This document shows, piece after piece, positions 1 through 64,000 of a stretch of DNA of 64,000 nt. The notes beneath the pieces are model-generated. The model was not told where the DNA came from. It saw only the letters and a list, made by a program, of their open reading frames with translations, and ran no database searches. Where the stretch lies: NCBI GenBank assembly GCA_946183785.1, contig CAMHCS010000014.1, positions 1 through 64,000 on the forward strand. Reading direction: 5' to 3'. How positions within the stretch are numbered: the first letter of the stretch is position 1; every line of letters starts with the position of its first letter. The translations under genes were made by a program, and so were the position numbers. Origin of the DNA: an uncultured Selenomonadales bacterium. GTDB taxonomy: Bacteria > Bacillota > Negativicutes > Selenomonadales > Selenomonadaceae.

Positions 1-21
1 CTTATCTGCCTTATGCAGCAT
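1..21 (-). CDS. rplR: Ribosomal protein L18, first seven codons only
   Basis: An ATG at 19-21 (minus strand) opens a frame reading MLHKADK before the window ends. An AAAGGAG ribosome binding site lies 8 bases upstream, 31 bases after the rplF stop. L18 follows L6 in the conserved spc order, so this is called from position and start signal. The seven residues alone prove nothing. Confidence 0.7.
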
Positions 22-52
22 ACGAAGCACTCCTTTCTATCATAAATCGCAA

Positions 53-604
53 TTACTTCTTGCCCTTCGCGCCAGCCTTGCCGACCTTGCGGCGGATATG
101 CTCGCCCTCGTACTTTATGCCCTTGCCCTTATAAGGCTCCGGCGCACGCAGGGAACGAATCTTCGCGGCCATCGCGCCTACTTCTTCTTTGCTCGCGCCC
201 GTAATGACAATCTTGTTTGCCGCAGGAGCGTCCAGCGTAATGCCTTTCGGCGGCTCGACGATAACCGGATGCGAGAAACCCAGCGACAGGTTCAGGTTAT
301 TGCCCTGCTTGACCGCCCTGTAGCCGACGCCGTTGATCTCAAGGTTTTTCGTAAACCCGGTCGTGACGCCGATCACCATGTTGTTGATCAGCGTGCGCGT
401 GAGACCGTGCAGCGACTTATGCTTCTTTTCCTCCGAGGGACGTTCCACTTTGACCTGGCCGTCTTCCATCGTGACCTTCATATCCTTGTGGAGCGTACGG
501 CTCAGTTCGCCCTTCGGACCTTTGACCGTGACTTTATTATCATCGCCGATCGTCACGTTGACGTTCGACGGGATCACAATCGGTGTTCTACCAATTCGAG
601 ACAT
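53..604 (-). CDS. rplF: 50S ribosomal protein L6
   Basis: L6 binds 23S rRNA near the factor-binding region of the large subunit. The 183-residue protein starts MSRIGRTPI, has two homologous alpha/beta halves, and ends in the family pattern [14 protein letters not shown] with a basic tail. ATG start. It sits 27 bases after rpsH and before rplR, as in the spc operon. Confidence 0.98.
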
Positions 605-631
605 CTGTACACCTCCCAGTTCTCTTTCTAT

Positions 632-1030
632 TTACCAAACGTAAGCGATAACCTCGCCGCCCAGACCGGCACTGCGCGCCTGCTTGTCGCTCATGATGCC
701 CTTGGACGTGGAGATAATGGCGATTCCAAGGCCCCCCAGCACCTTCGGGAGCTCCGCATGCTTTGCGTACATGCGAAGACCGGGCTTCGAGATGCGCTTG
801 ATGCCGGAGATCACCTTTTCACGCTGCGGGCCGTACTTGAGCGTCAGCGTCAAAACGCCCTGCTTGTTGTTTTCCGTAAAGGTGAAATCCTTGATGAACC
901 CTTCCTCTTTCAGGACGGAAGCAATCGCCTTCTTGATCTTGGAACCGGGAATTTCTACTTTATCGTGTAAAACCGAGTTTGCGTTGCGCAAACGCGTAAG
1001 CATATCTGCAATAGGATCAGTCATTGTCAT
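632..1030 (-). CDS. rpsH: 30S ribosomal protein S8
   Basis: Primary 16S rRNA binder of the small-subunit platform. The 132-residue protein begins [17 protein letters not shown] and ends with the conserved [18 protein letters not shown] start; a second in-frame ATG two codons later is possible. Located between rpsN and rplF, the normal spc order. Confidence 0.98.
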
Positions 1031-1063
1031 AAATCGATATCCTCCTTTCTTTCAAGCTCAATG

Positions 1064-1249
1064 TTACCAGCTTGCCTTGGTAACGCCGGGGATCGCGCCG
1101 GCATAGCTCTGCTCTCTGAAGCAAATGCGGCACATTTCAAACTTCCTGATATAACCGTGCGGACGACCGCAGATTTTGCATCTGTTGTATTTACGAACCT
1201 TGAACTTCGGCTCGCGGCTCCACTTTTCAATCATAGCCTTCTTGGCCAC
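1064..1249 (-). CDS. rpsN: 30S ribosomal protein S14, zinc-binding short form
   Basis: The 61-residue protein is the short type-Z form: it carries CKIC and CRIC cysteine pairs that form a zinc site, unlike the longer zinc-free paralogue. The start is GTG (GTG GCC AAG). It lies between rplE and rpsH, separated from rplE by 76 bases. Confidence 0.97.
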
Positions 1250-1325
1250 AATCCGTACCTCCTTCGTACCCAGGTAACGCGTTCCGGTCTCGGAACGCTT
1301 TCCATATACTTCCTCAATAAACGGG

Positions 1326-1865
1326 TTACGCGCCGAACGGCATTCCCATCAGCTGCAGCAGCTCGCGAGCTTCTTCGTCCGTTTTCGCCGTCGTGACGAT
1401 GACGACGTTCATTCCGCGGATCTTGTCGATCTTGTCGTAATCGATTTCTGGGAAAATCAGCTGCTCCTTGAGTCCGACCGAGTAATTGCCGCGCCCGTCA
1501 AAAGCCTTCGGGCTGACGCCGTGAAAATCGCGGACACGGGGAAGCGCGACGTTCATAAATTTATCCAGGAACTGGTACATACGCGTGCCGCGAAGCGTGA
1601 CCTTCGCGCCGATCGCCATGCCCTCACGGATTTTCCATGTGGCGATGGACTTCTTCGCGCGCGTTACAATCGGCTTCTGGCCGGAGATGATCGTAAGATC
1701 GCTGACGGCCGCCTCAAGCGCCTTCGGATTGCCGACGGCTTCGCCGACGCCCATGTTGATGATGACTTTTTCCAGCTTCGGAAGCTGCATGACGTTCGTA
1801 TAGCCAAACTTTTTCGTCAGTGCGGGAACGACTTCCTTCGTGTACTTTTCTTTCAATCTGTCCAC
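1326..1865 (-). CDS. rplE: 50S ribosomal protein L5
   Basis: 5S rRNA-binding protein of the central protuberance. 179 residues with the family patterns INMGVGEA and LPRVRDFHG. The start is GTG with GGAGGAG five bases upstream. It follows rplX by 20 bases in the spc order. Confidence 0.98.
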
Positions 1866-1885
1866 TTATGCTCCTCCTTTCTCGA

Positions 1886-2221
1886 TTATTTTGCTTCGTC
1901 GATCAGCTCGCCGCACTTTTTGCAGGCGCGAACGAACTTGTCGCCCACGAGCTTCTTGCCCGTGCGGGTCGGCTTCTTGCAGGCCGGGCAGACCACCATA
2001 ACCTTCGAAGCGTTGAGCGGAGCTTCCTTCGTCAGGATACCGCCCTGCGGAGCCTTCTGGCTCGGCTTCGTATGACGCTTCACTTTATTGATTCCCTCGA
2101 CGACGACCTTGCCTTTCTTCGGCATCGCCGCGATGATCTTTCCCTGCTGCCCTTTATCCTTGCCGGACAATACGACGACCGTATCGCCCTTCTTAACATG
2201 CAAATGATTGTTCAGCGACAA
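1886..2221 (-). CDS. rplX: 50S ribosomal protein L24
   Basis: Assembly-initiating large-subunit protein with an N-terminal KOW motif ([18 protein letters not shown]) and, near the C-terminus, CxxC pairs (CPACKKP and CKKCGEL) suggesting bound zinc. 111 residues. The start is TTG (TTG TCG CTG), preceded by AGGAGGTG. It lies 18 bases after rplN. Confidence 0.97.
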
Positions 2222-2239
2222 AATAGCACCTCCTCGCTC

Positions 2240-2608
2240 TTAAAGCACTTCCGGCGCCAACGAAACGATCTTCATGAAATCCTTCTCGCGGAGCTCACGG
2301 GCCACCGGACCAAAAATACGCGTGCCGCGCGGCGTATTATCATCTTTTATGATCACTGCCGCATTTTCATCAAAACGAATGTAAGATCCGTCCGGACGGC
2401 GCAGCCCTTTGACGCTGCGAACGACGACGGCCTTGACAACCTCGCCCTTCTTGACCATACCGCCGGGCGCAGCCGACTTGACCGCAGCCACAATGATGTC
2501 GCCGATATTGGCGTACTTGCGGTAAGAGCCGCCCATAACACGGATGCACATAATTTCCTTTGCGCCGGTGTTATCTCCGACATTCAGCATGGTTTGCTGC
2601 TGAATCAT
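2240..2608 (-). CDS. rplN: 50S ribosomal protein L14
   Basis: 122 residues, starting [18 protein letters not shown] and ending [16 protein letters not shown], the standard family length and ends. It lies at the subunit interface and contacts 23S rRNA. ATG start. Flanked by rpsQ and rplX as in other bacteria. Confidence 0.98.
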
Positions 2609-2642
2609 GTTTCTGCCTCCTTCTTGGATATCGTAAAACGGC

Positions 2643-2903
2643 TTATTTCGCGCGCTCTACGATCTTGACGATTCTCCAATGCTTATCCTTGGAGAGCGGG
2701 CGCGTCTCCATGATCTGGACGACGTCGCCGACGTGGGCGTCGTTATTTTCATCGTGCGCCTTGAAGCGCGCCGTCTTCTTGACTGCCTTTTTGTAAAGCG
2801 CGTGACGCTCAAGATCCTCTACCGCGACGACGACTGTCTTTTCCATCTTGTCGCTGACGACCTTGCCAACGCGCGTCTTACGAGTATTTCTTTCCTCGCT
2901 CAT
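2643..2903 (-). CDS. rpsQ: 30S ribosomal protein S17
   Basis: Small OB-fold 16S rRNA binder. 86 residues, with the conserved [19 protein letters not shown] and a C-terminal [10 protein letters not shown] segment. ATG start. It lies 35 bases after rpmC. Confidence 0.98.
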
Positions 2904-2938
2904 TTAGAAAGCCTCCTTCCCCTAGCTGTCCGGCTGAA

Positions 2939-3133
2939 TCAAGCCTTAAGTTCCTGCTCGCGCTGAATGGTCTTGATGCGCGCGATCGACTTCTTGACCT
3001 CGCGGATCCGCATCGGGTTTTCGAGCTGACCCGTAGCGTGCTGGAAACGAAGATTGAACAGCTCTTCTTTCAGGGAAGCAACTTTCTGGTCAAGCTCGCC
3101 AACGCTCATATCACGTATCTCTTTAACCTTCAT
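2939..3133 (-). CDS. rpmC: 50S ribosomal protein L29
   Basis: 64-residue two-helix protein near the peptide exit tunnel, starting [14 protein letters not shown]. Its ATG lies inside the end of rplP: the genes overlap by 11 bases (3123-3133), which suggests translational coupling. Confidence 0.97.
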
Positions 3134-3566
3134 TTACTTCACCGCCCTCTTGCTGCTCTTCCCCACGCTTGACGAATTTCGTCCGAATGGGGAGCTTATG
3201 ACCGGCGAGGCGCATGGCTTCCTTTGCCACCTCTTCGGTGATGCCGTCCATCTCGAACAGGATGCGTCCCGGCTTGACAACGGCTACCCAGTACTCCGGC
3301 GAGCCTTTGCCGCTGCCCATACGCGTCTCGGCGGGCTTCGCCGTGACCGGCTTGTCCGGGAATATCTTGATCCAGACCTGGCCGCCGCGCTTGATGTAGC
3401 GCGTCATCGCAATACGAGCCGCCTCAATCTGGCGATTCGTGATCCAGGCAGGCTCCAGCGCCATCAGGCCGAACTGGCCATGCGCCACCGTATTGCCGCG
3501 ATGGGCGCGTCCCTTCATGCGGCCGCGGAACTGTTTGCGATATTTAACTCTCTTCGGTAATAACAT
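3123..3566 (-). CDS. rplP: 50S ribosomal protein L16
   Basis: 147 residues from [12 protein letters not shown], with the family patterns [13 protein letters not shown] and [12 protein letters not shown]. The frame stays open for a further 89 codons upstream into rpsC. That extension is rejected because the ATG at 3564-3566 gives the usual length and starts one base after the rpsC stop. Overlaps rpmC by 11 bases. Confidence 0.97.
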
Positions 3567-3567
3567 T

Positions 3568-4242
3568 TTAAGCCTCGCTCCTTTCAGTCTGAGCGGCCGG
3601 AACAGCCTGCTTCTTCTCTGGAAGGACTTCGCCCTTGAAAATCCAAACCTTGATACCGATGCGCCCGTATGTCGTGGCGGCTTCCGCCGTCCCGTAATCG
3701 ATATCGGCGCGAAGCGTATGCAGCGGAATGCTTCCCTCGCGATAAGACTCGGTGCGCGCAATCTCTGCGCCGCCCAGGCGACCGCTGACCATGATCTTGA
3801 CGCCCTTCGCGCCGGCGCGCATCGTGCGGCCAACGCAGGACTTCATCGCGCGGCGGAACGCAATACGGCGCTCCAGCTGGCTCGCGACGTTCTCAGCGAC
3901 GAGCTTCGAGGACAGATCCGGGGACTTGACCTCGGCAATGTCGATATCCACGCGCTTCTTCGTCAGCTTCTTCAAATCGCCCTTGATCTTCTCGATCCCG
4001 GATCCGCCGCGGCCGATGACCATGCCCGGCTTCGCCGTGTGGATCGTGAGGCGGAGACGGTTCTTGAGACGTTCCGTTTCAACCCTCGCAATGCCGGCCT
4101 CTTTGAGGCTCTTCATCAGCTCCGTGCGAATGCGAATATCTTCATGCAGATTCTCTGCGTAATCCTTGCCAGCAAACCACTTGGCGTCCCAGGTCTTTAC
4201 GATGCCCAGGCGCATGCCATGCGGATTAACCTTCTGACCCAA
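3568..4242 (-). CDS. rpsC: 30S ribosomal protein S3
   Basis: mRNA-entry-tunnel protein with a KH domain ([16 protein letters not shown]). 224 residues, starting with residues [12 protein letters not shown] after the initiator. The initiator is TTG at 4240-4242, preceded by GGAGGGG. It lies 17 bases after rplV and one base before rplP. Confidence 0.97.
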
Positions 4243-4259
4243 TACGTTTCCCCTCCTTT

Positions 4260-4592
4260 TTACCTTTCTGCAACAACGACCGTGACGTGCGACGTCCGCT
4301 TCAGGATGCTGAACGCCTGTCCGCGGGAACGCGGGTGAATGCGCTTCAGCGTCGGCCCCTGATCTACATAAGCCGACGAAACGTACAGCTTGTCCACATT
4401 CATGTCGAAATTATTTTCCGCGTTTGCGACCGCCGATTTCAAAACCTTTTCAATGACTTCCGCGCCGACCTTCGGCGTGAACTTCAGAATCGCGAACGCA
4501 TCAGCCACATTCTTTCCGCGGATCAGGTTCATCACGACGCGAACCTTGCGCGGAGCAATGCGAACGTATTTTGCTACTGCTTTGGCTTCCAT
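4260..4592 (-). CDS. rplV: 50S ribosomal protein L22
   Basis: 110-residue protein whose hairpin lines the exit tunnel. It shows the family patterns [17 protein letters not shown] and [15 protein letters not shown] start. Located between rpsS and rpsC. Confidence 0.98.
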
Positions 4593-4613
4593 GAAGGCTT
4601 CTCCTTTCCTGGA

Positions 4614-4895
4614 TTATTTCAAATCTGTCTTTCTTTCCGAGCCGGCATGGCCTTTGTAAGTACGCGTCGGCGCAAACTCGCCGAGCTTATGGCCGACCAT
4701 GTCCTCCGTGATATAGACAGGAACGTGCTTGCGTCCGTCATGGACGGCGATCGTATGGCTGACGAATTCGGGAAGAATCGTCGAGCTGCGCGACCACGTC
4801 TTGAGAACCTTCTTCTCGTTCGCATCGTTCAGAGCCGTAATTCTCTTAAACAGGCGCTCTTCCACAAAAGGCCCCTTCTTAACCGATCTTGACAA
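4614..4895 (-). CDS. rpsS: 30S ribosomal protein S19
   Basis: 93 residues, with [14 protein letters not shown] at the N-terminus and the conserved [16 protein letters not shown] near the C-terminus. It lies in the small-subunit head and pairs with S13. The start is TTG at 4893-4895 with GGGAGG nine bases upstream. No in-frame ATG would keep the conserved N-terminus. Confidence 0.97.
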
Positions 4896-4943
4896 AGTGT
4901 ATATCCTCCCTTCAAGCCGACGCCCAGAAGGCGCGGCCCGGCA

Positions 4944-5768
<825 letters not shown>

Positions 5769-5792
5769 TAAATTTCCCTCCTTTGCCGAAAC

Positions 5793-6074
5793 TTACGCCT
5801 CAAAGAACTGGATCGTCTCACCGGGCGCGAGCTTCACGATTGCTTTCTTGTAGCTCGGACGACGGCCGACGTTTCGGCCGACGCGCTTCTTCTTGCCCGT
5901 GACGTTCATCGTGTTGACGGAAACGACCTTGACGTTAAATATCTCGGCAACTGCCTGGGCAACCTGAATCTTGTTCGCTCTCTTGTCGACCGCGAACACA
6001 TACTTGCCTTCCTCCATCATCTCTGTAGATCTCTCCGTGACGAGCGGACGGAGCAGGATATCGCGTGCTTCCAT
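5793..6074 (-). CDS. rplW: 50S ribosomal protein L23
   Basis: 93-residue exit-tunnel rim protein that docks SRP and trigger factor. It begins [17 protein letters not shown] and carries [14 protein letters not shown]. Its ATG overlaps the rplD stop by one base (TAATG at 6072-6076), so the pair is probably translationally coupled. Confidence 0.97.
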
Positions 6075-6697
6075 TATGCGAGCACCTCCTCAATCCGGGC
6101 AACGGCGTCCTTCGTGACGAACAGCTTGTCATGATTCAGGATATCATAGACATTCAGGCCCGTCGTGTTAATGGCTTTGACGCCCGGAATATTGCGGGAA
6201 GAGCGCTCCACATTCTCGGCCTCTTCCGCCGTGATGATCAATGCCTTGTTGTCGATCTCAAAGGTCTGCAGGAGCTTCACAACCTGCTTCGTCTTCGGCG
6301 CCTCAAAATCGAGAGCGTCCAAAACGACAAGGCTGTCTTCCTGTACTTTATCCGAAAGCGCGCACTTGATGGCAAGGCGGCGCTGCTTGCGCGGCATGCT
6401 GAACGCATAGGAACGCGGGTGCGGGCCGAAGACCGTGCCGCCGCCGACCCACAGCGGGGAACGACGCGAGCCGCTGCGTGCGCGGCCGGTGCCTTTCTGC
6501 TTCCAGGGCTTGCGTCCGCCGCCGCGGACGAAAGCGCGGGTTTTCGTGGCGTGTGTACCGAGCCGCTGGGATGCGAGCTGCATGACGACCGCCTGATGAA
6601 GGAGCCCGTCGTTGACTTCCACGCCGAAAACATTATCATTCAACTCAATATCGCCGACCTGCTGGCGGTCAATATTGTAAACTGCTACCTTAGGCAT
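6074..6697 (-). CDS. rplD: 50S ribosomal protein L4
   Basis: 207 residues with the exit-tunnel loop pattern [21 protein letters not shown]4 is an assembly protein and, in gamma-proteobacteria, an autoregulator of the S10 operon; nothing here shows that role. ATG start. Between rplC and rplW. Confidence 0.98.
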
Positions 6698-6723
6698 AAC
6701 TGAGCATATCCTCCTTCCGATCC

Positions 6724-7365
6724 TTATTTGTTCGGCTTAACCGTTTCTTTTATCATCAGAAGCCCTTTCTTCGGGCCGGGAACCGCGCCTTTGATCAAAA
6801 GCAGATTGCGGTCCGCGTCAACCTTGACCAGCGTGAGGCGCTGTACCGTGACGCGCACGTTCCCCATATGACCGGGGAGCTTCTTGCCCTTGAGTACGCG
6901 TCCGCCGTGACCGCTGATCATCGCGCCCGTAGAACCCGGCTCACGATGGGACTTGGAACCGTGTCCCATGGGGCCGCGAGCAAAGCCGTGGCGCTTGACC
7001 GTACCGGCAAAGCCCTTGCCTTTGGAAATGCCCGTAACGTCCACGAGCTGACCCGCCTCGAAAATATCGACGCCGATCTTGTCGCCGACTTTATATTCAG
7101 AAGGAGCCGCGAGGCGCATTTCGCGAATGTACTTGACCGGCTCAACCCCGGCCTTGTCAAAACGGCCCTTCAGTGGTTTCGTAAGATGCTTTTCCTTGAT
7201 TTCACCGAAGCCGAGCTGAACCGCGTTGTAACCGTCGCTCTCGGTCGTCTTGTTCTGGATCACGACGTTGTTTCCGGATTCGATGACCGTCACCGGAACG
7301 ACCTGTCCTTCCTCGGTGAAAATCTGCGTCATACCGAGTTTTCTACCTAAAATCGCTTTAGACAT
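6724..7365 (-). CDS. rplC: 50S ribosomal protein L3
   Basis: 213 residues, beginning [16 protein letters not shown] and carrying [15 protein letters not shown], the extension that reaches the peptidyl-transferase centre. The glutamine that PrmB-type enzymes methylate in some bacteria is not part of this call. ATG start, 14 bases after rpsJ. Confidence 0.98.
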
Positions 7366-7379
7366 TATCCCACCTCCTC

Positions 7380-7691
7380 TTACAGCTTGATCTCGATGTC
7401 AACGCCTGCAGGCAGATCGAGGTGCGTCAAAGCGTCGACAGTCTTGGGCGACGCTTCAATAATATCGATGAGACGCTTGTGCGTGCGCATCTCGAATTGC
7501 TCGCGCGAATCCTTGTTGACATGCGGAGAACGAAGAATCGTGTAAATGTTTTTCTCCGTGGGAAGCGGGATCGGGCCGGAAACCATAGCTCCCGTCCTCT
7601 TTGCGGTCTCAACGATCTTGACCGCGCTCTGATCCAGTGCTTTGTGGTCGTAAGCTTTCAAACGAATCCTGATTTTCTGTTGCTTGGACAA
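7380..7691 (-). CDS. rpsJ: 30S ribosomal protein S10
   Basis: 103 residues: [16 protein letters not shown] after the initiator and the family C-terminus [15 protein letters not shown]10 also serves transcription antitermination as NusE. The start is TTG at 7689-7691 with GGAGG nine bases upstream. The frame extends 44 codons further upstream through the 7759-7810 inverted repeat, which I treat as non-coding. Confidence 0.96.
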
Positions 7692-7758
7692 AACCTTTTC
7701 CTCCTTAATCGCCCGGATTCGAGACCCGGACAGTTCTCTGCGCCAGTTACCCCGATAA

Positions 7759-7810
7759 TGTGCCGACAGATTGGCGCCTGCCGTCATGGAGGCGCCAATC
7801 TGTCGGCACA
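7759..7810. repeat. Perfect 20-bp inverted repeat between tuf and rpsJ
   Basis: The left arm 7759-7778 (TGTGCCGACAGATTGGCGCC) is exactly complementary to the right arm 7791-7810, around a 12-base spacer. One more pair can form inside. No T tract follows on either strand, so it does not look like an intrinsic terminator. It lies in the leader of rpsJ, 67 bases upstream of the start codon, and could be an RNA hairpin, a protein-binding site or a repeat insertion. Confidence 0.9.
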
Positions 7811-7852
7811 CCAGAGCGGGCAATCTGCCGCATCATCGCATGGTATGCCGAA

Positions 7853-7897
7853 AGCCTTATATAAGGGCGACGCTGCCGCCGCCCTTATCAAAAGGCT
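7853..7897 (-). other. Stem-loop just after tuf, possible attenuator or processing site
   Basis: The inner arms 7861-7869 (ATAAGGGCG) and 7880-7888 (CGCCCTTAT) are perfectly complementary. The outer AGCCTT/AAGGCT arms extend the stem with a small internal loop. It begins 11 bases after the tuf stop on the minus strand. The following bases (TTTCGG) do not form a proper U tract, so full termination is unlikely. Confidence 0.6.
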
Positions 7898-7908
7898 GTT
7901 ATGGACTT

Positions 7909-9096
7909 TTACTCCTCGATTTCCGTAACGCTGCCCGCGCCGACCGTACGGCCGCCCTCGCGGATAGCGAAGCGGAGACCCTTCTCGATAGCGATCGGGG
8001 TGATCAGCTCGACGTCCATCTCGATGTTGTCGCCGGGCATAACCATCTCAGTGCCCTCGGGAAGCTTGATGACGCCCGTCACGTCCGTCGTGCGGACATA
8101 GAACTGCGGGCGATAGTTGGAGAAGAACGGCGTATGGCGGCCGCCCTCTTCCTTCGTCAGGACATAAACCTGAGCCTTGAACTTCGTGTGCGGATGAATG
8201 GAACCCGGCTTCGCGAGAACCTGGCCGCGCTCGATCTCGGTACGGTCAATGCCGCGGAGCAGAGCGCCGATGTTGTCGCCAGCGACAGCGGAATCCAGCG
8301 TCTTGCGGAACATCTCGATGCCCGTGACCGTCGTTTTCTTCGGCTCATCCTGCATACCGACGATGTGAACTTCCTCGCCGAGCTTCAGCTCGCCGCGCTC
8401 GACGCGGCCCGTGGCGACCGTGCCGCGGCCCGTAATCGTCATGACATCCTCCACCGGCATCAGGAACGGCTTCTCCGTGTCGCGCTGCGGAGTCGGGATG
8501 TACTCGTCAACAGCGTCCATCAGCTTCATGATGTTCGCCTGCTGCTCGGCGTCGCCCTCAAGTGCCTTCAGCGCGGAGCCGGAAACCACCGGGATTTCGT
8601 CGCCGGGGAACTCATACTCGGTGAGGAGGTCGCGAACTTCCATCTCAACGAGTTCGAGAAGCTCAGGATCGTCGACCTGGTCAACCTTGTTCAGGAACAC
8701 AACGATAGCCGGAACGCCGACCTGGCGGGCGAGCAGGATGTGCTCGCGGGTCTGCGGCATCGGGCCGTCAGCGGCGCTGACAACGAGAATCGCGCCGTCC
8801 ATCTGTGCGGCGCCGGTGATCATGTTCTTGACATAGTCGGCGTGACCCGGGCAGTCAACGTGCGCATAGTGGCGCTTCTCGGTCTGGTACTCGACGTGCG
8901 CCGTGTTGATCGTGATGCCGCGCTCGCGCTCCTCCGGAGCCTTATCGATCATGTTGTAATCCATGAAGTCCGCGCCGCCCTTTTCGGCGAGAACCTTCGT
9001 GATGGCCGCCGTCAGCGTCGTCTTGCCGTGGTCGACGTGACCGATCGTGCCGATGTTAACATGCGGTTTGCTTCTGTCAAACTTCTGCTTTGCCAT
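7909..9096 (-). CDS. tuf: Elongation factor Tu
   Basis: Delivers aminoacyl-tRNA to the ribosomal A site as a GTP complex. 395 residues. The G1 motif GHVDHGKT is near residue 19, G3 is DCPGHADY and G4 is NKVD, followed by the two beta-barrel domains. Full length, ATG start. It lies 17 bases after fusA, so the pair is cotranscribed. The 217-base gap to rpsJ holds two stem-loops. Confidence 0.99.
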
Positions 9097-9113
9097 TTCT
9101 TTGATTTCCTCCC

Positions 9114-11192
9114 TTATTCACCTTTGTTCTTGGATACTATTGCATCGGATATATTTTTAGGAACCTCATCGTAGAAGGAAACCTCCATCGAATAGTTCCC
9201 TCGGCCCTGAGTCTTGGAACGAAGGTCGGTCGAATAACCGAACATCTCCGCCAGCGGCACCATCGCGTTGATGACCTGCGCGCCGTTGCGCGGCTCCATT
9301 CCTTCAATGCGTCCGCGCCGCGAGTTCAGGTCGCCGATAACGTCGCCCATGTATTCCTCTGGGACGATGACCTCGACCTTCACATACGGCTCCAGTAGAA
9401 CCGGATTTGCTTTCTCGGCGCCGTTCTTGAACGCCATCGAACCGGCAATCTTGAACGCCATTTCCGACGAGTCGACTTCGTGGAACGAACCGTCGTAAAC
9501 CGTCGCCTTGATGTCCACCATCGGGTATCCGGCGATAACGCCGTTCTCCATAGCTTCCTTGACGCCCGCCTCGATCGGGTTGATGAATTCCTTTGGAATC
9601 ACACCGCCCACGATCTTGTTCTCGAACAGGAAGCCCTCGCCCGGCTGGCGCGGCTCAAGCTCGAGCCAGCAATGACCGTACTGGCCGTGACCGCCGGACT
9701 GGCGGACGAAGCGTCCTTCCGCTTTGACGGATTTGCGGATCGTCTCGCGGTACGCGACCTGCGGATTGCCCACCGTGCAGTCCACTTTGAATTCGCGGAG
9801 CATACGGTCAACAATGATTTCCAAATGAAGCTCGCCCATGCCGGAGATGATCGTCTGCCCCGTCTCGGCATCCGTATGGACGCGGAAAGTCGGATCTTCT
9901 TCCGCCAGGCGCTGGAGCGCAATGCCCATCTTCTCCTGGTCATCCTTCGTCTTCGGCTCCACCGCAACCGAAATAACCGGATCGGGGAAAACCATCGACT
10001 CAAGGATAATCGGCTTGTCCTCGTCGCAGAGCGTATCGCCCGTCGTCGTGTCTTTCAGGCCGACTGCCGCGGCGATGTCACCGCTGTAAACCCTGTCAAG
10101 CTCCTTACGGTGATTCGCGTGCATCTGGAGGATGCGCCCGAGGCGCTCCTTCTTGCCCTTCGTCGAATTGTACACATAAGAACCGCTCTCGCAAACGCCG
10201 GAATATACGCGGAAGAACGCAAGCTTTCCGACATACGGGTCGGCCATGATCTTGAAGGCCAGCGCCGCAAACGGCTCATCGTCGCTGGACGGGCGGCTGT
10301 CCGCCTCGCCCGTGTCCGGATTCACGCCGCCGATCGCCGGAACATCCGTCGGCGCCGGCATGTAGTCGATGACCGCATCCAGCATCGGCTGGACACCCTT
10401 GTTGCGGTACGAGGTGCCGCAGGTCACCGGACACATCTTGCAGGCGATCGTCGCCTTGCGGATTGCCGCCTTGATCTCGGCCTCCGTAAGCTCTTCGCCG
10501 CCGAGGTACTTCTCCATCAAGTCGTCGTCAGTCTCGGCGACGGCCTCGATCATCTTCTCCCTGTACTCCTCGGCCATATCCTTCAAATCGTCCGGAATCG
10601 AAACTTCCGAGCTGACCTTGCCGAGGTCGTCCTCATAAATGATGGCGTCCATCTTCACGAGGTCGATCATGCCCTTGAATGTATCTTCCGCGCCGATAGG
10701 AATCTGGATTGCCACCGGATTCGCATGCAGGCGCTCCTGCATCATCTTGATGACGTTGAAGAAATCCGCGCCCGTCGTGTCCATCTTATTGACGTATGCC
10801 ATACGGGGAACGCTGTATTTCTCCGCCTGCCGCCAGACGGTTTCCGTCTGCGGCTCCACGCCGCCGCGCGCCGTCAGCACCGCAATCGCGCCGTCAAGGA
10901 CGCGAAGCGAGCGTTCTACCTCGACCGTAAAGTCCACGTGGCCTGGCGTGTCAATGATGTTGATACGATGATTTTTCCAGTAGCACGTCGTTGCAGCCGA
11001 GGTAATCGTGATACCGCGCTCCTGCTCCTGAGCCATCCAGTCCATCGTCGCAGCACCATCATGTACCTCGCCGATCTTGTGATTTACGCCCGTGTAGAAG
11101 AGAATGCGCTCCGTGGTCGTCGTCTTGCCGGCGTCAATGTGCGCCATGATGCCGATATTGCGAGTTTTTTCAAGCGAAAACTCTCTTCCCAC
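9114..11192 (-). CDS. fusA: Elongation factor G
   Basis: GTPase that drives translocation of tRNAs and mRNA. 692 residues. The G1 motif [11 protein letters not shown]3 DTPGHVDF and G4 NKMD are visible, followed by domains II-V, including [16 protein letters not shown] near the C-terminus. The start is GTG (GTG GGA AGA). Between rpsG and tuf, the normal str order. Confidence 0.99.
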
Positions 11193-11229
11193 TGTTTATC
11201 TCTCCTTAAAACCATTGCAGATGTGCCGA

Positions 11230-11718
<489 letters not shown>

Positions 11719-11731
11719 TCAATCTTCATTT

Positions 11732-12109
11732 TTATTTCTTTTTAGCACGCTTCGCGCCGTATTTCGAGCGACCCTGATTGCGATCCTGAACCCCCGCCGT
11801 ATCCAGCGAGCCGCGAATCACATGGTAACGGACGCCCGGAAGATCCTTCACGCGCCCGCCGCGGATCAAAACGACGCTGTGCTCCTGAAGATTGTGGCCG
11901 ATACCGGGAATATACGCGGTAACCTCAATGCTGTTCGTCAAGCGAACGCGAGCGACCTTTCGCAGGGCCGAGTTCGGCTTCTTCGGCGTCGTCGTGTAGA
12001 CGCGCGTGCAAACTCCGCGCTTCTGCGGGCAATTCTTGAGTGCCGGTGCTGTGGATTTCTCCTGCATGCTCTGTCTGCTTTTGCGGACCAACTGATTAAT
12101 TGTAGGCAT
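11732..12109 (-). CDS. rpsL: 30S ribosomal protein S12
   Basis: Decoding-centre protein, the site of streptomycin-resistance mutations in other bacteria. 125 residues from [12 protein letters not shown]. It carries [19 protein letters not shown] and the [10 protein letters not shown] segment. The ATG at 12107-12109 has GGAGGTG five bases upstream. A longer frame beginning seven codons earlier is not used. Confidence 0.97.
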
Positions 12110-12172
12110 ACATGCACCTCCTTCCTTCATATTGAAAATTTAATTTATCAAAACCCGAAATGAACCGGGTTT

Positions 12173-12427
12173 TTAACGTGTTTCATGCAAGGCCGCCGCC
12201 GCCGCGGAACCGACCTCGATGGAGCAGGCCTTGCCGAGCTCCGCCATCGTCGCGCTCTCAACGAGCTCAACACCGACGCCGGCGCACATCTCCTTCAGGG
12301 AACGCGTCACCCGCTCGTCCGCGTCGCTCGCGACAAATACGCAAGCCGCCTTTCCCTTGCTCACAGCCTTCGTGACCTGCTTCACACCCGTTACATGCGG
12401 CGTCGCCGCCAATGTCTCCAATGTCAT
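12173..12427 (-). CDS. L7Ae-family ribosomal/kink-turn binding protein
   Basis: 84 residues of the small L7Ae/L30e-like fold (YbxF type): a GVKQVTKAVSKGKAACVFVASDAD core, then VELVESATMAELGKACSIEVG and an Ala-rich end. In Bacilli the homologue binds kink-turn RNA and sits upstream of rpsL, as here. The ATG at 12425-12427 has AGGGGG ten bases upstream; a GTG three codons earlier is the alternative. It is the first gene after the promoter at 12481-12509. Confidence 0.85.
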   Translation of the reverse strand: MTLETLAATPHVTGVKQVTKAVSKGKAACVFVASDADERVTRSLKEMCAGVGVELVESATMAELGKACSIEVGSAAAAALHETR

Positions 12428-12480
12428 CTGCGCCACGCCCCCTAAGCCTTCTGCCCCCTGTCTGTGACCAAGCAGTACAT

Positions 12481-12509
12481 ATAATATCACCCGAAAAAAC
12501 AAATGTCAA
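12481..12509 (-). promoter_or_regulatory. Sigma-A type promoter of the str-S10-spc operon
   Basis: On the minus strand a consensus TTGACA (12504-12509) is separated by exactly 17 bases from TATTAT (12481-12486). It reads into the L7Ae-like gene, whose start is 54 bases further on. Upstream lies the tkt terminator and no rpoBC. This is the strongest promoter match in the window. The rest of the 12428-12686 gap is AT-rich and shows nothing else I can name. Confidence 0.85.
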
Positions 12510-12686
12510 CCCTTATTTTTATTGGTTTTCCCATGCCCACGCGTCCGTGTGTGTCATAATTAAAAAAAGTCCTTGCGGTATAGACATTTTTGAAAAACCT
12601 GTCGAAAAATTTTTTATCAAAGACTTTGCCGCGAATAAACCCCATCGATCACTTCCGTGAATCCTCTTTCCTGCTTATAATGCCTC

Positions 12687-12716
12687 AAAAGGCCGTGTCG
12701 CTATCGGACACGGCCT
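12687..12716 (-). terminator. Intrinsic terminator of tkt
   Basis: Ten-base perfect stem (12690-12699 AGGCCGTGTC with 12707-12716) and a 7-base loop. On the minus strand it is followed by TTTT, and it starts 21 bases past the tkt stop. Confidence 0.8.
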
Positions 12717-12737
12717 CTGATATCAGCTTATTCCTGT

Positions 12738-14738
12738 TTATTTTTTGGAAAGATTTTTCAAAACGTCCTTCACGGCCTCCGCCACGCGCTCTTTTGTGAA
12801 ACCGAAATTCTTGAACAGCGTGCTGCCCGGCGCCGACGCGCCAAAGCTTTCCATAGCCACCGTCTTGCCGTCGAGACCGACGTAGCGCTCCCAGCCGAAG
12901 GACGAAAGCGCCTCCACCGCCACCCGGGCACGGACTTTTTTCGGCAGGATGCTCTCACGGTAAGCCGCGTCCTGCGCCTCGAAGAGCTCCATGCAGGGCA
13001 TGCTGACGACTCGCGCGTCGACGCCTTCCGTTTTCAAGAGCCCCTGCGCCTCGATGGCAAGCGCCACTTCGGAGCCGCTTGCGATCAGGATCGCGTCCGG
13101 CGTCTCTTTTTCGGAGGGCGAAACGATATAGGCGCCTTTCAGCGCGTCTTTGCCGCTGCCGGCAAGCTGCGGGAGATTTTGCCGGCTCAGCACGAGCGCC
13201 GTCGGCGTCGCCCCGCTCGTCGCGGCGAGGAGCCAACCCGCCGCCGTCTCGGTCGCGTCCGCCGGACGGAACACGTTGACGTTCGGCTGGGCGCGAAGCA
13301 TGGCGAGCTGCTCGATGGGCTCGTGCGTCGGACCGTCCTCGCCAACGCCGATACTGTCATGGGTGAATACGTAGGTCACTGGCAGCTTCATCAACGACGC
13401 GAGACGGAGCATAGGCTTCGTGTAGTCGCTGAACACGAAGAACGTCGCCACATAGGGGCGAAGGCCGCCATGCAAAGCAAGACCGTTTGCGATTGCCGCC
13501 ATCGCCAGCTCGCGGACGCCGAAATGGATATTGCGCCCCGCGTAATCGTCCTTTGAGAAATCGCCTGCGCCGTCCATGGCCGTCTTGTTCGAGGGCGCAA
13601 GGTCGGCGCTGCCGCCAAACAGCTGCGGCATCCTTTCTTTCAGTCGGTTGATGTATTTCCCGGACAGGCTGCGCGTCGCCTGCGCCTTGTCCTCATACGC
13701 CCAATACGCTTCGTCGTTCATCAGGTCGTCTTTGTCGGCGGCCTCATGACATTTCGCCCAGAGCTGTTTCATCTCCGGGAATTTTTTCTGGTATTCCGCG
13801 AACAGCGCGTTCCAGTCCGCTTCCGCCTTTTCGCCCACCTCTGCGAGCCTCGCGTAATGCGCGTAAATCTCCTCCGGCACGTCAAAGGGCTCCTGTGACC
13901 GCCACCCCAGCGACTTCCGGAGCTCTTTTACATTGTCCTCGCCCAACGGCTCGCCGTGGGCGCTGGCTTTACCCTGCTTTGCCGGGCAGCCATAGCCGAT
14001 TTGCGTCTTGATTGTAATGAAGGAAGGCCGCGCCTTGTCTGCCTTCGCTTCCTCAATGGCGCTGCCGATGGCCGCGAGGTCGGTACCGTCCTCCACGGTC
14101 AGCGTCTGGAACCCGAAGGCCTCCATACGCTTCTCGACGTCTTCGGTGAACGCCAGATCGGTGCTTCCTTCGATCGTGATCGAGTTACTGTCATAGAGCA
14201 CGATCAGCTTCGAGAGACCGAGGGTGCCCGCCAGCGAAAACGCCTCGGAGGAAATGCCCTCCATCATGCAGCCGTCGCCGCCCAGCACGAAGGTGTAATG
14301 GTCGACGACAGGATAACCCGGCTTGTTGAACATCGCGGAAAGGTGGGCTTCCGCCATCGCCATGCCGACGGCCATGCCCATGCCGGCGCCCAACGGCCCC
14401 GTCGTCGCCTCAACGCCGACGGTGTGTCCGTACTCGGGGTGTCCCGGCGTCAGCGAGCCGTCCTGCCGGAAATTTTTCAGGTCGTCCAGCGTCAGGCCGT
14501 AGCCGAAAAGATGGAGCAAAGAATATAACAGCATGGAGCCGTGGCCGCCGGAAAGGACAAAACGGTCGCGGTTCGCCCATTTCGGGTTTTTCGCGCTGTG
14601 CTTCATATGCCGCGCCCAAAGCTCGTAAGCCGCCGGCGCCGCTCCCAGCGGCAGACCCGGGTGGCCGGAATTTGCTTTTTGTATCGCGTCCGCCGACAAT
14701 ATGCGGATCGCATTCACGCTTGTCGCGTCAATCGACAT
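12738..14738 (-). CDS. tkt: Transketolase
   Basis: Thiamine-diphosphate enzyme of the pentose phosphate pathway that transfers two-carbon units between sugar phosphates. 666 residues from [12 protein letters not shown]. The substrate-binding [18 protein letters not shown], the ThDP motif beginning GGDGCMMEG, and the C-terminal pyrimidine-binding and transketolase-C domains are all present. The ATG at 14736-14738 fits the family. AAGAAGG lies 11 bases before it and a short in-frame extension from a TTG is possible. Last gene of the probable ridA-tkt operon. Confidence 0.97.
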
Positions 14739-14763
14739 TCCTTCATCGCCCTTCTTATTATAA

Positions 14764-15141
14764 TTACCGTGCCGCAATCACGTCGATCTCGACCAGCGCG
14801 CCCTTCGGCAGCTTGCTGACCTCCACGCAGACCCGCGCAGGCGGATTTTCCTGGAAATACTGGCCGTAAATGCCGTTGACCTTCGCGAAGTCGTCCATGT
14901 TCGTGATATAGACCGTCGTCTTGACGACGCTCTCCAGCGACGAGCCCGCCGCTTCGAGAATCGCTTTGAGGTTTTCCAGCACGCGCGCCGTCTGTACCTC
15001 GACGCTGCCCTCGACGAGCTCGCCCGTCGCAGGAATCAGTGGGATCTGCCCCGAAACGAAAATAAAACCGCCCGCCTCAATGGCCTGCGAATACGGCCCG
15101 ATGGCCTGCGGCGCATTCGCCGTGGAAATGACTTTTTTCAT
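14764..15141 (-). CDS. ridA: RidA/YjgF/YER057c-family enamine/imine deaminase
   Basis: Hydrolyses reactive 2-aminoacrylate-type enamines made by PLP enzymes. 125 residues, with the typical [20 protein letters not shown], the conserved arginine in [21 protein letters not shown], and the usual length. ATG start. Between aroH and tkt, with gaps of 45 and 25 bases. Confidence 0.94.
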
Positions 15142-15186
15142 GAATAAATACTTCCTTTCTCAGGAACTGCTGCGAAATATAGTTCC

Positions 15187-15573
15187 TTATTCTTCTTCCG
15201 GCTCGTCCGGTTTCTTCATGACGAGGTCCTGCCTGAGAAGCGCCGCCTCGCCGAGATAGACGTGACGGATTGCTTTCTGCGGCTTGTCAGTATCGGCGAG
15301 CACCAGCGCGCGAATGCAGAGCGGTAGGCTCTCCTTGACCGCCATCTGTCGGGTGTCAAAAAGCGGCACCGAGTCGAAGCCCGGAATCTGCCGCGCTCCC
15401 GCTGCGGGAAAAGCCGCCGTGATATCCTCCGTCGCGCTGAAAATCACCGCGCCGACGTCCTCCGGCTTCACGCCATTGTGACGGATCATCTCCGTCACCA
15501 TCCAGCGCACCGCCGCGACAATCTCGGCCTCTGTGTCGTTCTTGATTGTTATTGCCCCGCGGATTCCCCGCAT
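15187..15573 (-). CDS. aroH: Chorismate mutase, AroH type
   Basis: Converts chorismate to prephenate for phenylalanine and tyrosine synthesis. 128 residues of the monofunctional AroH fold: MRGIRGAITIKNDTEAEI at the N-terminus, FSATEDITAAFPAAGAR, and KAIRHVYLGEAALLRQDL near the C-terminus, matching the Bacillus enzyme pattern. The ATG at 15571-15573 has GGGAGGG seven bases upstream; an earlier in-frame start is not needed. It lies 21 bases after the UbiB-like gene. Confidence 0.93.
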   Translation of the reverse strand: MRGIRGAITIKNDTEAEIVAAVRWMVTEMIRHNGVKPEDVGAVIFSATEDITAAFPAAGARQIPGFDSVPLFDTRQMAVKESLPLCIRALVLADTDKPQKAIRHVYLGEAALLRQDLVMKKPDEPEEE

Positions 15574-15594
15574 CGAGAAGCCCTCCCCCAATTA

Positions 15595-17202
15595 TCAGTT
15601 CCGTAAAATATCCCAAAGCAGCCGCCCGCAGAGGACGAGCGCCGCCAAATACCCGAACACGCCCAGGAGCGGAATTTCCATGATCTTCGGCGTCATCTGC
15701 GTCATGCAGATAACGCTGGAACCCAAAAGCAGCGCCGAGCCGATCAATCCGAGCACGAGCTTGTTGATCATGCCGTCGATCCGCCGAAGCGGCTCCTCGG
15801 AGCCCGTAAGGTCGAAATTGACCTTCGTCTGTCCGCGCATCGTCATTTGCAGGATATCGGAAAGCTGCTCCGGCAGACGCATGGTCTTCTTGAAGAAAAC
15901 ATACCCTTCGCGCTTCAAACGGTCCAGCTCGACGCGCCAGTTGAAATCCTTTTCTATATTGAGCTGAATACTCCTCGTGAAAATCTCCACGAAGTTGACG
16001 TCCGGACAGTAATGCCGCATGACGCCCTCAATCGTCAAAATGCCCCGGGCGAACATGCTGAGCCCCGGTCCGATCCCGATTCGATGGCGGCGAAGCAAGT
16101 CCATGATCTGCCGCGTCAGTGTCCCCATACGGAACGTGCCGAAATCAAGATTGCCATACCGCGTCATCAGCTCGTCGATGTCTTCATAAAGGCGGGTATG
16201 GTCGACGCGCCCTTTGGGAACGCCCAGCGACAGCACCGCCGCTTTCATCTCCAGCGTGTCGTGACTCACCAGCGAGAAGATAGCCTTTCGGATGGCCCGG
16301 CGGTCGCGGTTCGAGATCCGCCCCATCATGCCGAGGTCGAGCCAGACGATTTTCCCATCCCGTATCCGGATATTGCCCGGGTGCGGGTCGGCGTGAAAAT
16401 AGCCGTCCTCCATCATCTGCTTGACATAATTTTCCCCGAGCCTCCGCCCGAGCTGGTTCATGTCGAAGCCCTTGCCCCGAAGCGCCTCCAAATCATCAAA
16501 ACGAATGCCGTCTATATACTCCATCACGAGGATCTGCGACGTCGTCAGATGATGATAGACGCGCGGGCAGTCGGCGTATTCCTCGCCCGCGTTGAGTTGG
16601 CGGAACTCATCGATATGGTCGGCCTCCATCAGGAAGTCCATCTCCTGCTTGGCAATCCGCCACATCTCGTCGAGCAGAAGCGAAATGTCCAATACGCCCT
16701 GCTCTGCGCCGAAGACTTCTATCAGCGCTGCGGCGCGTTTCAGCAGGACAATGTCCTGTTCCATCACGTCAAAGATGCCCGGACGCTGCACCTTGACGAC
16801 AACCTCCTCGCCTGTCGTCAGAACGGCGCGATGCACTTGCGCGATGGACGCGGAGCCGAGCGCCTCCCGGGAAATCGAGGCGAATTTCTTTTGCCACGGG
16901 CATTTGTACTCCCGCTCGATAATGGAAAGCACCGTCTCAAAGGGCATCGGGCTGACGTCCGCCTGCAACGTCGTCAGCGCGTCGCAATACTCCTGCGGCA
17001 GGAAATCGGGCCGCATGCTCATGACCTGCCCCAGCTTCACAAAGGTCGGTCCCAGATCCTCCAATATCCGGCGAATCTTTTCCGGCGTTACGCCGCGCAT
17101 GAGCTCCCGCTCCCGCAGGACGCCGACCATCTGCCGGAACCGCCGCGTCGAGCCCTCGCCCTGTATCTCGCTATTCGACTGTGTCATCAGGCTTTTCAGC
17201 AT
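15595..17202 (-). CDS. UbiB/ABC1/AarF-family atypical kinase
   Basis: 535 residues of the ABC1 protein-kinase-like family. The diagnostic KLGQ motif is at residues 56-59, followed by an alanine-rich loop (GSASIAQVHRA), the VVVKVQRPG lysine strand, HADPHPGN catalytic loop and DLGMMG metal motif. Two hydrophobic C-terminal segments anchor it in the membrane. Relatives act in ubiquinone or other isoprenoid-lipid homeostasis, but the substrate is unknown and no quinone gene is nearby. ATG start, GAGG upstream. The spacing of 16 bases to the glucosaminidase gene upstream suggests one operon. Confidence 0.9.
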   Translation of the reverse strand: MLKSLMTQSNSEIQGEGSTRRFRQMVGVLRERELMRGVTPEKIRRILEDLGPTFVKLGQVMSMRPDFLPQEYCDALTTLQADVSPMPFETVLSIIEREYKCPWQKKFASISREALGSASIAQVHRAVLTTGEEVVVKVQRPGIFDVMEQDIVLLKRAAALIEVFGAEQGVLDISLLLDEMWRIAKQEMDFLMEADHIDEFRQLNAGEEYADCPRVYHHLTTSQILVMEYIDGIRFDDLEALRGKGFDMNQLGRRLGENYVKQMMEDGYFHADPHPGNIRIRDGKIVWLDLGMMGRISNRDRRAIRKAIFSLVSHDTLEMKAAVLSLGVPKGRVDHTRLYEDIDELMTRYGNLDFGTFRMGTLTRQIMDLLRRHRIGIGPGLSMFARGILTIEGVMRHYCPDVNFVEIFTRSIQLNIEKDFNWRVELDRLKREGYVFFKKTMRLPEQLSDILQMTMRGQTKVNFDLTGSEEPLRRIDGMINKLVLGLIGSALLLGSSVICMTQMTPKIMEIPLLGVFGYLAALVLCGRLLWDILRN

Positions 17203-17218
17203 ATAAACGCCTCATTGT

Positions 17219-18016
17219 TCAGCCTTTGACAGGCTCCTGCAAAATCTCCTGAAAAATATTCATGATCCGCTGGCCGTAAGTATAGCCCGGCACCGCCCAA
17301 CGGCCGTTCAAGTCGACCCAATGCGGAAGCGTCATGCCGCCGTATGTGTCGCGCACCAAAGAATAGCGCGGGTCCACGATCTCCGACGACGGCAGGCGCG
17401 TCGTCGCGTAGGCCATAAGGTGCTGGATATGCGCACGCACGCCGATCTGCGCCGACGGGAAATAGCCGCCTTGCACATACTCGCTGGTCGTCCCGAGCCC
17501 ACAGTAGTTGTTCTGGTCCGGCGTCACCGTACCGCCGTAGCTGAAATTCCCGGTCTCATGAAGAGCCTGCGCAAAAGCCACGTCCGGGCGGACGCCTTCT
17601 TTCGTCGCTTCCTCATAATAATAAGAAACAAGCTCCTCCGGCGTCACCGAAATACTCGGCGAAGGGTTGTTCTTCAAAAGATAATTGACACACTGCGCCT
17701 CCGTCGCCATCGGGCCGCCAAGGATATCCTCATTATCCAGGTCGACAGGCTGCAGCGTATAGTCGATCGGCCCGCGCTCCTTCACCGTGGATTCCTTCGC
17801 CTTCGGATGAAGCAGCGCGTCAATGCGGTCGCGAATGCCGCTTCGCCCTTCACCCGCAGCCGTGACGCTGTGTTCCTGTCGTATCTGTGCCGCCCCGCCG
17901 TTGAGCACCTGGTCATGCAGCCGCTTTCCGGCGTCCGCGACGCCCGAATCCGAAATCAGGCACGCACCTGCCAAAACCAACGCGCACAAAAAACGCGCGC
18001 CCGTATGTCGTTCCAA
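17219..18016 (-). CDS. Exported glucosaminidase-domain protein
   Basis: 265 residues. An N-terminal signal peptide (RFLCALVLAGACLISDSGVADA) is followed by a linker and a C-terminal glucosaminidase-like domain from about residue 125: SYYYEEATKEGVRPDVAFAQ, HETGNFSYGG with the catalytic-type glutamate, and NNYCGLGTT. Relatives cleave N-acetylglucosaminyl bonds in peptidoglycan. The start is TTG at 18014-18016 with GGAGGAG ten bases upstream. It is first in the probable operon that ends with tkt, driven by the promoter at 18071-18100. Confidence 0.85.
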   Translation of the reverse strand: MERHTGARFLCALVLAGACLISDSGVADAGKRLHDQVLNGGAAQIRQEHSVTAAGEGRSGIRDRIDALLHPKAKESTVKERGPIDYTLQPVDLDNEDILGGPMATEAQCVNYLLKNNPSPSISVTPEELVSYYYEEATKEGVRPDVAFAQALHETGNFSYGGTVTPDQNNYCGLGTTSEYVQGGYFPSAQIGVRAHIQHLMAYATTRLPSSEIVDPRYSLVRDTYGGMTLPHWVDLNGRWAVPGYTYGQRIMNIFQEILQEPVKG

Positions 18017-18070
18017 ACTCCATCATCTCCTCCGTAATCATCCGTTAGAGAATTTCGCACATACGAGATT

Positions 18071-18100
18071 ATTTTACCATAAACGGGAACAAAATGACAA
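18071..18100 (-). promoter_or_regulatory. Promoter before the glucosaminidase operon
   Basis: On the minus strand TTGTCA (18095-18100), an 18-base spacer and TAAAAT (18071-18076), with a TGG just before the -10 hexamer. It faces the TTG start at 18016. Confidence 0.6.
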
Positions 18101-18159
18101 CGCGGTTTTCCCTTTCTCTCTCGGTCCACTTTTTTCAATAGTATTGGAAGCTTATAGAT

Positions 18160-19023
18160 CTATATTATTTCTTCTTTATGCAACCGCTCCGCGATGCTCG
18201 TACCCGCCAGCGCCTTCATCAGCTTCTCGTCTCCCGCCTTTTCCTGTTGCAGCTTGCGCAGCTCGATGGCGACCAAGTCCAGCACTTTGTCGACGGCTCG
18301 GTAGACCTTGGCGCACTCCTCCGGCTGTACCTTCTGCGTGTAGAACGAGAGACGGCCTGTGCAGGTATCGCCACCTTTCGTCAGGCCGAAAAATATACGC
18401 TGCCGGTCTGCGTCAAAATCCCCGAAGGCGGCAATCTGCCCCAGCGCGTCGGCAAGTATTTCGTCGAGGGCATGATTTTGCATATCACCAAACAGCCGCA
18501 GTGTCTCATAATGGGCGCTCTCGTGGCGCCGCCGCAGCTGATGGGAACAATCCAGCCACTCCGTTTCGGGGAGCCCGAGCTTTTCGGAAGGAATATTACT
18601 GTAGAGCGCATAGTTCAGAAGCAGAACGCGATGGCGAAAGATTTTTTCCGCCCGCGCCTCGATCGTGAACGCGTTCACCGTCAGCGGCAGTTTCGATGCC
18701 TCTCCCCGAGCGTTCAACAGCGCTTCCATCTGCCGGAAATCCCTGTGGCTCTCCGTCGCAATAACGGGAAGCCGTCCTCCCAACGTATGCGCGAAGGAAA
18801 TATTCAGCGCGCCAGGATTTTCCCACTGGAAATCAAAGGCCGGGAGGCGCAGCACATCCGCCAGGAAATCCAGCGCCGACTGTCCGTCCGCCTCCTGCCA
18901 GCTTGCGGTGAATGGTTCGTCCGCCATCGGCAGATCCGGCAAGGCAGCCGGGATTCTGTATTTCCGCTGCAAATACTCGTCGGCGGATTGGCCTTGCATG
19001 GCCGCATGTTTTTTTTCGTCCAT
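18160..19023 (-). CDS. Unrecognised protein with HExxH...ExxxD motif
   Basis: 287 residues from MDEKKHAAMQGQ. The ATG has AGGAG 11 bases upstream; an upstream extension of 27 codons runs into the 19041 repeat and is rejected. I do not recognise the family. No signal peptide or membrane segment is evident. It contains HESAH at residues 167-171 and EILAD at 188-192, the HExxH plus ExxxD spacing typical of gluzincin metallopeptidases. Whether this is a zinc site is inference. The C-terminal 80 residues are predicted helical with many charged residues. It stands alone, separated by its own gap from the glucosaminidase operon. Confidence 0.75.
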   Translation of the reverse strand: MDEKKHAAMQGQSADEYLQRKYRIPAALPDLPMADEPFTASWQEADGQSALDFLADVLRLPAFDFQWENPGALNISFAHTLGGRLPVIATESHRDFRQMEALLNARGEASKLPLTVNAFTIEARAEKIFRHRVLLLNYALYSNIPSEKLGLPETEWLDCSHQLRRRHESAHYETLRLFGDMQNHALDEILADALGQIAAFGDFDADRQRIFFGLTKGGDTCTGRLSFYTQKVQPEECAKVYRAVDKVLDLVAIELRKLQQEKAGDEKLMKALAGTSIAERLHKEEII

Positions 19024-19040
19024 ATGAATCTTCTCTCCTT

Positions 19041-19206
19041 TAGGGAACCACTGAATAAGTCCCTCCGCGCCTCTGCCGGGTCTTTTTCCGCCTGTCGTCG
19101 TCAAATCCCTCTCGACGTAGCGATGCTACGCCTTCGAGGGCTTTTCCTAGACAGTCGAAAAAATCCCTCGACAGATGCACGAATTGACTTAATCAGTGTT
19201 TCCTTA
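19041..19206. repeat. 166-bp palindromic MITE-like element, copy 1
   Basis: The ends are imperfect inverted repeats of about 21 bases (TAGGGAACCACTGAATAAGT on the left, its counterpart ending CAGTGTTTCCTTA on the right), each beginning with TA. The interior is itself a long imperfect palindrome centred on GTAGCGATGCTAC. An equally long copy lies inverted at 60350-60515. There is no room for a protein. It lies just upstream of the gene at 18160-19023. The remainder of the 19024-19530 gap is AT-rich with the pckA terminator. Confidence 0.88.
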
Positions 19207-19457
19207 GGCAAAACGGATTCACGAAATGATTGATTCATTGACCTTTTTTATTATATATCATTTGATACACATACGCGACGCAAAAATGGACGCAAGACAT
19301 AAACAGACCAAACGCTCATCGCCCCGAAATCGCATTTTCTCATTGTTGCTCTTGATTCCCACAGAAATGAAACCACCTTGCACGTGAGATAAAAATTCGA
19401 CGGAGAGCAATACCCGGAGGACAGCGGCCAATCAAAAACTTTTCGATAAATAGTAAA

Positions 19458-19501
19458 CTCCCCTCATGCCGGCAGATTATCTCTGCCGCGAATAAGGGGA
19501 G
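19458..19501 (-). terminator. Probable terminator of pckA
   Basis: Interrupted stem: outer CTCCCCT (19458-19464) with AGGGGAG (19495-19501), inner CGGCAG (19470-19475) with CTGCCG (19483-19488). On the minus strand a T-rich GTTTACTATTTATC follows. It begins 30 bases after the pckA stop. Confidence 0.6.
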
Positions 19502-19530
19502 CATATCATTGTCCCGGAAGTCGTTTCTTA

Positions 19531-21135
19531 TTACAGCTGCGGGCCAGCTGCGACCAAAGCCTTGCCCTCGTCGTTCGTCTCGTATTTCTTGAAGTTCTTA
19601 ACGAAGCGCTGGGCGAGATCCTTCGCCTTCTTCTCCCACTCGGAAACATCCTTGTAGGTGTCGCGCGGATCGAGTATCTTTGGATCGACGCCTTCGAGTT
19701 CCGTCGGTACTTCGAGATTGAACATCGGGATTTTCTTCGTAGGCGCCTTCTTGATCGCGCCGCCGAGAATCGCGTCGATGATGCCGCGGGTATCCTTGAT
19801 GGAAATACGCTTGCCGGAGCCGTTCCAGCCCGTATTGACGAGATACGCCTTCGCGCCGCTCTTTTCCATCTTCTTGACGAGTTCCTCGCCGTATTTCGTC
19901 GGATGCAGCTCGAGGAACGCCTGCCCGAAGCACGCCGAGAAGGTCGGCGTCGGCTCTGTGATGCCGCGTTCCGTGCCCGCCAGCTTCGCAGTGAAGCCCG
20001 ACAGGAAGTAATACTTCGTCTGCTCCGGCGTCAGGATCGAGACCGGCGGCAGCACGCCGAAAGCGTCCGCCGAAAGGAAGATCACGCTCTTGGCCGGAGG
20101 AGCGGCGGAAATCGGCTTCACGATGTTCTTGATATGGTCGATCGGATAGGAAACACGGGTATTCTCCGTAACGCTCTTGTCGGCGAAGTCGATCTTGCCG
20201 TTCTTGTCGACCGTGACGTTCTCAAGAAGCGCGTTGCGCTTGATCGCGTTGTAGATATCCGGCTCGGACTCCTTGTCAAGATTGATGACCTTCGCGTAGC
20301 AGCCGCCCTCGAAGTTGAACACGCCCTTGTCGTCCCATCCGTGCTCGTCGTCGCCGATCAGAAGGCGCTTCGGATCGGTGGACAGCGTCGTCTTGCCCGT
20401 GCCGGACAGGCCGAAGAAGATTGCCGTATTCTCGCCGTTCATGTCGGTATTCGCCGAGCAGTGCATGGCGGCGATGCCCTTCAGCGGCAGATAGTAGTTC
20501 ATCATCGAGAACATGCCTTTCTTCATTTCGCCGCCGTACCATGTATTGATGATGACCTGCTCGCGGCTCGTGATGTTGAACACTACCGCCGTCTCCGAGT
20601 TCAGGCCCAGCTCTTTGAAGTTCTTGACCTTCGCCTTCGACGCGTTGTAGACGACGAAGTCCGGCGCAAAGTTTTTCAGCTCCTCTTCCGTCGGCTTGAT
20701 GAACATATTACGGATGAAATGCGCCTGCCAGGCCACTTCCATGATGAAGCGGACCGCCATGCGCGTGTCCTTGTTCGCGCCGCAGAACGCGTCGACCACA
20801 TAGAGCTTCTTATTGGAAAGCTCCTCCTGCGCCAGCTTCTTGACCGCCTCCCAGGTCGCCTTCGAGGCGCGATGGTTATCGTTCGGATAGCCTTCCGAAG
20901 TCCACCAGACAGTGTCCTTGGAGTTCTCATCTTCCACGATGAATTTGTCCTTCGGCGAACGGCCCGTGAATTCGCCCGTCATGACATTGACCGCGTCGAG
21001 CTCCGTGAGCTGCCCCTTGTCGTAGCCCGTCAGCTCCGGCTTCATTTCCTCGTCAAACAGATATTCATAGGAAGGATTGTGGACAACCTCCGTCGCCCCG
21101 GTAATGCCATACTTGCTCAAATCAATGTCAGCCAT
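19531..21135 (-). CDS. pckA: Phosphoenolpyruvate carboxykinase (ATP)
   Basis: Interconverts oxaloacetate and PEP with ATP/ADP, in gluconeogenesis or, in fermenters of this type, in CO2 fixation toward succinate or propionate. 534 residues. The kinase-1a loop [11 protein letters not shown], the metal site [11 protein letters not shown], the [12 protein letters not shown]-like substrate motif ([16 protein letters not shown]) and the C-terminal [17 protein letters not shown] are visible. ATG start. Upstream is thrC on the same strand, 113 bases away, and a separate promoter is likely. Confidence 0.98.
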
Positions 21136-21200
21136 GCTTTTTACCTCTCCTTTTTTATAAATTCAACGCCCCGAAGGGAATACCCTTAATATTATTCTTT

Positions 21201-21228
21201 TCTATATCAAAAAGAAAAATCCTGCCAA
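21201..21228 (-). promoter_or_regulatory. Possible promoter of pckA
   Basis: On the minus strand TTGGCA (21223-21228), a 16-base spacer and TATAGA (21201-21206), about 65 bases before the pckA start. A moderate match only. Confidence 0.4.
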
Positions 21229-21248
21229 AATATGAAGAAAGCCAACTT

Positions 21249-22739
21249 TTATTTTTCTGCGAACGCGAGCACCGCGTCCCTCATCTTGTCTTTCTCACAG
21301 CTTCCCTCATGGAGCGTTTTCGCGTCCTTTAAAGAAGCCAAGCCCTTTGGCGCAGTCGTGCCGGTCTTTTTTTCGAGCCTGTCGAGCAACTCGAACGGCG
21401 TCCCCGAAGCGTCTTCACCCAAAGCTTCGAGTACGCTACCGCTGAATTTGTACGGGCTCGCCGTGGAAACGACCACCATCGGGCGCTCGTCGTGAGTGCG
21501 TTTCCGATATTCGTGCGCCACCGTCCACGCCACCGCCGTGTGCGTGTCGAGTACGTAATGCTCGGCCTCGAACACCTCACGAATCGTCTCTTTCGTCTTG
21601 GCGTCGTCGGCCCAACCGGCCCAGAAATAATTCTGGAACCGCTGGATCATGCCGACGCCGGCGTCGTAGCGCCCCTCCGTCGCCAGAGCCTCCATCCATC
21701 CCCGGACGCCGGGAGCGTCTCCTGTCGTATGGTAGAGCATCCGCTCAACATTGCTCGATACAAGGATATCCATCGACGGCGAGATCGTCTTGAAGAAGTC
21801 GCGGTTCTTGTCGTAGTAGCCCGTTTGCAGGAAATCCGTCAGCACGTTGTTCTGATTCGACGCGCAGACGAGCTTCCCGACGGGAAGCCCCATCTGGCGC
21901 GCATAGAAGCCCGCGAGGATATTGCCGAAGTTGCCCGTCGGCACCGTGAAATTGATCGGATCGCCGTTCCTGATCGTCCCGGCCTTCACGAGGTCGGCGT
22001 AAGCGCTGAAATAATAGACGATCTGCGGCACAAGGCGTCCCCAGTTGATCGAGTTCGCCGAGGAAAGGCGCACGCCCGCCCCGTCAAGCCTCGCGGCAAA
22101 AGCCTCGTCGCCGAAAATCTCTTTGACGCCCGTCTGCGCGTCGTCAAAGTTTCCATTGACCGCCTCGACGCAAACGTTCTCCCCCTCCTGTGTGACCATC
22201 TGCAGGCGCTGCATATCACTGACGCCGCCGTCGGGATAGAATACCATGATCTTCGTCTGCGGCACGCCGGCGAAGCCCGCCAGCGCCGCCTTGCCCGTGT
22301 CGCCGGAAGTCGCGACGAGGATCAGCGTTTCCTTCGTCTCGCCGGTCTTTTTCAGCGCCTCGGACAAAAGGCGCGGCAAGAGCTGGAGCGCCATGTCTTT
22401 GAAAGCGCTGGTGGGGCCGTGCCAAAGCTCCAGCACCGAAACATCCCCTACGCATTTGACCGGTGCTGTCGCCGCGTCGTCGAATTTCTCGCCGCCATAA
22501 GCGCCTTCCACGCAGCGGGCGATTTCCTCCACCGTATAGTCGGTAAGGAACAGGCCGAGGATTTTTTTTGCCCGTTCCGTGTAGGAAAGCCCGACCAGCG
22601 ATTCCAAAAACGCCGCGTCAGCCTTCGGGATCTCCGCCGGCACGAACAGCCCTCCGTCCCCGGCGATTCCCTGCAGGATCGCCTGCGCCGAGGACACCTT
22701 CTCAGCTTTTCCCCGCGTGCTCATATACTCCATTTCCAT
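21249..22739 (-). CDS. thrC: Threonine synthase
   Basis: PLP enzyme that converts O-phosphohomoserine to threonine. 496 residues. The N-terminal YMSTRGKAEKVSSAQAILQG, the lysine motif HGPTSAFKDMALQLLPRLL, the glycine-rich phosphate loop ATSGDTGKAAL, and NSINWGRLVPQIVYYF are all family signatures of the long bacterial/fungal type. ATG at 22737-22739 with AAGGA upstream. No other threonine genes are adjacent. Confidence 0.97.
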   Translation of the reverse strand: MEMEYMSTRGKAEKVSSAQAILQGIAGDGGLFVPAEIPKADAAFLESLVGLSYTERAKKILGLFLTDYTVEEIARCVEGAYGGEKFDDAATAPVKCVGDVSVLELWHGPTSAFKDMALQLLPRLLSEALKKTGETKETLILVATSGDTGKAALAGFAGVPQTKIMVFYPDGGVSDMQRLQMVTQEGENVCVEAVNGNFDDAQTGVKEIFGDEAFAARLDGAGVRLSSANSINWGRLVPQIVYYFSAYADLVKAGTIRNGDPINFTVPTGNFGNILAGFYARQMGLPVGKLVCASNQNNVLTDFLQTGYYDKNRDFFKTISPSMDILVSSNVERMLYHTTGDAPGVRGWMEALATEGRYDAGVGMIQRFQNYFWAGWADDAKTKETIREVFEAEHYVLDTHTAVAWTVAHEYRKRTHDERPMVVVSTASPYKFSGSVLEALGEDASGTPFELLDRLEKKTGTTAPKGLASLKDAKTLHEGSCEKDKMRDAVLAFAEK

Positions 22740-22800
22740 CTTCCTTTCCTTATTTCAAATGATTATTTTCCGTTCCTCTAAAAATTATGCTAAAATAAAT

Positions 22801-23295
22801 CTACGCGCGGCGATTCAAATTCGCCACGGTAGCGTTCGCGGCGCGGATCAGGTCGGCGGGCGCGAGTACGATCTGCTCGCCGCGTTTTCCCGCGCTGATC
22901 GAAATGGTCGATTGTTTTTCCGCGCTGGCGTCGAGATAAACGGGATAGGCTTTTTTCGCGCCCAGCGGCGAACAACCGCCTCGCACATAACCGGTCAGCC
23001 CCAGCACTTCGTTCAGATGTACCATCTCGACGCGCTTGTTGCCGGAGACCGCCGCCAGCTCTTTCAAATCCAATTCTCCGTCCCCGGGAATACACGCCAT
23101 CAAGACGCCGCTCTTGTCGCCGCGCGCGACCAGCGTCTTAAAGACCTGCCCGACAGGCATGCCGACCATTTCCGCGACGTGCACCGCGCTCAAGTCGTCC
23201 GGGTCGACGGGATACTCCTTCAATTCATACGGGACGCCGAGCCCGTCGAGGATACGCGCCGCGTTGGTCTTCGCGCCGCTTTTCTTTTTCGCCAT
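22801..23295 (-). CDS. ybaK: YbaK-type Cys-tRNA(Pro)/aminoacyl-tRNA deacylase
   Basis: 164 residues of the YbaK/EbsC editing fold: VFKTLVARGDKSGVLMACIPGD with the catalytic-type lysine, and GYVRGGCSPLGAKKAYPVYLD. It removes mischarged cysteine from tRNA(Pro) in studied homologues. The ATG at 23293-23295 gives the usual length; a GTG three codons upstream is possible and no clear ribosome binding site decides. It diverges from nadE. Confidence 0.92.
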   Translation of the reverse strand: MAKKKSGAKTNAARILDGLGVPYELKEYPVDPDDLSAVHVAEMVGMPVGQVFKTLVARGDKSGVLMACIPGDGELDLKELAAVSGNKRVEMVHLNEVLGLTGYVRGGCSPLGAKKAYPVYLDASAEKQSTISISAGKRGEQIVLAPADLIRAANATVANLNRRA

Positions 23296-23375
23296 ACTAC
23301 GCACTCATTTCTTTTGTGGCTTCACAATATTGTATTATAACATAAAACAACGTCTTTATGAAAGAAGGCTTTTCC

Positions 23376-25274
23376 ATGCTGCAAATCGCCCTTGCCCAAA
23401 TGCGCGTCGTCCCCGGACGCCCGGACCGCAATGCGGAAACGATGCTTCGCTGTATCGCCGAAGCCCGCGCACAAAACGCCGATCTCGTGATTTTCCCCGA
23501 GATGGCGATACCCGGTTACCTGCTGGGCGACACATGGGAACAGACGACTTTTCTCGAAGAATGCGAAGCCTGCGGCGAGGAGATCTCCGCGGCGTCCATG
23601 GGACTCACGGTCATGTTCGGCAACGTCGCCGTCGATCGGGCGAAGAAGAACAACGACGGCCGCGTCCGAAAGTACAACGCGTTCTTCACCGCGCAGGACG
23701 GGAAGCTCGTCGCGCCCGACGCCACGCCCTATCCGTTCGTCGTCAAGACGCTGATGCCGAACTATCGGGAGTTCGACGACACGCGCCATTTTTTCAGCCT
23801 GCAAAAGCTGGCCCGTGAGCTTGACGTCGCGGCGGAGGATTTGATCTCTCCCGTGCGCTTTACCGTACGCGGCAGGACGTATTCCGTCGGCTGCCTGCTT
23901 TGCGAGGACGGCTGGAGCGACGACTACGGGCTTTCGCCGATGGAAATCCTCTGCAAAAAGGAGCGACCGGACTTTTTCGTCAACATCTCCTCGTCTCCGT
24001 ACACCCTCGGCAAGCACGCCAAGCGCCGCCGCGTCTTTTCCCTCCTTGCCGCCGAATCGGGCTCGCCGCTTCTCTACGTGAACAACGTCGGGATCCAGAA
24101 CAACGGCAAGACCGTCTACACCTTCGACGGCGCGAACGCCGCCTACGACGCGCGGGGCGTCCTTCGTCTTTCCGGCGAACCTTATGAGGAAACGACGCAG
24201 GTTTTTGACCTCGAAACGCTCTCCGATCGAAAGCCCGCCGTGATTGCCGACGAACCGGAGTCCGCGCACATTTTCCGCGCGCTCTCCTACGGCGTTCGGC
24301 TGTTCCTGGAATCCATCGGCATGAAACGCGTCGTCATCGGCGTCTCCGGCGGCGTCGACTCCGCTGTGGCCGCCGCCCTCTATGCTAGGGTACTGCCGCC
24401 CGAAGACCTGCTGCTCGTCAATATGCCCAGCGTCTATAATTCAGAGACGACGAAGGGCCTCGCCCGACGACTCGCCGAAAATCTCGGCTGCCGCTATGTG
24501 ACGATTCCGATCCAGTCTTCCGTGGAGCACACGATTCGACAAATTGAAGACGCCGCGATCGAAAACCTTTTCGACGGCGCCGTCGACCGGCTCGCCGTCT
24601 CCTCCTTCGCCGCGGAAAACATCCAGGCGCGCGACCGTTCCGCCCGCGTGCTCGCCGCTCTCGCCGCGGCCTTTGGCGGCGGCTTCACCTGCAACGCGAA
24701 CAAGGCGGAAACCGCCGTCGGCTACTCGACGCTTTACGGCGACCAGAGCGGCTTCCTCTCCGCGCTGGCCGACCTGTGGAAATATCAGGTCTACGACCTC
24801 GCCCGCTATCTGAACGAAACCGTCTACAGGCGCGAGGTCATTCCGCAGGCGACCATCGACATCGTGCCCAGCGCCGAGCTTTCCGACGCGCAGGACGTGG
24901 ACAGGGGACAGGGCGACCCGCTTCGCTATCCTTACCACGATTACCTCTTCCGATCCTTCATCGAGCGCTGGCAAAAGGCGACGCCGCAGGACATCCTCGA
25001 ATGGTATGCCGCAGGGACGCTGGAGGAAAACATCGGCTGCGCGCCCGGACTCGTCGCGAAATATTTCCCGACGCCGAAAGACTTCATCGACGACCTCGAA
25101 CGCTGGTGGAACCAGTTCTCCGGCCTCGCTGTCGCGAAGCGCATCCAGGCCCCGCCGATCCTCGCCATCAGCCGCCGCGCCTTCGGCTTCGACCACCGCG
25201 AAGCGCAGAATGGCCCCTACTACACAAAAAAATACAAGTCGCTGAAAGCGACTTTGTTAGGAGCGCAGCAGTAA
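23376..25274 (+). CDS. nadE: Glutamine-dependent NAD+ synthetase
   Basis: Last step of NAD synthesis: amidates nicotinate adenine dinucleotide using glutamine and ATP. 632 residues. The N-terminal nitrilase-type glutaminase shows the E-K-C triad in FPEMAIPGYL, VVKTLMPNYREF and CLLCEDGWSD. The C-terminal synthetase has the ATP loop GVSGGVDSAVAAAL. The ATG at 23376 with AGAAGG seven bases upstream is preferred over one at 23358. It starts a plus-strand pair with the LysE gene. Confidence 0.97.
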   Translation: MLQIALAQMRVVPGRPDRNAETMLRCIAEARAQNADLVIFPEMAIPGYLLGDTWEQTTFLEECEACGEEISAASMGLTVMFGNVAVDRAKKNNDGRVRKYNAFFTAQDGKLVAPDATPYPFVVKTLMPNYREFDDTRHFFSLQKLARELDVAAEDLISPVRFTVRGRTYSVGCLLCEDGWSDDYGLSPMEILCKKERPDFFVNISSSPYTLGKHAKRRRVFSLLAAESGSPLLYVNNVGIQNNGKTVYTFDGANAAYDARGVLRLSGEPYEETTQVFDLETLSDRKPAVIADEPESAHIFRALSYGVRLFLESIGMKRVVIGVSGGVDSAVAAALYARVLPPEDLLLVNMPSVYNSETTKGLARRLAENLGCRYVTIPIQSSVEHTIRQIEDAAIENLFDGAVDRLAVSSFAAENIQARDRSARVLAALAAAFGGGFTCNANKAETAVGYSTLYGDQSGFLSALADLWKYQVYDLARYLNETVYRREVIPQATIDIVPSAELSDAQDVDRGQGDPLRYPYHDYLFRSFIERWQKATPQDILEWYAAGTLEENIGCAPGLVAKYFPTPKDFIDDLERWWNQFSGLAVAKRIQAPPILAISRRAFGFDHREAQNGPYYTKKYKSLKATLLGAQQ

Positions 25275-25889
25275 ATGGATTTGTCCACCCTTTCCGGATT
25301 CCTGCTCGCCTCGGCGCTGCTGACCCTCGCGCCGGGGCCGGACATCATGTACCTGCTCGCGAAAAGCCTTGCTGACGGCGCGAAAAGCGGCGTCGCGCTG
25401 GCGGCCGGTCTCGTCAGCGGAATCCTGTTTCACACGGCGCTCGTCATCATCGGCGCGGCGGCGCTGATTCAAAGCTCCCCCGCCGCCCTCGCCGCCCTCA
25501 AATATTTCGGCGCGGCCTATCTCCTCTACCTGGCATGGGGAGCGTTCCGTGATAAAAACGACCTTCGCCCCGGAGAGTCCGGCCGCTTCGAGAGCCTGCC
25601 TGCCCTTTATCGGCGCGGCGTGCTGATGAACGTGCTGAACCCGAAAGTGCTCCTGTTCTTCCTCGCGTTCCTGCCGCAATTCGTCCGGACGGAAGACGGA
25701 AACGTCGGAAAACAGATCGCGCTGCTCGGTTTTCTGTTTGCCTTGCAGGCGTTCCTGATCTTCTGCGTCGTCGCCCTCTGCTCAGGGCGCCTCCGCCGCC
25801 CCCTGCTCCAACGGCAGGGCGTCGGCCGCATCCTGAACCTTGCCCAGGGCGTCGTCCTCCTGGTCATAGCCGTGCTGCTGGTGATCTGA
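25275..25889 (+). CDS. LysE/RhtB-family exporter
   Basis: 204-residue membrane protein of the LysE superfamily, which exports amino acids or related small molecules. The N-terminal LAPGPDIMYLLAKSLADGAK signature, about six hydrophobic segments and the NVLNPKVLLFFLAFLPQF motif are present. The ATG follows the nadE stop with no gap (TAAATG), and AGGAG lies within nadE, so the two are translationally coupled. The substrate cannot be told. Confidence 0.92.
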   Translation: MDLSTLSGFLLASALLTLAPGPDIMYLLAKSLADGAKSGVALAAGLVSGILFHTALVIIGAAALIQSSPAALAALKYFGAAYLLYLAWGAFRDKNDLRPGESGRFESLPALYRRGVLMNVLNPKVLLFFLAFLPQFVRTEDGNVGKQIALLGFLFALQAFLIFCVVALCSGRLRRPLLQRQGVGRILNLAQGVVLLVIAVLLVI

Positions 25890-25945
25890 GGCATGCAAAT
25901 ATCTCCTTCCTCAGCCCTTCGCGCTACCGCGTGAGAATGGCAGCG

Positions 25946-25999
25946 CGCATAAAAAAACAAAGAAGTCTTCCCCCTGGAAAGCTTCTTTGTTTTTTTATG
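25946..25999. terminator. Bidirectional terminator between lysE and yitT
   Basis: A 19-base perfect stem (25946-25964 with 25981-25999), rich in A on the left and T on the right (AAAAAAACAAAGAAG), around a 16-base loop. It serves the convergent LysE (plus) and YitT (minus) genes. Confidence 0.92.
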
Positions 26000-26014
26000 C
26001 TCTATATCCGTTTT

Positions 26015-26896
26015 TCAATGTCCTCCTTTTTTGAACCGCCCGCCTACGACGTCGTTGACCAGATTGAATGTGATGAAGGCCGATTCGTCGCAGTCGAGGA
26101 CGATGTCTTTCACCCGTCCGATCTCGAGACGCGTGATGACGACGCAAATAATTTTTTTCTGCTCCTTCCGATAGCCGCCCTCGCCGTAAAGGATCGTGAT
26201 GCCGCGTCCCATTTCCTCCATCAGCGCCTTTCCGATTTCATCCGGCGCGCTGGTCACAATCATGGCCGAATACGATTCGTCCAACCCCTTGAGGACGATG
26301 TCAATGGTCTTCGATATGGCGGAAAAGGCGACAATCGAGTACATGGCGCGCTCCCAGTCAAACAGGAACCCAGCCGCCGTGAAAATGAACAGGTTGATGA
26401 ACATCACGATCTCGCCGACGGAAAACGCGGACTTCTTGTCCGCGATGATCGCGACGATCTCCGTGCCGTCCAGCGAGCCGCCCGCCCGCATGATCATCCC
26501 GACGCCGATGCCGTCGATGATACCGCCGAAAATCGCCGCGAGAAAAAGATCGTCGGTGAGCTGCGGCACCGGCTTGAAATAGGCCGTCCAAATCGCCAGG
26601 AACACAATGGCAACGGTCGTCGCCATGACAAAATCCTTACCGATGTGCTTATATCCAAGATAAAGGAACGGGATATTGAACAGCACGAGAAAAATACCGT
26701 ACTCTTGCCCTGTGATTGCGCCAGCCATGATTGAAAGACCGACGACGCCGCCGTCGATGATTTCGTTCGGGACGAGAAAGATCTCAAGCCCGATAGAGGC
26801 GATGAACGCACCGAGAAAAAGCACTGTATATTGTCTCAGATATTTTTTCCACGAGCGCGAAGCGCGCCGAAGCGGAACGGTGATTGCTTTATCCAT
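26015..26896 (-). CDS. YitT-family membrane protein (DUF161-DUF2179)
   Basis: 293 residues. Five or so hydrophobic segments in the first 200 residues (LGAFIASIGLEIFLVPNEII, GIFLVLFNIPFLYLGYKHIG and others), then a cytosolic DUF2179 domain with GRGITILYGEGGYRKEQKK and VDEA-like metal or nucleotide-binding fold. Function is unknown in the family. The ATG at 26894-26896 has GGGAGA upstream. It follows larC by only seven bases, so cotranscription with larBC is likely. Confidence 0.9.
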   Translation of the reverse strand: MDKAITVPLRRASRSWKKYLRQYTVLFLGAFIASIGLEIFLVPNEIIDGGVVGLSIMAGAITGQEYGIFLVLFNIPFLYLGYKHIGKDFVMATTVAIVFLAIWTAYFKPVPQLTDDLFLAAIFGGIIDGIGVGMIMRAGGSLDGTEIVAIIADKKSAFSVGEIVMFINLFIFTAAGFLFDWERAMYSIVAFSAISKTIDIVLKGLDESYSAMIVTSAPDEIGKALMEEMGRGITILYGEGGYRKEQKKIICVVITRLEIGRVKDIVLDCDESAFITFNLVNDVVGGRFKKGGH

Positions 26897-26903
26897 GATC
26901 TGT

Positions 26904-28229
26904 TTATTCTCCCAATCTGCGGCGAAGCTCCGCCAGCGCATCCGACCGTATCTTTTTCAACGGTACGTCCTTTTCCTCCGCGAGGCGCCGGCAGTCTTCA
27001 TACTCCGCCGAGAGCGAGACGATATGTCCCTTGTACGCGCTGATCTTGCAGGACACCTCGCCGTAAGGCGTTTCCACCGTTGCCGTCCGGCGCGCCGCCT
27101 CAATCCGTTCGCCGACGGGCACGACGCGAAGCCCGATGCTCGTCGTCTCCCGAAACAGGATATCGACGCAGGCATCCTTTTCCTGCTCCCCTACAAGTAC
27201 GGAAAGGGCCGTGGCGGGGCGGTTCTTCTTCATGAAGATCGGCGTCGTCCAGACGTCCAGCGCTCCCGCCGTGAGGAGCCGTTCATAGACGTAGCCGTAA
27301 TCCTGCGGGTTCATGTCGTCGATGTTCGTTTCCAAAATGTAGAGCCGCTGCGCCTCGCGTCCCTGATAATCGCCGATGTACATCCGCAGCACGTTCGGGA
27401 TGGAAAGCTCCCATGTGCCGGCGCCGTAAGCGATTTTTTCAGGCTGGAAATCCCCGGGCAGGTTTTCCGCGAACCCGGCCAGCGCGCGAATCACCGCCGC
27501 CCCCGTCGGCGTCGTCATCTCCTTTTCGTCCGCCGCATGGTAGAACGGGAAGCCCTGCAAAAGCTCCGCCGTTGCCGGCGCTGGCACCGGCATCGTGCCG
27601 TGGGCGCACTCGACGAACCCGCTGCCGGTATTGACGCGGGAAGCGAAGACCTTTTCCACGCCGAAATAGTCCAGAGCAATAGCCGTGCCGACGATGTCGG
27701 CGATGGAGTCCGTCGCCCCTACTTCATGGAAATGCACTTCGTCGGGCGGAAGGCCGTGGACCTTCCCTTCCGCTTCCGCCAGACGCGCAAAGATCGCGAG
27801 GCTGTTTTTCTTTACGGACGCGCCGAGAGACGAGCCTTCGATCATTTCGCGTATCGTCGCCATATTGCGGTGCGCATGGTCATGATGTGCATGCTCGTGT
27901 TTATGCTCGTGCTCATGTTCATGCGTATGTTCATGCGTATGTTCATGCTCATCATGCTCATGTTCATGCGTATGTTCATGCCCGTGCGCAGGCTCCGGCA
28001 GATTGACCGCGTGGAATTCCGCCGGTTCGCCGTGGACAAGCACCCGGACGTATTTGGCGCGGATCCCGTTTTTCGAGACGTCCTCAGCTTCGATGGAAAA
28101 CTCGTCCGGCGGCAGCACTTTCCGCAGCTCGCCCGTCAGATATTCCTCCGGCAGCCCCGCCTGCAAAAAAGCGCCGAGCAGCATATTGCCGCTGATTCCC
28201 GCAAAACAGTCCAGATAAATCGCTTTCAT
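26904..28229 (-). CDS. larC: LarC, nickel-pincer cofactor (SCS) biosynthesis nickel insertase
   Basis: CTP-dependent nickel insertion that completes the nickel-pincer nucleotide cofactor of lactate racemase-type enzymes. 441 residues: N-terminal MKAIYLDCFAGISGNMLLGA, HFHEVGATDSIADIVGTAIA, and C-terminal ILETNIDDMNPQDYGYVYE. Both halves, which in Lactiplantibacillus need a ribosomal frameshift, are in one frame here. Residues 82-120 are a histidine-rich stretch with 20 histidines, a likely nickel store. ATG with GAGGAA upstream. Ten bases separate it from larB; larA and larE are not in the window. Confidence 0.95.
   Translation of the reverse strand: MKAIYLDCFAGISGNMLLGAFLQAGLPEEYLTGELRKVLPPDEFSIEAEDVSKNGIRAKYVRVLVHGEPAEFHAVNLPEPAHGHEHTHEHEHDEHEHTHEHTHEHEHEHKHEHAHHDHAHRNMATIREMIEGSSLGASVKKNSLAIFARLAEAEGKVHGLPPDEVHFHEVGATDSIADIVGTAIALDYFGVEKVFASRVNTGSGFVECAHGTMPVPAPATAELLQGFPFYHAADEKEMTTPTGAAVIRALAGFAENLPGDFQPEKIAYGAGTWELSIPNVLRMYIGDYQGREAQRLYILETNIDDMNPQDYGYVYERLLTAGALDVWTTPIFMKKNRPATALSVLVGEQEKDACVDILFRETTSIGLRVVPVGERIEAARRTATVETPYGEVSCKISAYKGHIVSLSAEYEDCRRLAEEKDVPLKKIRSDALAELRRRLGE
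27870..27986 (-). repeat. Short-period repeat encoding the LarC histidine tract
   Basis: Tandem imperfect CAT/GTG/CTC-type hexanucleotides (for example GTTCATGCGTAT on the plus strand) encode alternating His-Glu and His-Thr pairs in residues 82-120 of LarC. The repeat stays in frame. Such tracts vary in length between strains. Confidence 0.85.
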
Positions 28230-28239
28230 CCGCAATTCC

Positions 28240-28995
28240 TCATTTCGTATGATTAATCTTGCTCGCAAGCACGCCGGCGCCGTAGCCGTTGTCGATGTTC
28301 ATGACCGCGACGCCCGCCGCGCAGGAATTTAACATTGCGAGAAGCGCCGACAACCCGTGCAGGCTCGCGCCGTAGCCGACGCTGGTCGGCACCGCGATCA
28401 CGGGGCGCGCCGTCATGCCGCCCACGACGCTGGCCAGCGCCCCCTCCATACCGGCGACCACCACAATGACGTTCGCCCGTCGTATTTCCTCCTCGTGGGC
28501 AAACAGCCTGTGAATGCCCGCTACGCCGACGTCAAAACAGGAGTCCACCGCATTTCCCATCAACTCCGCCGTCAGCGCAGCTTCCCGCGCCACCGGGATA
28601 TCGCTGGTGCCGGCCGTCAGTACCAGAATACGCCTTGATTCGTCTACGGCTTCCGTATTCCGGCGCACATACAAAATGCGCGCCGCCTCGTCATAAACTG
28701 CTTCCGGCGCGGCTTCCCGCACGAAAGCCGCCGTCGCCGCCGATATCCGCGTCGCCATCACGCTCTTCGCGCTCTCCGACAACAACCGCTGAAAAATTGC
28801 CCGCGTCTGCTCCTTCGTCTTCCCTTCGGCGTAAATGACTTCGGGAAACCCCTGCCGAAGCTCCCGGTGATGGTCGATCTGCGCGAAACCGATATTCTCA
28901 TACGGCAGGCGCGCCAAAGCCTCGACGCTTTCCTCCAGCGTCGCTTCTCCCTGCCGATAACGCTCGAGCAGTCCTCGAATCTCTTTCCTGTCCAA
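28240..28995 (-). CDS. larB: LarB, pyridinium-3,5-biscarboxylic acid mononucleotide synthase
   Basis: Carboxylates and hydrolyses nicotinate adenine dinucleotide in the first step of nickel-pincer cofactor synthesis. 251 residues. The AIR-carboxylase-like (PurE-type) C-terminal half shows LTAGTSDIPVAREAALTAEL, VAGMEGALASVVGGM and VPTSVGYGAS. The start is TTG at 28993-28995 with AGGGGG eight bases upstream. Pairs with larC. Confidence 0.93.
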   Translation of the reverse strand: MDRKEIRGLLERYRQGEATLEESVEALARLPYENIGFAQIDHHRELRQGFPEVIYAEGKTKEQTRAIFQRLLSESAKSVMATRISAATAAFVREAAPEAVYDEAARILYVRRNTEAVDESRRILVLTAGTSDIPVAREAALTAELMGNAVDSCFDVGVAGIHRLFAHEEEIRRANVIVVVAGMEGALASVVGGMTARPVIAVPTSVGYGASLHGLSALLAMLNSCAAGVAVMNIDNGYGAGVLASKINHTK

Positions 28996-29032
28996 AGCCG
29001 CGCCCCCTTTCCTGCCAGATCGTTTTTTTTAC

Positions 29033-29065
29033 AAAAAAAGCCTCCCCCTCTCTTGGGAAAGGCTT
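29033..29065 (-). terminator. Terminator after the coiled-coil gene
   Basis: On the minus strand the stem AAGCCTTTCCC/GGGGAGGCTT is followed by seven T residues (29033-29039). It begins eight bases past the stop of the gene at 29073-29624. Confidence 0.8.
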
Positions 29066-29072
29066 CCAGACT

Positions 29073-29624
29073 TCATTCCTGCGGCAACTCCGCAGGCGCC
29101 ACCGGCTGCGGCTGCTGAGGCTCCTTCGGCGGCATTTCCGGCTCGACGGGCATCTTCTGCAGCTCGTCCCGCGCCTGATTCAAAACGGCGAGAATATTCC
29201 CGACGTTCAGGATCAAATGGTCGAAGACCTGATTCGCGTAATTGTTCGCGTTCACACGAAGCTGCCGCGCCTGCTGGAACGCATACTCAGTCACTTCTTT
29301 CTGCTGGGCCGTCGCCTGCTCCATGATCAGCTCGGCCTTTTCCTTCGACTCGCGAACGATCTTGCTCTCTTCGATCATGGATTCCGCAATATCCCGCGCC
29401 TGGGAAATGATCTTTTCCGCCTCGGCCCGCCCTTCGTTCAAAATGGCGTCTTTGCTGTCCATAATAGCCTGCGCGTTCTGGATCTCGTTCGGCAGCTCCT
29501 GTCGGAGATTGTCGACAAGATGCACAAGCTCCATCTCGTCGATGAGGCTCCGATTCGTCAGCGGAATCCGCTTTCCGTCGACGACAAGATTTTCAATTTC
29601 ATCTAAAATCGTGTTTACTGACAT
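29073..29624 (-). CDS. Coiled-coil protein of unknown function
   Basis: 183 residues with no signal peptide or membrane span. Residues 45-130 are a long charged helix rich in Glu, Lys, Ala and Gln (AEAEKIISQARDIAESMIEE), resembling ATP synthase subunit b/H or DivIVA-type coiled coils. A hydrophobic segment (LILNVGNILAVLNQA) and a proline-rich C-terminal tail follow. Similar proteins are sometimes labelled ATPase, without evidence. It follows coaD by 32 bases and could be cotranscribed with rsmD-coaD. Confidence 0.75.
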   Translation of the reverse strand: MSVNTILDEIENLVVDGKRIPLTNRSLIDEMELVHLVDNLRQELPNEIQNAQAIMDSKDAILNEGRAEAEKIISQARDIAESMIEESKIVRESKEKAELIMEQATAQQKEVTEYAFQQARQLRVNANNYANQVFDHLILNVGNILAVLNQARDELQKMPVEPEMPPKEPQQPQPVAPAELPQE

Positions 29625-29656
29625 CTCTCATCCTGCTTTCTTCAAAATAATCTATT

Positions 29657-30145
29657 TTATACCGCGTCCTTCTTTACTTTTCGGACGACGGCCTCCTCTA
29701 CGCACTCTGGCACAAGACCGTGAATGTCGCCGCCGAACATCGCCAGTTCGCGGATCCCGGAGGAACTGACGAAATAATATTCCTGCCCCGTCAGGATAAA
29801 TACCGTTTCGATATCGGGGGCGATATGCTTGAGCATCTGCGCCTGCTGAAGCTCATACTCAAAATCGGTCACGGACCTGAGCCCGCGTACAATGACGCTT
29901 GCCCCAGCCTCGCGCATATAATCCGGGAGCAGCCCGGAAAACGAATGAACCGAAAGATTAGGAATATGCCCGGTGGACTCGCGAATCAAACGGACGCGCT
30001 CCTCCACAGTGAAAAACGGCTCCTTGCGAATATTGTGAAACACGCCGACGATAATCTCGTCAAACATGCGGCTCGCCCGTTCAAAAACATCGACATGCCC
30101 CATCGTCACCGGATCGAAGCTGCCGGAACAGACCGCTCTCTTCAT
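29657..30145 (-). CDS. coaD: Phosphopantetheine adenylyltransferase
   Basis: Adenylates 4'-phosphopantetheine in coenzyme A synthesis. 162 residues. The nucleotidyltransferase motif GSFDPVTMGHVDVFERA, VRGLRSVTDFEYELQQAQMLK and the C-terminal SSSGIRELAMFGGD are diagnostic. Its ATG overlaps the rsmD stop by four bases (30142-30145), the usual rsmD-coaD coupling. Confidence 0.98.
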   Translation of the reverse strand: MKRAVCSGSFDPVTMGHVDVFERASRMFDEIIVGVFHNIRKEPFFTVEERVRLIRESTGHIPNLSVHSFSGLLPDYMREAGASVIVRGLRSVTDFEYELQQAQMLKHIAPDIETVFILTGQEYYFVSSSGIRELAMFGGDIHGLVPECVEEAVVRKVKKDAV

Positions 30146-30702
30146 ACGTCAACCTCCAACGTGGCAAAAATACGCACCCGCGTGGTATGTCCGTAATTTT
30201 CCTCGCGCATAAGCGAAAGGCGCGAAAGCGGAGGAACCTCTTTTTCATCTTCGCCGCACTCCACGACGACAAGCGCGTCCTCCGAAAGAACCGGCGACGC
30301 GTCGAGCGCTGCCAGTGCGCGCTCCCACAGGCCTTTAGCGTAAGGCGGGTCGCAAAAGACGAGGCCGAACTTCTCCCCCTCGGCAGCAAGCCGCGACAAC
30401 GACGCAAACACATCGCCGCGCACTACGCGAACCACGTCCGTAAGATGTGCATGCTCCGCGTTGTCCCGCAGGAGATTACCCGTCGCCTTATCCACCAGCA
30501 CGGCGAACGCCGCACCCCGGGAAACCGCTTCCAGTCCGAGGCTCCCCGTCCCCGCGAAGAGGTCGAGCACGCGCCGTCCGACGACGCGTCCGCCGAGGAT
30601 GCTGAACAGCGACTCCTTTACGCGATCCGACGTCGGCCTTGTAGAAAGTCCCTTCGGCGCCTTCAGGCGGGCGCCCCGCGCCTTGCCCGTGATGATTCGC
30701 AT
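30142..30702 (-). CDS. rsmD: 16S rRNA (guanine966-N2)-methyltransferase
   Basis: SAM-dependent methylation of G966 of 16S rRNA. 186 residues. The N-terminal MRIITGKARGARLKAPKG, SAM loop DLFAGTGSLGLEAVSRGA and catalytic FCDPPYAKGLW motif are present. ATG start. Overlaps coaD by four bases. Confidence 0.96.
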   Translation of the reverse strand: MRIITGKARGARLKAPKGLSTRPTSDRVKESLFSILGGRVVGRRVLDLFAGTGSLGLEAVSRGAAFAVLVDKATGNLLRDNAEHAHLTDVVRVVRGDVFASLSRLAAEGEKFGLVFCDPPYAKGLWERALAALDASPVLSEDALVVVECGEDEKEVPPLSRLSLMREENYGHTTRVRIFATLEVDV

Positions 30703-30782
30703 GACGCCCCTCCCAAACTTCGTTTATTGTACCATATTTTTTCCCGTTCGTGAACAAAAAATCAAAAATCAAATAACGCGCG

Positions 30783-30822
30783 AAAAAAGCCCGGCCTCGC
30801 TTCTGTTTCGACGGCCGGGCTT
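30783..30822 (-). terminator. Terminator after the YbjN-like gene
   Basis: Stem AAGCCCGGCC (30787-30796) with GGCCGGGCTT (30813-30822). On the minus strand it is followed by six T residues. Confidence 0.85.
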
Positions 30823-30836
30823 CTTCATTGTACTGA

Positions 30837-30866
30837 CACGATGTTTTTTGCCATATAAACATCGTG
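30837..30866 (-). other. Extra perfect stem-loop before the terminator
   Basis: CACGATGTTT (30837-30846) is perfectly complementary to 30857-30866 with a 10-base loop. It lies between the stop at 30884 and the GC-rich terminator at 30783-30822. There is no proper T tract of its own. It may stabilise the 3' end of the transcript. Confidence 0.6.
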
Positions 30867-30883
30867 CCAATATGCTAATCCCA

Positions 30884-31315
30884 TTACCCCTGCACGACTT
30901 TTTCCAACTCCGCGTACTGCTCCTTCAAATGATCCCAGAGCATATCGATGACGATGGCGACGGCTTCCGGGTCGAAATGCTCGGCGTCCGCCGGAATCGA
31001 CGCGTCGAACAAGATGTCGCCCTCTTCGTTTTCGTAATGCTTGAACTTATACAGGCGGTTCATATCCGCCAGGAAGTCGCGGACCCGCGCCCGATTCTCG
31101 TCGTTCACGGCGTCGAGCATCACGGCGACGCGCACGACGGTGAACATCGAATCGTCGATGAACACGCCCATCGGCACATACAGATCCTTCTTCGCCTCAA
31201 GGCTCGACTGGAACAGCACGAGATGGTCGTTTTCCTCCATCTCCCGCGCCTCAAAGACATTGTCGTCCGGAATCTGCTTCAGCATTTCCGCAAATTTTTC
31301 CGCTTTCTGGTTCAT
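30884..31315 (-). CDS. YbjN-like protein, function unknown
   Basis: 143 residues, acidic, with no membrane segment. The core LVLFQSSLEAKKDLYVPMGV, VVRVAVMLDAVNDENRARV, and FDPEAVAIVIDMLWDHLKEQY resembles the YbjN/type III secretion chaperone-like fold; that match is by eye and tentative. The ATG at 31313-31315 has GGGGAGA seven bases upstream, better spaced than an ATG two codons earlier. It follows pyk on the same strand by 115 bases. Confidence 0.7.
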   Translation of the reverse strand: MNQKAEKFAEMLKQIPDDNVFEAREMEENDHLVLFQSSLEAKKDLYVPMGVFIDDSMFTVVRVAVMLDAVNDENRARVRDFLADMNRLYKFKHYENEEGDILFDASIPADAEHFDPEAVAIVIDMLWDHLKEQYAELEKVVQG

Positions 31316-31376
31316 GGTCATCTCTCCCCTGTTAATATGGATTCTGGTTTCGCTTGCGTTAAGCGTTACATCCCTG

Positions 31377-31422
31377 CATCTCATCTGTCGCGCTGCGCGC
31401 GCCGCCTTCCCCTGGGGAAAAG
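31377..31422. repeat. GC-rich double palindrome after pyk
   Basis: CGCGCTGCGCG (31389-31399) and TTCCCCTGGGGAA (31407-31419) are adjacent palindromes preceded by CATCTCATCTG. The arrangement resembles short dispersed intergenic repeats known from Firmicute genomes. Only this copy is in the window, so a repeat identity is unproved. No T tract follows. Confidence 0.4.
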
Positions 31423-31430
31423 CGCAATTA

Positions 31431-32846
31431 TTATTTCACTGTGTAGACACGAATTGCGTTGGTGTTGCCGACAGCGAGCTGTATGCCCGACGTCATGACC
31501 GTGCGGTCGCCCTCCGTGACAAAGCCTTTTTCCTTCGCCGCTTCCGCCGCCATCTCCGCCATCTCGTCCGCGTCCTTCCATGGGCACGGCGACGTCATCG
31601 GCTCTACGCCCCAGCGCAGGTTCAAATGGCGGGCGACCTCGTCCGACTCCGCGAACGCGAATATTCCCGCCTTCGGGCGATATTTCGACACCATGCGCGT
31701 CGTGTAGCCGCTGGCCGTCGGCGTGATGATGAGCTTCGCGTCCAGTTCATAGGCGAGCTGCACCGTCGCGTGGGCGATGGCCTCCGTCGTCTTGTGACGC
31801 TCCACCCCTGCGCCCTCGATGATCTCGCGATAGGAAAGGGCGCGCTCTGTGCGCTCGGCAATCCGCGCCATCGTCTGTACCGCCTCGGCCGGGTAGTCGC
31901 CGCTGGCCGTCTCGCCGCTGAGCATGATCGCGTCGGTGCCGTCGAGGATCGCGTTCGCCACGTCGCTGGCCTCGGCCCGTGTCGGGCGCGGATTCGAGGT
32001 CATCGACTCCAGCATCTGCGTCGCCACGATGACCGGCTTTCCGGCGCGGTTGCACTTCGCGATGATCTCCTTCTGGATCAGCGGCACGTCCTCCGCCGGA
32101 ATCTCCACGCCGAGATCGCCGCGGGCCACCATCACGCCGTCCGACTCCGCGAGAATCGCGTCGAAATTCTTCACGCCCTCCAAATTCTCTATTTTCGAGA
32201 GAATCTCCATGTGCCCGCCGTGCTTCGCGATCAGCGACCGAATCGCGCGCACGTCCTCCGCTCGCTGGATAAAGGAGGCCGCCACGAAGTCCATGCCCTG
32301 CTCGACGCCGAACACGATATCCTTCTCGTCCTGCTCCGAGATCGGCGGAAGTCCCAGCGCCACGCCCGGAGCCGCAACGCGCTTGCGCGTGGACATCGGC
32401 CCGTCGTTCTGGATGGTCGTCACGATATCCGTGCCCTCGATGGCCTCCACTTTCAGCGCGACAAGCCCGTCGGACAACAGCAGCGTATCGCCGGGTTTGA
32501 CCTCCGTGTAGAGTTTTTTATGGTTCACCGAAACGCGCGTCGCGTCCCCCGGCGCGTCGTCCGCCGTCAGCACGAAACGGCCGCCCTTTTTCAGCTCGAC
32601 CTTGCCCTCCGCGAACTCCCCGAGGCGCATTTCCGGTCCCTTCGTATCGAGCAGCAGGGATATCACCGCGCCGGCCTTCTCCGCCGCCGCGCGCACAGCC
32701 TCGATCCGGCCGCGCTGCTCCTCGTGCGTGCCGTGGGAAAAGTTGAATCGGGCGCAGTTCATGCCGCCCGCGATCAGCGCGTCCAGTACGCCTTCCCTGT
32801 CCGTCGCCGGCCCCATCGTACAGATGATCTTCGTTTTTTTCCGCAT
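31431..32846 (-). CDS. pyk: Pyruvate kinase
   Basis: Converts PEP and ADP to pyruvate and ATP. 471 residues. RKKTKIICTMGPA at the N-terminus, NFSHGTHEEQ, the active-site segment ILSKIENLEGVKNFDAIL, VARGDLGVEIP and ATQMLESMTSNPRPTRAEAS are all conserved. It lacks the extra C-terminal PEP-utilising domain found in Bacillus enzymes. ATG start. It runs alone, with gaps of 115 and 202 bases to its neighbours. Confidence 0.98.
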   Translation of the reverse strand: MRKKTKIICTMGPATDREGVLDALIAGGMNCARFNFSHGTHEEQRGRIEAVRAAAEKAGAVISLLLDTKGPEMRLGEFAEGKVELKKGGRFVLTADDAPGDATRVSVNHKKLYTEVKPGDTLLLSDGLVALKVEAIEGTDIVTTIQNDGPMSTRKRVAAPGVALGLPPISEQDEKDIVFGVEQGMDFVAASFIQRAEDVRAIRSLIAKHGGHMEILSKIENLEGVKNFDAILAESDGVMVARGDLGVEIPAEDVPLIQKEIIAKCNRAGKPVIVATQMLESMTSNPRPTRAEASDVANAILDGTDAIMLSGETASGDYPAEAVQTMARIAERTERALSYREIIEGAGVERHKTTEAIAHATVQLAYELDAKLIITPTASGYTTRMVSKYRPKAGIFAFAESDEVARHLNLRWGVEPMTSPCPWKDADEMAEMAAEAAKEKGFVTEGDRTVMTSGIQLAVGNTNAIRVYTVK

Positions 32847-32995
32847 TCCGTTCTGCCTCCTTCTCGGGTCAAAACCCGCCTCTTATTTTACCTCATCTTT
32901 CGTCCGCTGAAAAGCAGTACCGAACGCCCGAAAAAAAGTCGCGAAAACCGTCGTTTTTTTCGCCGTCCCCTCTTTCCTTTCCCATACGATTGGAC

Positions 32996-33001
32996 TATAA
33001 T
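32996..33001 (+). promoter_or_regulatory. Possible -10 box for the FliD-like gene
   Basis: A perfect TATAAT lies 48 bases before the start at 33049. I see no convincing -35 box 16-18 bases upstream (TTTCCT at 17) and no flagellar sigma-28 pattern. Confidence 0.35.
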
Positions 33002-33048
33002 ATAGGAAAGAATGTATAAGGAATTTTTAGTGGAAGGGAGTCTTATCT

Positions 33049-33864
33049 ATGGCAACTGTCAGCGCAACTGCGAGAAACACCGGACTGATGTACCAGTTCG
33101 CCGCAAAGTCGATAAACGGCAGCTCGTCGAACCATTCGATCCAGGGTCTCATCGGCGGCCTTTCGTCGTCGAAAGCCGCTTCGGCATGGTCGAGCATCAC
33201 GAGCGCTGCCAGCACCGGCCTTTCTTACGCCACGGCTGTCGCCTCCAACCGCAATTCGCTTTCGAGCGTGCTCTCCGAATATGACTCGGCGAAAAAACAG
33301 TTCTCGAAGGAATACGACTCCGCGATGGGCGACCTCGCCAAAGCGGCGAAAACGCTCCAGAACACGAACTTCGACGTCGCCCCCCAGGACGCGAGCGAGG
33401 AAGACGTCGAGAAGAACACGAAGGCTGCCGTCAACGCGGTGCAGGACTTCGCGAAGAAATACAACGAGACGATTGCGTTCCTGAAGGACAGCAAGGACGT
33501 CTCGAAGCGTGTCGCCGCCCTTGGCAATTCCTTCAACGACGCCTCCTATTTCGCGCAGTCGCTGTCCACCGCCGGCATTTCAGTCAAATCCGGCGGCGAG
33601 CTTTCCGTCGACACGGAAAAGCTGACGAAGGCGCTGAAGGAAAACCCGAAAGCGGTGGAGAACGCGCTCGGCAAAAACGGCTTCGCCGGCCGTACGGCGA
33701 ACAAGGTCGACAACGCCCAGCGTCAGAGCGAAAAAATGTTCCCGTCCGTCTCGTCGATGATGGGCGCCTCTGTCGCCGAAGCGAAACGCATGTACTCGGC
33801 GGACACCATCGGCCGTTCCATGTCCTACGAGAACGTCGGCTCGCTCCTGAACATGTACTTCTGA
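33049..33864 (+). CDS. Small FliD C-terminal-like protein
   Basis: 271 residues, no signal peptide, rich in Ser and Ala. The segments AVNAVQDFAKKYNETIAFLKD, LSTAGISVKSGGELSVDTEK and LTKALKENPKAVENALGKNG follow the pattern of the FliD (flagellar filament cap) C-terminal region, but the protein is about half FliD length. The last residues are GSLLNMYF. ATG with GGGAG eight bases upstream. It is flanked by pyk and copA and ends in its own terminator, not in a flagellar operon. A role in filament or surface assembly is inference. Confidence 0.75.
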   Translation: MATVSATARNTGLMYQFAAKSINGSSSNHSIQGLIGGLSSSKAASAWSSITSAASTGLSYATAVASNRNSLSSVLSEYDSAKKQFSKEYDSAMGDLAKAAKTLQNTNFDVAPQDASEEDVEKNTKAAVNAVQDFAKKYNETIAFLKDSKDVSKRVAALGNSFNDASYFAQSLSTAGISVKSGGELSVDTEKLTKALKENPKAVENALGKNGFAGRTANKVDNAQRQSEKMFPSVSSMMGASVAEAKRMYSADTIGRSMSYENVGSLLNMYF

Positions 33865-33885
33865 GTATTCCCGCATACAGGCATA

Positions 33886-33929
33886 TAAAAAGCCTTGACG
33901 CTTATTCACCATAGCGTCAAGGCTTTTTT
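33886..33929. terminator. Bidirectional terminator between the FliD-like gene and copA
   Basis: Near-perfect stem AAAAAGCCTTGACGCT (33887-33902) with AGCGTCAAGGCTTTTTT (33913-33929), A-rich on one side and T-rich on the other. It serves the two convergent genes. Confidence 0.92.
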
Positions 33930-33934
33930 GCGCC

Positions 33935-34144
33935 TTATCCGACCAAGAGCACCTTATAGTCCTCCGCTTCGACGGCCTGCTTCAGCGCGTCGTCGGCGAC
34001 CTCCGCTTTCAGCGTAACAATCGCCGTCCCTTTCTCGTGGCTGACCTTCGCCTCCGCGACCCCCGGCAGCGCCTCCAGCGCTTTCTTTACGCGCGCCTCG
34101 CAATGCCCGCAGGTCATCCCCTCGATCTTCATGTTCTTTTCCAT
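33935..34144 (-). CDS. copZ: Possible internally initiated CopZ copper chaperone
   Basis: Inside copA and in the same frame, an ATG at 34142-34144 opens the last 69 codons, MEKNMKIEGMTCGHCEARVK, which is exactly a free-standing CopZ-sized HMA domain. AAAGAGGTG, close to a full anti-16S match, lies six bases before the ATG. In other bacteria CopZ is made from a separate gene or by frameshifting in copA. That a second product is made here is inference from the start signal. Confidence 0.45.
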   Translation of the reverse strand: MEKNMKIEGMTCGHCEARVKKALEALPGVAEAKVSHEKGTAIVTLKAEVADDALKQAVEAEDYKVLLVG

Positions 34145-36448
34145 TGTCCGCACCTCTTTCTTTTTTGGTTCTTCTTTTCTACCAGTTTGCTCCGCGCCAT
34201 ACAGCCTGAAAAAATTCAGCCGCAGGGCGTTGGTGACCACGCAGAAGCTCGACAGGCTCATGGCCGCCGCGCCGAACATCGGCGTCAGCTTCCAGCCCGT
34301 GAGCGGAATGAATACGCCCGCCGCCAGCGGAATGCCGACGAGATTGTAAACAAACGCCCAGAAGAGATTTTCCTTGATATTCCTGAGCGTAGCCCGCGAC
34401 AGGCGGATTGCCGCCGTGGCGTCGGCGAGTCGGCTCTTCATCAGCACCACGTCCGCCGCGTCCACGGCCACGTCCGCGCCCGCACCGATTGCGACGCCGA
34501 CGTCGGCCCTCGTCAGCGCGGGAGCGTCGTTGATCCCGTCGCCGACCATCGCGGTTTTGCCTTTCGCCTGCAAATCCCGGACGACGCTCTCCTTGCCGTC
34601 GGGCAGCACGCCCGCGACGACCTCGTCGACGCCCGCCTCGCGCCCGACGGCCTTTGCCGTGCGCTCGTTGTCGCCGGTCAGCATCACGGTCCTGACGCCC
34701 ATACCGCGCAGGTCGTCGACGGCGCGGCGGCTGTCCTCCTTGATGACGTCGGCAACGGCGATAAACCCCAGCGTCTTTCCGTCGCCTGCGAAAAACAGCG
34801 GCGTTTTGCCTTCTCCCGCCAACGCGTCGGCTTTTTCGGCAACGCCTTCGGGAATCGCCGCTTTGTCTTCGATGAACGCACGGCTGCCGCCGAAAACAGA
34901 TTGCCCGTCGAACGTCGCCGCAAGACCGCGTCCCGGAATCGCCTGAAAACTTCCCGTCGCTTCCGGCGAAAGCCCGGCCTTCTCCGCATAGCGCAAAACC
35001 GCCCGTGAAAGCGGATGCTCGCTTTTCGCTTCGAGCGCCAGCGCGACGCGCAAAAGCTCGTCCTCCGTGACGCCCGCCGTCGGGTATATCCCCGTAACCT
35101 CCGGCTCGCCCCGCGTGATCGTCCCCGTCTTGTCGAGGGCGACGATTTCCGTCCGTCCGAGCATTTCCAGCGCCGCCGCCGTCTTGAACAGGATTCCGTT
35201 CTTCGCGCCTACGCCGCTGCCCGCCATGATGGCGACGGGCGTCGCAAGTCCAAGCGCGCAGGGACAGCTGATCACGAGCACCGAGACGCCCCTCGCCACG
35301 GCGAAGCCCGTTTCCGCGCCCATCGCGAGCCATACGAGCGCCGTCACGACGGCAATCGCGATGACAATCGGCACGAATACGCCCGACACACGGTCAGCCA
35401 GCTTCGCGATTGGAGCCTTCGTCGCTGCAGCGTCCTCGACGAGCCGGATAATCTGCGCCAGCGTCGTATCCTCGCCCACGCGGGTCGCACGGCATTTGAG
35501 AAAGCCCGATTGATTCAGCGTCGCCGAAGAAACCATATCGCCCTCCGCCTTGTCCACCGGCAGGCTTTCTCCGGTCAGCGCCGCCTCATTCACCGCGCCC
35601 GCGCCTTCGAGCACGACGCCGTCAACCGGAATCTGCTCGCCGGGACGCACGACGAAAATTTCGCCGAGCATGATCTCCGAAGCGGGGATCGTCGTCTCCG
35701 CGCCGTCCCGGATTACCGTCGCCGTGCGCGGAGCCAGCTTCATCAGCCCCTTCAGCGCGTCCGTGGTCTTGCCCTTCGACCGCGCTTCAAGCATTTTCCC
35801 GACGGTAATCAATGCGAGGATCATGGCCGCGGATTCGAAATAGAAATCCTCATGGTACGCCATCATCGCGTTCATGTCGCCCGAAACGCCCGTCATGGCC
35901 AGCAGCGCGACGACGCTGTATGCAAAAGACGCGAAGGAGCCCAGGGCGACCAGCGTGTCCATATTCGGCGCGCCGCCCAAAAGGCTTTTGCCCCCGCTGA
36001 CGAAGAACGCCTGATTGACGACCATCACGACGCCCGCCAAAAGCATCTGCAAAATGCCCTGGGCGATCATATTGCCGTCGAGAAATTCCGGAAGCGGCCA
36101 ACCGAGCATCATATGCCCCATAGACAAATACATCAGCGCCGCCAGGAATCCCAGCGACGCGACAAGCCGCCGACGCAGCGCGGGCGTCTCGTGGTCTTCC
36201 AAAAGCGCCGCGTCCGTCGATATATCGGCGGGCGCGTCTTTTTTCGTCTCATTCCTGACCGACGCTCCATAGCCCGCTCCCTCGACGGCGGCGATCACCG
36301 CCGCCGGGTCGGCGCTTCCTTCGACGCCCATCGAGTTCGTCAACAGGCTCACCGCACAGTCTTCCACGCCCTCGACTTTTTTCACGGCCTTCTCTACCCG
36401 GGCGACGCACGCCGCGCAGCTCATTCCCGTGACAACATACTGCTTCAT
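33935..36448 (-). CDS. copA: Copper-exporting P1B-type ATPase with two heavy-metal domains
   Basis: Pumps Cu(I) out of the cytosol. 837 residues. N-terminal HMA domain with CAAC at residues 11-14, membrane helices, CPC metal site in VISCPCALGLATPVAIM, phosphorylation motif DKTGTITRGE, hinge GDGINDAPAL. After the last membrane pair a charged linker leads to a second, C-terminal HMA domain with CGHC at 780-783, an unusual place. The ATG at 36446-36448 has AGAGGTG five bases upstream; 13 upstream codons are rejected. Transcribed from its own extended -10 promoter; no CopY/CsoR repressor gene is adjacent. Confidence 0.96.
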   Translation of the reverse strand: MKQYVVTGMSCAACVARVEKAVKKVEGVEDCAVSLLTNSMGVEGSADPAAVIAAVEGAGYGASVRNETKKDAPADISTDAALLEDHETPALRRRLVASLGFLAALMYLSMGHMMLGWPLPEFLDGNMIAQGILQMLLAGVVMVVNQAFFVSGGKSLLGGAPNMDTLVALGSFASFAYSVVALLAMTGVSGDMNAMMAYHEDFYFESAAMILALITVGKMLEARSKGKTTDALKGLMKLAPRTATVIRDGAETTIPASEIMLGEIFVVRPGEQIPVDGVVLEGAGAVNEAALTGESLPVDKAEGDMVSSATLNQSGFLKCRATRVGEDTTLAQIIRLVEDAAATKAPIAKLADRVSGVFVPIVIAIAVVTALVWLAMGAETGFAVARGVSVLVISCPCALGLATPVAIMAGSGVGAKNGILFKTAAALEMLGRTEIVALDKTGTITRGEPEVTGIYPTAGVTEDELLRVALALEAKSEHPLSRAVLRYAEKAGLSPEATGSFQAIPGRGLAATFDGQSVFGGSRAFIEDKAAIPEGVAEKADALAGEGKTPLFFAGDGKTLGFIAVADVIKEDSRRAVDDLRGMGVRTVMLTGDNERTAKAVGREAGVDEVVAGVLPDGKESVVRDLQAKGKTAMVGDGINDAPALTRADVGVAIGAGADVAVDAADVVLMKSRLADATAAIRLSRATLRNIKENLFWAFVYNLVGIPLAAGVFIPLTGWKLTPMFGAAAMSLSSFCVVTNALRLNFFRLYGAEQTGRKEEPKKKEVRTMEKNMKIEGMTCGHCEARVKKALEALPGVAEAKVSHEKGTAIVTLKAEVADDALKQAVEAEDYKVLLVG

Positions 36449-36470
36449 TGATTCACCTCTGTCCCGTCTC

Positions 36471-36479
36471 ATTATACCA
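36471..36479 (-). promoter_or_regulatory. Extended -10 promoter of copA
   Basis: On the minus strand TGGTATAAT (TGn plus TATAAT), 22 bases before the copA start. No good -35 hexamer is present. An 8-base palindrome GAATATTC lies just upstream and may be an operator. Confidence 0.55.
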
Positions 36480-36519
36480 CATAACATGAATATTCCCTAT
36501 AAATTTTCTAGATTTCCAC

Positions 36520-36553
36520 AAAAATAAATCCCCCTCGGCATTCCAAGGAGGAT
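36520..36553 (-). terminator. Terminator of the glycerol-3-phosphate dehydrogenase/HAD operon
   Basis: Imperfect 11-base stem, ATCCCCCTCGG-type arm at 36528-36538 with 36543-36553 and a 4-base loop. On the minus strand TTTATTTT follows. It starts 13 bases after the HAD gene stop. Confidence 0.7.
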
Positions 36554-36565
36554 CGGCAGAGCTTT

Positions 36566-37381
36566 CTATCCTTCCAGCACAAATCTTCGCACGGCGTCCG
36601 CGAAGCCGTTTTCCTCGCAAGGCGGCGCTATCTCGTCCGCCGCCTCTTTGACCGCAGGGATAGCGTTGCCCATCGCTACGCCCAGCCCCGCCGCGCGAAG
36701 CATTTCAACGTCGTTGCCGGAGTCGCCGAGGGCCATGATCTCGTCCGCGCGGATTCCGCGTTTGTCGGCGAGAGCCAGCATCGCCCGCGCCTTCGATACG
36801 CCGGGTCGCACGATTTCAATATAGTTGGGGCTGGACTGCATGACGTCCGCCTCATTGCGAAAACGGTTCCTCAGGTCGCGGATGACTTCGTCGATTATTT
36901 CCTCCGGAACGGCGACGAGCAGCTTCGGGACCTCCTGCGTCCGGGCGAGCATTCCGCCGCGCCCGATCGCCTCGCCGTAAACCTTCGACGCCGATTCGTA
37001 AATCCGCGCCGCCTCTGTCTTTTCCACGTAATAAAGCGCGTCGCCGACGTAGCTCTGCACATACCAGCCGCAGGCAAATGCGTAACCGAGCACGCGCTCG
37101 ACGACCTGCGGCTCAAGATACGACGCCGTCAGAAGCTCGCCGCCCGCCGTCTTGACAATCGCGCCGTTGTAACTGATGATCGGCGCGTCCATGCCCAGCT
37201 TCTCGGCGTACTGGATAGCGGAAATGTGCATCCTGCCTGTGGCGATGACCGTCGACACACCGAATTTTTCCGCCGCCTGCACGGCTTTCTTGTTTTCTTC
37301 CGTGATCTCATAGGCGGCGTTGACCAGCGTGCCGTCCAGATCGGTCACGATCATGCGGATTTTTTTCTTGTCGCCCATCAT
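36566..37381 (-). CDS. Cof-type HAD-superfamily phosphatase
   Basis: 271 residues. HAD motif I MIVTDLDGTLV with the nucleophilic aspartate, motif II VIATGR, a C2B cap, and motif IV IMALGDSGNDVEML. Relatives dephosphorylate sugar phosphates, FMN or other small molecules; the substrate is unknown. Its ATG overlaps the stop of the DUF1667 gene (ATGA at 37378-37381). A second ATG follows at once, with better ribosome-site spacing. Likely the last gene of the glycerol-3-phosphate dehydrogenase-like operon. Confidence 0.92.
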   Translation of the reverse strand: MMGDKKKIRMIVTDLDGTLVNAAYEITEENKKAVQAAEKFGVSTVIATGRMHISAIQYAEKLGMDAPIISYNGAIVKTAGGELLTASYLEPQVVERVLGYAFACGWYVQSYVGDALYYVEKTEAARIYESASKVYGEAIGRGGMLARTQEVPKLLVAVPEEIIDEVIRDLRNRFRNEADVMQSSPNYIEIVRPGVSKARAMLALADKRGIRADEIMALGDSGNDVEMLRAAGLGVAMGNAIPAVKEAADEIAPPCEENGFADAVRRFVLEG

Positions 37382-37749
37382 GCCGTCTCCATGTCGCGGC
37401 TCGCCACGATATCGACGCCGAGCCCAAGAATATTTGCCGCGATTACGTCGCCCGTATGAACGGGAGCTTTGGCGCTGACTGCGCGAAGCGCCTCGGCGCA
37501 ATCGACGATGCGCTCTTTTGGCAGCTTTTTGGCTGAAACGACGGGCAGCAGCGGCAGCCGTCCGCCCTCGATACGGACGGTGGACGTCAGCATGCGCGTC
37601 GGCGCGGTCAGTTCTTCTTTAGCATACTGCGCGCCGCGCGGACAGAAATTCCCGGTCACATTCGTGACGGCGCCGTCCTCCACGGTCGCGGTCAGTTCAC
37701 AGCTCAACGGACAATTTATGCAGTTCAGTACCTTCGTTTCTGTGGCCAT
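37378..37749 (-). CDS. DUF1667 protein (glycerol-3-phosphate dehydrogenase partner)
   Basis: 123 residues. Cysteine pattern CINCPLSCEL near the N-terminus and FCPRG about 20 residues later suggest an iron-sulfur or metal site. DUF1667 proteins occur in Firmicute and Thermotoga operons with a GlpA-like enzyme and a flavin oxidoreductase, exactly the arrangement here. They probably act as an electron-transfer subunit. ATG at 37747-37749 with GAGGGG upstream; three bases separate it from the previous gene. Confidence 0.9.
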   Translation of the reverse strand: MATETKVLNCINCPLSCELTATVEDGAVTNVTGNFCPRGAQYAKEELTAPTRMLTSTVRIEGGRLPLLPVVSAKKLPKERIVDCAEALRAVSAKAPVHTGDVIAANILGLGVDIVASRDMETA

Positions 37750-37752
37750 CAA

Positions 37753-39018
37753 TTACCCCTCCTCCAAAGATACGACAAGATCCGCCGTAAGCGCGCCGAT
37801 TTTCGCTTCCGGCACATCCACCGCGATCATTTCGCTGGGCTTCGCGATCATCAACGGCTTCGCGAAGACCTCCGCGCCGCCGCTCATGACTTTCAGCTTC
37901 AGCTTGCCGCGCATGGGCCGCGTCACGCGCATAAAGAGCCGCACTTTTTCCGCTTCCCCGCCAAGGCGCAGATGCTGCGGCACGCAGGTGCGGACGTTGT
38001 CGCCGGTCGTGACCGCAAGGTCTCGGGCCGCGCTGCCGCCCTCACCGAGCGCGGCTTTCGCCGCGAATTTTCCGGCGATCTCCGCCTCGTCGGACACGAA
38101 ATCCACGAGATCATGCACATGAACCACATTGCCCGCCGCGAAAATCCCCGGCTCGCTGGTCTCCCGCCGCTGGTCGACGACGGGCCCGCCCGTCAGCGGG
38201 TGCATTTTGAGGCCGAGACCGTTGGAAAGCTCGTTTTCAGGAATCAACCCGACGGAAAGCAATACCGTGTCGCAGTCAATCTCAAACTCCGTGCCGGGAA
38301 TGGGCCGCATCTTGTCGTCCACCTTTGCGACGGTGACGCCGGTCACCCGGTCTTTGCCGTGAATTGCCACAATCGTATGAGACAAATGCAGTGGAATATC
38401 ATAGTCGTTCAAACACTGGACGATATTGCGCGTCAGGCCGTTGGAAAACGGGCAGATTTCCAGCACCGCCTGCACTTTGCACCCCTCCAGCGACATGCGG
38501 CGCGCCATGATCAGGCCGATGTCGCCGGAACCGAGGATCACGACTTTCCTGCCGGGAATATACCCTTCCATATTTACCATTCGCTGCGCCGCGCCCGCCG
38601 TATAGACGCCCGCGGGACGCGTGCCCGGGATCCGTATCGCGCCGCGGGTACGCTCACGGCAGCCCATGGTCAGCACCACTGATTTCCCCCGAAGCTCCAT
38701 CACGCCGCGCGTCGGGCTGATCGCGCGCACGGTCTTGTCTTTGCGAACTTCCAGGACCATCGTGTCGACGAGAATCTCGACCTCGGGCAAATCTTTCACG
38801 AGATCATAGCATCGCTGGGCATAGCCGGGCCCGGTCAGCTCCTCCTTGAAATGGTGGAGGCCGAAGCCGTTGTGAACGCACTGCTGTAAAATGCCGCCCG
38901 GCTCGCGGTCGCGTTCCAATACGAGAATCTTCTTCGCACCGTTCTGTTGGGCGCTGAGCGCCGCGGTCAGCCCTGCCGGACCTCCGCCAACGATAATGAC
39001 GTCATAAAGCGCGTTCAT
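37753..39018 (-). CDS. FAD/NAD(P)-dependent oxidoreductase of GlpA-DUF1667 operon
   Basis: 421 residues. The N-terminal FAD loop VIIVGGGPAGLTAALSAQQN, a second dinucleotide loop VVILGSGDIGLIMARRMSLE, and the C-terminal FAD-contact motif GIFAAGNVVHVHDLVD make it a pyridine nucleotide-disulfide oxidoreductase-type flavoprotein. There is no CxxxxC redox disulfide. With the neighbouring GlpA-like protein and DUF1667 it probably forms a complex passing electrons from glycerol-3-phosphate. Its ATG overlaps the preceding stop by four bases. Confidence 0.92.
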   Translation of the reverse strand: MNALYDVIIVGGGPAGLTAALSAQQNGAKKILVLERDREPGGILQQCVHNGFGLHHFKEELTGPGYAQRCYDLVKDLPEVEILVDTMVLEVRKDKTVRAISPTRGVMELRGKSVVLTMGCRERTRGAIRIPGTRPAGVYTAGAAQRMVNMEGYIPGRKVVILGSGDIGLIMARRMSLEGCKVQAVLEICPFSNGLTRNIVQCLNDYDIPLHLSHTIVAIHGKDRVTGVTVAKVDDKMRPIPGTEFEIDCDTVLLSVGLIPENELSNGLGLKMHPLTGGPVVDQRRETSEPGIFAAGNVVHVHDLVDFVSDEAEIAGKFAAKAALGEGGSAARDLAVTTGDNVRTCVPQHLRLGGEAEKVRLFMRVTRPMRGKLKLKVMSGGAEVFAKPLMIAKPSEMIAVDVPEAKIGALTADLVVSLEEG

Positions 39019-40469
39019 TTCCGCCCACCTCCCAGCTTTTCCTCATACATATAAGAATCCGGACCGTCCTTCCGCACCTTCGGCACAGGAATCCCAAGCT
39101 CCCGCGACAAAATCTCGATCACCCTCGGTCCGCAGAACCCGCCCTGACAGCGTCCCATGCCCGCGCGGGTGCGGCGCTTCACGCCGTCCACTGTCCGCGC
39201 GCCGCAAGGCCTTTTGATCGCGTCCACAATCTCGCCCTCGGTAATCGTCTCGCAGCGGCAAATCACACGCCCATACCGGGCGTCTTTTTTAATCAGCGCC
39301 GCCTGCTCCTCCGGCGAAAGCTCCCGGAAAACAGGCTGAGGCGGACGGCCTTTGACGACATTTTCTTTCGCTTTCGCGCCCGCCGCCTTCGCAATTTCCT
39401 CCGCCAGGAGCCGAGCAATGGCCGGAGCCGAGGTCAGCCCCGGCGACTGGATGCCCGCCGCGTGATAAAGCCCCTTGACCGTTTTCGATTCTCCAATGAT
39501 AAAATCGTTCGTATCCGAAACCGCGCGAATGCCTGCGAATTCAGTAATCGCCGCGCCCATTGGCAGCTCCGGCACGAGTTTTTTTGCCCCCGCGATGATC
39601 TCGTCCATGCCCGCCATCGTCACGGCCGTATCGTCGCGGCTGTCCTGCTCCTGCGCGTTCGGTCCGACAAACGTATTGCCGTGTGTCGTCGCACAGACGA
39701 GGATTCCCTTCGACGTCTTTGTCGGCGCCGGGAAAACAATCCCTTTTACCATCTTTTCCTGCGCCGTCTTGTCGAACAAAATATACTCGCCCTTGCGCGG
39801 GTGAATCGAGAAACTCGTATCCCCCGCCATTGCCGCGACCTTGTCCGCAAAGACGCCGGACGCGTTCACGACGAACCGCGCGCGGATCTCTCCCTGCGTC
39901 GTCTCCACAGTGAATCCCTGGCCGCCCTCGGCGCGAATGCCCGTGACCTCGCAGCCGCATAAAATCCCGGCGCCGTTTTCCACAGCGTTCTCCGCAAAGG
40001 CCGCCGCCATGCCGAAGGGCCAGCAGATGCCCGCCGTGGGCGCCCAAAGCGCCGAGCAAATCGCCGATGAAAGATTCGGCTCCTTTTCGCGCACTTTGTC
40101 GCCGCTCCATATTTCCAGACCCGGCACGCCGTTCGCCTCGCCCCGAGCCTTCAATTCCTCAAGCTGCGCTTCTTCTTCCCCGTTCGTCGCACAGACGAGA
40201 GACCCCGTCCATTGAATATCCAACCCCAGCTCGTCCTGCAAGTCGTGATACAGCCGATTGCCCTCGACGTTCATCTTCGCCTTCATGCTGCCTGTGGGCG
40301 CGTCAAAACCCGCATGCAGGATTGCGCTGTTTGCCTTCGTGGTGCCCGCCGCGATATCCGGCTCTTTTTCCACCAGCACGCAGGACAAATCAAGCCGCGC
40401 CAGCGCCGCCAGCGTCGCCGTCCCCGAAATGCCGCCGCCGATCACGACGACGTCCGCCTTTCTCTCCAT
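39015..40469 (-). CDS. GlpA-like FAD-dependent glycerol-3-phosphate dehydrogenase with BFD-like domain
   Basis: 484 residues. FAD loop VVVIGGGISGTATLAALARL, DAO fold with GICWPFGMAAAFAENAVENG, and a C-terminal BFD-like [2Fe-2S] domain with CRCE, then CQGGFCGP. These fit the anaerobic glycerol-3-phosphate dehydrogenase/NAD(FAD) dehydrogenase group; a related 2-hydroxyacid substrate is not excluded. ATG with GGGGGGAG upstream. First gene of a four-gene operon with the flavoprotein, DUF1667 and HAD genes; no glpK or glpF nearby. Confidence 0.9.
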   Translation of the reverse strand: MERKADVVVIGGGISGTATLAALARLDLSCVLVEKEPDIAAGTTKANSAILHAGFDAPTGSMKAKMNVEGNRLYHDLQDELGLDIQWTGSLVCATNGEEEAQLEELKARGEANGVPGLEIWSGDKVREKEPNLSSAICSALWAPTAGICWPFGMAAAFAENAVENGAGILCGCEVTGIRAEGGQGFTVETTQGEIRARFVVNASGVFADKVAAMAGDTSFSIHPRKGEYILFDKTAQEKMVKGIVFPAPTKTSKGILVCATTHGNTFVGPNAQEQDSRDDTAVTMAGMDEIIAGAKKLVPELPMGAAITEFAGIRAVSDTNDFIIGESKTVKGLYHAAGIQSPGLTSAPAIARLLAEEIAKAAGAKAKENVVKGRPPQPVFRELSPEEQAALIKKDARYGRVICRCETITEGEIVDAIKRPCGARTVDGVKRRTRAGMGRCQGGFCGPRVIEILSRELGIPVPKVRKDGPDSYMYEEKLGGGRK

Positions 40470-40540
40470 ATCGCTCCCCCCTGGTATTCAATGCTATTAT
40501 ATTATTTCTTCACAGCGGCGAAATTTCCTGCCTTCGGCGC

Positions 40541-40580
40541 AAAATAAAAACCGCTGCACGACAATCATCGTACAACGGTT
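40541..40580 (-). terminator. Terminator of the DUF2156 gene
   Basis: 13-base stem with two wobble pairs between 40549-40561 and 40568-40580. On the minus strand it is followed by TTTTTATTTT. It stands 124 bases after the stop; the space between holds the decayed repeat. Confidence 0.8.
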
Positions 40581-40596
40581 CAGGAAACGTCAACCT

Positions 40597-40670
40597 AGTC
40601 TCTCCGTGCCTCTGTCGGGTCTTTATCCGTCATGCTGTGTCAACATGCCCGACGAAAAAACCTTCGACAA
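40597..40670. repeat. Decayed third copy of the MITE-like element
   Basis: AGTCTCTCCGTGCCTCTGTC and the following 27 bases match positions 19058-19105 of copy 1 at roughly four of five bases. After that the central hairpin is missing, and GACGAAAAAACCTTCGACA matches the right part. Both terminal repeats are lost or unrecognisable. It lies in the 3' untranslated region of the gene at 40704-41597. Confidence 0.7.
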
Positions 40671-40703
40671 ACGCGCGCATCGCCTTATCCGCCATTTCCT
40701 TTA

Positions 40704-41597
40704 TCACTCCGCCGTCCCGTAATATTTCTCCACCTTGAAGGCGGGCCGGTAAGCTTCTTTCGCTTTTCTGAGGCCAGGCATTCCCATATCCTCTTCGCGA
40801 TTGATATACGGGTACGGGGCCGCCGCCTCGGAGGCGGCAAAGGCCTGGTTGACGGCGGCGAATGCGCCCTCCGCCGCAAACGCGCCGACGGCTTTCTCGA
40901 AATGCACGTCAATGACCTGCGGCGAAATAGCGGAGGCCATTGTCATTGCGGCAGGCACGCCTTCCGCATAAAGGACGCCACCGAAAAGGCCGAGCGCCTC
41001 CCAATGCTCGGCGGCTTTTCGAATATGCGCGAGTTCGCTCATGTCCACGTCGATTCCGTCCTCCGCCTTTTCCACAAACCACTGCTCCGCCACCGCCAGA
41101 GCGTCGGCGATATTGTCCTTCGTGATCGGATGATACGACGCGTCGGGAAAGCGCCGCCAAAAGCGGTTGACGAGATTCTTCTTCGCATGCAGCTTTTTCC
41201 CGGAAAGCTGCGCGAGACTTTCCCGCTTGTAGATATAGTCGCCGTCGCCGTCCCGGGAAAACCACCGGACATTGCAAAGCCCGTCGAAAAGCTTCTTCTG
41301 CCGCTCGTCGAAGGCGCAGAAGGAAAGCGGCTCGCCCCGCCGCTCCGCGTCTCGCCGCAAAAGAGACAACTCTTTCTCGCCGTCGAATCCGTCGGCGGCC
41401 AGCGGCGCGCCGTACCCCCTGCAATTGTCCGTATTCCCCTGGAAATGCCGGAACAAGATCCCGTCCTGTACGGCGACCTCTGTATGAAACAGATCGGCCA
41501 GCAGGAAAAGATTAACCGGCGACGTGTCGCTGCCCAGGGTTTGCGCCCCGTGGAACAAAACGGAAAGAGCCGTATTTGCCAACTGCCATTCCAGCAT
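40704..41597 (-). CDS. DUF2156 protein, phosphatidylglycerol lysyltransferase C-terminal-like
   Basis: 297 residues. The GNAT-type fold of the LPG-synthetase C-terminal domain: FRHFQGNTDNCRGYGAPLAA near the N-terminus and the diagnostic YINREEDMGMPGLRKAKEAY at the C-terminus. It lacks the membrane flippase domain of MprF, so it is a soluble stand-alone form of unknown substrate. ATG with GAGG seven bases upstream. It follows the PBP gene on the same strand by 59 bases. Confidence 0.88.
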   Translation of the reverse strand: MLEWQLANTALSVLFHGAQTLGSDTSPVNLFLLADLFHTEVAVQDGILFRHFQGNTDNCRGYGAPLAADGFDGEKELSLLRRDAERRGEPLSFCAFDERQKKLFDGLCNVRWFSRDGDGDYIYKRESLAQLSGKKLHAKKNLVNRFWRRFPDASYHPITKDNIADALAVAEQWFVEKAEDGIDVDMSELAHIRKAAEHWEALGLFGGVLYAEGVPAAMTMASAISPQVIDVHFEKAVGAFAAEGAFAAVNQAFAASEAAAPYPYINREEDMGMPGLRKAKEAYRPAFKVEKYYGTAE

Positions 41598-41656
41598 GAA
41601 AAAACCTCTATTCCTCTTCGTGCAGGGGAATCTCCCCCGCCTGTTTCTTTCAATAA

Positions 41657-43654
41657 TTACGGTGCGAAACGCACGACAATTTCCGATCCCTGCACCACAG
41701 CTGTACCTGGGGCAACGTCCTGGCTGATTGCCGTACCGCGTCCTTCAGCGCGCATTTTGAGGCCCGCGCCCTCGATCTGAGCTTTAGCCTGCGCCACGTC
41801 GAGGCCGATTACCTCGGGCACGACGGCATGCACGACCGTTTGCGACGCGTCCGGCGACGGAGGCGCTGCCGGCGTCTTTCCCTCGAAAGGATCGCTGGAG
41901 GGCTCGACGTTCAGATAACGGAAAAGCTGCTGGAAGATCTTCGACGCCACCGGAGCGGCAATCTGCCCGCCATAATAAGTGCCCAGCGGTTCGTCGATGA
42001 TGACGAGCAGCGTGACCTCCGGATCCTCGACGGGCGCGAATCCGCAGAACGAAGCGATATAGCTGCCTTCTTTATAACCGACGGCGTCCGTGTTAATCTT
42101 CTGGGCGGTACCGGTTTTGCCGCCGATGCGATACCCTTTGACTTTCGCTTTCTGGCCGCCGCCCGTGGAAACGACCTGCTCCAAAAGCCCGATCAGCGTC
42201 TTTGCCGTCTCTGAGCTGACGGCGCGCCGCACCTCTTTGGGTTTTGCCTCCTCATAGACGGAGCCGTCCTCGTTGTAAACCGCTTTCACGATATACGGCT
42301 TCATCAATACGCCGTCGTTGGCAATAGCCGACATCGCCGTGATGAGCTGCAGCGGCGTTACCGCGATGCTCTGCCCGATGGACATCGTCGCAATATCGGA
42401 GTCGCGCATATCATCCGACTCGAACAATATTCCCGCTTCCTCCGCGGGAAGCTCGACGCCCGTCGGTTCGCCGAAGCCGAAGCGCCGCGCGTACTTGTTC
42501 AAACGGTCCGCGCCAAGGTCGAGACCGATCAGCGCGAAGCAGGTATTGATGGATTGCTTCATGACGTCGGTGAACGTCACCGTGCCAAAGCTGTCGCCGC
42601 TCCAGTTCTCTATGCGCTTTTCGCTGACGATCAGGAATCCCGGGTCCATGAACCAGTCGTTGGGCGCGACTATGCCTTCCTCCAACGCCGCCGCCGCGAC
42701 GATGGACTTGAACGTGGAACCCGGCTCGTAAATGCTGGACACGGCGCGATTTTTCCAGACCTCCATCGGAAAATCCTCAAAATGATTTGGATTGTATGAA
42801 GGCCGGGACGCCATCGCAAGGATTTCCCCCGTCTTTGGCTTCATCACCAGCGCCGTCACCGAAAGCGGCTGCGTCTCGGCAAAAGCCTCCTCCAGCACCT
42901 CTTCGACCATGAACTGCACGGTCGAGTCGATGGTGAGCTGGACGGTCTTGCATTGATTCTGTCTCGGCACGCGCCTTGAAACCGATCCAAGAATTGGACG
43001 ATCGCTGACGTTGTCCGTCTGCACAAAGGTCTCCGCCACGACGCCCTTGATCAAATCGTCATAGGCCTGCTCGACGCCGTCGAGGCCCACGTCGTCTGTG
43101 CCGACAAATCCGAGAATATTCGCCGCCAGTTCCTCATTCGGATAGTATCGCTTTGGCTCGTCCTGAAAGCCGAGACAATTGTACCCCTCAGTGCGGATCA
43201 AATCTCGGACCGCCGCCACCTCGTCCGTCGACAGGAACCGTTTCACCCATACGAAGCCGCCGCCCTGCTCGATGTCGTGACGGACTGCCTCCTGCGTCAG
43301 CCCGATCAGCGGCGCGAGCTTTGCCGCCACCTCATCTTCCTTGCCCTTCTCCACATTGTTCGGGTCAATGAAAAGCGACTTCATCATCAGACTGACCGCC
43401 ATCTCGCGTCCGTTGCGGTCGAGAATCGCGCCGCGGGGCGACTGCATCAGGCGCTCCTCGCCCGTCTCATGGCGCACCCGCGCCGCCAGTTCCTCGCCCT
43501 GTACGAGCTGTATCCACCCGTACCGCAGCACCAGAAGGGTAAAAAGTACCAGCACCCCGACCAGCGCGCGCCTGAAATTGATCGCAACGCGCTTCTGTTC
43601 ACGCTTTCCGAGCTTTTCCCGTTCCTTTGAATCCAGCTTGAATCGTCGTCTCAT
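41657..43654 (-). CDS. Class B penicillin-binding protein with C-terminal PASTA domain
   Basis: 665 residues. One membrane segment (about 29-46), a dimerisation domain with SPRGAILDRNGREMAVS, and the transpeptidase domain with SxxK at 313-316 (STFK), SIN at 368-370 and KTG at 513-515. A PASTA domain occupies about 605-665. This is the FtsI/SpoVD type that crosslinks septal or spore peptidoglycan. It stands outside any mur/dcw cluster here. ATG start. Which of the two roles applies cannot be told. Confidence 0.95.
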   Translation of the reverse strand: MRRRFKLDSKEREKLGKREQKRVAINFRRALVGVLVLFTLLVLRYGWIQLVQGEELAARVRHETGEERLMQSPRGAILDRNGREMAVSLMMKSLFIDPNNVEKGKEDEVAAKLAPLIGLTQEAVRHDIEQGGGFVWVKRFLSTDEVAAVRDLIRTEGYNCLGFQDEPKRYYPNEELAANILGFVGTDDVGLDGVEQAYDDLIKGVVAETFVQTDNVSDRPILGSVSRRVPRQNQCKTVQLTIDSTVQFMVEEVLEEAFAETQPLSVTALVMKPKTGEILAMASRPSYNPNHFEDFPMEVWKNRAVSSIYEPGSTFKSIVAAAALEEGIVAPNDWFMDPGFLIVSEKRIENWSGDSFGTVTFTDVMKQSINTCFALIGLDLGADRLNKYARRFGFGEPTGVELPAEEAGILFESDDMRDSDIATMSIGQSIAVTPLQLITAMSAIANDGVLMKPYIVKAVYNEDGSVYEEAKPKEVRRAVSSETAKTLIGLLEQVVSTGGGQKAKVKGYRIGGKTGTAQKINTDAVGYKEGSYIASFCGFAPVEDPEVTLLVIIDEPLGTYYGGQIAAPVASKIFQQLFRYLNVEPSSDPFEGKTPAAPPSPDASQTVVHAVVPEVIGLDVAQAKAQIEGAGLKMRAEGRGTAISQDVAPGTAVVQGSEIVVRFAP

Positions 43655-43754
43655 ATTTCTTCCTTATTCAGTCAAAAGGATGTAATTGATGATGGGCATT
43701 CTTCTCCCCGCCGAAGGCCCCGCGCCTTCATTCGCTACTATAAAACAAAGGCCT

Positions 43755-43796
43755 AAAAATCCCTTTGTTGCCGTTTTTCGACAGCAAAGGGATTTT
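43755..43796 (-). terminator. Terminator of the bofA-like gene
   Basis: Stem AAAATCCCTTTGTTG with CAGCAAAGGGATTTT at 43756-43796. On the minus strand TTTTTAGG follows. It starts 10 bases after the stop at 43807. Confidence 0.85.
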
Positions 43797-43806
43797 CACT
43801 TCCAAA

Positions 43807-44064
43807 TCAACCCACAATGAATTTTTCCCAGACAAAAATGCCGATAACGCCCGGTATGCCGAAAACGCCTGCAAGCAGCGCCTTCAGCACCGTGATCTCA
43901 ATGCCCGCGCCGAACAAATCGACGACGAACAACAGGATTGCGCCGCATACACTGTTCGAGACGAATTTCAGCAACAGCTCCACCGGCCATTTCAACAGCT
44001 TGACTAAAAGGCAGATCGCCAACAGACCGACGGCAAACGAAATGACAACGCTCGATTCCGCCAC
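43807..44064 (-). CDS. Pro-sigma-K processing inhibitor BofA-family membrane protein
   Basis: 85 residues with three hydrophobic segments and the family motif KFVSNSVCGAILLFVVDLFG. BofA restrains sigma-K processing in Bacillus sporulation; relatives occur in Negativicutes whether or not they sporulate, so the role here is open. The start is GTG. It follows recR by 16 bases, consistent with a ybaB-recR-bofA operon as in Bacillus. Confidence 0.88.
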   Translation of the reverse strand: MAESSVVISFAVGLLAICLLVKLLKWPVELLLKFVSNSVCGAILLFVVDLFGAGIEITVLKALLAGVFGIPGVIGIFVWEKFIVG

Positions 44065-44080
44065 GAATCTTTCTCCCCTT

Positions 44081-44677
44081 TCATAATTCCACGCGGTTTT
44101 CCATCGCTTTCGCCAATGTCACCTCGTCCGCGTATTCGAGGTCTCCGCCCACAGGCAGTCCGTGAGCGATACGGGTGACGCGGACGCCCATCGGCTTCAA
44201 AAGCCGCGCGATATACATGGCGGTCGCCTCGCCCTCGACGTTCGGATTCGTCGCCATGATGACTTCCTTGACTTTCCCATCCGAGAGGCGCGCCAGGAGT
44301 TCCTTCACGCGGAGGTTTTCCGGGCCGACTCCTTCCAGCGGCGAAAGCGCGCCATGCAGCACATGATAAACGCCGTGATAATCATGCATGCGCTCCACCG
44401 CCGCCACGTCCTGCGGCTGCTCGACGACGCAGACCGTTTCATGGTCCCGCTTCACTGAGCTGCAGATCGCGCAAGGATCGCGGTCGCTGAGATTACAGCA
44501 GACGCTGCAAAAGCCGATCTTTTCCTTCGCCTCGAGAATCGCTCCCGCCAGCGCCCGCGCTTTTGCCGCGTCCATGTCGATCACATGGTACGCGAGGCGC
44601 ACGGCGGTCTTCGCGCCGACGCCTGGCAAGGCGCGAAAATGCTCGATGAGCTTTGCCAAAGGCTCGATGTACTGCAT
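44081..44677 (-). CDS. recR: Recombination protein RecR
   Basis: Works with RecF/RecO in loading RecA at gaps. 198 residues. Helix-hairpin-helix [20 protein letters not shown], a four-cysteine zinc site [16 protein letters not shown], and a Toprim domain [20 protein letters not shown] are present. Its ATG follows the ybaB stop directly (TGA then ATG). Confidence 0.98.
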
Positions 44678-45007
44678 TCAGATCATTCCCGGCGGCAGCC
44701 CGAGCCCGCTGGTCAGCTTCGCCATCTCGCTCTGCATCATTTCATCGACTTTCTTGCCGCATTCGTTAACCGCCGAGACGATCAGATCCTGAAGCATCTC
44801 CACGTCCTCCGGGTCCACCGCCGCCTTGTCGATGGCCAGGGACTCCACGATTTTTTCGCCGTTCATCACGACCTTGACGACGCCGCCGCCCACCGTGACT
44901 TCCACGGTGCGTTTCTTCAGCTCTTCCTGCATCTTCTGCATCTGCGCCTGAACTTTTTGAACCTTCTTCATCATGCCGGCCATGTTGCCGCCCATTCCGC
45001 CAAACAT
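44678..45007 (-). CDS. ybaB: YbaB/EbfC-family nucleoid-associated protein
   Basis: 109 residues. Gly/Met-rich N-terminus MFGGMGGNMAGMMKKVQKVQ, a helical dimer arm, and the family core AAVDPEDVEMLQDLIVSAVN. It binds DNA as a dimer. The ATG at 45005-45007 has GGGAGG seven bases upstream. The frame remains open 39 codons upstream through a structured leader, which I treat as untranslated. Operon with recR. Confidence 0.95.
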   Translation of the reverse strand: MFGGMGGNMAGMMKKVQKVQAQMQKMQEELKKRTVEVTVGGGVVKVVMNGEKIVESLAIDKAAVDPEDVEMLQDLIVSAVNECGKKVDEMMQSEMAKLTSGLGLPPGMI

Positions 45008-45201
45008 CAAATATCCTCCCTTCGCCGCATTCCTGCGGCCATCGAAACCATCCTGCAAAAAATCGATCATAACGCCTTTGTTTCGGTTTTGCCGCAGGCA
45101 AAGCCTCCTCTGTCGGCGTTTCAACGAAGCGTGAATACTCGCCGCCTGTTATTTTCGCCTCGCCCTGCTTGTTGGGGCAGGGGCGTCTTTTCCCTCGCTA
45201 T
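45008..45201 (-). promoter_or_regulatory. Structured 5' leader of ybaB-recR
   Basis: About 190 bases between the promoter and ybaB contain at least three stem-loops in minus-strand order: CGCCCCTGC/GCAGGGCG (45161-45185), TTTGCC-TGC-GGCAAA (45088-45102), and GCCGCA-GGAA-TGCGGC (45024-45039). The last abuts the GGGAGG of ybaB. They could gate translation. No known riboswitch pattern is recognised. Confidence 0.5.
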
Positions 45202-45230
45202 AGCATAGCAAAGACCGCTCCCGCCGTCAA
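45202..45230 (-). promoter_or_regulatory. Promoter of ybaB-recR
   Basis: On the minus strand TTGACG (45225-45230), a 17-base spacer and TATGCT (45202-45207), immediately after the dnaX stop at 45235. Good consensus. Confidence 0.7.
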
Positions 45231-45234
45231 CTTC

Positions 45235-47121
45235 TTACGGTTCCTCCGGCGGGATATACATTTCGTCCGTAAGCCTGGCGAAATCCTCGTCGGTAATCGG
45301 CGGCCCTTCGCCTTCCGAGGTCGACGGCCGCTCCTCCTTTTTATTCTCGCCCGCTGTCGCCACCGGCAAAACTTTCGCCTCGGCACCGAATATTTCCACA
45401 ACCTGCGCCACCGCCTCCCGGTCTTCGGGAGGCAGCGCTGCGACCACTTCCCTGGCCGTTTTCTCCCGCGCAGGCTCTTTTCTTTTCGCGCCCGGCTTCC
45501 TGGGCGGTTCGGAAATCTCGCCCGTCTCGACGATCAGACGGAGCGTCCTGCCCGAAAGCCTTTCAAGATATCCCTCGAGAATGTTTCGGTAATCGTCCTT
45601 TTCCAACCGGTTCGCAAGAAACGCGCTGGTAAAGCGTATACAGAAACACTGATCCGTCATGCCGCCGAATACGCCGCTGGCGACGCAAGCACGAACGGCT
45701 TTTTGCTCCTGATCCGCCCCCAATCCGTCCAAAAGCCGCCGCCAAAGCTCCTCGCCTTCCTTTGTTTTCTCCCATTGGCCGGCCGATAGGCCCGCCCCGG
45801 AAACGGGCCCCCCGGGGCGTCCCGCCGTCGTTCTTATCCTCGTCGGAGCCGTCCCCCGCGCAGCCGGCTGTCTTGCCGTTCCGGCGGACGTCGGCGGAGA
45901 AACGGAAACTGCCCCCGACGCGATTTTTTTCTCCAGCGCCTCGAGCCGCGCGGACAGCGTCCGAAACTTTTCCCCCGCGTCCTTCGAATCTCTTTGCATC
46001 GTGGCTCCCGTCGGCTGCGCCGGCGGGATTTCCTCGCTGCTAAGGCGGCAGATGACAAGCAGCGCCGTCTCCACCGCAATCCTGGGCTCGGTCGTCCAGC
46101 GCAGCTCGGCCAGCGCGTCGTGCAACGCACGCAGCATTGGCAGGAAGGATTCCGACGGAAAAAGAGACGCCGTTTCTTTCAGCACAACCTCGTCCGTCTC
46201 GTAAAGCTCGACGCCCTCCGGCTGACCCGCCGCCTGATAAACCATCGCCGCCCGCAGCTCCGCCACGAGCTCTGTCACAAGCTGTTTTGCGTCCTTTCCC
46301 TCGGCCAGTATATCGCCGACCGCCGCCAACACTTCCTTCGCGTCTTTTTCCGCCAGCGCGCGCAAAATCCGAAGTACGCTCTCGCGCCCGACGAGGCCGA
46401 GAATCTCGCGCACCAGTTCTTCCGTCACGCGTTCTTCCGCCAGCGAAACACACTGGTCGAGCGTCGACAGCGCGTCCCGGAGACCGCCGTCAGCTTCCCG
46501 GGCCACCAACGCCAAAGCCTCGTCGTCCGCCGCGATCCCGGACGCGTCCACGACCTCCCGCAGCCGCGCCTCGATGTCCTTCGCCGAGATCCGCTTAAAA
46601 TCGTACCTCTGGCAGCGGGACTGGATTGTCGCGGGAACCTTTTGCAACTCCGTAGTCGCGAGAACAAACACCACCTGCGGCGGCGGTTCCTCCAGCGTCT
46701 TCAGCAGCGCGTTGAATGCTTCGCTGGTCAGCATATGGACCTCGTCGATGATATAGACTTTATACCGCCCCATCGTCGGCGCAAATTTCACCGTCTCGCG
46801 AAGCTCCCGGATCTCGTCAATGCCTCGGTTGGAAGCCGCGTCGATCTCCATGACGTCCATCGACGAGCCGTCGTTGATCCGGCGGCAGCTCTCGCATGTA
46901 TTGCACGGCTCCGCCGTCGGCCCTTTCTCACAATTCAGCGCCTTCGCTAGAATTTTTGCCGTACTGGTCTTCCCGGTGCCGCGCGGCCCCGAGAACAAAT
47001 ACGCATGGCCGACGCGTCCTGAAGCTATGGCCTGAGATATCGTCCGGCTCACATGCTCCTGCCCGACCAGCTCGGAAAACCCCTTCGGCCGCCATTTTCG
47101 ATAAAGGGCGACATACGCCAT
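45235..47121 (-). CDS. dnaX: DNA polymerase III subunits gamma and tau
   Basis: Clamp-loader ATPase. 628 residues. N-terminal MAYVALYRKWRPKGFSELVG, Walker A FSGPRGTGKTSTA, zinc module CNTCESCRR, Walker B YIIDEVHML, and sensor region ATTELQKVPATIQSRC. A long low-complexity tau-type C-terminal region follows. No obvious slippery A-run frameshift site was found on inspection. ATG start. Followed by ybaB-recR in the standard Firmicute order. Confidence 0.97.
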   Translation of the reverse strand: MAYVALYRKWRPKGFSELVGQEHVSRTISQAIASGRVGHAYLFSGPRGTGKTSTAKILAKALNCEKGPTAEPCNTCESCRRINDGSSMDVMEIDAASNRGIDEIRELRETVKFAPTMGRYKVYIIDEVHMLTSEAFNALLKTLEEPPPQVVFVLATTELQKVPATIQSRCQRYDFKRISAKDIEARLREVVDASGIAADDEALALVAREADGGLRDALSTLDQCVSLAEERVTEELVREILGLVGRESVLRILRALAEKDAKEVLAAVGDILAEGKDAKQLVTELVAELRAAMVYQAAGQPEGVELYETDEVVLKETASLFPSESFLPMLRALHDALAELRWTTEPRIAVETALLVICRLSSEEIPPAQPTGATMQRDSKDAGEKFRTLSARLEALEKKIASGAVSVSPPTSAGTARQPAARGTAPTRIRTTAGRPGGPVSGAGLSAGQWEKTKEGEELWRRLLDGLGADQEQKAVRACVASGVFGGMTDQCFCIRFTSAFLANRLEKDDYRNILEGYLERLSGRTLRLIVETGEISEPPRKPGAKRKEPAREKTAREVVAALPPEDREAVAQVVEIFGAEAKVLPVATAGENKKEERPSTSEGEGPPITDEDFARLTDEMYIPPEEP

Positions 47122-47145
47122 TTGATCTCACTTCCTTAACATGCG

Positions 47146-47182
47146 AAAAACCGCCGCACGAAGCCTTTCTCTCCTGCGGCGG
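47146..47182 (-). terminator. Terminator of the ftsZ-like gene
   Basis: CCGCCGCA (47151-47158) pairs with TGCGGCGG (47175-47182). On the minus strand five T residues follow. It starts 18 bases after the stop at 47200. Confidence 0.85.
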
Positions 47183-47199
47183 CGTTTTATGACTGTCCG

Positions 47200-48447
47200 T
47201 TAGCGTTTAGGCCGAAAAGGCGGAATCGGCGTCACGTCGTCCGCGTGCATCGTCAGCGGCGGGATTTCCGTTCGACGGTTCTGAACGAAATCCGGCAACG
47301 TGATATCGAGTCCCATCGGGCGATCCGATTCCCGCGGCGGCTGCTGCGGCGTCTCCTGTTCCTGCGCAGGAGCGCTTTGTCCCTGCGGCGCCGATGCAGC
47401 AGGCCGTCTTTGCGGCTGCTGCCGCCGAGCCGTCCCCGGCTGGCCTGCCCGCACTCTCGGCGTCCGATAGACGTCCGCGCTGTCGATGAAGTCCGTCGCA
47501 ACCAGCGTCGCACGAACCGAGCCGCTCAGGGCAGGCTCCGAGATCACGCCGAAAATCACGTTGACGTCAGGGTGCGTATGATCCGCAAGATATTCCATCG
47601 CCTCGTTGACCTCGAACAGCGGCAGCGAATCGTCCCCGCTGATGTTCAGGATCAGTCCCCGCGCCCCATGAATATCGCGCTCCACCAACGGGCTTTCGAG
47701 CGCCTGCTGCACAGCCTCGACGGCGTTGCCCCTGCCGCTTTCGCCGATGCCCAGCAATGCGTCGCTGGAATTGCTCTGCCGGAAGATCGAGACCACATCC
47801 GCGAAATCCACGTTGACGACGCCCGTGGTCAGGATGACCTCCGAGATACAGAGAATCGCCTGCCGTAAAATACTGTCCGCCGCCTTGAAGGACTGCATCA
47901 GCGTCATGCGCTTGTTTTCCGGCAGCTTCATGAGATTGTCGTTGTGCACGACGAGCAGCGCGTCCAGATGCTCCCGCAAGGCCTCGACGCCCTCGTCGGC
48001 AATCCGCAGCTTGCGCTTGCCCTCAAAAGAAAACGGCACTGTCACCACGCCGATGGAAAGCATGCCCAAACGATTCACGAGCTTTGCAATCACAGGGGCC
48101 GCCCCCGTGCCGACGCCGCCGCCCATGCCCGCTGTGATGAACACCAGATCCGCGTCCCGAAGCGCCATCTCCAGCTTCGCCATGTCGCTCTCCGCCGCTT
48201 TCGCGCCGAGCTCCGTCACGCCGCCCGTGCCGCGGCCTTTTGTCATGCGCTCGCCGATCGACAAAGCCTCGATCCCCGCTTCCTTCAGAAGCGCAAGCTG
48301 TTTTACGTCCGTATTTACTCCAATCAGCTCAATGCCCGGGATCCGGTCCTCCGCCAGCCGGAGCAGCACGCTGTTCCCACCGCCGCCAACGCCGACGACC
48401 TTGATCCGGATGATCGCTTTTCGTATATCCGCCGCTAAAGTCTCCAC
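47200..48447 (-). CDS. ftsZ: FtsZ-family tubulin-like GTPase, atypical
   Basis: 415 residues. The FtsZ fold is clear: VGVGGGGNS at 18-26, FSFEGKRKL, T7 catalytic loop NVDFAD at 212-217, EVNEA and DVNVIFG. The C-terminal 85 residues are a Pro/Gln-rich linker ending IPPFRPKR, similar to the FtsA/SepF-binding tail. Deviations from consensus: the tubulin signature reads GGGVGTG (109-115) with Val for the first Thr, and the T3 loop reads TKGRGTGG. It lies between dnaX and an EamA gene, with no ftsA or mur genes. It may be the sole, or a second, FtsZ. GTG start with GGGAGG upstream. Confidence 0.9.
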   Translation of the reverse strand: METLAADIRKAIIRIKVVGVGGGGNSVLLRLAEDRIPGIELIGVNTDVKQLALLKEAGIEALSIGERMTKGRGTGGVTELGAKAAESDMAKLEMALRDADLVFITAGMGGGVGTGAAPVIAKLVNRLGMLSIGVVTVPFSFEGKRKLRIADEGVEALREHLDALLVVHNDNLMKLPENKRMTLMQSFKAADSILRQAILCISEVILTTGVVNVDFADVVSIFRQSNSSDALLGIGESGRGNAVEAVQQALESPLVERDIHGARGLILNISGDDSLPLFEVNEAMEYLADHTHPDVNVIFGVISEPALSGSVRATLVATDFIDSADVYRTPRVRAGQPGTARRQQPQRRPAASAPQGQSAPAQEQETPQQPPRESDRPMGLDITLPDFVQNRRTEIPPLTMHADDVTPIPPFRPKR

Positions 48448-48507
48448 AGGGTCAAACGCCTCCCTTACGGATTTACGGAACCTTTCTATGCATATATCAT
48501 ATCAAAA

Positions 48508-49428
48508 TTATCTATTCGCCGTTCGTTCGAGATTTCCTGCAAACTGTCCCCTTCTTTTTTTCCACGATGCGAGAGCATATCCGCCCGCCTGTGACACGAG
48601 CATTCCCGCGCCCATCAGCACGCAGCCTGCCGTCTCTCTGGCTGAAAGCGCCTCGCCAAGCACGAGCCACCCCGCCAGCGCTCCAAAGACCGACTCCAGG
48701 CTCATAATCACCGCCGCGGGGGCAGGATCGGCCTCCCGCTGCCCGACAATCTGCAGCGTAAACGCGACGCCTGTGGACAAGACGCCCGCATAAAAAACAG
48801 GGAACCACGCCGCCGTCACAGCCGAAGCTTCCGCCGTCTCAAACATCAAAGCCGTCGCAGCGTTCAGCAGAAACACGACGACCACCTGCGCCAGCGACAT
48901 CGCGATTACCTCTGCCCGGGCCGCGAACCGATCGATAAACAGAATATGCGCAGTCCAGAAAAAAGCGCAGCAAAGCTCCATCAGATCGCCGCGCCCCAAA
49001 GAAAGCCCGTCCGTCACGCAGAGGAAATAGAGTCCGGCCAGCGCCAGCGCCGCGCCCGCCCAATGCTCGGCACGGATGATCTGCCGCAGGAACACCCCGG
49101 CCAGAGGAACGAAAATCAAATACAGGCAGGTCAGGAACGACGCCTTGCCCACCGTCGTATACAGCATGCCGTACTGCTGAAGAGCGGACGCGGCGAACAT
49201 CAGGACGCCGGCCGCCGCGCCGACGCGAAAGCTCTCCGCGGAGCGCGGCATATATTTCCGTCCTCCCGCCAACAGCCAGAGCAAGCCCAACGCCAGTGTG
49301 CCGAGAAAGAACCGTGCCGCGCCGTAAGTGAACGGCCCGATATTTTCCATGCCGACGGACTGCGCGACAAACGTGGTGCCCCAGATGAACGCCGCGACAA
49401 AGAGACAGCCGTTTCCCCGCCAGCGCAA
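48508..49428 (-). CDS. EamA/DMT-family transporter
   Basis: 306 residues with ten hydrophobic segments in two EamA repeats; repeat one opens LFVAAFIWGTTFVAQSVGME and repeat two GRGDLMELCCAFFWTAHILF. The family exports metabolites such as amino acids; the substrate is unknown. The start is TTG at 49426-49428 with GGAGG eight bases upstream. A longer open frame would run through the tRNA gene upstream and is rejected. No terminator separates it from the tRNA, so read-through transcription is likely. Confidence 0.9.
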   Translation of the reverse strand: MRWRGNGCLFVAAFIWGTTFVAQSVGMENIGPFTYGAARFFLGTLALGLLWLLAGGRKYMPRSAESFRVGAAAGVLMFAASALQQYGMLYTTVGKASFLTCLYLIFVPLAGVFLRQIIRAEHWAGAALALAGLYFLCVTDGLSLGRGDLMELCCAFFWTAHILFIDRFAARAEVIAMSLAQVVVVFLLNAATALMFETAEASAVTAAWFPVFYAGVLSTGVAFTLQIVGQREADPAPAAVIMSLESVFGALAGWLVLGEALSARETAGCVLMGAGMLVSQAGGYALASWKKRRGQFAGNLERTANR

Positions 49429-49498
49429 AAGCAAAACCTCCAATAACGCAAAAGAAAAGCCGACGGGAAAATCCGCCAGCTTTTCACAGTTTTTCAAA

Positions 49499-49574
49499 TG
49501 GTGGAGACGAGGGGGATCGAACCCCTGACCTCCTGCATGCCATGCAGGCGCTCTCCCAGCTGAGCTACGCCCCC
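49499..49574 (-). tRNA. tRNA-Ala (anticodon GGC)
   Basis: 76 bases including an encoded CCA. The acceptor stem GGGGGCG pairs with CGTCTCC, using two G-U pairs. D-arm GCTCAGCTGGGAGAGC, anticodon stem CCTGC/GCAGG with loop ATGGCAT giving GGC, and T-arm with GGTTCGATCC. All canonical. It reads codons GCC and GCT. Confidence 0.97.
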
Positions 49575-49591
49575 GTTCAACGTACTTTGCT

Positions 49592-49620
49592 ATTATACTC
49601 GAAACATTATCGTTTGGCAA
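49592..49620 (-). promoter_or_regulatory. Promoter of the tRNA-Ala gene
   Basis: On the minus strand TTGCCA (49615-49620), a 17-base spacer and TATAAT (49592-49597), 17 bases before the tRNA 5' end. Confidence 0.8.
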
Positions 49621-49641
49621 TACTTGCAAAAAGAAAATTTT

Positions 49642-50664
49642 TTATGACACGCCGCCATAATGTTTTTCATAATAGCTCGCATATTCGCCGCTGGTCACAT
49701 GCTCCCACCACGAGCGATGGGAAAGATACCATTCGATCGTCTGCCGAATGCCGTCCTCAAAGCGCGTCGCAGGAGACCAGCCCAGCTCCGCCGTCAGCTT
49801 CGCTGGATCGATGGCATAGCGCAGATCATGCCCCTTTCGATCCTCCACATGGCGGATCAGGCTTTCCGGCTTTTCCAGCGCCTGCAGGATAATCCTGACC
49901 ACATCGATGTTTCGCTTCTCGTTGTGGCCGCCGACGTTGTATAGGCTGCCGTCCTTGCCCTTTCGGATAATCAGGTCAATCGCCGCGCAATGATCCTCCA
50001 CATAGAGCCAGTCCCGCACGTTCTCCCCTGCGCCGTAGACCGGAAGCGGCTTGTCCGAGAGCGCGTTCAGGATCATCAGCGGAATCAATTTTTCCGGGAA
50101 ATGGTACGGACCGTAATTGTTCGAGCAGCGGGAAATACTGACTGGAAGCCCGTAGGTGCGATGATAGGCCTGTACCAGAAGATCGGCGGAGGCTTTCGAT
50201 GCGGAATAAGGGCTGGACGCATGAAGCGGCGTCGTCTCCGTGAAAAACAGGTCGGGTCTGTCCAGCGGCAGATCGCCATAGACCTCGTCGGTAGACACCT
50301 GATGAAAACGGCGTACGTCATGCTTCCGGCAGGCGTCCATCAAGACCTGCGTGCCGATAATGTTCGTCTTCAGGAACAGCCCCGGCGTTTCAATCGAGCG
50401 GTCTACATGGCTTTCCGCCGCAAAGTTCACGACGATTTCCGGCTTTTCCTCGGTGAAAAGCTTCTCCACCGCCGCCTCGTCGGTGATATCTCCCTTCACG
50501 AAGCGGAACTGCGGAGACTTCAGCGCCGCCTCCAGCGTTTCAAGGTTGCCCGCGTAAGTCAGCGCGTCATAACAGATAATCCTGTCCTCGGGGCGATGCG
50601 CAAGCTCATAGTAGACGAAATTCGAGCCGATGAATCCCGCGCCTCCAGTCACGACGATGTTCAT
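49642..50664 (-). CDS. rfbB: dTDP-glucose 4,6-dehydratase
   Basis: Second enzyme of dTDP-rhamnose-type sugar synthesis. 340 residues. NAD loop VTGGAGFIGSNFVYY, STDEVYGDLP, catalytic YSASKASADLLVQAYHRTYG, and NNYGPYHFPEKLIPLMI. ATG start, overlapping the rfbC stop by four bases (50661-50664). Last gene of rfbA-rfbC-rfbB. Confidence 0.98.
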   Translation of the reverse strand: MNIVVTGGAGFIGSNFVYYELAHRPEDRIICYDALTYAGNLETLEAALKSPQFRFVKGDITDEAAVEKLFTEEKPEIVVNFAAESHVDRSIETPGLFLKTNIIGTQVLMDACRKHDVRRFHQVSTDEVYGDLPLDRPDLFFTETTPLHASSPYSASKASADLLVQAYHRTYGLPVSISRCSNNYGPYHFPEKLIPLMILNALSDKPLPVYGAGENVRDWLYVEDHCAAIDLIIRKGKDGSLYNVGGHNEKRNIDVVRIILQALEKPESLIRHVEDRKGHDLRYAIDPAKLTAELGWSPATRFEDGIRQTIEWYLSHRSWWEHVTSGEYASYYEKHYGGVS

Positions 50665-51239
50665 GCGTTTGCCCCCTCATAGACGAAATTCAGGCCGCCC
50701 GCCACACGCTCGGCCAGCGTCGGCGCGTTTTTATCCTTGTCCGAAAGGATCGCCGGCGCTATCGGCCACTCGACGCCGATGGCCGGGTCGTCCCAACGGA
50801 CGCCGCCGTCGTGCTGCGGCGAATAGTAATTATCAGCCTTATACTGCACTTCTACGTCGTCGGTCAATGTGAGGAATCCGTGAGCGAACCCCCGCGGGAT
50901 AAACAGCTGCTTCTTGTTTTCCGCCGAGAGCCTGACGCCGGTCCATTTTGCGTATTGCGGCGATCCCTTGCGGATATCCACCGCCACGTCGAATATCTCG
51001 CCCCGGGTCACACGCAGGATTTTCGCCTGCGCCATCGGATCCAGCTGATAATGGAGCCCGCGCAGCGTCCCCTTCTCCGCCGAAAACGAATGATTGTCCT
51101 GCACGAAATGCGCGTCGATTCCCGCCGCCGCAAGCTCGCGCTCCGACCAGCTCTCCAAAAACCACCCGCGGGCGTCGCCGAACACCTTCGGCAGGATCTC
51201 GAAAACACCCTTTAAATTTGTTTCCCGAATCTCCAACAT
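50661..51239 (-). CDS. rfbC: dTDP-4-dehydrorhamnose 3,5-epimerase
   Basis: 192 residues of the RmlC cupin fold. Substrate patterns VFGDARGWFLESW, QDNHSFSAEKGTLRGLHYQ with the catalytic histidine, and IPRGFAHGFLTLTDDVEVQY. The ATG at 51237-51239 has GAGGTG upstream; a GTG three codons earlier is less likely. Between rfbA and rfbB. Confidence 0.97.
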   Translation of the reverse strand: MLEIRETNLKGVFEILPKVFGDARGWFLESWSERELAAAGIDAHFVQDNHSFSAEKGTLRGLHYQLDPMAQAKILRVTRGEIFDVAVDIRKGSPQYAKWTGVRLSAENKKQLFIPRGFAHGFLTLTDDVEVQYKADNYYSPQHDGGVRWDDPAIGVEWPIAPAILSDKDKNAPTLAERVAGGLNFVYEGANA

Positions 51240-51313
51240 GAAAGCCACCTCATGAATCCAAAATCAACAGAGCGGACAATCTGCAAATATCTTCATTCTT
51301 AACTCTCCACTCT

Positions 51314-52186
51314 TCACTCTTTTATAATCCTCATCAAGTACTGCCCATACTCGTTTTTCATCAGCGGCTGCGCCAACGCTTCCACCTGCGCCGCGCCGAT
51401 ATATCCCATACGATAGGCAATCTCCTCCACGCAGGAAATCTTGAGCCCCTGCCTCGCCTGGATCGTCTGCACAAAGGACGCCGCCTGCAAAAGCGTCTCG
51501 TGCGTTCCCGTATCGAGCCACGCAAAGCCGCGCCGCATTTTCTCCACGCGAAGCGCCCCGCGCCGGAGATACTCGCGGTTCACGTCGGTAATCTCCAGCT
51601 CGCCCCGCGCCGACGGCTTCACGCCCTTCGCGACCTCGACGATGTCCTCGTCGTAAAAATAGAGCCCTGTCACCGCGAAATTCGAGCGCGGCTGCTTCGG
51701 CTTTTCCTCAAGGCTGACGGCCGTGCCGGTCTTGTCAAACTCCACCACGCCGTACCGCTCGGGATCGCTGACATAGTAAGCGAACACCGTCGCGCCTTCG
51801 TCCCGCTTCACGGCACGCTGCAGCGAAACGGCAAGATTGGAGCCGTAAAAAATATTGTCGCCGAGAATCAGCGCGCATCCCTCGCCCGCGAGAAATTCCT
51901 CGCCAATCAGGAACGCCTGCGCCAGCCCGTCGGGGCTTGGCTGCTCCGCGTAGGAGATCGATATCCCCCACTGCCCGCCGTCCCCGAGAAGCGCGCGAAA
52001 GCTGCCGCCGTCCTGCGGCGTCGTGATCACAAGAATATCCCGAATGCCCGACAACATCAAAACCGAAAGCGGATAATAAATCATCGGCTTGTCATAGACC
52101 GGCATCAGCTGCTTCGACACGGCGCGGGTCAAAGGATAAAGCCTCGTGCCCGATCCTCCCGCGAGAATAATGCCCTTGCGTATCAA
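51314..52186 (-). CDS. rfbA: Glucose-1-phosphate thymidylyltransferase
   Basis: 290 residues. The nucleotidyltransferase signature [20 protein letters not shown], then [27 protein letters not shown] and [17 protein letters not shown]. It makes dTDP-glucose. The start is TTG at 52184-52186 with GGAGGG seven bases upstream. First gene of the rfb operon; rfbD is absent from the operon. The 74-base gap to rfbC shows no feature. Confidence 0.97.
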
Positions 52187-52220
52187 CGAAAGTCCCTCCA
52201 ACCTCAAACAATATAATCAC

Positions 52221-52229
52221 AGTATACCA
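52221..52229 (-). promoter_or_regulatory. Extended -10 promoter of rfbACB
   Basis: On the minus strand TGGTATACT, 35 bases before the rfbA start and just after a terminator. Confidence 0.45.
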
Positions 52230-52232
52230 CAT

Positions 52233-52259
52233 AAAAATGCGGCCGGAAATCTCCAGCCG
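52233..52259 (-). terminator. Terminator of the queF-nitroreductase unit
   Basis: CGGCCGGA (52240-52247) pairs with TCCAGCCG (52252-52259), with one wobble. On the minus strand five T residues follow. It begins seven bases past the stop at 52266. Confidence 0.7.
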
Positions 52260-52265
52260 TCGTTT

Positions 52266-52814
52266 TTATTTTATGATATTCACGATATTATCTTCCGACG
52301 AAAGCACCCTCGGCGGCGCCGAGGCGGCGCGCTTATATCCGAAGGCTCCGATACAGAGCGGAGCGTAGCCGGTCGGTATGCTGAGCTGGGAAAGCAGCGC
52401 CTTTCCATCTTCCGTCTGGAAGGTCGAGGCCGCCGTGGAAAACCAGCAGGCGCCGAGACCCGATTTTTCCGCGACGAGCATCATGCTGCCAAAGACCATA
52501 TGCGCCGCATCCTCAACGAATTTCTCGTCCTGCCGCCCGGAAATGATCAGCACTACGGGAATTTCGGAAACGAGGTGCGCCGGCCGCGAAGCGTCGCCGC
52601 TCATCTCCCTCGCCAGGCGCTCATAAAGCTCCTGAAAGCGACGTAACAGCCCCCGGTTCTGCAGTACCGTGAAATGCCATTCCTGGTTGCTGGGCGCGTT
52701 GGAGAGAAGCTTTCCCTCCTCCAGGATCTCCATAATCGCCTCGTCGCGAACGGGACGCGGGTCAAACTGCGTCGTGCTTCTGCGCATCAAAACGTTCCGC
52801 AGGATATTGTTCAC
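52266..52814 (-). CDS. Nitroreductase-family flavoprotein
   Basis: 182 residues. N-terminal MRRSTTQFDPRPV with the FMN-binding arginine pattern, PSNQEWHFTVLQNR, and EKSGLGACWFSTA near the FMN phosphate site. These NAD(P)H-dependent FMN enzymes reduce nitro-aromatics, quinones or enones; the natural substrate is unknown. A GTG at 52812-52814 with AAGGAG eight bases upstream is preferred over a GTG directly adjacent to that site. It lies 35 bases after queF. Confidence 0.9.
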   Translation of the reverse strand: MNNILRNVLMRRSTTQFDPRPVRDEAIMEILEEGKLLSNAPSNQEWHFTVLQNRGLLRRFQELYERLAREMSGDASRPAHLVSEIPVVLIISGRQDEKFVEDAAHMVFGSMMLVAEKSGLGACWFSTAASTFQTEDGKALLSQLSIPTGYAPLCIGAFGYKRAASAPPRVLSSEDNIVNIIK

Positions 52815-52849
52815 TTTCTCCACTCCTTATCATGCTGCTCAAACATTTC

Positions 52850-53344
52850 CTATCGGTTGTCCACCCGATCCATGCCCGCCATATCATGCAAACGGAAGCG
52901 TTCTTCCGCCAGCCGCTCGTACTTTGTGCCGGGTCTGCCATAGTTCGCATAAGGATCGATGGAAATGCCGCCGCGCGGCAGGAATTTCCCCCAAACCTCG
53001 ATATACCTTGGATCCATCAACTGGATCAGATCCTTCATGACCGTGTTCACGACGTCCTCGTGGAAGTCCCCGTGATTCCGAAAACTGAAGAGATACAGCT
53101 TCAGCGATTTCGATTCCACCATGCGGACGTCCGGCACATAGGAAATATACAGCGTCGCAAAATCCGGCTGCCCGGTAATCGGGCACAGGCTCGTGAACTC
53201 CGGACAGTTGAATTTCACCCAGTAATCGTTTTCCTGATGGCGATTCTCAAAGGTTTCCAAGACCTCCGGCGCGTATGCGGACGGATAGCCTACGCCCTTT
53301 TCGCCGAGCAGTGAAAGCCCCTCCGCTTCCTTAGCCCGCGTCAT
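52850..53344 (-). CDS. queF: NADPH-dependent 7-cyano-7-deazaguanine reductase (QueF)
   Basis: Reduces preQ0 to preQ1 in queuosine synthesis. 164 residues. Catalytic Cys54 in [14 protein letters not shown], Asp61, and the NADPH-binding [20 protein letters not shown]. This is the short unimodular form. The ATG at 53342-53344 lies six bases after AAGGAGG; an ATG two codons earlier is adjacent to it. It overlaps the end of the EAL gene by 14 bases. No preQ1 riboswitch or other que gene is seen. Confidence 0.97.
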
Positions 53345-55040
53345 GCGCATCCTCCTTCAGATAGGTTTCGTAAAAATCGCCTTCCGATACAGGCCGGCCG
53401 AACAGATACCCCTGAATATAATCCGCGCCGCAGCGGTTCGTCACGACCTCGTAAACCTCGTTTTCCTCAACGCCCTCGATACAGGTGCGAATGCCGATAC
53501 TGCGGCAGAGAGTGACTGTATACTCGACAAGCCTCGTGTCAAAGTCGTTGTCAAGGATATTCTTGACGAATTCGCGGTCCACCTTCACAATGTCGCAGGA
53601 CAGATTTTTCAGGTATGCCAGCGACGAATAGCCGGTGCCGAAATCGTCCATGGCGATTTGCACCCCCTGATCGCGGAATTCGTTGAACTGCTGATTGATG
53701 AACGTCCAGTCGGAAACGATAGAGCTTTCCGTCAGTTCCAACGTGACGGCCTGGGGCGGGAGCCCGATACGCTGAATCGCCTCGCGGACGAACGGGAAAA
53801 AGGTCATGTCCCTGATCTGCACCGAAGAAACGTTGATGCTCATCTTGAAATCCGGCATGACGGCGCGCCATTTTTTGCAGGTCTTCAGGGCCTCCTCAAT
53901 AATCCATTTGCCCACCGGCAGAATCAACTTCGTCTCTTCGAGGATCGGCACGAACTCCATCGGCGAGACCATGCGGCCTCCCGGCTGCTTCCACCGCAGC
54001 AGGGCCTCCGCGCCGATCAGCCGTTTTGTGCGCGCCTCGATCTGCGGCTGGTAAAAAAGCTGGAATCCTTCGCACCCGTTTTCGACACAAACTTTCAGCT
54101 TGTCGCGCATGGCAGAAGTGCGGACATAGCGGCTGTATAGCTCCGGGGTCAGGATCACATTCTGGTTCTTTCCGCCGCGCTTCGCCAGTACCAGCGCCGC
54201 CTCCGCGTGCTTGAACAGCTTGTAAAATTCCTTGCCGTCCTCGGGATAGCCGACCGTGCCTGCCGAAATCGTGCAGAAATACGGCTTGCCGTCAATAAAC
54301 TGCTGACGCGTCATGCAGGCCTGGATTGCATTGAACACCTGCGTGACCTGCCCCGTCCTCGCGCCGGGAAGAATGATGCCGAACTCGTCGCTGTCCAGCT
54401 TGTAAAGCATCCCACCGGCAGGCAGTATGGTCAAGAGCTGCCGCGCCGTCATGCGAAGCACCGCGTCGCCGAAGGAACGGTTGTGCGATTCGTTGATGGC
54501 ACGGAAATTGTCAAGTCCAAGGAGCATAATGCGCCCGCCGCCGCCGGAGCGCGATTGCTCCTTCAGCACACGGTTCACCGCCATCTCGAACTGCAGCTTG
54601 TTCAAAAGTCCTGTGACAGCGTCCGCCTGATTCAACCGATACAGCGGGTTCAATATGCCGCCGAGAAAATACGGGGTACCGGCCGCGTCCCGCACCAGCT
54701 TCCCGCACACGCGCATCCACACATATTCTCCATGCTTGTCCTTGGAACGGTATTCGACATTGAACCGGTCCCCCGACCCGTCCCCATGCCGAATGTCATC
54801 ATCTATTTTCTTTACCCGCTCCAGATCATCCGGATGAACCAGCGGCAGCCACGCCGCGGCAAGATCGCCGATGACCGTGTCCCCGATGTTGAAATCATCG
54901 GCCATACGCTTCGAGAGCAGCGTAACGCCCGCAGAGAAATCAATGACAAAATAATACGCCTCGCTGGATTCCTCCAGCACGCCAAAATAAAACCGAATGC
55001 GTTCCAAAAGCGGCGACAATTTTTTCTTTGTATCCTTCAT
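53331..55040 (-). CDS. PAS-GGDEF-EAL protein, probable c-di-GMP phosphodiesterase
   Basis: 569 residues, cytosolic. A PAS domain (about 25-135, with [14 protein letters not shown]), then a GGDEF-fold domain whose active loop is degenerate (LDSDEF), then a complete EAL domain: [29 protein letters not shown] and QGYLFG. Cyclase activity is therefore unlikely, whereas the EAL half keeps its metal and catalytic residues. The GGDEF half may sense GTP. Two adjacent ATGs occur; 55040 is better spaced from GGGGG. It overlaps queF by 14 bases. Confidence 0.93.
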
Positions 55041-55130
55041 CATGCTGCCCCCTACACACCCTAAAAAGCGAAACAATCCTTTACGATAGATTATATCATA
55101 AACGCCATTCATTTTCACTTTTCCAAACAA

Positions 55131-55152
55131 AAAAGAAGGGCAAAGCCCCTCT
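55131..55152 (-). terminator. Terminator of the glycosyltransferase gene
   Basis: On the minus strand AGAGGGGC-TTT-GCCCTTCT is followed by TTTTTTG. It starts 12 bases past the stop at 55164. Confidence 0.75.
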
Positions 55153-55163
55153 TATTTATTATC

Positions 55164-56621
55164 TTATGACTTTCGTCCCTCTTTTCGAAGCACGCGACAC
55201 TGGTCAAACTCCCGGACAAGCGTCCATTCCTCCGGGCGAAAATCCTTTTTGAACTGCCCGCCCCGTTTTTTGCTGACGATCATATATATGGTCCGATCTT
55301 GCGGTATTTCCTCCAGCGCCCAATACGGCCAGACATTTTTGCTGTTCCAAGACTTCCCGTCGGGACGATTCGCCGCAATGGACTTTTTCGTGTCCACCTT
55401 GTAAATGTCCAAATTGCTGTAATAAGGATGCGAAACCTTGTAATCGCCGTAGCTCAGCACGAGGTCGCCCTCCCGCACGTTCTCGTTCAAAGTCGCTGCG
55501 ACTTCCTTGCCCGAATAATTCTTTGCCGTGATGCCCGGCACGAGCACAGCCAGCGTGACAACGACGAGGAACGCCACCTCGCCAAAGAACATACGGCGCA
55601 CCAACGTCGCCTTGTCCCTCAGGAACCGCGCCGCAAGGATTGAGATTGGCAGCAGTGACGGCAGCGTATAGGTGGTGTATTTCGTCGCCATCATCTGAAA
55701 GAAGATATTGATGACGAGCGCCCAGACCAGCAGGAACTGCTCGTCCATGTCGAGCCGGGGCAAACGGCGCTCACGAAACATCCTCCAGAGCGCGGGCGGC
55801 AGAGTCACGAAACCCCACGGGAAGAAAATCAGGAAGAACAGGACCGAATAATACCACCAGACGTCCCACATCGGATGCTCGGAAACGGTGGCGCGCAGAT
55901 AATTGTGAACGCCGAGGAAGGTGTTGAGAAAGTCCGAGCCGTGCAGCAGATACATCGGCACGTACCAGAGCGAGACCACCGCGAGGAAAATGAGGATACC
56001 TAGCGGCTTGACGAGGTGCTTCAGCTCCGCGAAATCCCGACGCACACAGAGGAACACCGCCACGACGAGCCCTGGCAAAAGGAGCCCGATCGGACCTTTC
56101 GTCAATGTCGCCAGCCCTGCAAAAAAATAGCTCGCATAATATAATTTTTTGTTCGTGCTCGAATAGCCGAGATAGAAAAACACCAGCACGGCGTTAAAGA
56201 ACACAAACAGCGTCGCGTCGGTGATGACGGACTTCGAGACAACCCAATATCCCACCGAGGTTGCGAGCAGGACGCCCGACAAAAGCGCGGTTTTCGCGTC
56301 ATAAAGGCGGCGTGCGAACACGTATGTCAGGAGCAGGCCGATCACGCCGAAAACCGCCGGAAAGAACCGCGCGGCAAAATCCGTGAAGCCGAAGACCTTG
56401 AAAGCCGCAATCAGCTCCCAATAGAAAAACGCGGGCTTGTCGTACCAAAAATTACCGAAGATGCGCGGCGAAACCCAATCTCCGGACAGCAGCATCTCCT
56501 TCGCCGTCTGCGTGTAGTTTGATTCAACGGGATCGGTAATCGCCAGGCTCCCGTTTGCCAATAGAAAAAGCGCCGCGCCGAGCAGCGCCAGAAAAATGAG
56601 ATTCCGTCTGTCCTGGTCCAT
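55164..56621 (-). CDS. ArnT/PMT-type (GT39 clan) membrane glycosyltransferase
   Basis: 485 residues with about ten membrane segments. The first extracytoplasmic loop has TDPVESNYTQTAKEMLLSGD, the acidic motif of undecaprenyl-phosphate-sugar transferases, then SPRIFGNFWYDKPAFFYW. A small C-terminal soluble domain follows. Relatives move aminoarabinose or other sugars from a lipid carrier to lipid A or proteins. The acceptor is unknown. ATG with GGGGG upstream. It may be cotranscribed with murA, 78 bases upstream. Confidence 0.88.
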   Translation of the reverse strand: MDQDRRNLIFLALLGAALFLLANGSLAITDPVESNYTQTAKEMLLSGDWVSPRIFGNFWYDKPAFFYWELIAAFKVFGFTDFAARFFPAVFGVIGLLLTYVFARRLYDAKTALLSGVLLATSVGYWVVSKSVITDATLFVFFNAVLVFFYLGYSSTNKKLYYASYFFAGLATLTKGPIGLLLPGLVVAVFLCVRRDFAELKHLVKPLGILIFLAVVSLWYVPMYLLHGSDFLNTFLGVHNYLRATVSEHPMWDVWWYYSVLFFLIFFPWGFVTLPPALWRMFRERRLPRLDMDEQFLLVWALVINIFFQMMATKYTTYTLPSLLPISILAARFLRDKATLVRRMFFGEVAFLVVVTLAVLVPGITAKNYSGKEVAATLNENVREGDLVLSYGDYKVSHPYYSNLDIYKVDTKKSIAANRPDGKSWNSKNVWPYWALEEIPQDRTIYMIVSKKRGGQFKKDFRPEEWTLVREFDQCRVLRKEGRKS

Positions 56622-56699
56622 GCGTCCCCCTTATCCGCTCCTCGTACGTAGCCCAGTTCAAAATTTATAATAAACGAATGAAATGAGCTATTTCCGCTG

Positions 56700-57965
56700 T
56701 CAACCGTCGATACGGCGAATGTCCGCGCCAAGTCCCACGAGCTTTTCCACAAGATGGTCGTAGCCGCGGTCAATATGATGGATATAGCCGACCTGCGTCT
56801 CGCCGTCGGCGACGAGCCCAGCCAGCACCATAGCCGCCCCCGCCCGAAGGTCGGTAGCCTTGACCTGGCAGCCCGTAAGCTTCGGAACGCCTTCGACGAC
56901 GGAAGTACGCCCGTCAATCTTGATGTTTGCGCCCATGCGCTTCAGCTCGTCCACATGCATGAAACGGTTCTCGAAAACCGTCTCCGTCACCATGCCCGTG
57001 CCTTCCGAAGTGGCAATCATCGCCATGAACTGCGCCTGCATATCGGTGGGAAACCCCGGATAGGGCATCGTCTTCACGTCCACGGCTTTCGTCGGGCCGT
57101 CACAGAACACGCGGACGCCGTCCACATCCTCCTCGATGGACACGCCCGCTTCCTTGAGCTTCGCAATGACGGGCTTCAAATGTTCGCTGATCGCGTTCTC
57201 GATATAGACGTCCCCCCGTGTCATCGCCGCCGCCACCATATACGTCCCCGCCTCGATGCGGTCGGGAATCACGGTGTAGACTGCGCCTTTGAGCCTCGGC
57301 ACGCCCTCGACCTTGATGACGTTCGTGCCGGCGCCGCGAATTTTTGCGCCCATCACGTTCAGGAAATTCGCAAGGTCGATAATTTCCGGCTCCTGCGCCG
57401 GATTCTCAAGAACAGTCTGCCCTTCCGCCATCGACGCCGCCATCAGGATATTCTCCGTCGCGCCGACGCTGGGGAAGTCGAGATAAATACGCGCGCCCTT
57501 GAGCCCATGCGGCGCGTTGGCGTCGATAAAGCCGTGGCCGATCTCAATTTCCGCGCCCAGCGCCTCGAAGCCTTTCAAATGCAGATCGATCGGTCTCGTC
57601 CCAATGGCGCAGCCGCCCGGAAGCGAAATCTTCGCCCGTCCGCAGCGCGCAAGGAGCGGCCCCATGATCAAAAACGAAGCGCGCATTTTCCGCACGAGAT
57701 CGTAAGGCGCTTCCCACCGCACTATGCTGCTGCTATCCACGGTGAACTGGTGCTCCTCCGCATCATAGCGCGCCTCCACGCCAAGCTCCCGTATGACTTC
57801 CGCGATGGTATAAACGTCGTCCAACGAAGGCACCTCGTCAAGACGACTGGGCTGCTCCTGTCCGAGCAACGTCGCGGCAATAATCGGCAGCACCGCATTC
57901 TTTGCGCCGCTGATCTTCACACGACCCGTGAGACGATTGCCGCCGTTAATGACCAATTTCTCCAT
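56700..57965 (-). CDS. murA: UDP-N-acetylglucosamine 1-carboxyvinyltransferase
   Basis: First committed step of peptidoglycan synthesis: transfers enolpyruvate from PEP to UDP-GlcNAc. 421 residues. Lys22-Asn23 in [10 protein letters not shown], catalytic Cys119 in [15 protein letters not shown] (so fosfomycin-target type), and the C-terminal [20 protein letters not shown]. The ATG at 57963-57965 gives the usual length. GGAGGG lies 12 bases before it, rather far. The upstream region holds a palindrome and DnaA-box-like sequences. Confidence 0.97.
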
Positions 57966-58010
57966 AAATGGAAATGTCCCTCCAAAAACCTGTCCCAATC
58001 TATGCAATGA

Positions 58011-58039
58011 TTGTCCACAATTTTATCCACGTGTCCACA
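58011..58039. promoter_or_regulatory. Cluster of three DnaA-box-like 9-mers upstream of murA
   Basis: TTGTCCACA (58011-58019), TTATCCACG (58023-58031) and GTGTCCACA (58031-58039) each differ by one or two bases from TTATCCACA and share orientation. Three near-boxes in 29 bases is more than expected by chance. No dnaA, dnaN or AT-rich unwinding region is present, so an origin is unlikely; DnaA regulation of murA is possible. Confidence 0.4.
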
Positions 58040-58051
58040 ATCTTTTTTCAC

Positions 58052-58079
58052 AGACAATGTATATATCTTTGCATTGTCT
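58052..58079. promoter_or_regulatory. Palindromic operator candidate upstream of murA
   Basis: AGACAATG (58052-58059) and CATTGTCT (58072-58079) form a perfect 8-base inverted repeat with a 12-base AT-rich centre, about 90 bases before the murA start. The size and spacing fit a dimeric repressor site. The cognate regulator is unknown. Confidence 0.45.
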
Positions 58080-58165
58080 TTTAGTGTACCATTTGCAACG
58101 CGTCATGGCAAGGGGCGCAGCGAAATTTATCGGCGTTTTCCTCTGATTGCGATAAAAACCGCGAC

Positions 58166-58205
58166 AAAAAGAAACGGCGCGTAAGCCCAAAGACTTATGC
58201 GCCGT
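58166..58205 (-). terminator. Terminator of chemoreceptor 1
   Basis: 12-base stem with one wobble (58174-58185 with 58194-58205, ACGGCGC-type arms). On the minus strand TTTCTTTTT follows. It starts 21 bases after the stop at 58227. Confidence 0.85.
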
Positions 58206-58226
58206 CCAGTTTTCGTCCTGCTTCCG

Positions 58227-60191
58227 TTATACCTTGAACTTGCCGGTCGCCGCTTGCAGCTCCGTCGCAAGATCCGCCAGCGAATGAGACGCCGAGGCGA
58301 TTTCCTGGCTCGACGCCGACTGCTCTTCCGCCGCCGCCGAGATTGTCTGGGTTTCCTCGCTGGTCGAGCGGCTGACCTCGTCGATGGTGTCCATCGCGCC
58401 GACGATGCCCTGCATGCCCTTCGACACCGTCTGCACCGCGTGATTGATTTCTCCCATCTCCGACTTGATCGACGCGACGCGAGCCGTGATATCCTGGAAC
58501 TGCTCGCCAACTTCACGGATTGCCTGCGTGCCGAGCGCGACTTCGTTCGTCCCGGCCTGCATCGCGACCACCGCCTCCTCGGTGTCGCCCTGGATGATCG
58601 CGATGCGGTTCTTGATTTCCTCTGCCGACTGCTGCGACTGCTCAGCCAGCTTGCGAACCTCTTCAGCAACGACCGAGAAGCCCCGGCCGGCCTCGCCCGC
58701 ACGCGCCGCCTCGATGGCCGCGTTCAGGGCGAGCAGGTTCGTCTGGTCGGCGATGGCCGAAATGCTTTCGACAATCTGCCCGATCTGCTTCGAGTTCTCG
58801 CCCAGCTTCTTGACGACTTCGGCAGAGTTCGCAACGCTTTGCTCGATGCCGCTCATTTTTTCCATTGCGTTATTCATCAGCTCCGCGCCATGATCGGCCG
58901 CGCCCGCCATCTGCTCGGTATTCTCTGTGACCGTCGCGGCTTTGTCCGTCATCGCGCTGATGTCGATAAACGCAGCGTCGATATGCTGCTTCGCGCCGTC
59001 AACGCTGTTGAGCTGCTTCTCCATGCCGCCCGAGACTTCAACAATCGTTTGCGCGACATGGGTCGCCGCTTCCGCCGCCTGCTGGGAACTGGCCGTCAGC
59101 TCCTCGGAGCTGGCCGCCACCTGCTCCGCCGTATGCGTCATCTGCGTAATCAGGCCGCGAATATTTTTCGTCATCGTATTGAACTGGTCCGACATCTGTC
59201 CAAACTCATCGCTGGACGTGACCGGCAGAGGCTCAAGACGCAAATTGCCCTGCGACATCTCGCCCATGTGGGCCACGAGGCCCTTGATCTGGTTCACGAT
59301 CGCGTTGGCGAAGAACAGCAGCGCAACCACGATCAGCACCACGCCGACTAGCGTCAGCACACTGTATATCATGCGCAGCTTCGAGACCTCGGCAAACACG
59401 AAGTCCTCGGGTACGCCCACCACCGTCATCCAGCCTGTGGAAGCCATGGATTCATAGGCGATGACCGTTCCGTTCGCGACGAAATAGCCGTTTTTCTTCT
59501 GCGCCATTTCGGCGATGTGCTCTTTCAGCACCGGATTGTCCGCAATCGGCTTCAGGTTTTCGTTCTCATCCGCCGACGCCAGGATCGTCCCAGACTCCGG
59601 GTTGATGATCAAGCCTTTGCCCTGTCCGTCAAACTTGATTTCCTTTGCCTTTTGGGAAAGGGTGTCCGTCTTGAACATGACGCCAATCACGCCGCCTGAC
59701 GCGCCCTGCCGCTTGTACGGGACGCCCGCCGCGCAGACCGTGTCCCCCGTCGTTTTCGAGACATACGGATCGCTGAACGCGAGCTTTCCCGCCTGCTGTG
59801 CTTTCAAATACCATGCGCGCTTCGTCCACTCGGCCTTGCCCGTCTGGTCGCCGCCATGGAGAGCCATCGTATAGCCGTTCTCCATGACATGCATCAGGTT
59901 CGTCATTTCCTTGTCGTCTGCAACCGCCTGCGTCAGGTTCTGGCTCCGCGCGTACGCCTCCTCCGACGCCGGGATATGAGAAACAATCGAAGCGACGCCT
60001 TGCGCCAGCTGCCCCTTCGCGAGCAGCCACGCCTCAGCCTCATTGGATTCCGCCTGGATCGTCGAGATGATTTCCTTTTCCACTGTCTCCTTCACTGCCG
60101 TCGACGCGGTGAAGTAACCTACAACGGAGACGATGGCCATGATAAGACCGGCCACGCCTGCCAGCGCGAAAAACTTTTGCTTGACATTCAT
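58227..60191 (-). CDS. Methyl-accepting chemotaxis protein 1 (dCache)
   Basis: 654 residues. Membrane segment 1 (about 7-30, [21 protein letters not shown]), a double-Cache periplasmic sensor to about 275 with [19 protein letters not shown], membrane segment 2 ([20 protein letters not shown]), HAMP, and a long signalling coiled coil with the conserved tip [20 protein letters not shown]. There is no C-terminal CheR tether. The ligand is unknown; Cache domains often bind amino or organic acids. ATG at 60189-60191 with GGAG ten bases upstream. Closely similar to the receptor at 62075-64000, so a local duplication. Confidence 0.95.
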
Positions 60192-60315
60192 ATGAGTTCC
60201 GCTCCTTCCTTTTTGCATATCCTTATAATAAATTCATTATCTTCTATGCAGGGTTATTTGTCAAGCAGTAATAAGTTTTATAAGGCTATCTACCTATTTT
60301 TTCAGAAAACAACAT

Positions 60316-60341
60316 AAAAAGAGGCGCAGGAAGGCGCCTCT
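60316..60341 (-). terminator. Terminator upstream of chemoreceptor 1, orphaned
   Basis: AGAGGCGC (60320-60327) pairs with GCGCCTCT (60334-60341); five T residues follow on the minus strand. No intact minus-strand gene precedes it before the chemoreceptor remnant at 60530-60604, so it probably belonged to that lost gene. Confidence 0.8.
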
Positions 60342-60349
60342 CTCATTTC

Positions 60350-60515
60350 TAAGGAAGCACTGATTAAGTCAAGTCGTGGCCCTGTCGAGGGATTTTTTCG
60401 TCAGGCAAGGAAAAGTGCTCGAAGTCGTAGCAGAGCTACGTCGAGAGCACTTTGACGCAGCATGACGGAAAAAGACCCGTCAGGGGCGCGGCGGGACTTA
60501 TTCAGTGCTTCCCTA
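60350..60515. repeat. 166-bp palindromic MITE-like element, copy 2 (inverted)
   Basis: Same length as copy 1 at 19041-19206 and alignable to it in inverted orientation throughout. The ends TAAGGAAGCACTGATTAAGT and the complement of TAGGGAAGCACTGAATAAGT are inverted repeats. The central stem arms are GTGCTC/GAGCAC, where copy 1 has CCCTC/GAGGG at the same place. It lies between the orphan terminator and the chemoreceptor remnant. The rest of the 60192-60763 gap holds these items and the promoter of the cyclase gene. Confidence 0.88.
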
Positions 60516-60529
60516 ATAGTATGATATGA

Positions 60530-60604
60530 TACTTTGAATTTGCCTGTCGCCGTTTGCAGTTTCGTCGCAGCGTCCGCCAACGGATGGGACGCCAGCGCCA
60601 TCTC
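60530..60604 (-). pseudogene. Remnant of a chemoreceptor 3' end
   Basis: On the minus strand 25 codons read EMALASHPLADAATKLQTAT then GKFKV, identical at 19 of 25 positions to the C-terminus of the two intact receptors beside it. Upstream sequence is unrelated. The expected TAA after GKFKV is TCA. This is the leftover of a third receptor copy. Confidence 0.8.
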
Positions 60605-60673
60605 CCGGCGCTCCCCATTGTATCAGGCCGGATGAAGGTCGGCAGGAATCATATTTCATGGAACAAAAGATTG

Positions 60674-60682
60674 TGTTATAAT
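60674..60682 (+). promoter_or_regulatory. Extended -10 promoter of the diguanylate cyclase
   Basis: TGTTATAAT (TGn plus TATAAT), about 80 bases before the start at 60764. The -35 region is poor. Confidence 0.5.
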
Positions 60683-60763
60683 ATTTAAGTGATGATATGC
60701 GTGTCCTTCGAGATTCCCATATGATTCTTGCAAGATATATCTCTTGTTCCGAGGAGCAATCGT

Positions 60764-62002
60764 ATGTACTACTCTGCAATCGGACTGCTTGCTATCGCTA
60801 TCCTCCTGATTGAAAATCACGATATTTTTTTTGATCGCAGCGACAGCCAGCATATCCCCGCCATTGGGCTGTACAGGAAATTATTATACTGCATTCTTCT
60901 ATACTATACCACGGATGTGCTCTGGGGCGTCCTTGACAGCCTGCATCTTATCTTTCCCCTTTTCCTTGAGACCATGATCCATTTTATCGCGATGATTTCG
61001 GGCGTACTGCTTTGGACGCAATACGTGGTCGCTTATTTGGCCGAGGAAAACGCTTTCAGTCGATTTCTGTCCTATGCGGGACGCATCTTCTTTGCTGTGT
61101 TTTTGGCGATCGATATCTTTAACTGTTTCACGCCGGTCCTGTTCTGGATTGATGAAAGCGGCGCCTATCATGCCAACACTGCCAGATACGCGCTGCTTCT
61201 GTTCCAAATCGCGCTGTTCCTGCTCGCTTCCATTCATACGTTTTATGCCATGTCGCGGACGGAAAGCGCAACAAAAAAACGGTATCGGACAATCTGTCTG
61301 TTTGGTCTGACGATGGCGGTCATGCTTTCCATCCAATTATATTATCCTTTGCTCCCGCTTTACTCCATCGGATACATGCTTGGGACTTCTCTGCTGCACG
61401 CCTTTGTAGTCGCCGACGAAAAGGACGAATACAAATACGAGCTGGCGGCCTCCCTGCTGCGGGAAAAAAGGCAGCATGAGCAGCTGAGATCCGCATGGCA
61501 GCTTGCCTATACCGATTCCCTCACCGGACTGAAAAACAAGCTGGCTTATATTGAAGCGGAGGAACAAAAAGACCGTCTGATTGCGAAACGGGAAGCTCCG
61601 CAATTTTCAATTGCGGTCTTTGATCTGAACGATCTGAAATCCGTCAATGACCGCATGGGGCACGAGATGGGCGACCAATACATCGTCCGCGCGTCCAGGA
61701 TTATTTGCACCCATTTCAAGTTCAGCCCCGTCTTCCGCACCGGCGGCGATGAATTTGTCGTCCTGTTGGAAGGAACGGACTACCAAAACAGAGTCGATCT
61801 GAAAGAACGCTTTGACCGAATGATAACGTCGCCCGATTATGATCAGGACATGATTATCGCCATGGGGATGGCCGATTTCAATCCGGAGCAGGACAGCGCC
61901 TTCAACCAGGTCTTTGAGCGGGCAGACCGGAAAATGTATCTGCGCAAATGGGAATTGAAGAACAACCGGAGAAGTTCCTCCCAAACGGCAGCGCAGGAAT
62001 AA
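60764..62002 (+). CDS. Membrane diguanylate cyclase (GGDEF)
   Basis: 412 residues. Six or seven hydrophobic segments fill residues 1-215. A short coiled linker (LLREKRQHEQLRSAWQLAYTDS) leads to a GGDEF domain with DSLTGLKNK, FDLNDLKSVND and an intact RTGGDEF loop. The RxxD inhibitory site expected five residues before GGDEF is absent, so product inhibition through it is unlikely. ATG with GAGGAG seven bases upstream. It lies between two chemoreceptors on the other strand, suggesting a motility-related module. Confidence 0.93.
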   Translation: MYYSAIGLLAIAILLIENHDIFFDRSDSQHIPAIGLYRKLLYCILLYYTTDVLWGVLDSLHLIFPLFLETMIHFIAMISGVLLWTQYVVAYLAEENAFSRFLSYAGRIFFAVFLAIDIFNCFTPVLFWIDESGAYHANTARYALLLFQIALFLLASIHTFYAMSRTESATKKRYRTICLFGLTMAVMLSIQLYYPLLPLYSIGYMLGTSLLHAFVVADEKDEYKYELAASLLREKRQHEQLRSAWQLAYTDSLTGLKNKLAYIEAEEQKDRLIAKREAPQFSIAVFDLNDLKSVNDRMGHEMGDQYIVRASRIICTHFKFSPVFRTGGDEFVVLLEGTDYQNRVDLKERFDRMITSPDYDQDMIIAMGMADFNPEQDSAFNQVFERADRKMYLRKWELKNNRRSSSQTAAQE

Positions 62003-62016
62003 GGCCGACCATTTTA

Positions 62017-62049
62017 AAACGGGCAGCGTTTTTTCAGCGCTACCCGTTT
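62017..62049. terminator. Bidirectional terminator between cyclase and chemoreceptor 2
   Basis: AAACGGG (62017-62023) with CCCGTTT (62043-62049) and inner AGCG/CGCT. The convergent genes end on either side, 15 and 26 bases away. Confidence 0.8.
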
Positions 62050-62074
62050 CTTCTGCCTTGTTCCTATAGATAGA

Positions 62075-64000
62075 TTACACCTTGAACTTGCCGGTAGCGT
62101 CCTGCAGCTCCGCCGCGAGATCCGCCAGCGAATGGGACGCCGACGCGATTTCCTGGCTTGAAGCCGACTGCTCTTCCGCCGCCGCCGAGATTGTCTGCGT
62201 TTCCTCGCTTGTCGCCCGGCTGACCTCGTCGATGGTATCCATCGCGCCGACGACGCTCTGCATGCCGTTCGAAACGGTCTGCACTTCGCGGTTGATCTCT
62301 TTCATTTCCGTCTTGATGGAGGCCACCCGCGCCGTGATGTCCTGGAACTGCTCGCCTACTTCGCGGATTGCCTGCGTGCCCAGAGCCACTTCGTTGGTTC
62401 CGGCCTCCATCGCAACAACCGCTTCCTCCGTGTCGCCCTGGATTACCGTAATACGCTGTTTGATTTCTTCAGCCGACTGCTGCGACTGCTCGGCAAGCTT
62501 TCTGACCTCTTCCGCCACGACGGAGAACCCGCGCCCCGCCTCGCCCGCGCGCGCCGCTTCGATGGCCGCGTTCAGCGCGAGGAGGTTCGTCTGGTCGGCG
62601 ATCGCAGAAATGCTCTCGACGATCTGTCCGATCTGTTTCGAATTCTCGCCGAGCTTTTTGACGACCTGCGCCGAATTCGAGACGCTCTGCTCGATGCCGT
62701 TCATCTTGTCCATCGCGTTTCGCATGAGCTCCGCGCCGTGATCTGCCGCACCCGCCATCTGCTCAGTGTTCTCGGTGACCGTCGCCGCTTTTTCCGTCAT
62801 CGCGTTGATGTCTATAAACGCCGCATCAATACTTTGCTTAGCCGTATCGACGCTGTTGAGCTGCTTGTCCATGCCGCCCGATACTTCGGTCACGGTCTGC
62901 GCGACGTGCATTGCAGCCTCCGCCGCTTGCTGGGAGCTGGCCGTCAACTCTTCGGAACTTGCCGCGACCTGCTCCGAGCTGTGCATCATTTGCTGGATCA
63001 GACCGCGGATATTCTTGCTCATATTGTTGAAGCCCGTCGCCATCTGGCCAAACTCGTCATCGGAGTCCACAGCCAACGGCTCCAGACGCAGGTTACCGTC
63101 GGCCATTTGATTGATATGCCCCGTCAGCGTAACGACCTGCTTCACGATGCCGTTGGAGAAGAAAATCAGCGCCGCAGCGATCAGCACGACGCCGACCACC
63201 GTCAGCGCGCCGTACATGATCTTGAGCTTCGCGATCTCCGCGAAGACGAAGTCCGTCGGCACGGAAATCGCCGAGATCCAGCCCGTCGAATCCATAGTCG
63301 CATAAGCGACCACGCGCTCCTGCCCGTTCGCGTTCGACAGGAAATAGCCTTTCTTCTGCTGTGCCATTTCCGCGATCTTGTCCTTCAGCACCGCATTGTC
63401 CGAAATCTTCTTCAGCGTCTCCTCATCATTGGCCGACGCGATGACGACGCCCGTCGCCGGGTTCAGGATCATCCCCTTGCCTTCGCCTTCATACTTCAGC
63501 CTCTTGACCAGCTCGCCGATGGCCGTCATATCGAGGTCCTCGCAGATGACGCCGCCCTCTGCGCCCTGCCGGGCGTAAGGCACCGCCGCCGTGATGCAGA
63601 GTTTCTTTGTCGAGGTATCAATATACGGGTCAGTAAAAATCAGCTTTCCCGCTTTTTTTGCGCCCACGAACCATTCGCGCTTCGTCCATTCCGCATCCTT
63701 GGTGATGTCGCCTTCGGCATAGGACACGCAGTAGCCGCTGTCCGTCGCATGGGTGATGTCGATGATGTCCTTGTCGCCCTTGTAGGTCGCCGTCATTTCC
63801 TTGCGCCGCACGATCGCGTTGTCCTGCGCGGAAAACGAGCTGAGCATCCGGGCCGTCGATTCGCCGTACTGCGCCTTTTTGAGCAGCCAGCCCTCCGCCT
63901 CGCTGGAGGCGGCCGTGATTACCGCGACGATCTGCTTTTCCGTCGTGTTCTCCACCGCTTCCGACGCCGTGAAATACCCGACAACCGAAACGATCGCCAT
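62075..64000 (-). CDS. Methyl-accepting chemotaxis protein 2 (dCache), cut at window edge
   Basis: 641 codons visible; comparison with receptor 1 suggests that about 17 N-terminal residues lie outside the window. Same plan: membrane segment, double-Cache sensor with [20 protein letters not shown], second membrane segment, HAMP, and signalling domain with the identical [20 protein letters not shown] tip and C-terminus GKFKV. The sensor domain is much more divergent from receptor 1 than the signalling half, which fits duplication followed by change of ligand. Confidence 0.95.

Follow-up and report, generated by a model that had tools for sequence, protein, structure and literature searches.

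A palindromic IS5-family MITE of Negativicutes with a conserved core that is probably kept as a folded strand

The palindromic repeat at 19041-19206 of the window, the 64-kb stretch of DNA analysed here, is on sequence grounds a MITE of the IS5 family and not of IS630/mariner. We consider it quite probable that it is a non-autonomous IS5-family MITE with a conserved core, which is kept as a folded strand and travels as cargo. The usual definition of a MITE rests on its ends, the interior being arbitrary. Here it is the interior that is conserved: it is shared by 16 families, the ends around it are interchangeable, and one of its strands has an RNA-type signature. This makes a long-standing question testable, namely whether bacterial MITEs have stem-loops simply because of their inverted repeats or because the RNA is selected. 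In addition, the motif model, which is undescribed, could be used for the annotation of thousands of intergenic repeats in Negativicutes.

Structure of the element

The original prediction described a non-coding 166-bp unit that folds back on itself, with an inverted copy of equal length and a remnant between the two, and all of this is present in the window sequence. Compared with 200 dinucleotide shuffles, the fold of the unit is far more stable on both strands (z of -6.9 on the plus strand and -11.8 on the minus strand), and the second copy (60350-60515) is inverted and has the same length. The terminal repeats beginning with TA, however, had to be redefined. According to the alignment of the copies at their junctions, the mobile unit proper comprises 160 bp (19044-19203) and its true ends are not TA. 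The outer three bases on each side of the 166-bp unit are part of the 4-bp target duplication TTAG, and because TA falls within this duplication, the longer unit only appears to end in TA. The unit of 160 bp (consensus GGAAnCACTGAWTAAGTC...GACTTAWTCAGTGnTTCC) is short, has 18-bp imperfect terminal inverted repeats and contains no ORF of its own. Its features and those of the other copies in the window are listed in Table 1.

Table 1. Coordinates of the MITE, its copies and their conserved cores in the window.
Feature	Position	Strand	Remarks
Target duplication TTAG, left copy	19040-19043		Adjoins Shine-Dalgarno-like AGGAGAG of the DUF7005 gene (minus strand)
IS5-type MITE, 160 bp	19044-19203	-	Minus is the strand folding as the conserved RNA-like rod
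Terminal inverted repeat GGAACCACTGAATAAGTC	19044-19061	+
Terminal inverted repeat GGAAACACTGATTAAGTC (as read on the minus strand)	19186-19203	-
Conserved structured core	19070-19178	-	Model R1: 117 bits on minus, 29 bits on plus
Target duplication TTAG, right copy	19204-19207
Second full-length copy, subfamily B	60353-60512	+ (structured strand)	84% identity over 166 bp
CTAA duplication of the second copy	60349-60352 and 60513-60516
Conserved structured core, second copy	60378-60486	+	116.5 bits
Truncated core remnant without distal hairpin	40609-40674	-	37.5 bits; remnant spans about 40597-40674

The window copy precedes a DUF7005 gene (18160-19026, minus strand), with 17 bp between it and the start codon, and the structured strand of the copy corresponds to the sense direction of this gene. 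Since the Shine-Dalgarno sequence directly adjoins the target duplication, the insertion replaced the upstream leader of the gene. Shortened cores occur as well: what is missing from both the core remnant in the window and a core at L047:2198-2266 is precisely the distal hairpin, past internal loop 1.

Spread in the genome and the transposase partner

A search for the terminal repeats gave 119 forward and 128 reverse matches genome-wide, as opposed to 0 and 0 for a reversed-pattern control, which corresponds to about 120 elements in the genome of this rumen-type bacterium; these fall into at least two subfamilies. An exact 4-bp duplication of the YTAR type was identified in 56 of the 65 copies examined, with 33 cases of TTAA, followed by TAAA, TTAG, TTTA, CTAA and others, among them TTGA, a duplication without TA. 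Several copies are inserted side by side with a common target. At C14:66368-66697, C12:36922-37233, L129 and L036, elements lie directly beside or within another copy, the 4-bp target being shared. For the empty-site search, the joined flanks of ten copies were compared with the genomes of the genus. A clean, contiguous empty target was obtained for the copy at C4:49785 in two relatives (G133 and G128), and other sites are contiguous without the element in relatives, but diverged around the junction, as are most of the empty-site alignments.

The sister genome G137 holds a copy that is 100% identical to the window element, together with an intact insertion sequence of 1225 bp, whose ends, GGAAACACTGAAAAAGTC and GGAAGCACTGAATAAG, match the MITE ends. 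This insertion sequence is flanked by a TAAA duplication and encodes a transposase of 330 aa, which belongs to the IS5 family (NCBIfam NF033581 with 303 bits at a cut-off of 140; Pfam DUF772 and DDE_Tnp_1) and has homologues with similar ends in other genera. The MITE family proposed in the original prediction is thus borne out: there are about 120 copies, the targets are duplicated, empty sites exist, and a sister species has an autonomous element that shares the ends. No homologue of the G137 transposase was found in the window's own assembly, a 94-contig draft in which the gene may have been lost or may lie in an assembly gap, and current mobility in this genome is therefore doubtful. IS1182 and two other DDE_Tnp_1 genes of the same genome were considered as partners and rejected, as their ends do not match. 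The plasmid collections, phage collections and viral contigs gave no match to the element.

With regard to insertion sites, no copy lies within a called gene, the gene calls being those of a simple codon model made for this analysis. The copies are closer to the 3' than to the 5' ends of genes (median 62 vs 137 bp), and their orientation relative to the flanking genes shows no bias (21 vs 18 in tandem contexts). A preference for insertion at stop codons was not significant (6 of 42 copies vs 8% expected, p = 0.12). It had been suggested that the elements are expressed as RNA hairpins in 3' ends; the strand-specific conservation of structure described below favours the hairpin, the distances point weakly to 3' ends, and the orientation is random.

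The conserved core and its changing ends

The conserved part of these elements is an internal core of ~110 nt, rather than the ends. A covariance model of the core matched 89 of 189 genomes (20 of 30 genera) of the bacterial family and 98 of 300 genomes (36 of 97 genera, in 16 families) of the class Negativicutes. Related cores with IS5 ends are also present in Ruminococcus and in Oscillospiraceae MAGs. In genus g11, the repeats on either side of the same core are of quite another kind (GGGGYTGTTGGTAAACTC) and match resident fragments and an IS of roughly 860 bp from another IS5-family subgroup (NF033580, assigned on two pieces) with a TA duplication. Further end types around the core in the class are GGTAAsCACTGATTAAATG, GGGCGTACTGATAAAC and GGGTGTGTCTGAAAACT. 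The different ends form a spectrum, in which some types look like diverged versions of others, plus at least two clearly distinct subgroups. No terminal repeats are evident around the cores of genus g19 (L280-L285).

Some of the g19 cores are located just 3' of stop codons, and two lie at an orthologous site in two species. The single core of genus g3 (L368-L370, about 1500-1606) is syntenic and lies within a sub-threshold T-box leader match, which extends over 322 bp for a model of 219 positions, as if the core had entered the riboswitch and been retained there. For the core as a whole, descent from one fixed ancestral locus was considered and rejected: the single copies in g3 are syntenic, but the copies in g21 are mostly not. 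In four elements (L065 470-649, L162, L166 and L067 1562-1771), a helix is replaced or extended at a fixed place by another short palindrome, e.g. GTGACATGCCAGTGGCATATCACG.

IS5-type ends were also seen outside this group. Betaproteobacterial elements of about 110 bp (L098, L111, L137, L143, L146, L150, L165 and others) have the same IS5-type ends and YTAR duplications, with dRS3-like interiors (CATTCCCGCG...CGCGGGAATG). Units with IS5 ends and flanking YTAR duplications are also present in Fretibacterium fastidiosum, with lengths of 77 and about 254 bp (L112, L130, L149).

Evidence for a folded strand

To assess the conservation of the fold, 72 sequences were aligned by structure and thinned to 39 representatives with at most 85% identity. 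In this alignment, which is anchored on helices and thus leans towards structure, 87% of the paired cells can pair, compared with 60% with shuffled partners (maximum 62% in 200 shuffles, which are uncorrected for phylogeny). For 28 of the 34 pairs, the 39 representatives show two or more Watson-Crick types that each occur two or more times. The internal loops GA/GA (tandem GA), AAGGAA and UGACRCA recur across families.

The mismatches between the arms read as G.U on one strand, referred to here as the R strand (minus in the window copy), and as A.C on the opposite strand. In a simple arm-to-arm alignment the wobble bias is no more than mild (183 vs 129), because the internal loops shift the register, and a census was used instead in which the sequences were folded with Watson-Crick pairs only and 1x1 mismatches were counted, in order to avoid circularity. 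Carried out in a strand-neutral manner on the fold of the disfavoured strand, it gave 146 G.U on R as opposed to 15 A.C, counts that come from phylogenetically related sequences and do not represent independent events. The R strand folds better in 70 of the 72 elements, and the two exceptions (L042 and L063) appear to be mis-oriented; on the wrong strand the model scores about 30 bits, vs 117. In control palindromes with IS5 ends and without the core, the strands differ by 0.1-8.1 kcal/mol, mostly by less than 6, and two larger differences in the control set belong to elements of the core-bearing family.

The bias of G.U to one strand and the covariation point to a core that is kept in the form of a folded single strand. 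When folded with DNA parameters, the strands differ less (-26.4 vs -17.0 and -29.3 vs -25.6), which favours RNA over single-stranded DNA. Judged from these sequence features, the core is probably selected as RNA and less likely as single-stranded DNA. Neither a promoter nor a U-tract terminator was recognised in the element, and Rfam 15 contains no family at or above its gathering score for it; nearby, only tRNA, T-box and a weak glmS match occur.

Proposed mechanism and alternative explanations

We propose that the GGAAnCACTGAWTAAGTC ends are recognised by an IS5-type DDE transposase whose gene lies elsewhere, and that this enzyme inserts the unit at YTAR-like sites with a 4-bp duplication; the anatomy shows the ends and the duplications, from which we infer mobilisation. 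The interior is not leftover IS junk but a conserved, oriented foldback core, which is class-wide and associated with several types of terminal repeats, and which is predicted to fold into a rod whose internal loops are conserved (tandem GA, AAGGAA / UGACRCA). This core is probably kept as a folded single strand, presumably as RNA from read-through transcription, and could survive as cargo by riding whichever IS5-like transposase is resident. The RNA rod might stabilise, process or insulate the transcripts that cross the core. Only tentatively, and as something we would sooner doubt than assert, do we suggest that the core is inherited independently, as a selfish RNA module of Negativicutes and a few Clostridia, which repeatedly acquires the ends of resident IS, so that the cargo would be the unit of inheritance.

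Two other explanations would account for the palindrome without selection on RNA. The core may be kept as a single-stranded DNA hairpin, for example as the substrate of a HUH/RAYT-type enzyme or as a structure formed in replication, its IS5-like ends having been acquired secondarily. Such a hairpin would tolerate G.T as well, and the g19 cores without evident terminal repeats and the random orientation relative to genes are consistent with it, but the smaller strand difference with DNA parameters than with RNA parameters and the IS5-type duplications at full copies make it unlikely. Even less probable is an ordinary MITE whose decaying inverted arms stay alike through arm-to-arm conversion, the RNA not being under selection. 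Arm conversion would neither keep the same internal-loop mismatches across families nor yield a wobble bias on one strand, and the control palindromes show little strand difference; in its favour, palindromic MITEs are common, the orientation relative to genes is again random, and IS5-ended palindromes with unrelated interiors occur in other phyla.

The two remaining explanations concern the nature of the element as such. A regulatory RNA or terminator array fixed in the host, rather than a mobile element, would agree with the conserved structure and with the position of the copies closer to 3' gene ends. We regard it as very improbable, since it does not account for exact duplications, near-identical dispersed copies, empty sites and nested insertions, nor would an element with no recognised U-tract terminator or promoter be expected. 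The IS630/Tc1-mariner origin with TA duplication given in the original prediction was rejected and is scarcely credible, although the 166-bp unit as reported does start and finish with TA. This TA sits in a 4-bp YTAR-like duplication, which was found in place of a TA duplication, TTGA also occurs, and the matching IS is of the IS5 family; the search of the genome for an IS630-type (DDE_3) transposase with the MITE ends gave one sub-threshold fragment and no such ends. The non-autonomous IS5-family MITE with a core kept as a folded strand is the explanation that we favour.

Comparison with known systems

In IS5 of Escherichia coli, the repeats are imperfect and 16 bp long, and the target comprises 4 bp (PMC11677980). 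The window element resembles IS5 and IS5-family MITEs in its repeats of the GGAA...GAATAAG kind and in the 4-bp duplication, the CTAA target of IS5 being a motif seen here, whereas its interior is a class-wide structured core unrelated to the internal sequence of IS5. RUP of Streptococcus pneumoniae is a short palindromic MITE of the IS630 type that is mobilised in trans (PMC2229807), as we infer for the window element. It differs in its TA insertion and IS630-Spn1 ends, as opposed to the IS5 ends and 4-bp target described here.

In a recent survey of ncRNAs, elements with the hallmarks of the window element are described as "mobile/repeat sequence candidates"; among them is MRSC-65-2 (PMC11109978), which likewise has a long stem with covariation, occurs dozens of times per genome in no consistent orientation and is suspected to depend on a transposase. 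However, its conserved UYCCGG repeat is absent, by inspection, from both strands of 19044-19203, and the conserved loops of the window element (GA/GA, AAGGAA and UGACRCA) are unlike it.

For other short repeats, consequences at the RNA level have been described: NEMIS acts via RNase III and ERIC destabilises mRNA in an orientation-dependent manner (PMC2229807), and bcr1 is named as a comparable element (PMC3110155). ERIC, NEMIS/Correia and bcr1 share with the window element a length of 100-200 bp, terminal repeats and duplications, and their transcripts form long stem-loops. They are set apart here by description, the sequence comparison for the element being that with Rfam: each of them has one end type and belongs to one lineage, whereas here one core occurs with several end types in 16 families.

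Follow-up and report, generated by a model that had tools for sequence, protein, structure and literature searches.

A 160-bp MITE whose core is conserved as a strand-specific fold across many bacterial genera

MITEs are usually seen as passive DNA with two useful ends. The bcr1 repeat of the Bacillus cereus group, a mobile repeat of ~155 bp, has a predicted RNA structure. In Streptococcus pneumoniae, passages of one study describe BOX, RUP and SPRITE as interspersed repeats that share features of MITEs, whose RNA is predicted to be strongly structured and which have copies co-transcribed with genes; they are reported for the pneumococcus, are less frequent in S. mitis and are very rare in other streptococci (PMC3049150). 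The mobile repeats Correia/NEMIS and ERIC give rise to folded transcripts that are processed by RNase III or RNase E, according to excerpts of PMC10969869, and QMITE1 and QMITE2 from Coxiella burnetii are introduced in part of PMC5896051 as MITEs with stable predicted RNA folds, some of which are expressed as small RNAs. A structured RNA is also combined with a DNA transposon in the IStrons, as set out in sections of PMC4227781.

Here we analysed a window of 64,000 nucleotides from an uncultured Selenomonadales bacterium (contig CAMHCS010000014.1, positions 1 to 64,000), in which two copies of an imperfectly palindromic repeat had been noticed, one near 60 kb (copy 2 of the original prediction) and one near 19 kb (copy 1), both of which we delimited by BLAST within the window (Table 1). 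The repeat is a 160-bp MITE, a non-autonomous mobile element: it is short, contains no gene, ends in terminal inverted repeats and is flanked by a target-site duplication. Its own genome holds at least ~80 copies among the matches listed for two BLAST queries, in two MITE subfamilies, and the terminal repeats recur there in 110 forward and 119 reverse matches (229 with up to 2 mismatches; reversed control, 0). From the own genome and its relatives we collected hits that span 130 nt or more and are complete at their ends, which reduced from 234 places through 218 to 184 copies distinct by sequence and flanks; 127 of these measure exactly 160 bp, and 111 are bordered by an exact duplication of 4 bp (TTAA 64, TTTA 13, CTAA 10, TTAG 8, others), a YTAR-like target.

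Table 1. Coordinates of the element, its parts and its further copies in the window
Feature	Position	Strand	Basis or remark
Target-site duplication CTAA, left	60349..60352	.	Sequence
MITE copy under study, 160 bp	60353..60512	+	Sequence, BLAST
Left terminal inverted repeat GGAAGCACTGATTAAGTC, 18 bp	60353..60370	+	Own-genome terminal-repeat matches
Structured core, ~105 nt	60379..60483	+	Covariance model R1: 120.2 bits on +, 35.9 bits on -
Lower stem, 60382-60390 with 60476-60483	60382..60483	+	Two-sided changes in 8/8 pairs (A4)
Stem P1, 60393-60406 with 60460-60473	60393..60473	+	Two-sided changes in 13/13 pairs (A4)
Internal loop A, 5' side, consensus AAGGA or AAGGC	60407..60411	+	Faces 60454-60459; non-canonical G.A and A.G/C.A pairs
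Stem P2, 60412-60420 with 60445-60453	60412..60453	+	Contains compensated pairs 60416/60449 and 60417/60448
Internal loop B, 5' side, GAA or GCA	60421..60423	+	Faces 60443-60444
Apical stem P3, 60424-60431 with 60435-60442, 3-nt loop	60424..60442	+	Alignments of 27 and 59 sequences
Right terminal inverted repeat, 18 bp	60495..60512	-	Own-genome terminal-repeat matches
Target-site duplication CTAA, right	60513..60516	.	Sequence
Second full MITE copy, second subfamily	19044..19203	-	Core 19073-19177; CTAA (own strand) at 19040-19043 and 19204-19207
Decayed copy without P2 and P3	40612..40673	-	R1 37.3 bits

The surroundings of the copies offered several observations of their own. A terminator-like GC-rich hairpin followed by T's lies on the minus strand (60317-60344), where it separates the 60-kb MITE from the beginning of the minus-strand ORF 58227-60218. 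This ORF and the minus-strand ORF 62075-64000 are similar to each other and flank the plus-strand ORF 60728-62002; the products of the two similar ORFs resemble methyl-accepting chemotaxis proteins, and the end of the third is GGDEF-like. The 19-kb copy stops a few bases ahead of AGGAG and an ATG on the same strand (19020-19043), so that its fold would lie in a 5' untranslated region if this ATG is a gene start. Just past the window, at locus L205 (51-377) of the same genome, MITEs of both subfamilies stand head to tail with one TTAA common to both, as if the duplication of one had served as target for the other.

Searching 13 genomes for PF01609, we recognised autonomous elements with matching ends in two (G012 and G001), together with a fragment in G196; in the remaining genomes of this set no autonomous relative was recognised. 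The first element, L336, spans 1263 bp, is flanked by a TTAA duplication and has a terminal repeat that resembles the MITEs of its genome, and its protein contains PF01609 (DDE_Tnp_1) and PF05598 (DUF772) and scores 318 bits against NCBIfam transpos_IS5_4 (cut-off 140); the second, L338, spans 1225 bp, is flanked by TAAA and has ends that match the MITE. YTAR is the target of IS5, and the MITE thus combines a YTAR-like target with a family transposase whose ends match its own, as expected of an IS5-mobilised element. Neither L336 nor L338 gave a match to R1, the covariance model of the core described below, and the terminal repeats are all that they have in common with the MITE, which is therefore not an internal-deletion derivative of these relatives; such an origin is not obligatory for MITEs. 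The absence of the core from both elements leaves a direct link between core and transposition conjectural. We also considered locus L354 as an IS that carries the core at its end and rejected it, since the sequence at 1009-2017 shows an IS5-like fragment, with TTCA at its left end, and a MITE inserted alongside that has TTCA on both sides.

Near-identical copies occur in different genera (97.6% over 168 bp; L041 of g3 and L245 of g46, L306 of g41 and L310 of g32), with the match limited to the element. The terminal repeats vary by lineage, for example GGAACCGCTGATTA, TACTCTGTAAAC and a GTGTCTGAAAACTC type, in a comparison that covered loci of sufficient length with a placeable match position. 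A plasmid collection gave no match for two queries, and part of the core is present at 78% in phage record MT836562.1 (4239-4326), an unannotated 'Bacteriophage sp.' from human faeces.

The original prediction concerned the centre of the repeat, where CCCTC paired with GAGGG in one copy was aligned with TGCTC paired with GAGCA in the other, and we confirmed that two stem pairs are altered on both sides with pairing kept. At element pair 64/97, C-G in the 19-kb copy corresponds to T-A in the 60-kb copy (60416/60449), and at pair 65/96 C-G in the former corresponds to G-C in the latter (60417/60448). The original prediction passed over the adjacent pair 63/98, which is G-C at 60 kb and a G.A mismatch at 19 kb. 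The comparison thus comprises two compensated pairs and one broken pair, and by themselves two copies prove little.

We therefore extended the comparison to the genus, using BLAST copies gathered with no structural criterion: among 134 distinct copies, 78 are exactly 160 nt long, and removal of a misaligned one left 77 that align without gaps. By parsimony, the interior of these 77 copies has undergone 23.4 two-sided, pair-preserving changes at palindrome register 161 and 7.8 at the neighbouring register 162, which also occurs in the fold, compared to at most 2.6 at 18 other registers. A stricter all-pairs test of the same 77 copies against a tree-based null returned 6 pairs at E<0.05, of which 4 belong to the RNAalifold structure, and the genus-level signal is accordingly strong in aggregate and moderate pair by pair.

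Searches with the element revealed homologues beyond the genus, and some of them belong to another family within the class. In 27 sequences, picked by BLAST and a sequence motif and aligned with MAFFT, 94.2% of the cells in the proposed fold are paired (36.8-51.9% when one side is slid), 23 of the 39 pairs show two-sided change (8-11 slid) and covariation amounts to 0.361 (at most 0.080 slid). With a per-genome cut-off of E <= 1e-4, the covariance model R1, built from this alignment, detected the core in 79 of the 189 genomes searched for the order, in 117 of 380 for the class and in 9 of the 398 that sample the phylum. The best 96 of 116 model matches (the rest scored lower and lay mostly on the reverse strand) were thinned to 61 below 88% identity, and two short ones were dropped, leaving 59 divergent copies (alignment A4; A1 and A4 are MAFFT alignments, A2 and A3 model-guided). 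In A4, 90.7% of the cells are paired compared to 39.4-50.8% when slid, a percentage biased upward by the use of a structure-containing model to find the sequences, a bias from which the 77-copy and 27-sequence sets are free. All 39 pairs in A4 show two-sided changes, with 487 two-sided cells (83-136 slid) and a covariation of 0.586 (at most 0.140 slid), and none of 500 shuffles reached any of these measures.

A covariation test on larger alignments had been proposed with the original prediction, and our home-made, R-scape-like version, run on the 59 copies against a tree null, bears it out: of 4851 column pairs, it picked out 19 at E<0.05, and 18 of these lie in the proposed fold, which has 37 testable pairs. 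The nineteenth is a non-canonical A.G/C.A exchange in a conserved internal loop. Covariation thus exceeds the phylogenetic null, as in a structured RNA family, and the suggestion of selection on the fold is supported far beyond two copies. Independent support came from the terminal repeats, which lie outside the R1 model: at 16 of 57 testable divergent loci, an inverted repeat of 12 nt flanked by a perfect 4-bp duplication occupies the expected place, compared to 1 of 308 shifted positions. At the gathering thresholds of Rfam 15, the window gave one tRNA only and 20 homologous loci gave one unrelated tmRNA, and positions 60300-60560, searched up to an E value of 10, gave weak unrelated hits below gathering; the element thus matches no family of this library. 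A form of the element without P2 and P3, in which loop A closes directly as CAAGGAATGACGCAG, is present at L042 (2172-2294), and L312 holds a similar short form.

The fold has a polarity. On the element's plus strand, the 59 copies contain 192 G.T (G.U) cells and 45 A.C cells, with slid registers giving 9-21% and 6-17% of cells, respectively; this excess of G.U over A.C indicates that the fold of one strand is favoured. In all 134 distinct copies, the fold of the plus strand is better than that of the complement, and the core in the window has a folding z-score of -6.55 on the plus strand and -3.65 on the minus strand. Such polarity speaks against a cruciform and in favour of RNA or single-stranded DNA of one defined strand. 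Of the readings offered initially, a single-strand fold fits best; from a symmetric DNA cruciform one would expect neither the G.T excess nor the better folding of the plus strand. We conclude that the selected form is most likely RNA, with strand-specific single-stranded DNA possible and a DNA cruciform disfavoured. Two internal loops are conserved between the stems: in loop A, G58.A103 is found in 54 of 59 copies and the next pair, 59/102, is A.G in 42, C.A in 15 and A.A in 2, while in loop B pair 69/92 is G.A in 47 of 59 and pair 70/91 is A.G in 20 and C.A in 16. Conserved loops amid changing stems are the pattern that a recognised three-dimensional RNA motif would show.

Next, we sought to clarify where selection acts, counting as variants all pair types other than the commonest one. 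Private variants are G.T or A.C about equally often (12 vs 12 in the genus set, 10 vs 12 in G287, 22:24 pooled), whereas shared variants favour G.T (19 vs 8, 9 vs 2, 28:10 pooled), a contrast with a pooled Fisher p of 0.025 and of 0.16 and 0.07 in the separate sets, neither of which is significant. The contrast was not seen between terminal and internal tree branches, perhaps because terminal branches include long ones. Since the G.U bias is found in shared variants and not in private mutations, selection seems to act on propagating lineages, with resident copies decaying freely and appearing unconstrained. No copy lies inside a gene predicted by simple codon usage, either in a first set (0/59, the copies with enough flank among the 184) or in G287, G203 and G259 (0/68), and the orientation of copies relative to neighbouring genes is balanced (tandem pairs, 37 vs 34). 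The lack of an orientation preference gives no support for a role in host mRNAs, and we dismissed host-gene regulation as the main cause of conservation, as neither orientation nor position of the copies spoke for it. Domestication was likewise rejected: among 27 loci in genomes with one or few copies, only the close species G174 and G175 have both flanks in common, and matches at the other loci extend no further than the element or involve individual proteins that are arranged differently.

Based on these results, we consider it probable that the repeat is a MITE moved in trans by IS5-family transposases, with a ~105-nt core that acts as a folded single strand, most likely in read-through RNA. 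An IS5-family transposase would act in trans on the terminal inverted repeats, while the core would work as a folded single strand of defined polarity, presumably as RNA in transcripts that read through the element. A consensus scan detected no promoter-like site inside the element, so transcription of the core is an assumption of this model. The conserved internal loops may be recognised by a partner. The ends, where the transposase is expected to act, diverge while the core loops stay constant, which makes the transposase a poorer candidate for this partner than some widely conserved host factor. Such recognition could help the element to propagate or to be tolerated.

Other explanations account for part of these data. 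Folded single-stranded DNA of one polarity, for example a hairpin bound by a replication or recombination protein on an exposed strand, would explain polarity, conserved loops and covariation as well as RNA does and agrees with the lack of a promoter-like site and of an orientation bias relative to genes; we nevertheless regard it as unlikely, as the element has the mobility hallmarks of a DDE transposon that moves as double strand and duplicates 4 bp of its target, a route with no known stage of folded single-stranded DNA. Selection might instead operate on the element in its double-stranded form, through either a cruciform or protein-binding half-sites that occur as a pair, and terminal repeats must indeed match for transposition, with some terminal pairs covarying (9/152, E 0.033). 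This proposal is very improbable in our judgement, given that significant covariation fills the interior, that each internal loop has different sequences on its two sides and that a cruciform, which exposes both strands, should tolerate G.T and A.C equally. We give still less credence to arm-to-arm copying, the gene-conversion-like process put forward in the original prediction, in which template switching in an imperfect palindrome writes one change into both arms with no selection. Such copying is known in bacteria, the element is nearly palindromic and the two changed pairs of the 60-kb/19-kb comparison are neighbours, but copying would erase what we observed: purine mismatches that stay nearly invariant between freely changing stems (59/102 is A.G or C.A in 57 of 59), one-sided G.T states that are common and favoured over A.C, and a non-complementary A.G to C.A exchange that covaries significantly.

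A further explanation is that the fold mainly renders insertions harmless, for instance by acting in transcripts as an insulator, a terminator or a site for an RNase, a role suggested for other MITEs. The absence of copies from predicted genes in both sets fits this explanation, as do the processing of Correia and ERIC transcripts by RNase III or RNase E reported in excerpts of PMC10969869 and the description of IStrons, in sections of PMC4227781, as harmless through an RNA. A plain hairpin would be enough for this purpose, yet the internal-loop nucleotides are conserved across the phylum sample, and the copies show no orientation preference; the terminator version was rejected because the candidate T tract is replaced by other sequence in some lineages (L297, L305). 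We judge this explanation to be quite unlikely.

Returning to the MITE with a core acting as a folded single strand, one extension is that the core is a selfish RNA hitchhiking on DNA transposons, whose folded transcript would bind a conserved partner in the cell, such as ribosome-associated or replication machinery, and in this way deliver the element either to an IS5-family transposase that is still nascent or to a favourable site. We offer this as a speculation that is rather unlikely to hold. If true, it would represent a bacterial counterpart of SINEs exploiting LINEs: a DDE enzyme would carry out transposition with the help of an RNA, and this one RNA would be handed on between elements whose terminal repeats differ. 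In this MITE the middle remains recognisable as a fold with non-canonical pairs and the ends change among lineages, which points to an unrecognised, selected single-strand step in the life of a DNA transposon, and the 105-nt core provides a defined module with natural compensatory variants for testing that step.

We found no description of the present element in open-licence PMC papers. Like IS5-mobilised bacterial MITEs, it is defined by its size, terminal inverted repeats, 4-bp duplications, intergenic copies and an autonomous IS5-family element with the same ends; unlike in these, its interior is a conserved structured module rather than a leftover of the autonomous element, common to elements with different ends across many genera. 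It differs from bcr1 in target duplication and host group, a distinction drawn from description rather than sequence comparison. IStrons consist of a group I intron with IS200/IS605 or IS607 genes, according to sections of PMC4227781, whereas the present element measures ~160 nt and has no gene; we rejected an IStron identity because Rfam searches gave no intron-family match and no gene lies within the 160 bp. For QMITE1 and QMITE2, described in one species, PMC5896051 contains no words on covariation or compensatory change, and the word stem compensat- is absent from PMC3049150 on BOX, RUP and SPRITE, whereas the present core is shared between genera and between families and withstands a covariation test. 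Relative to Correia/NEMIS and ERIC, as portrayed in excerpts of PMC10969869, the new points are the conserved internal-loop motifs and the phylum-wide distribution. RNA-folding MITEs are thus already known, as BOX, Correia, ERIC and QMITE illustrate, and what sets the present element apart is a phylum-wide conserved core with non-canonical covariation.
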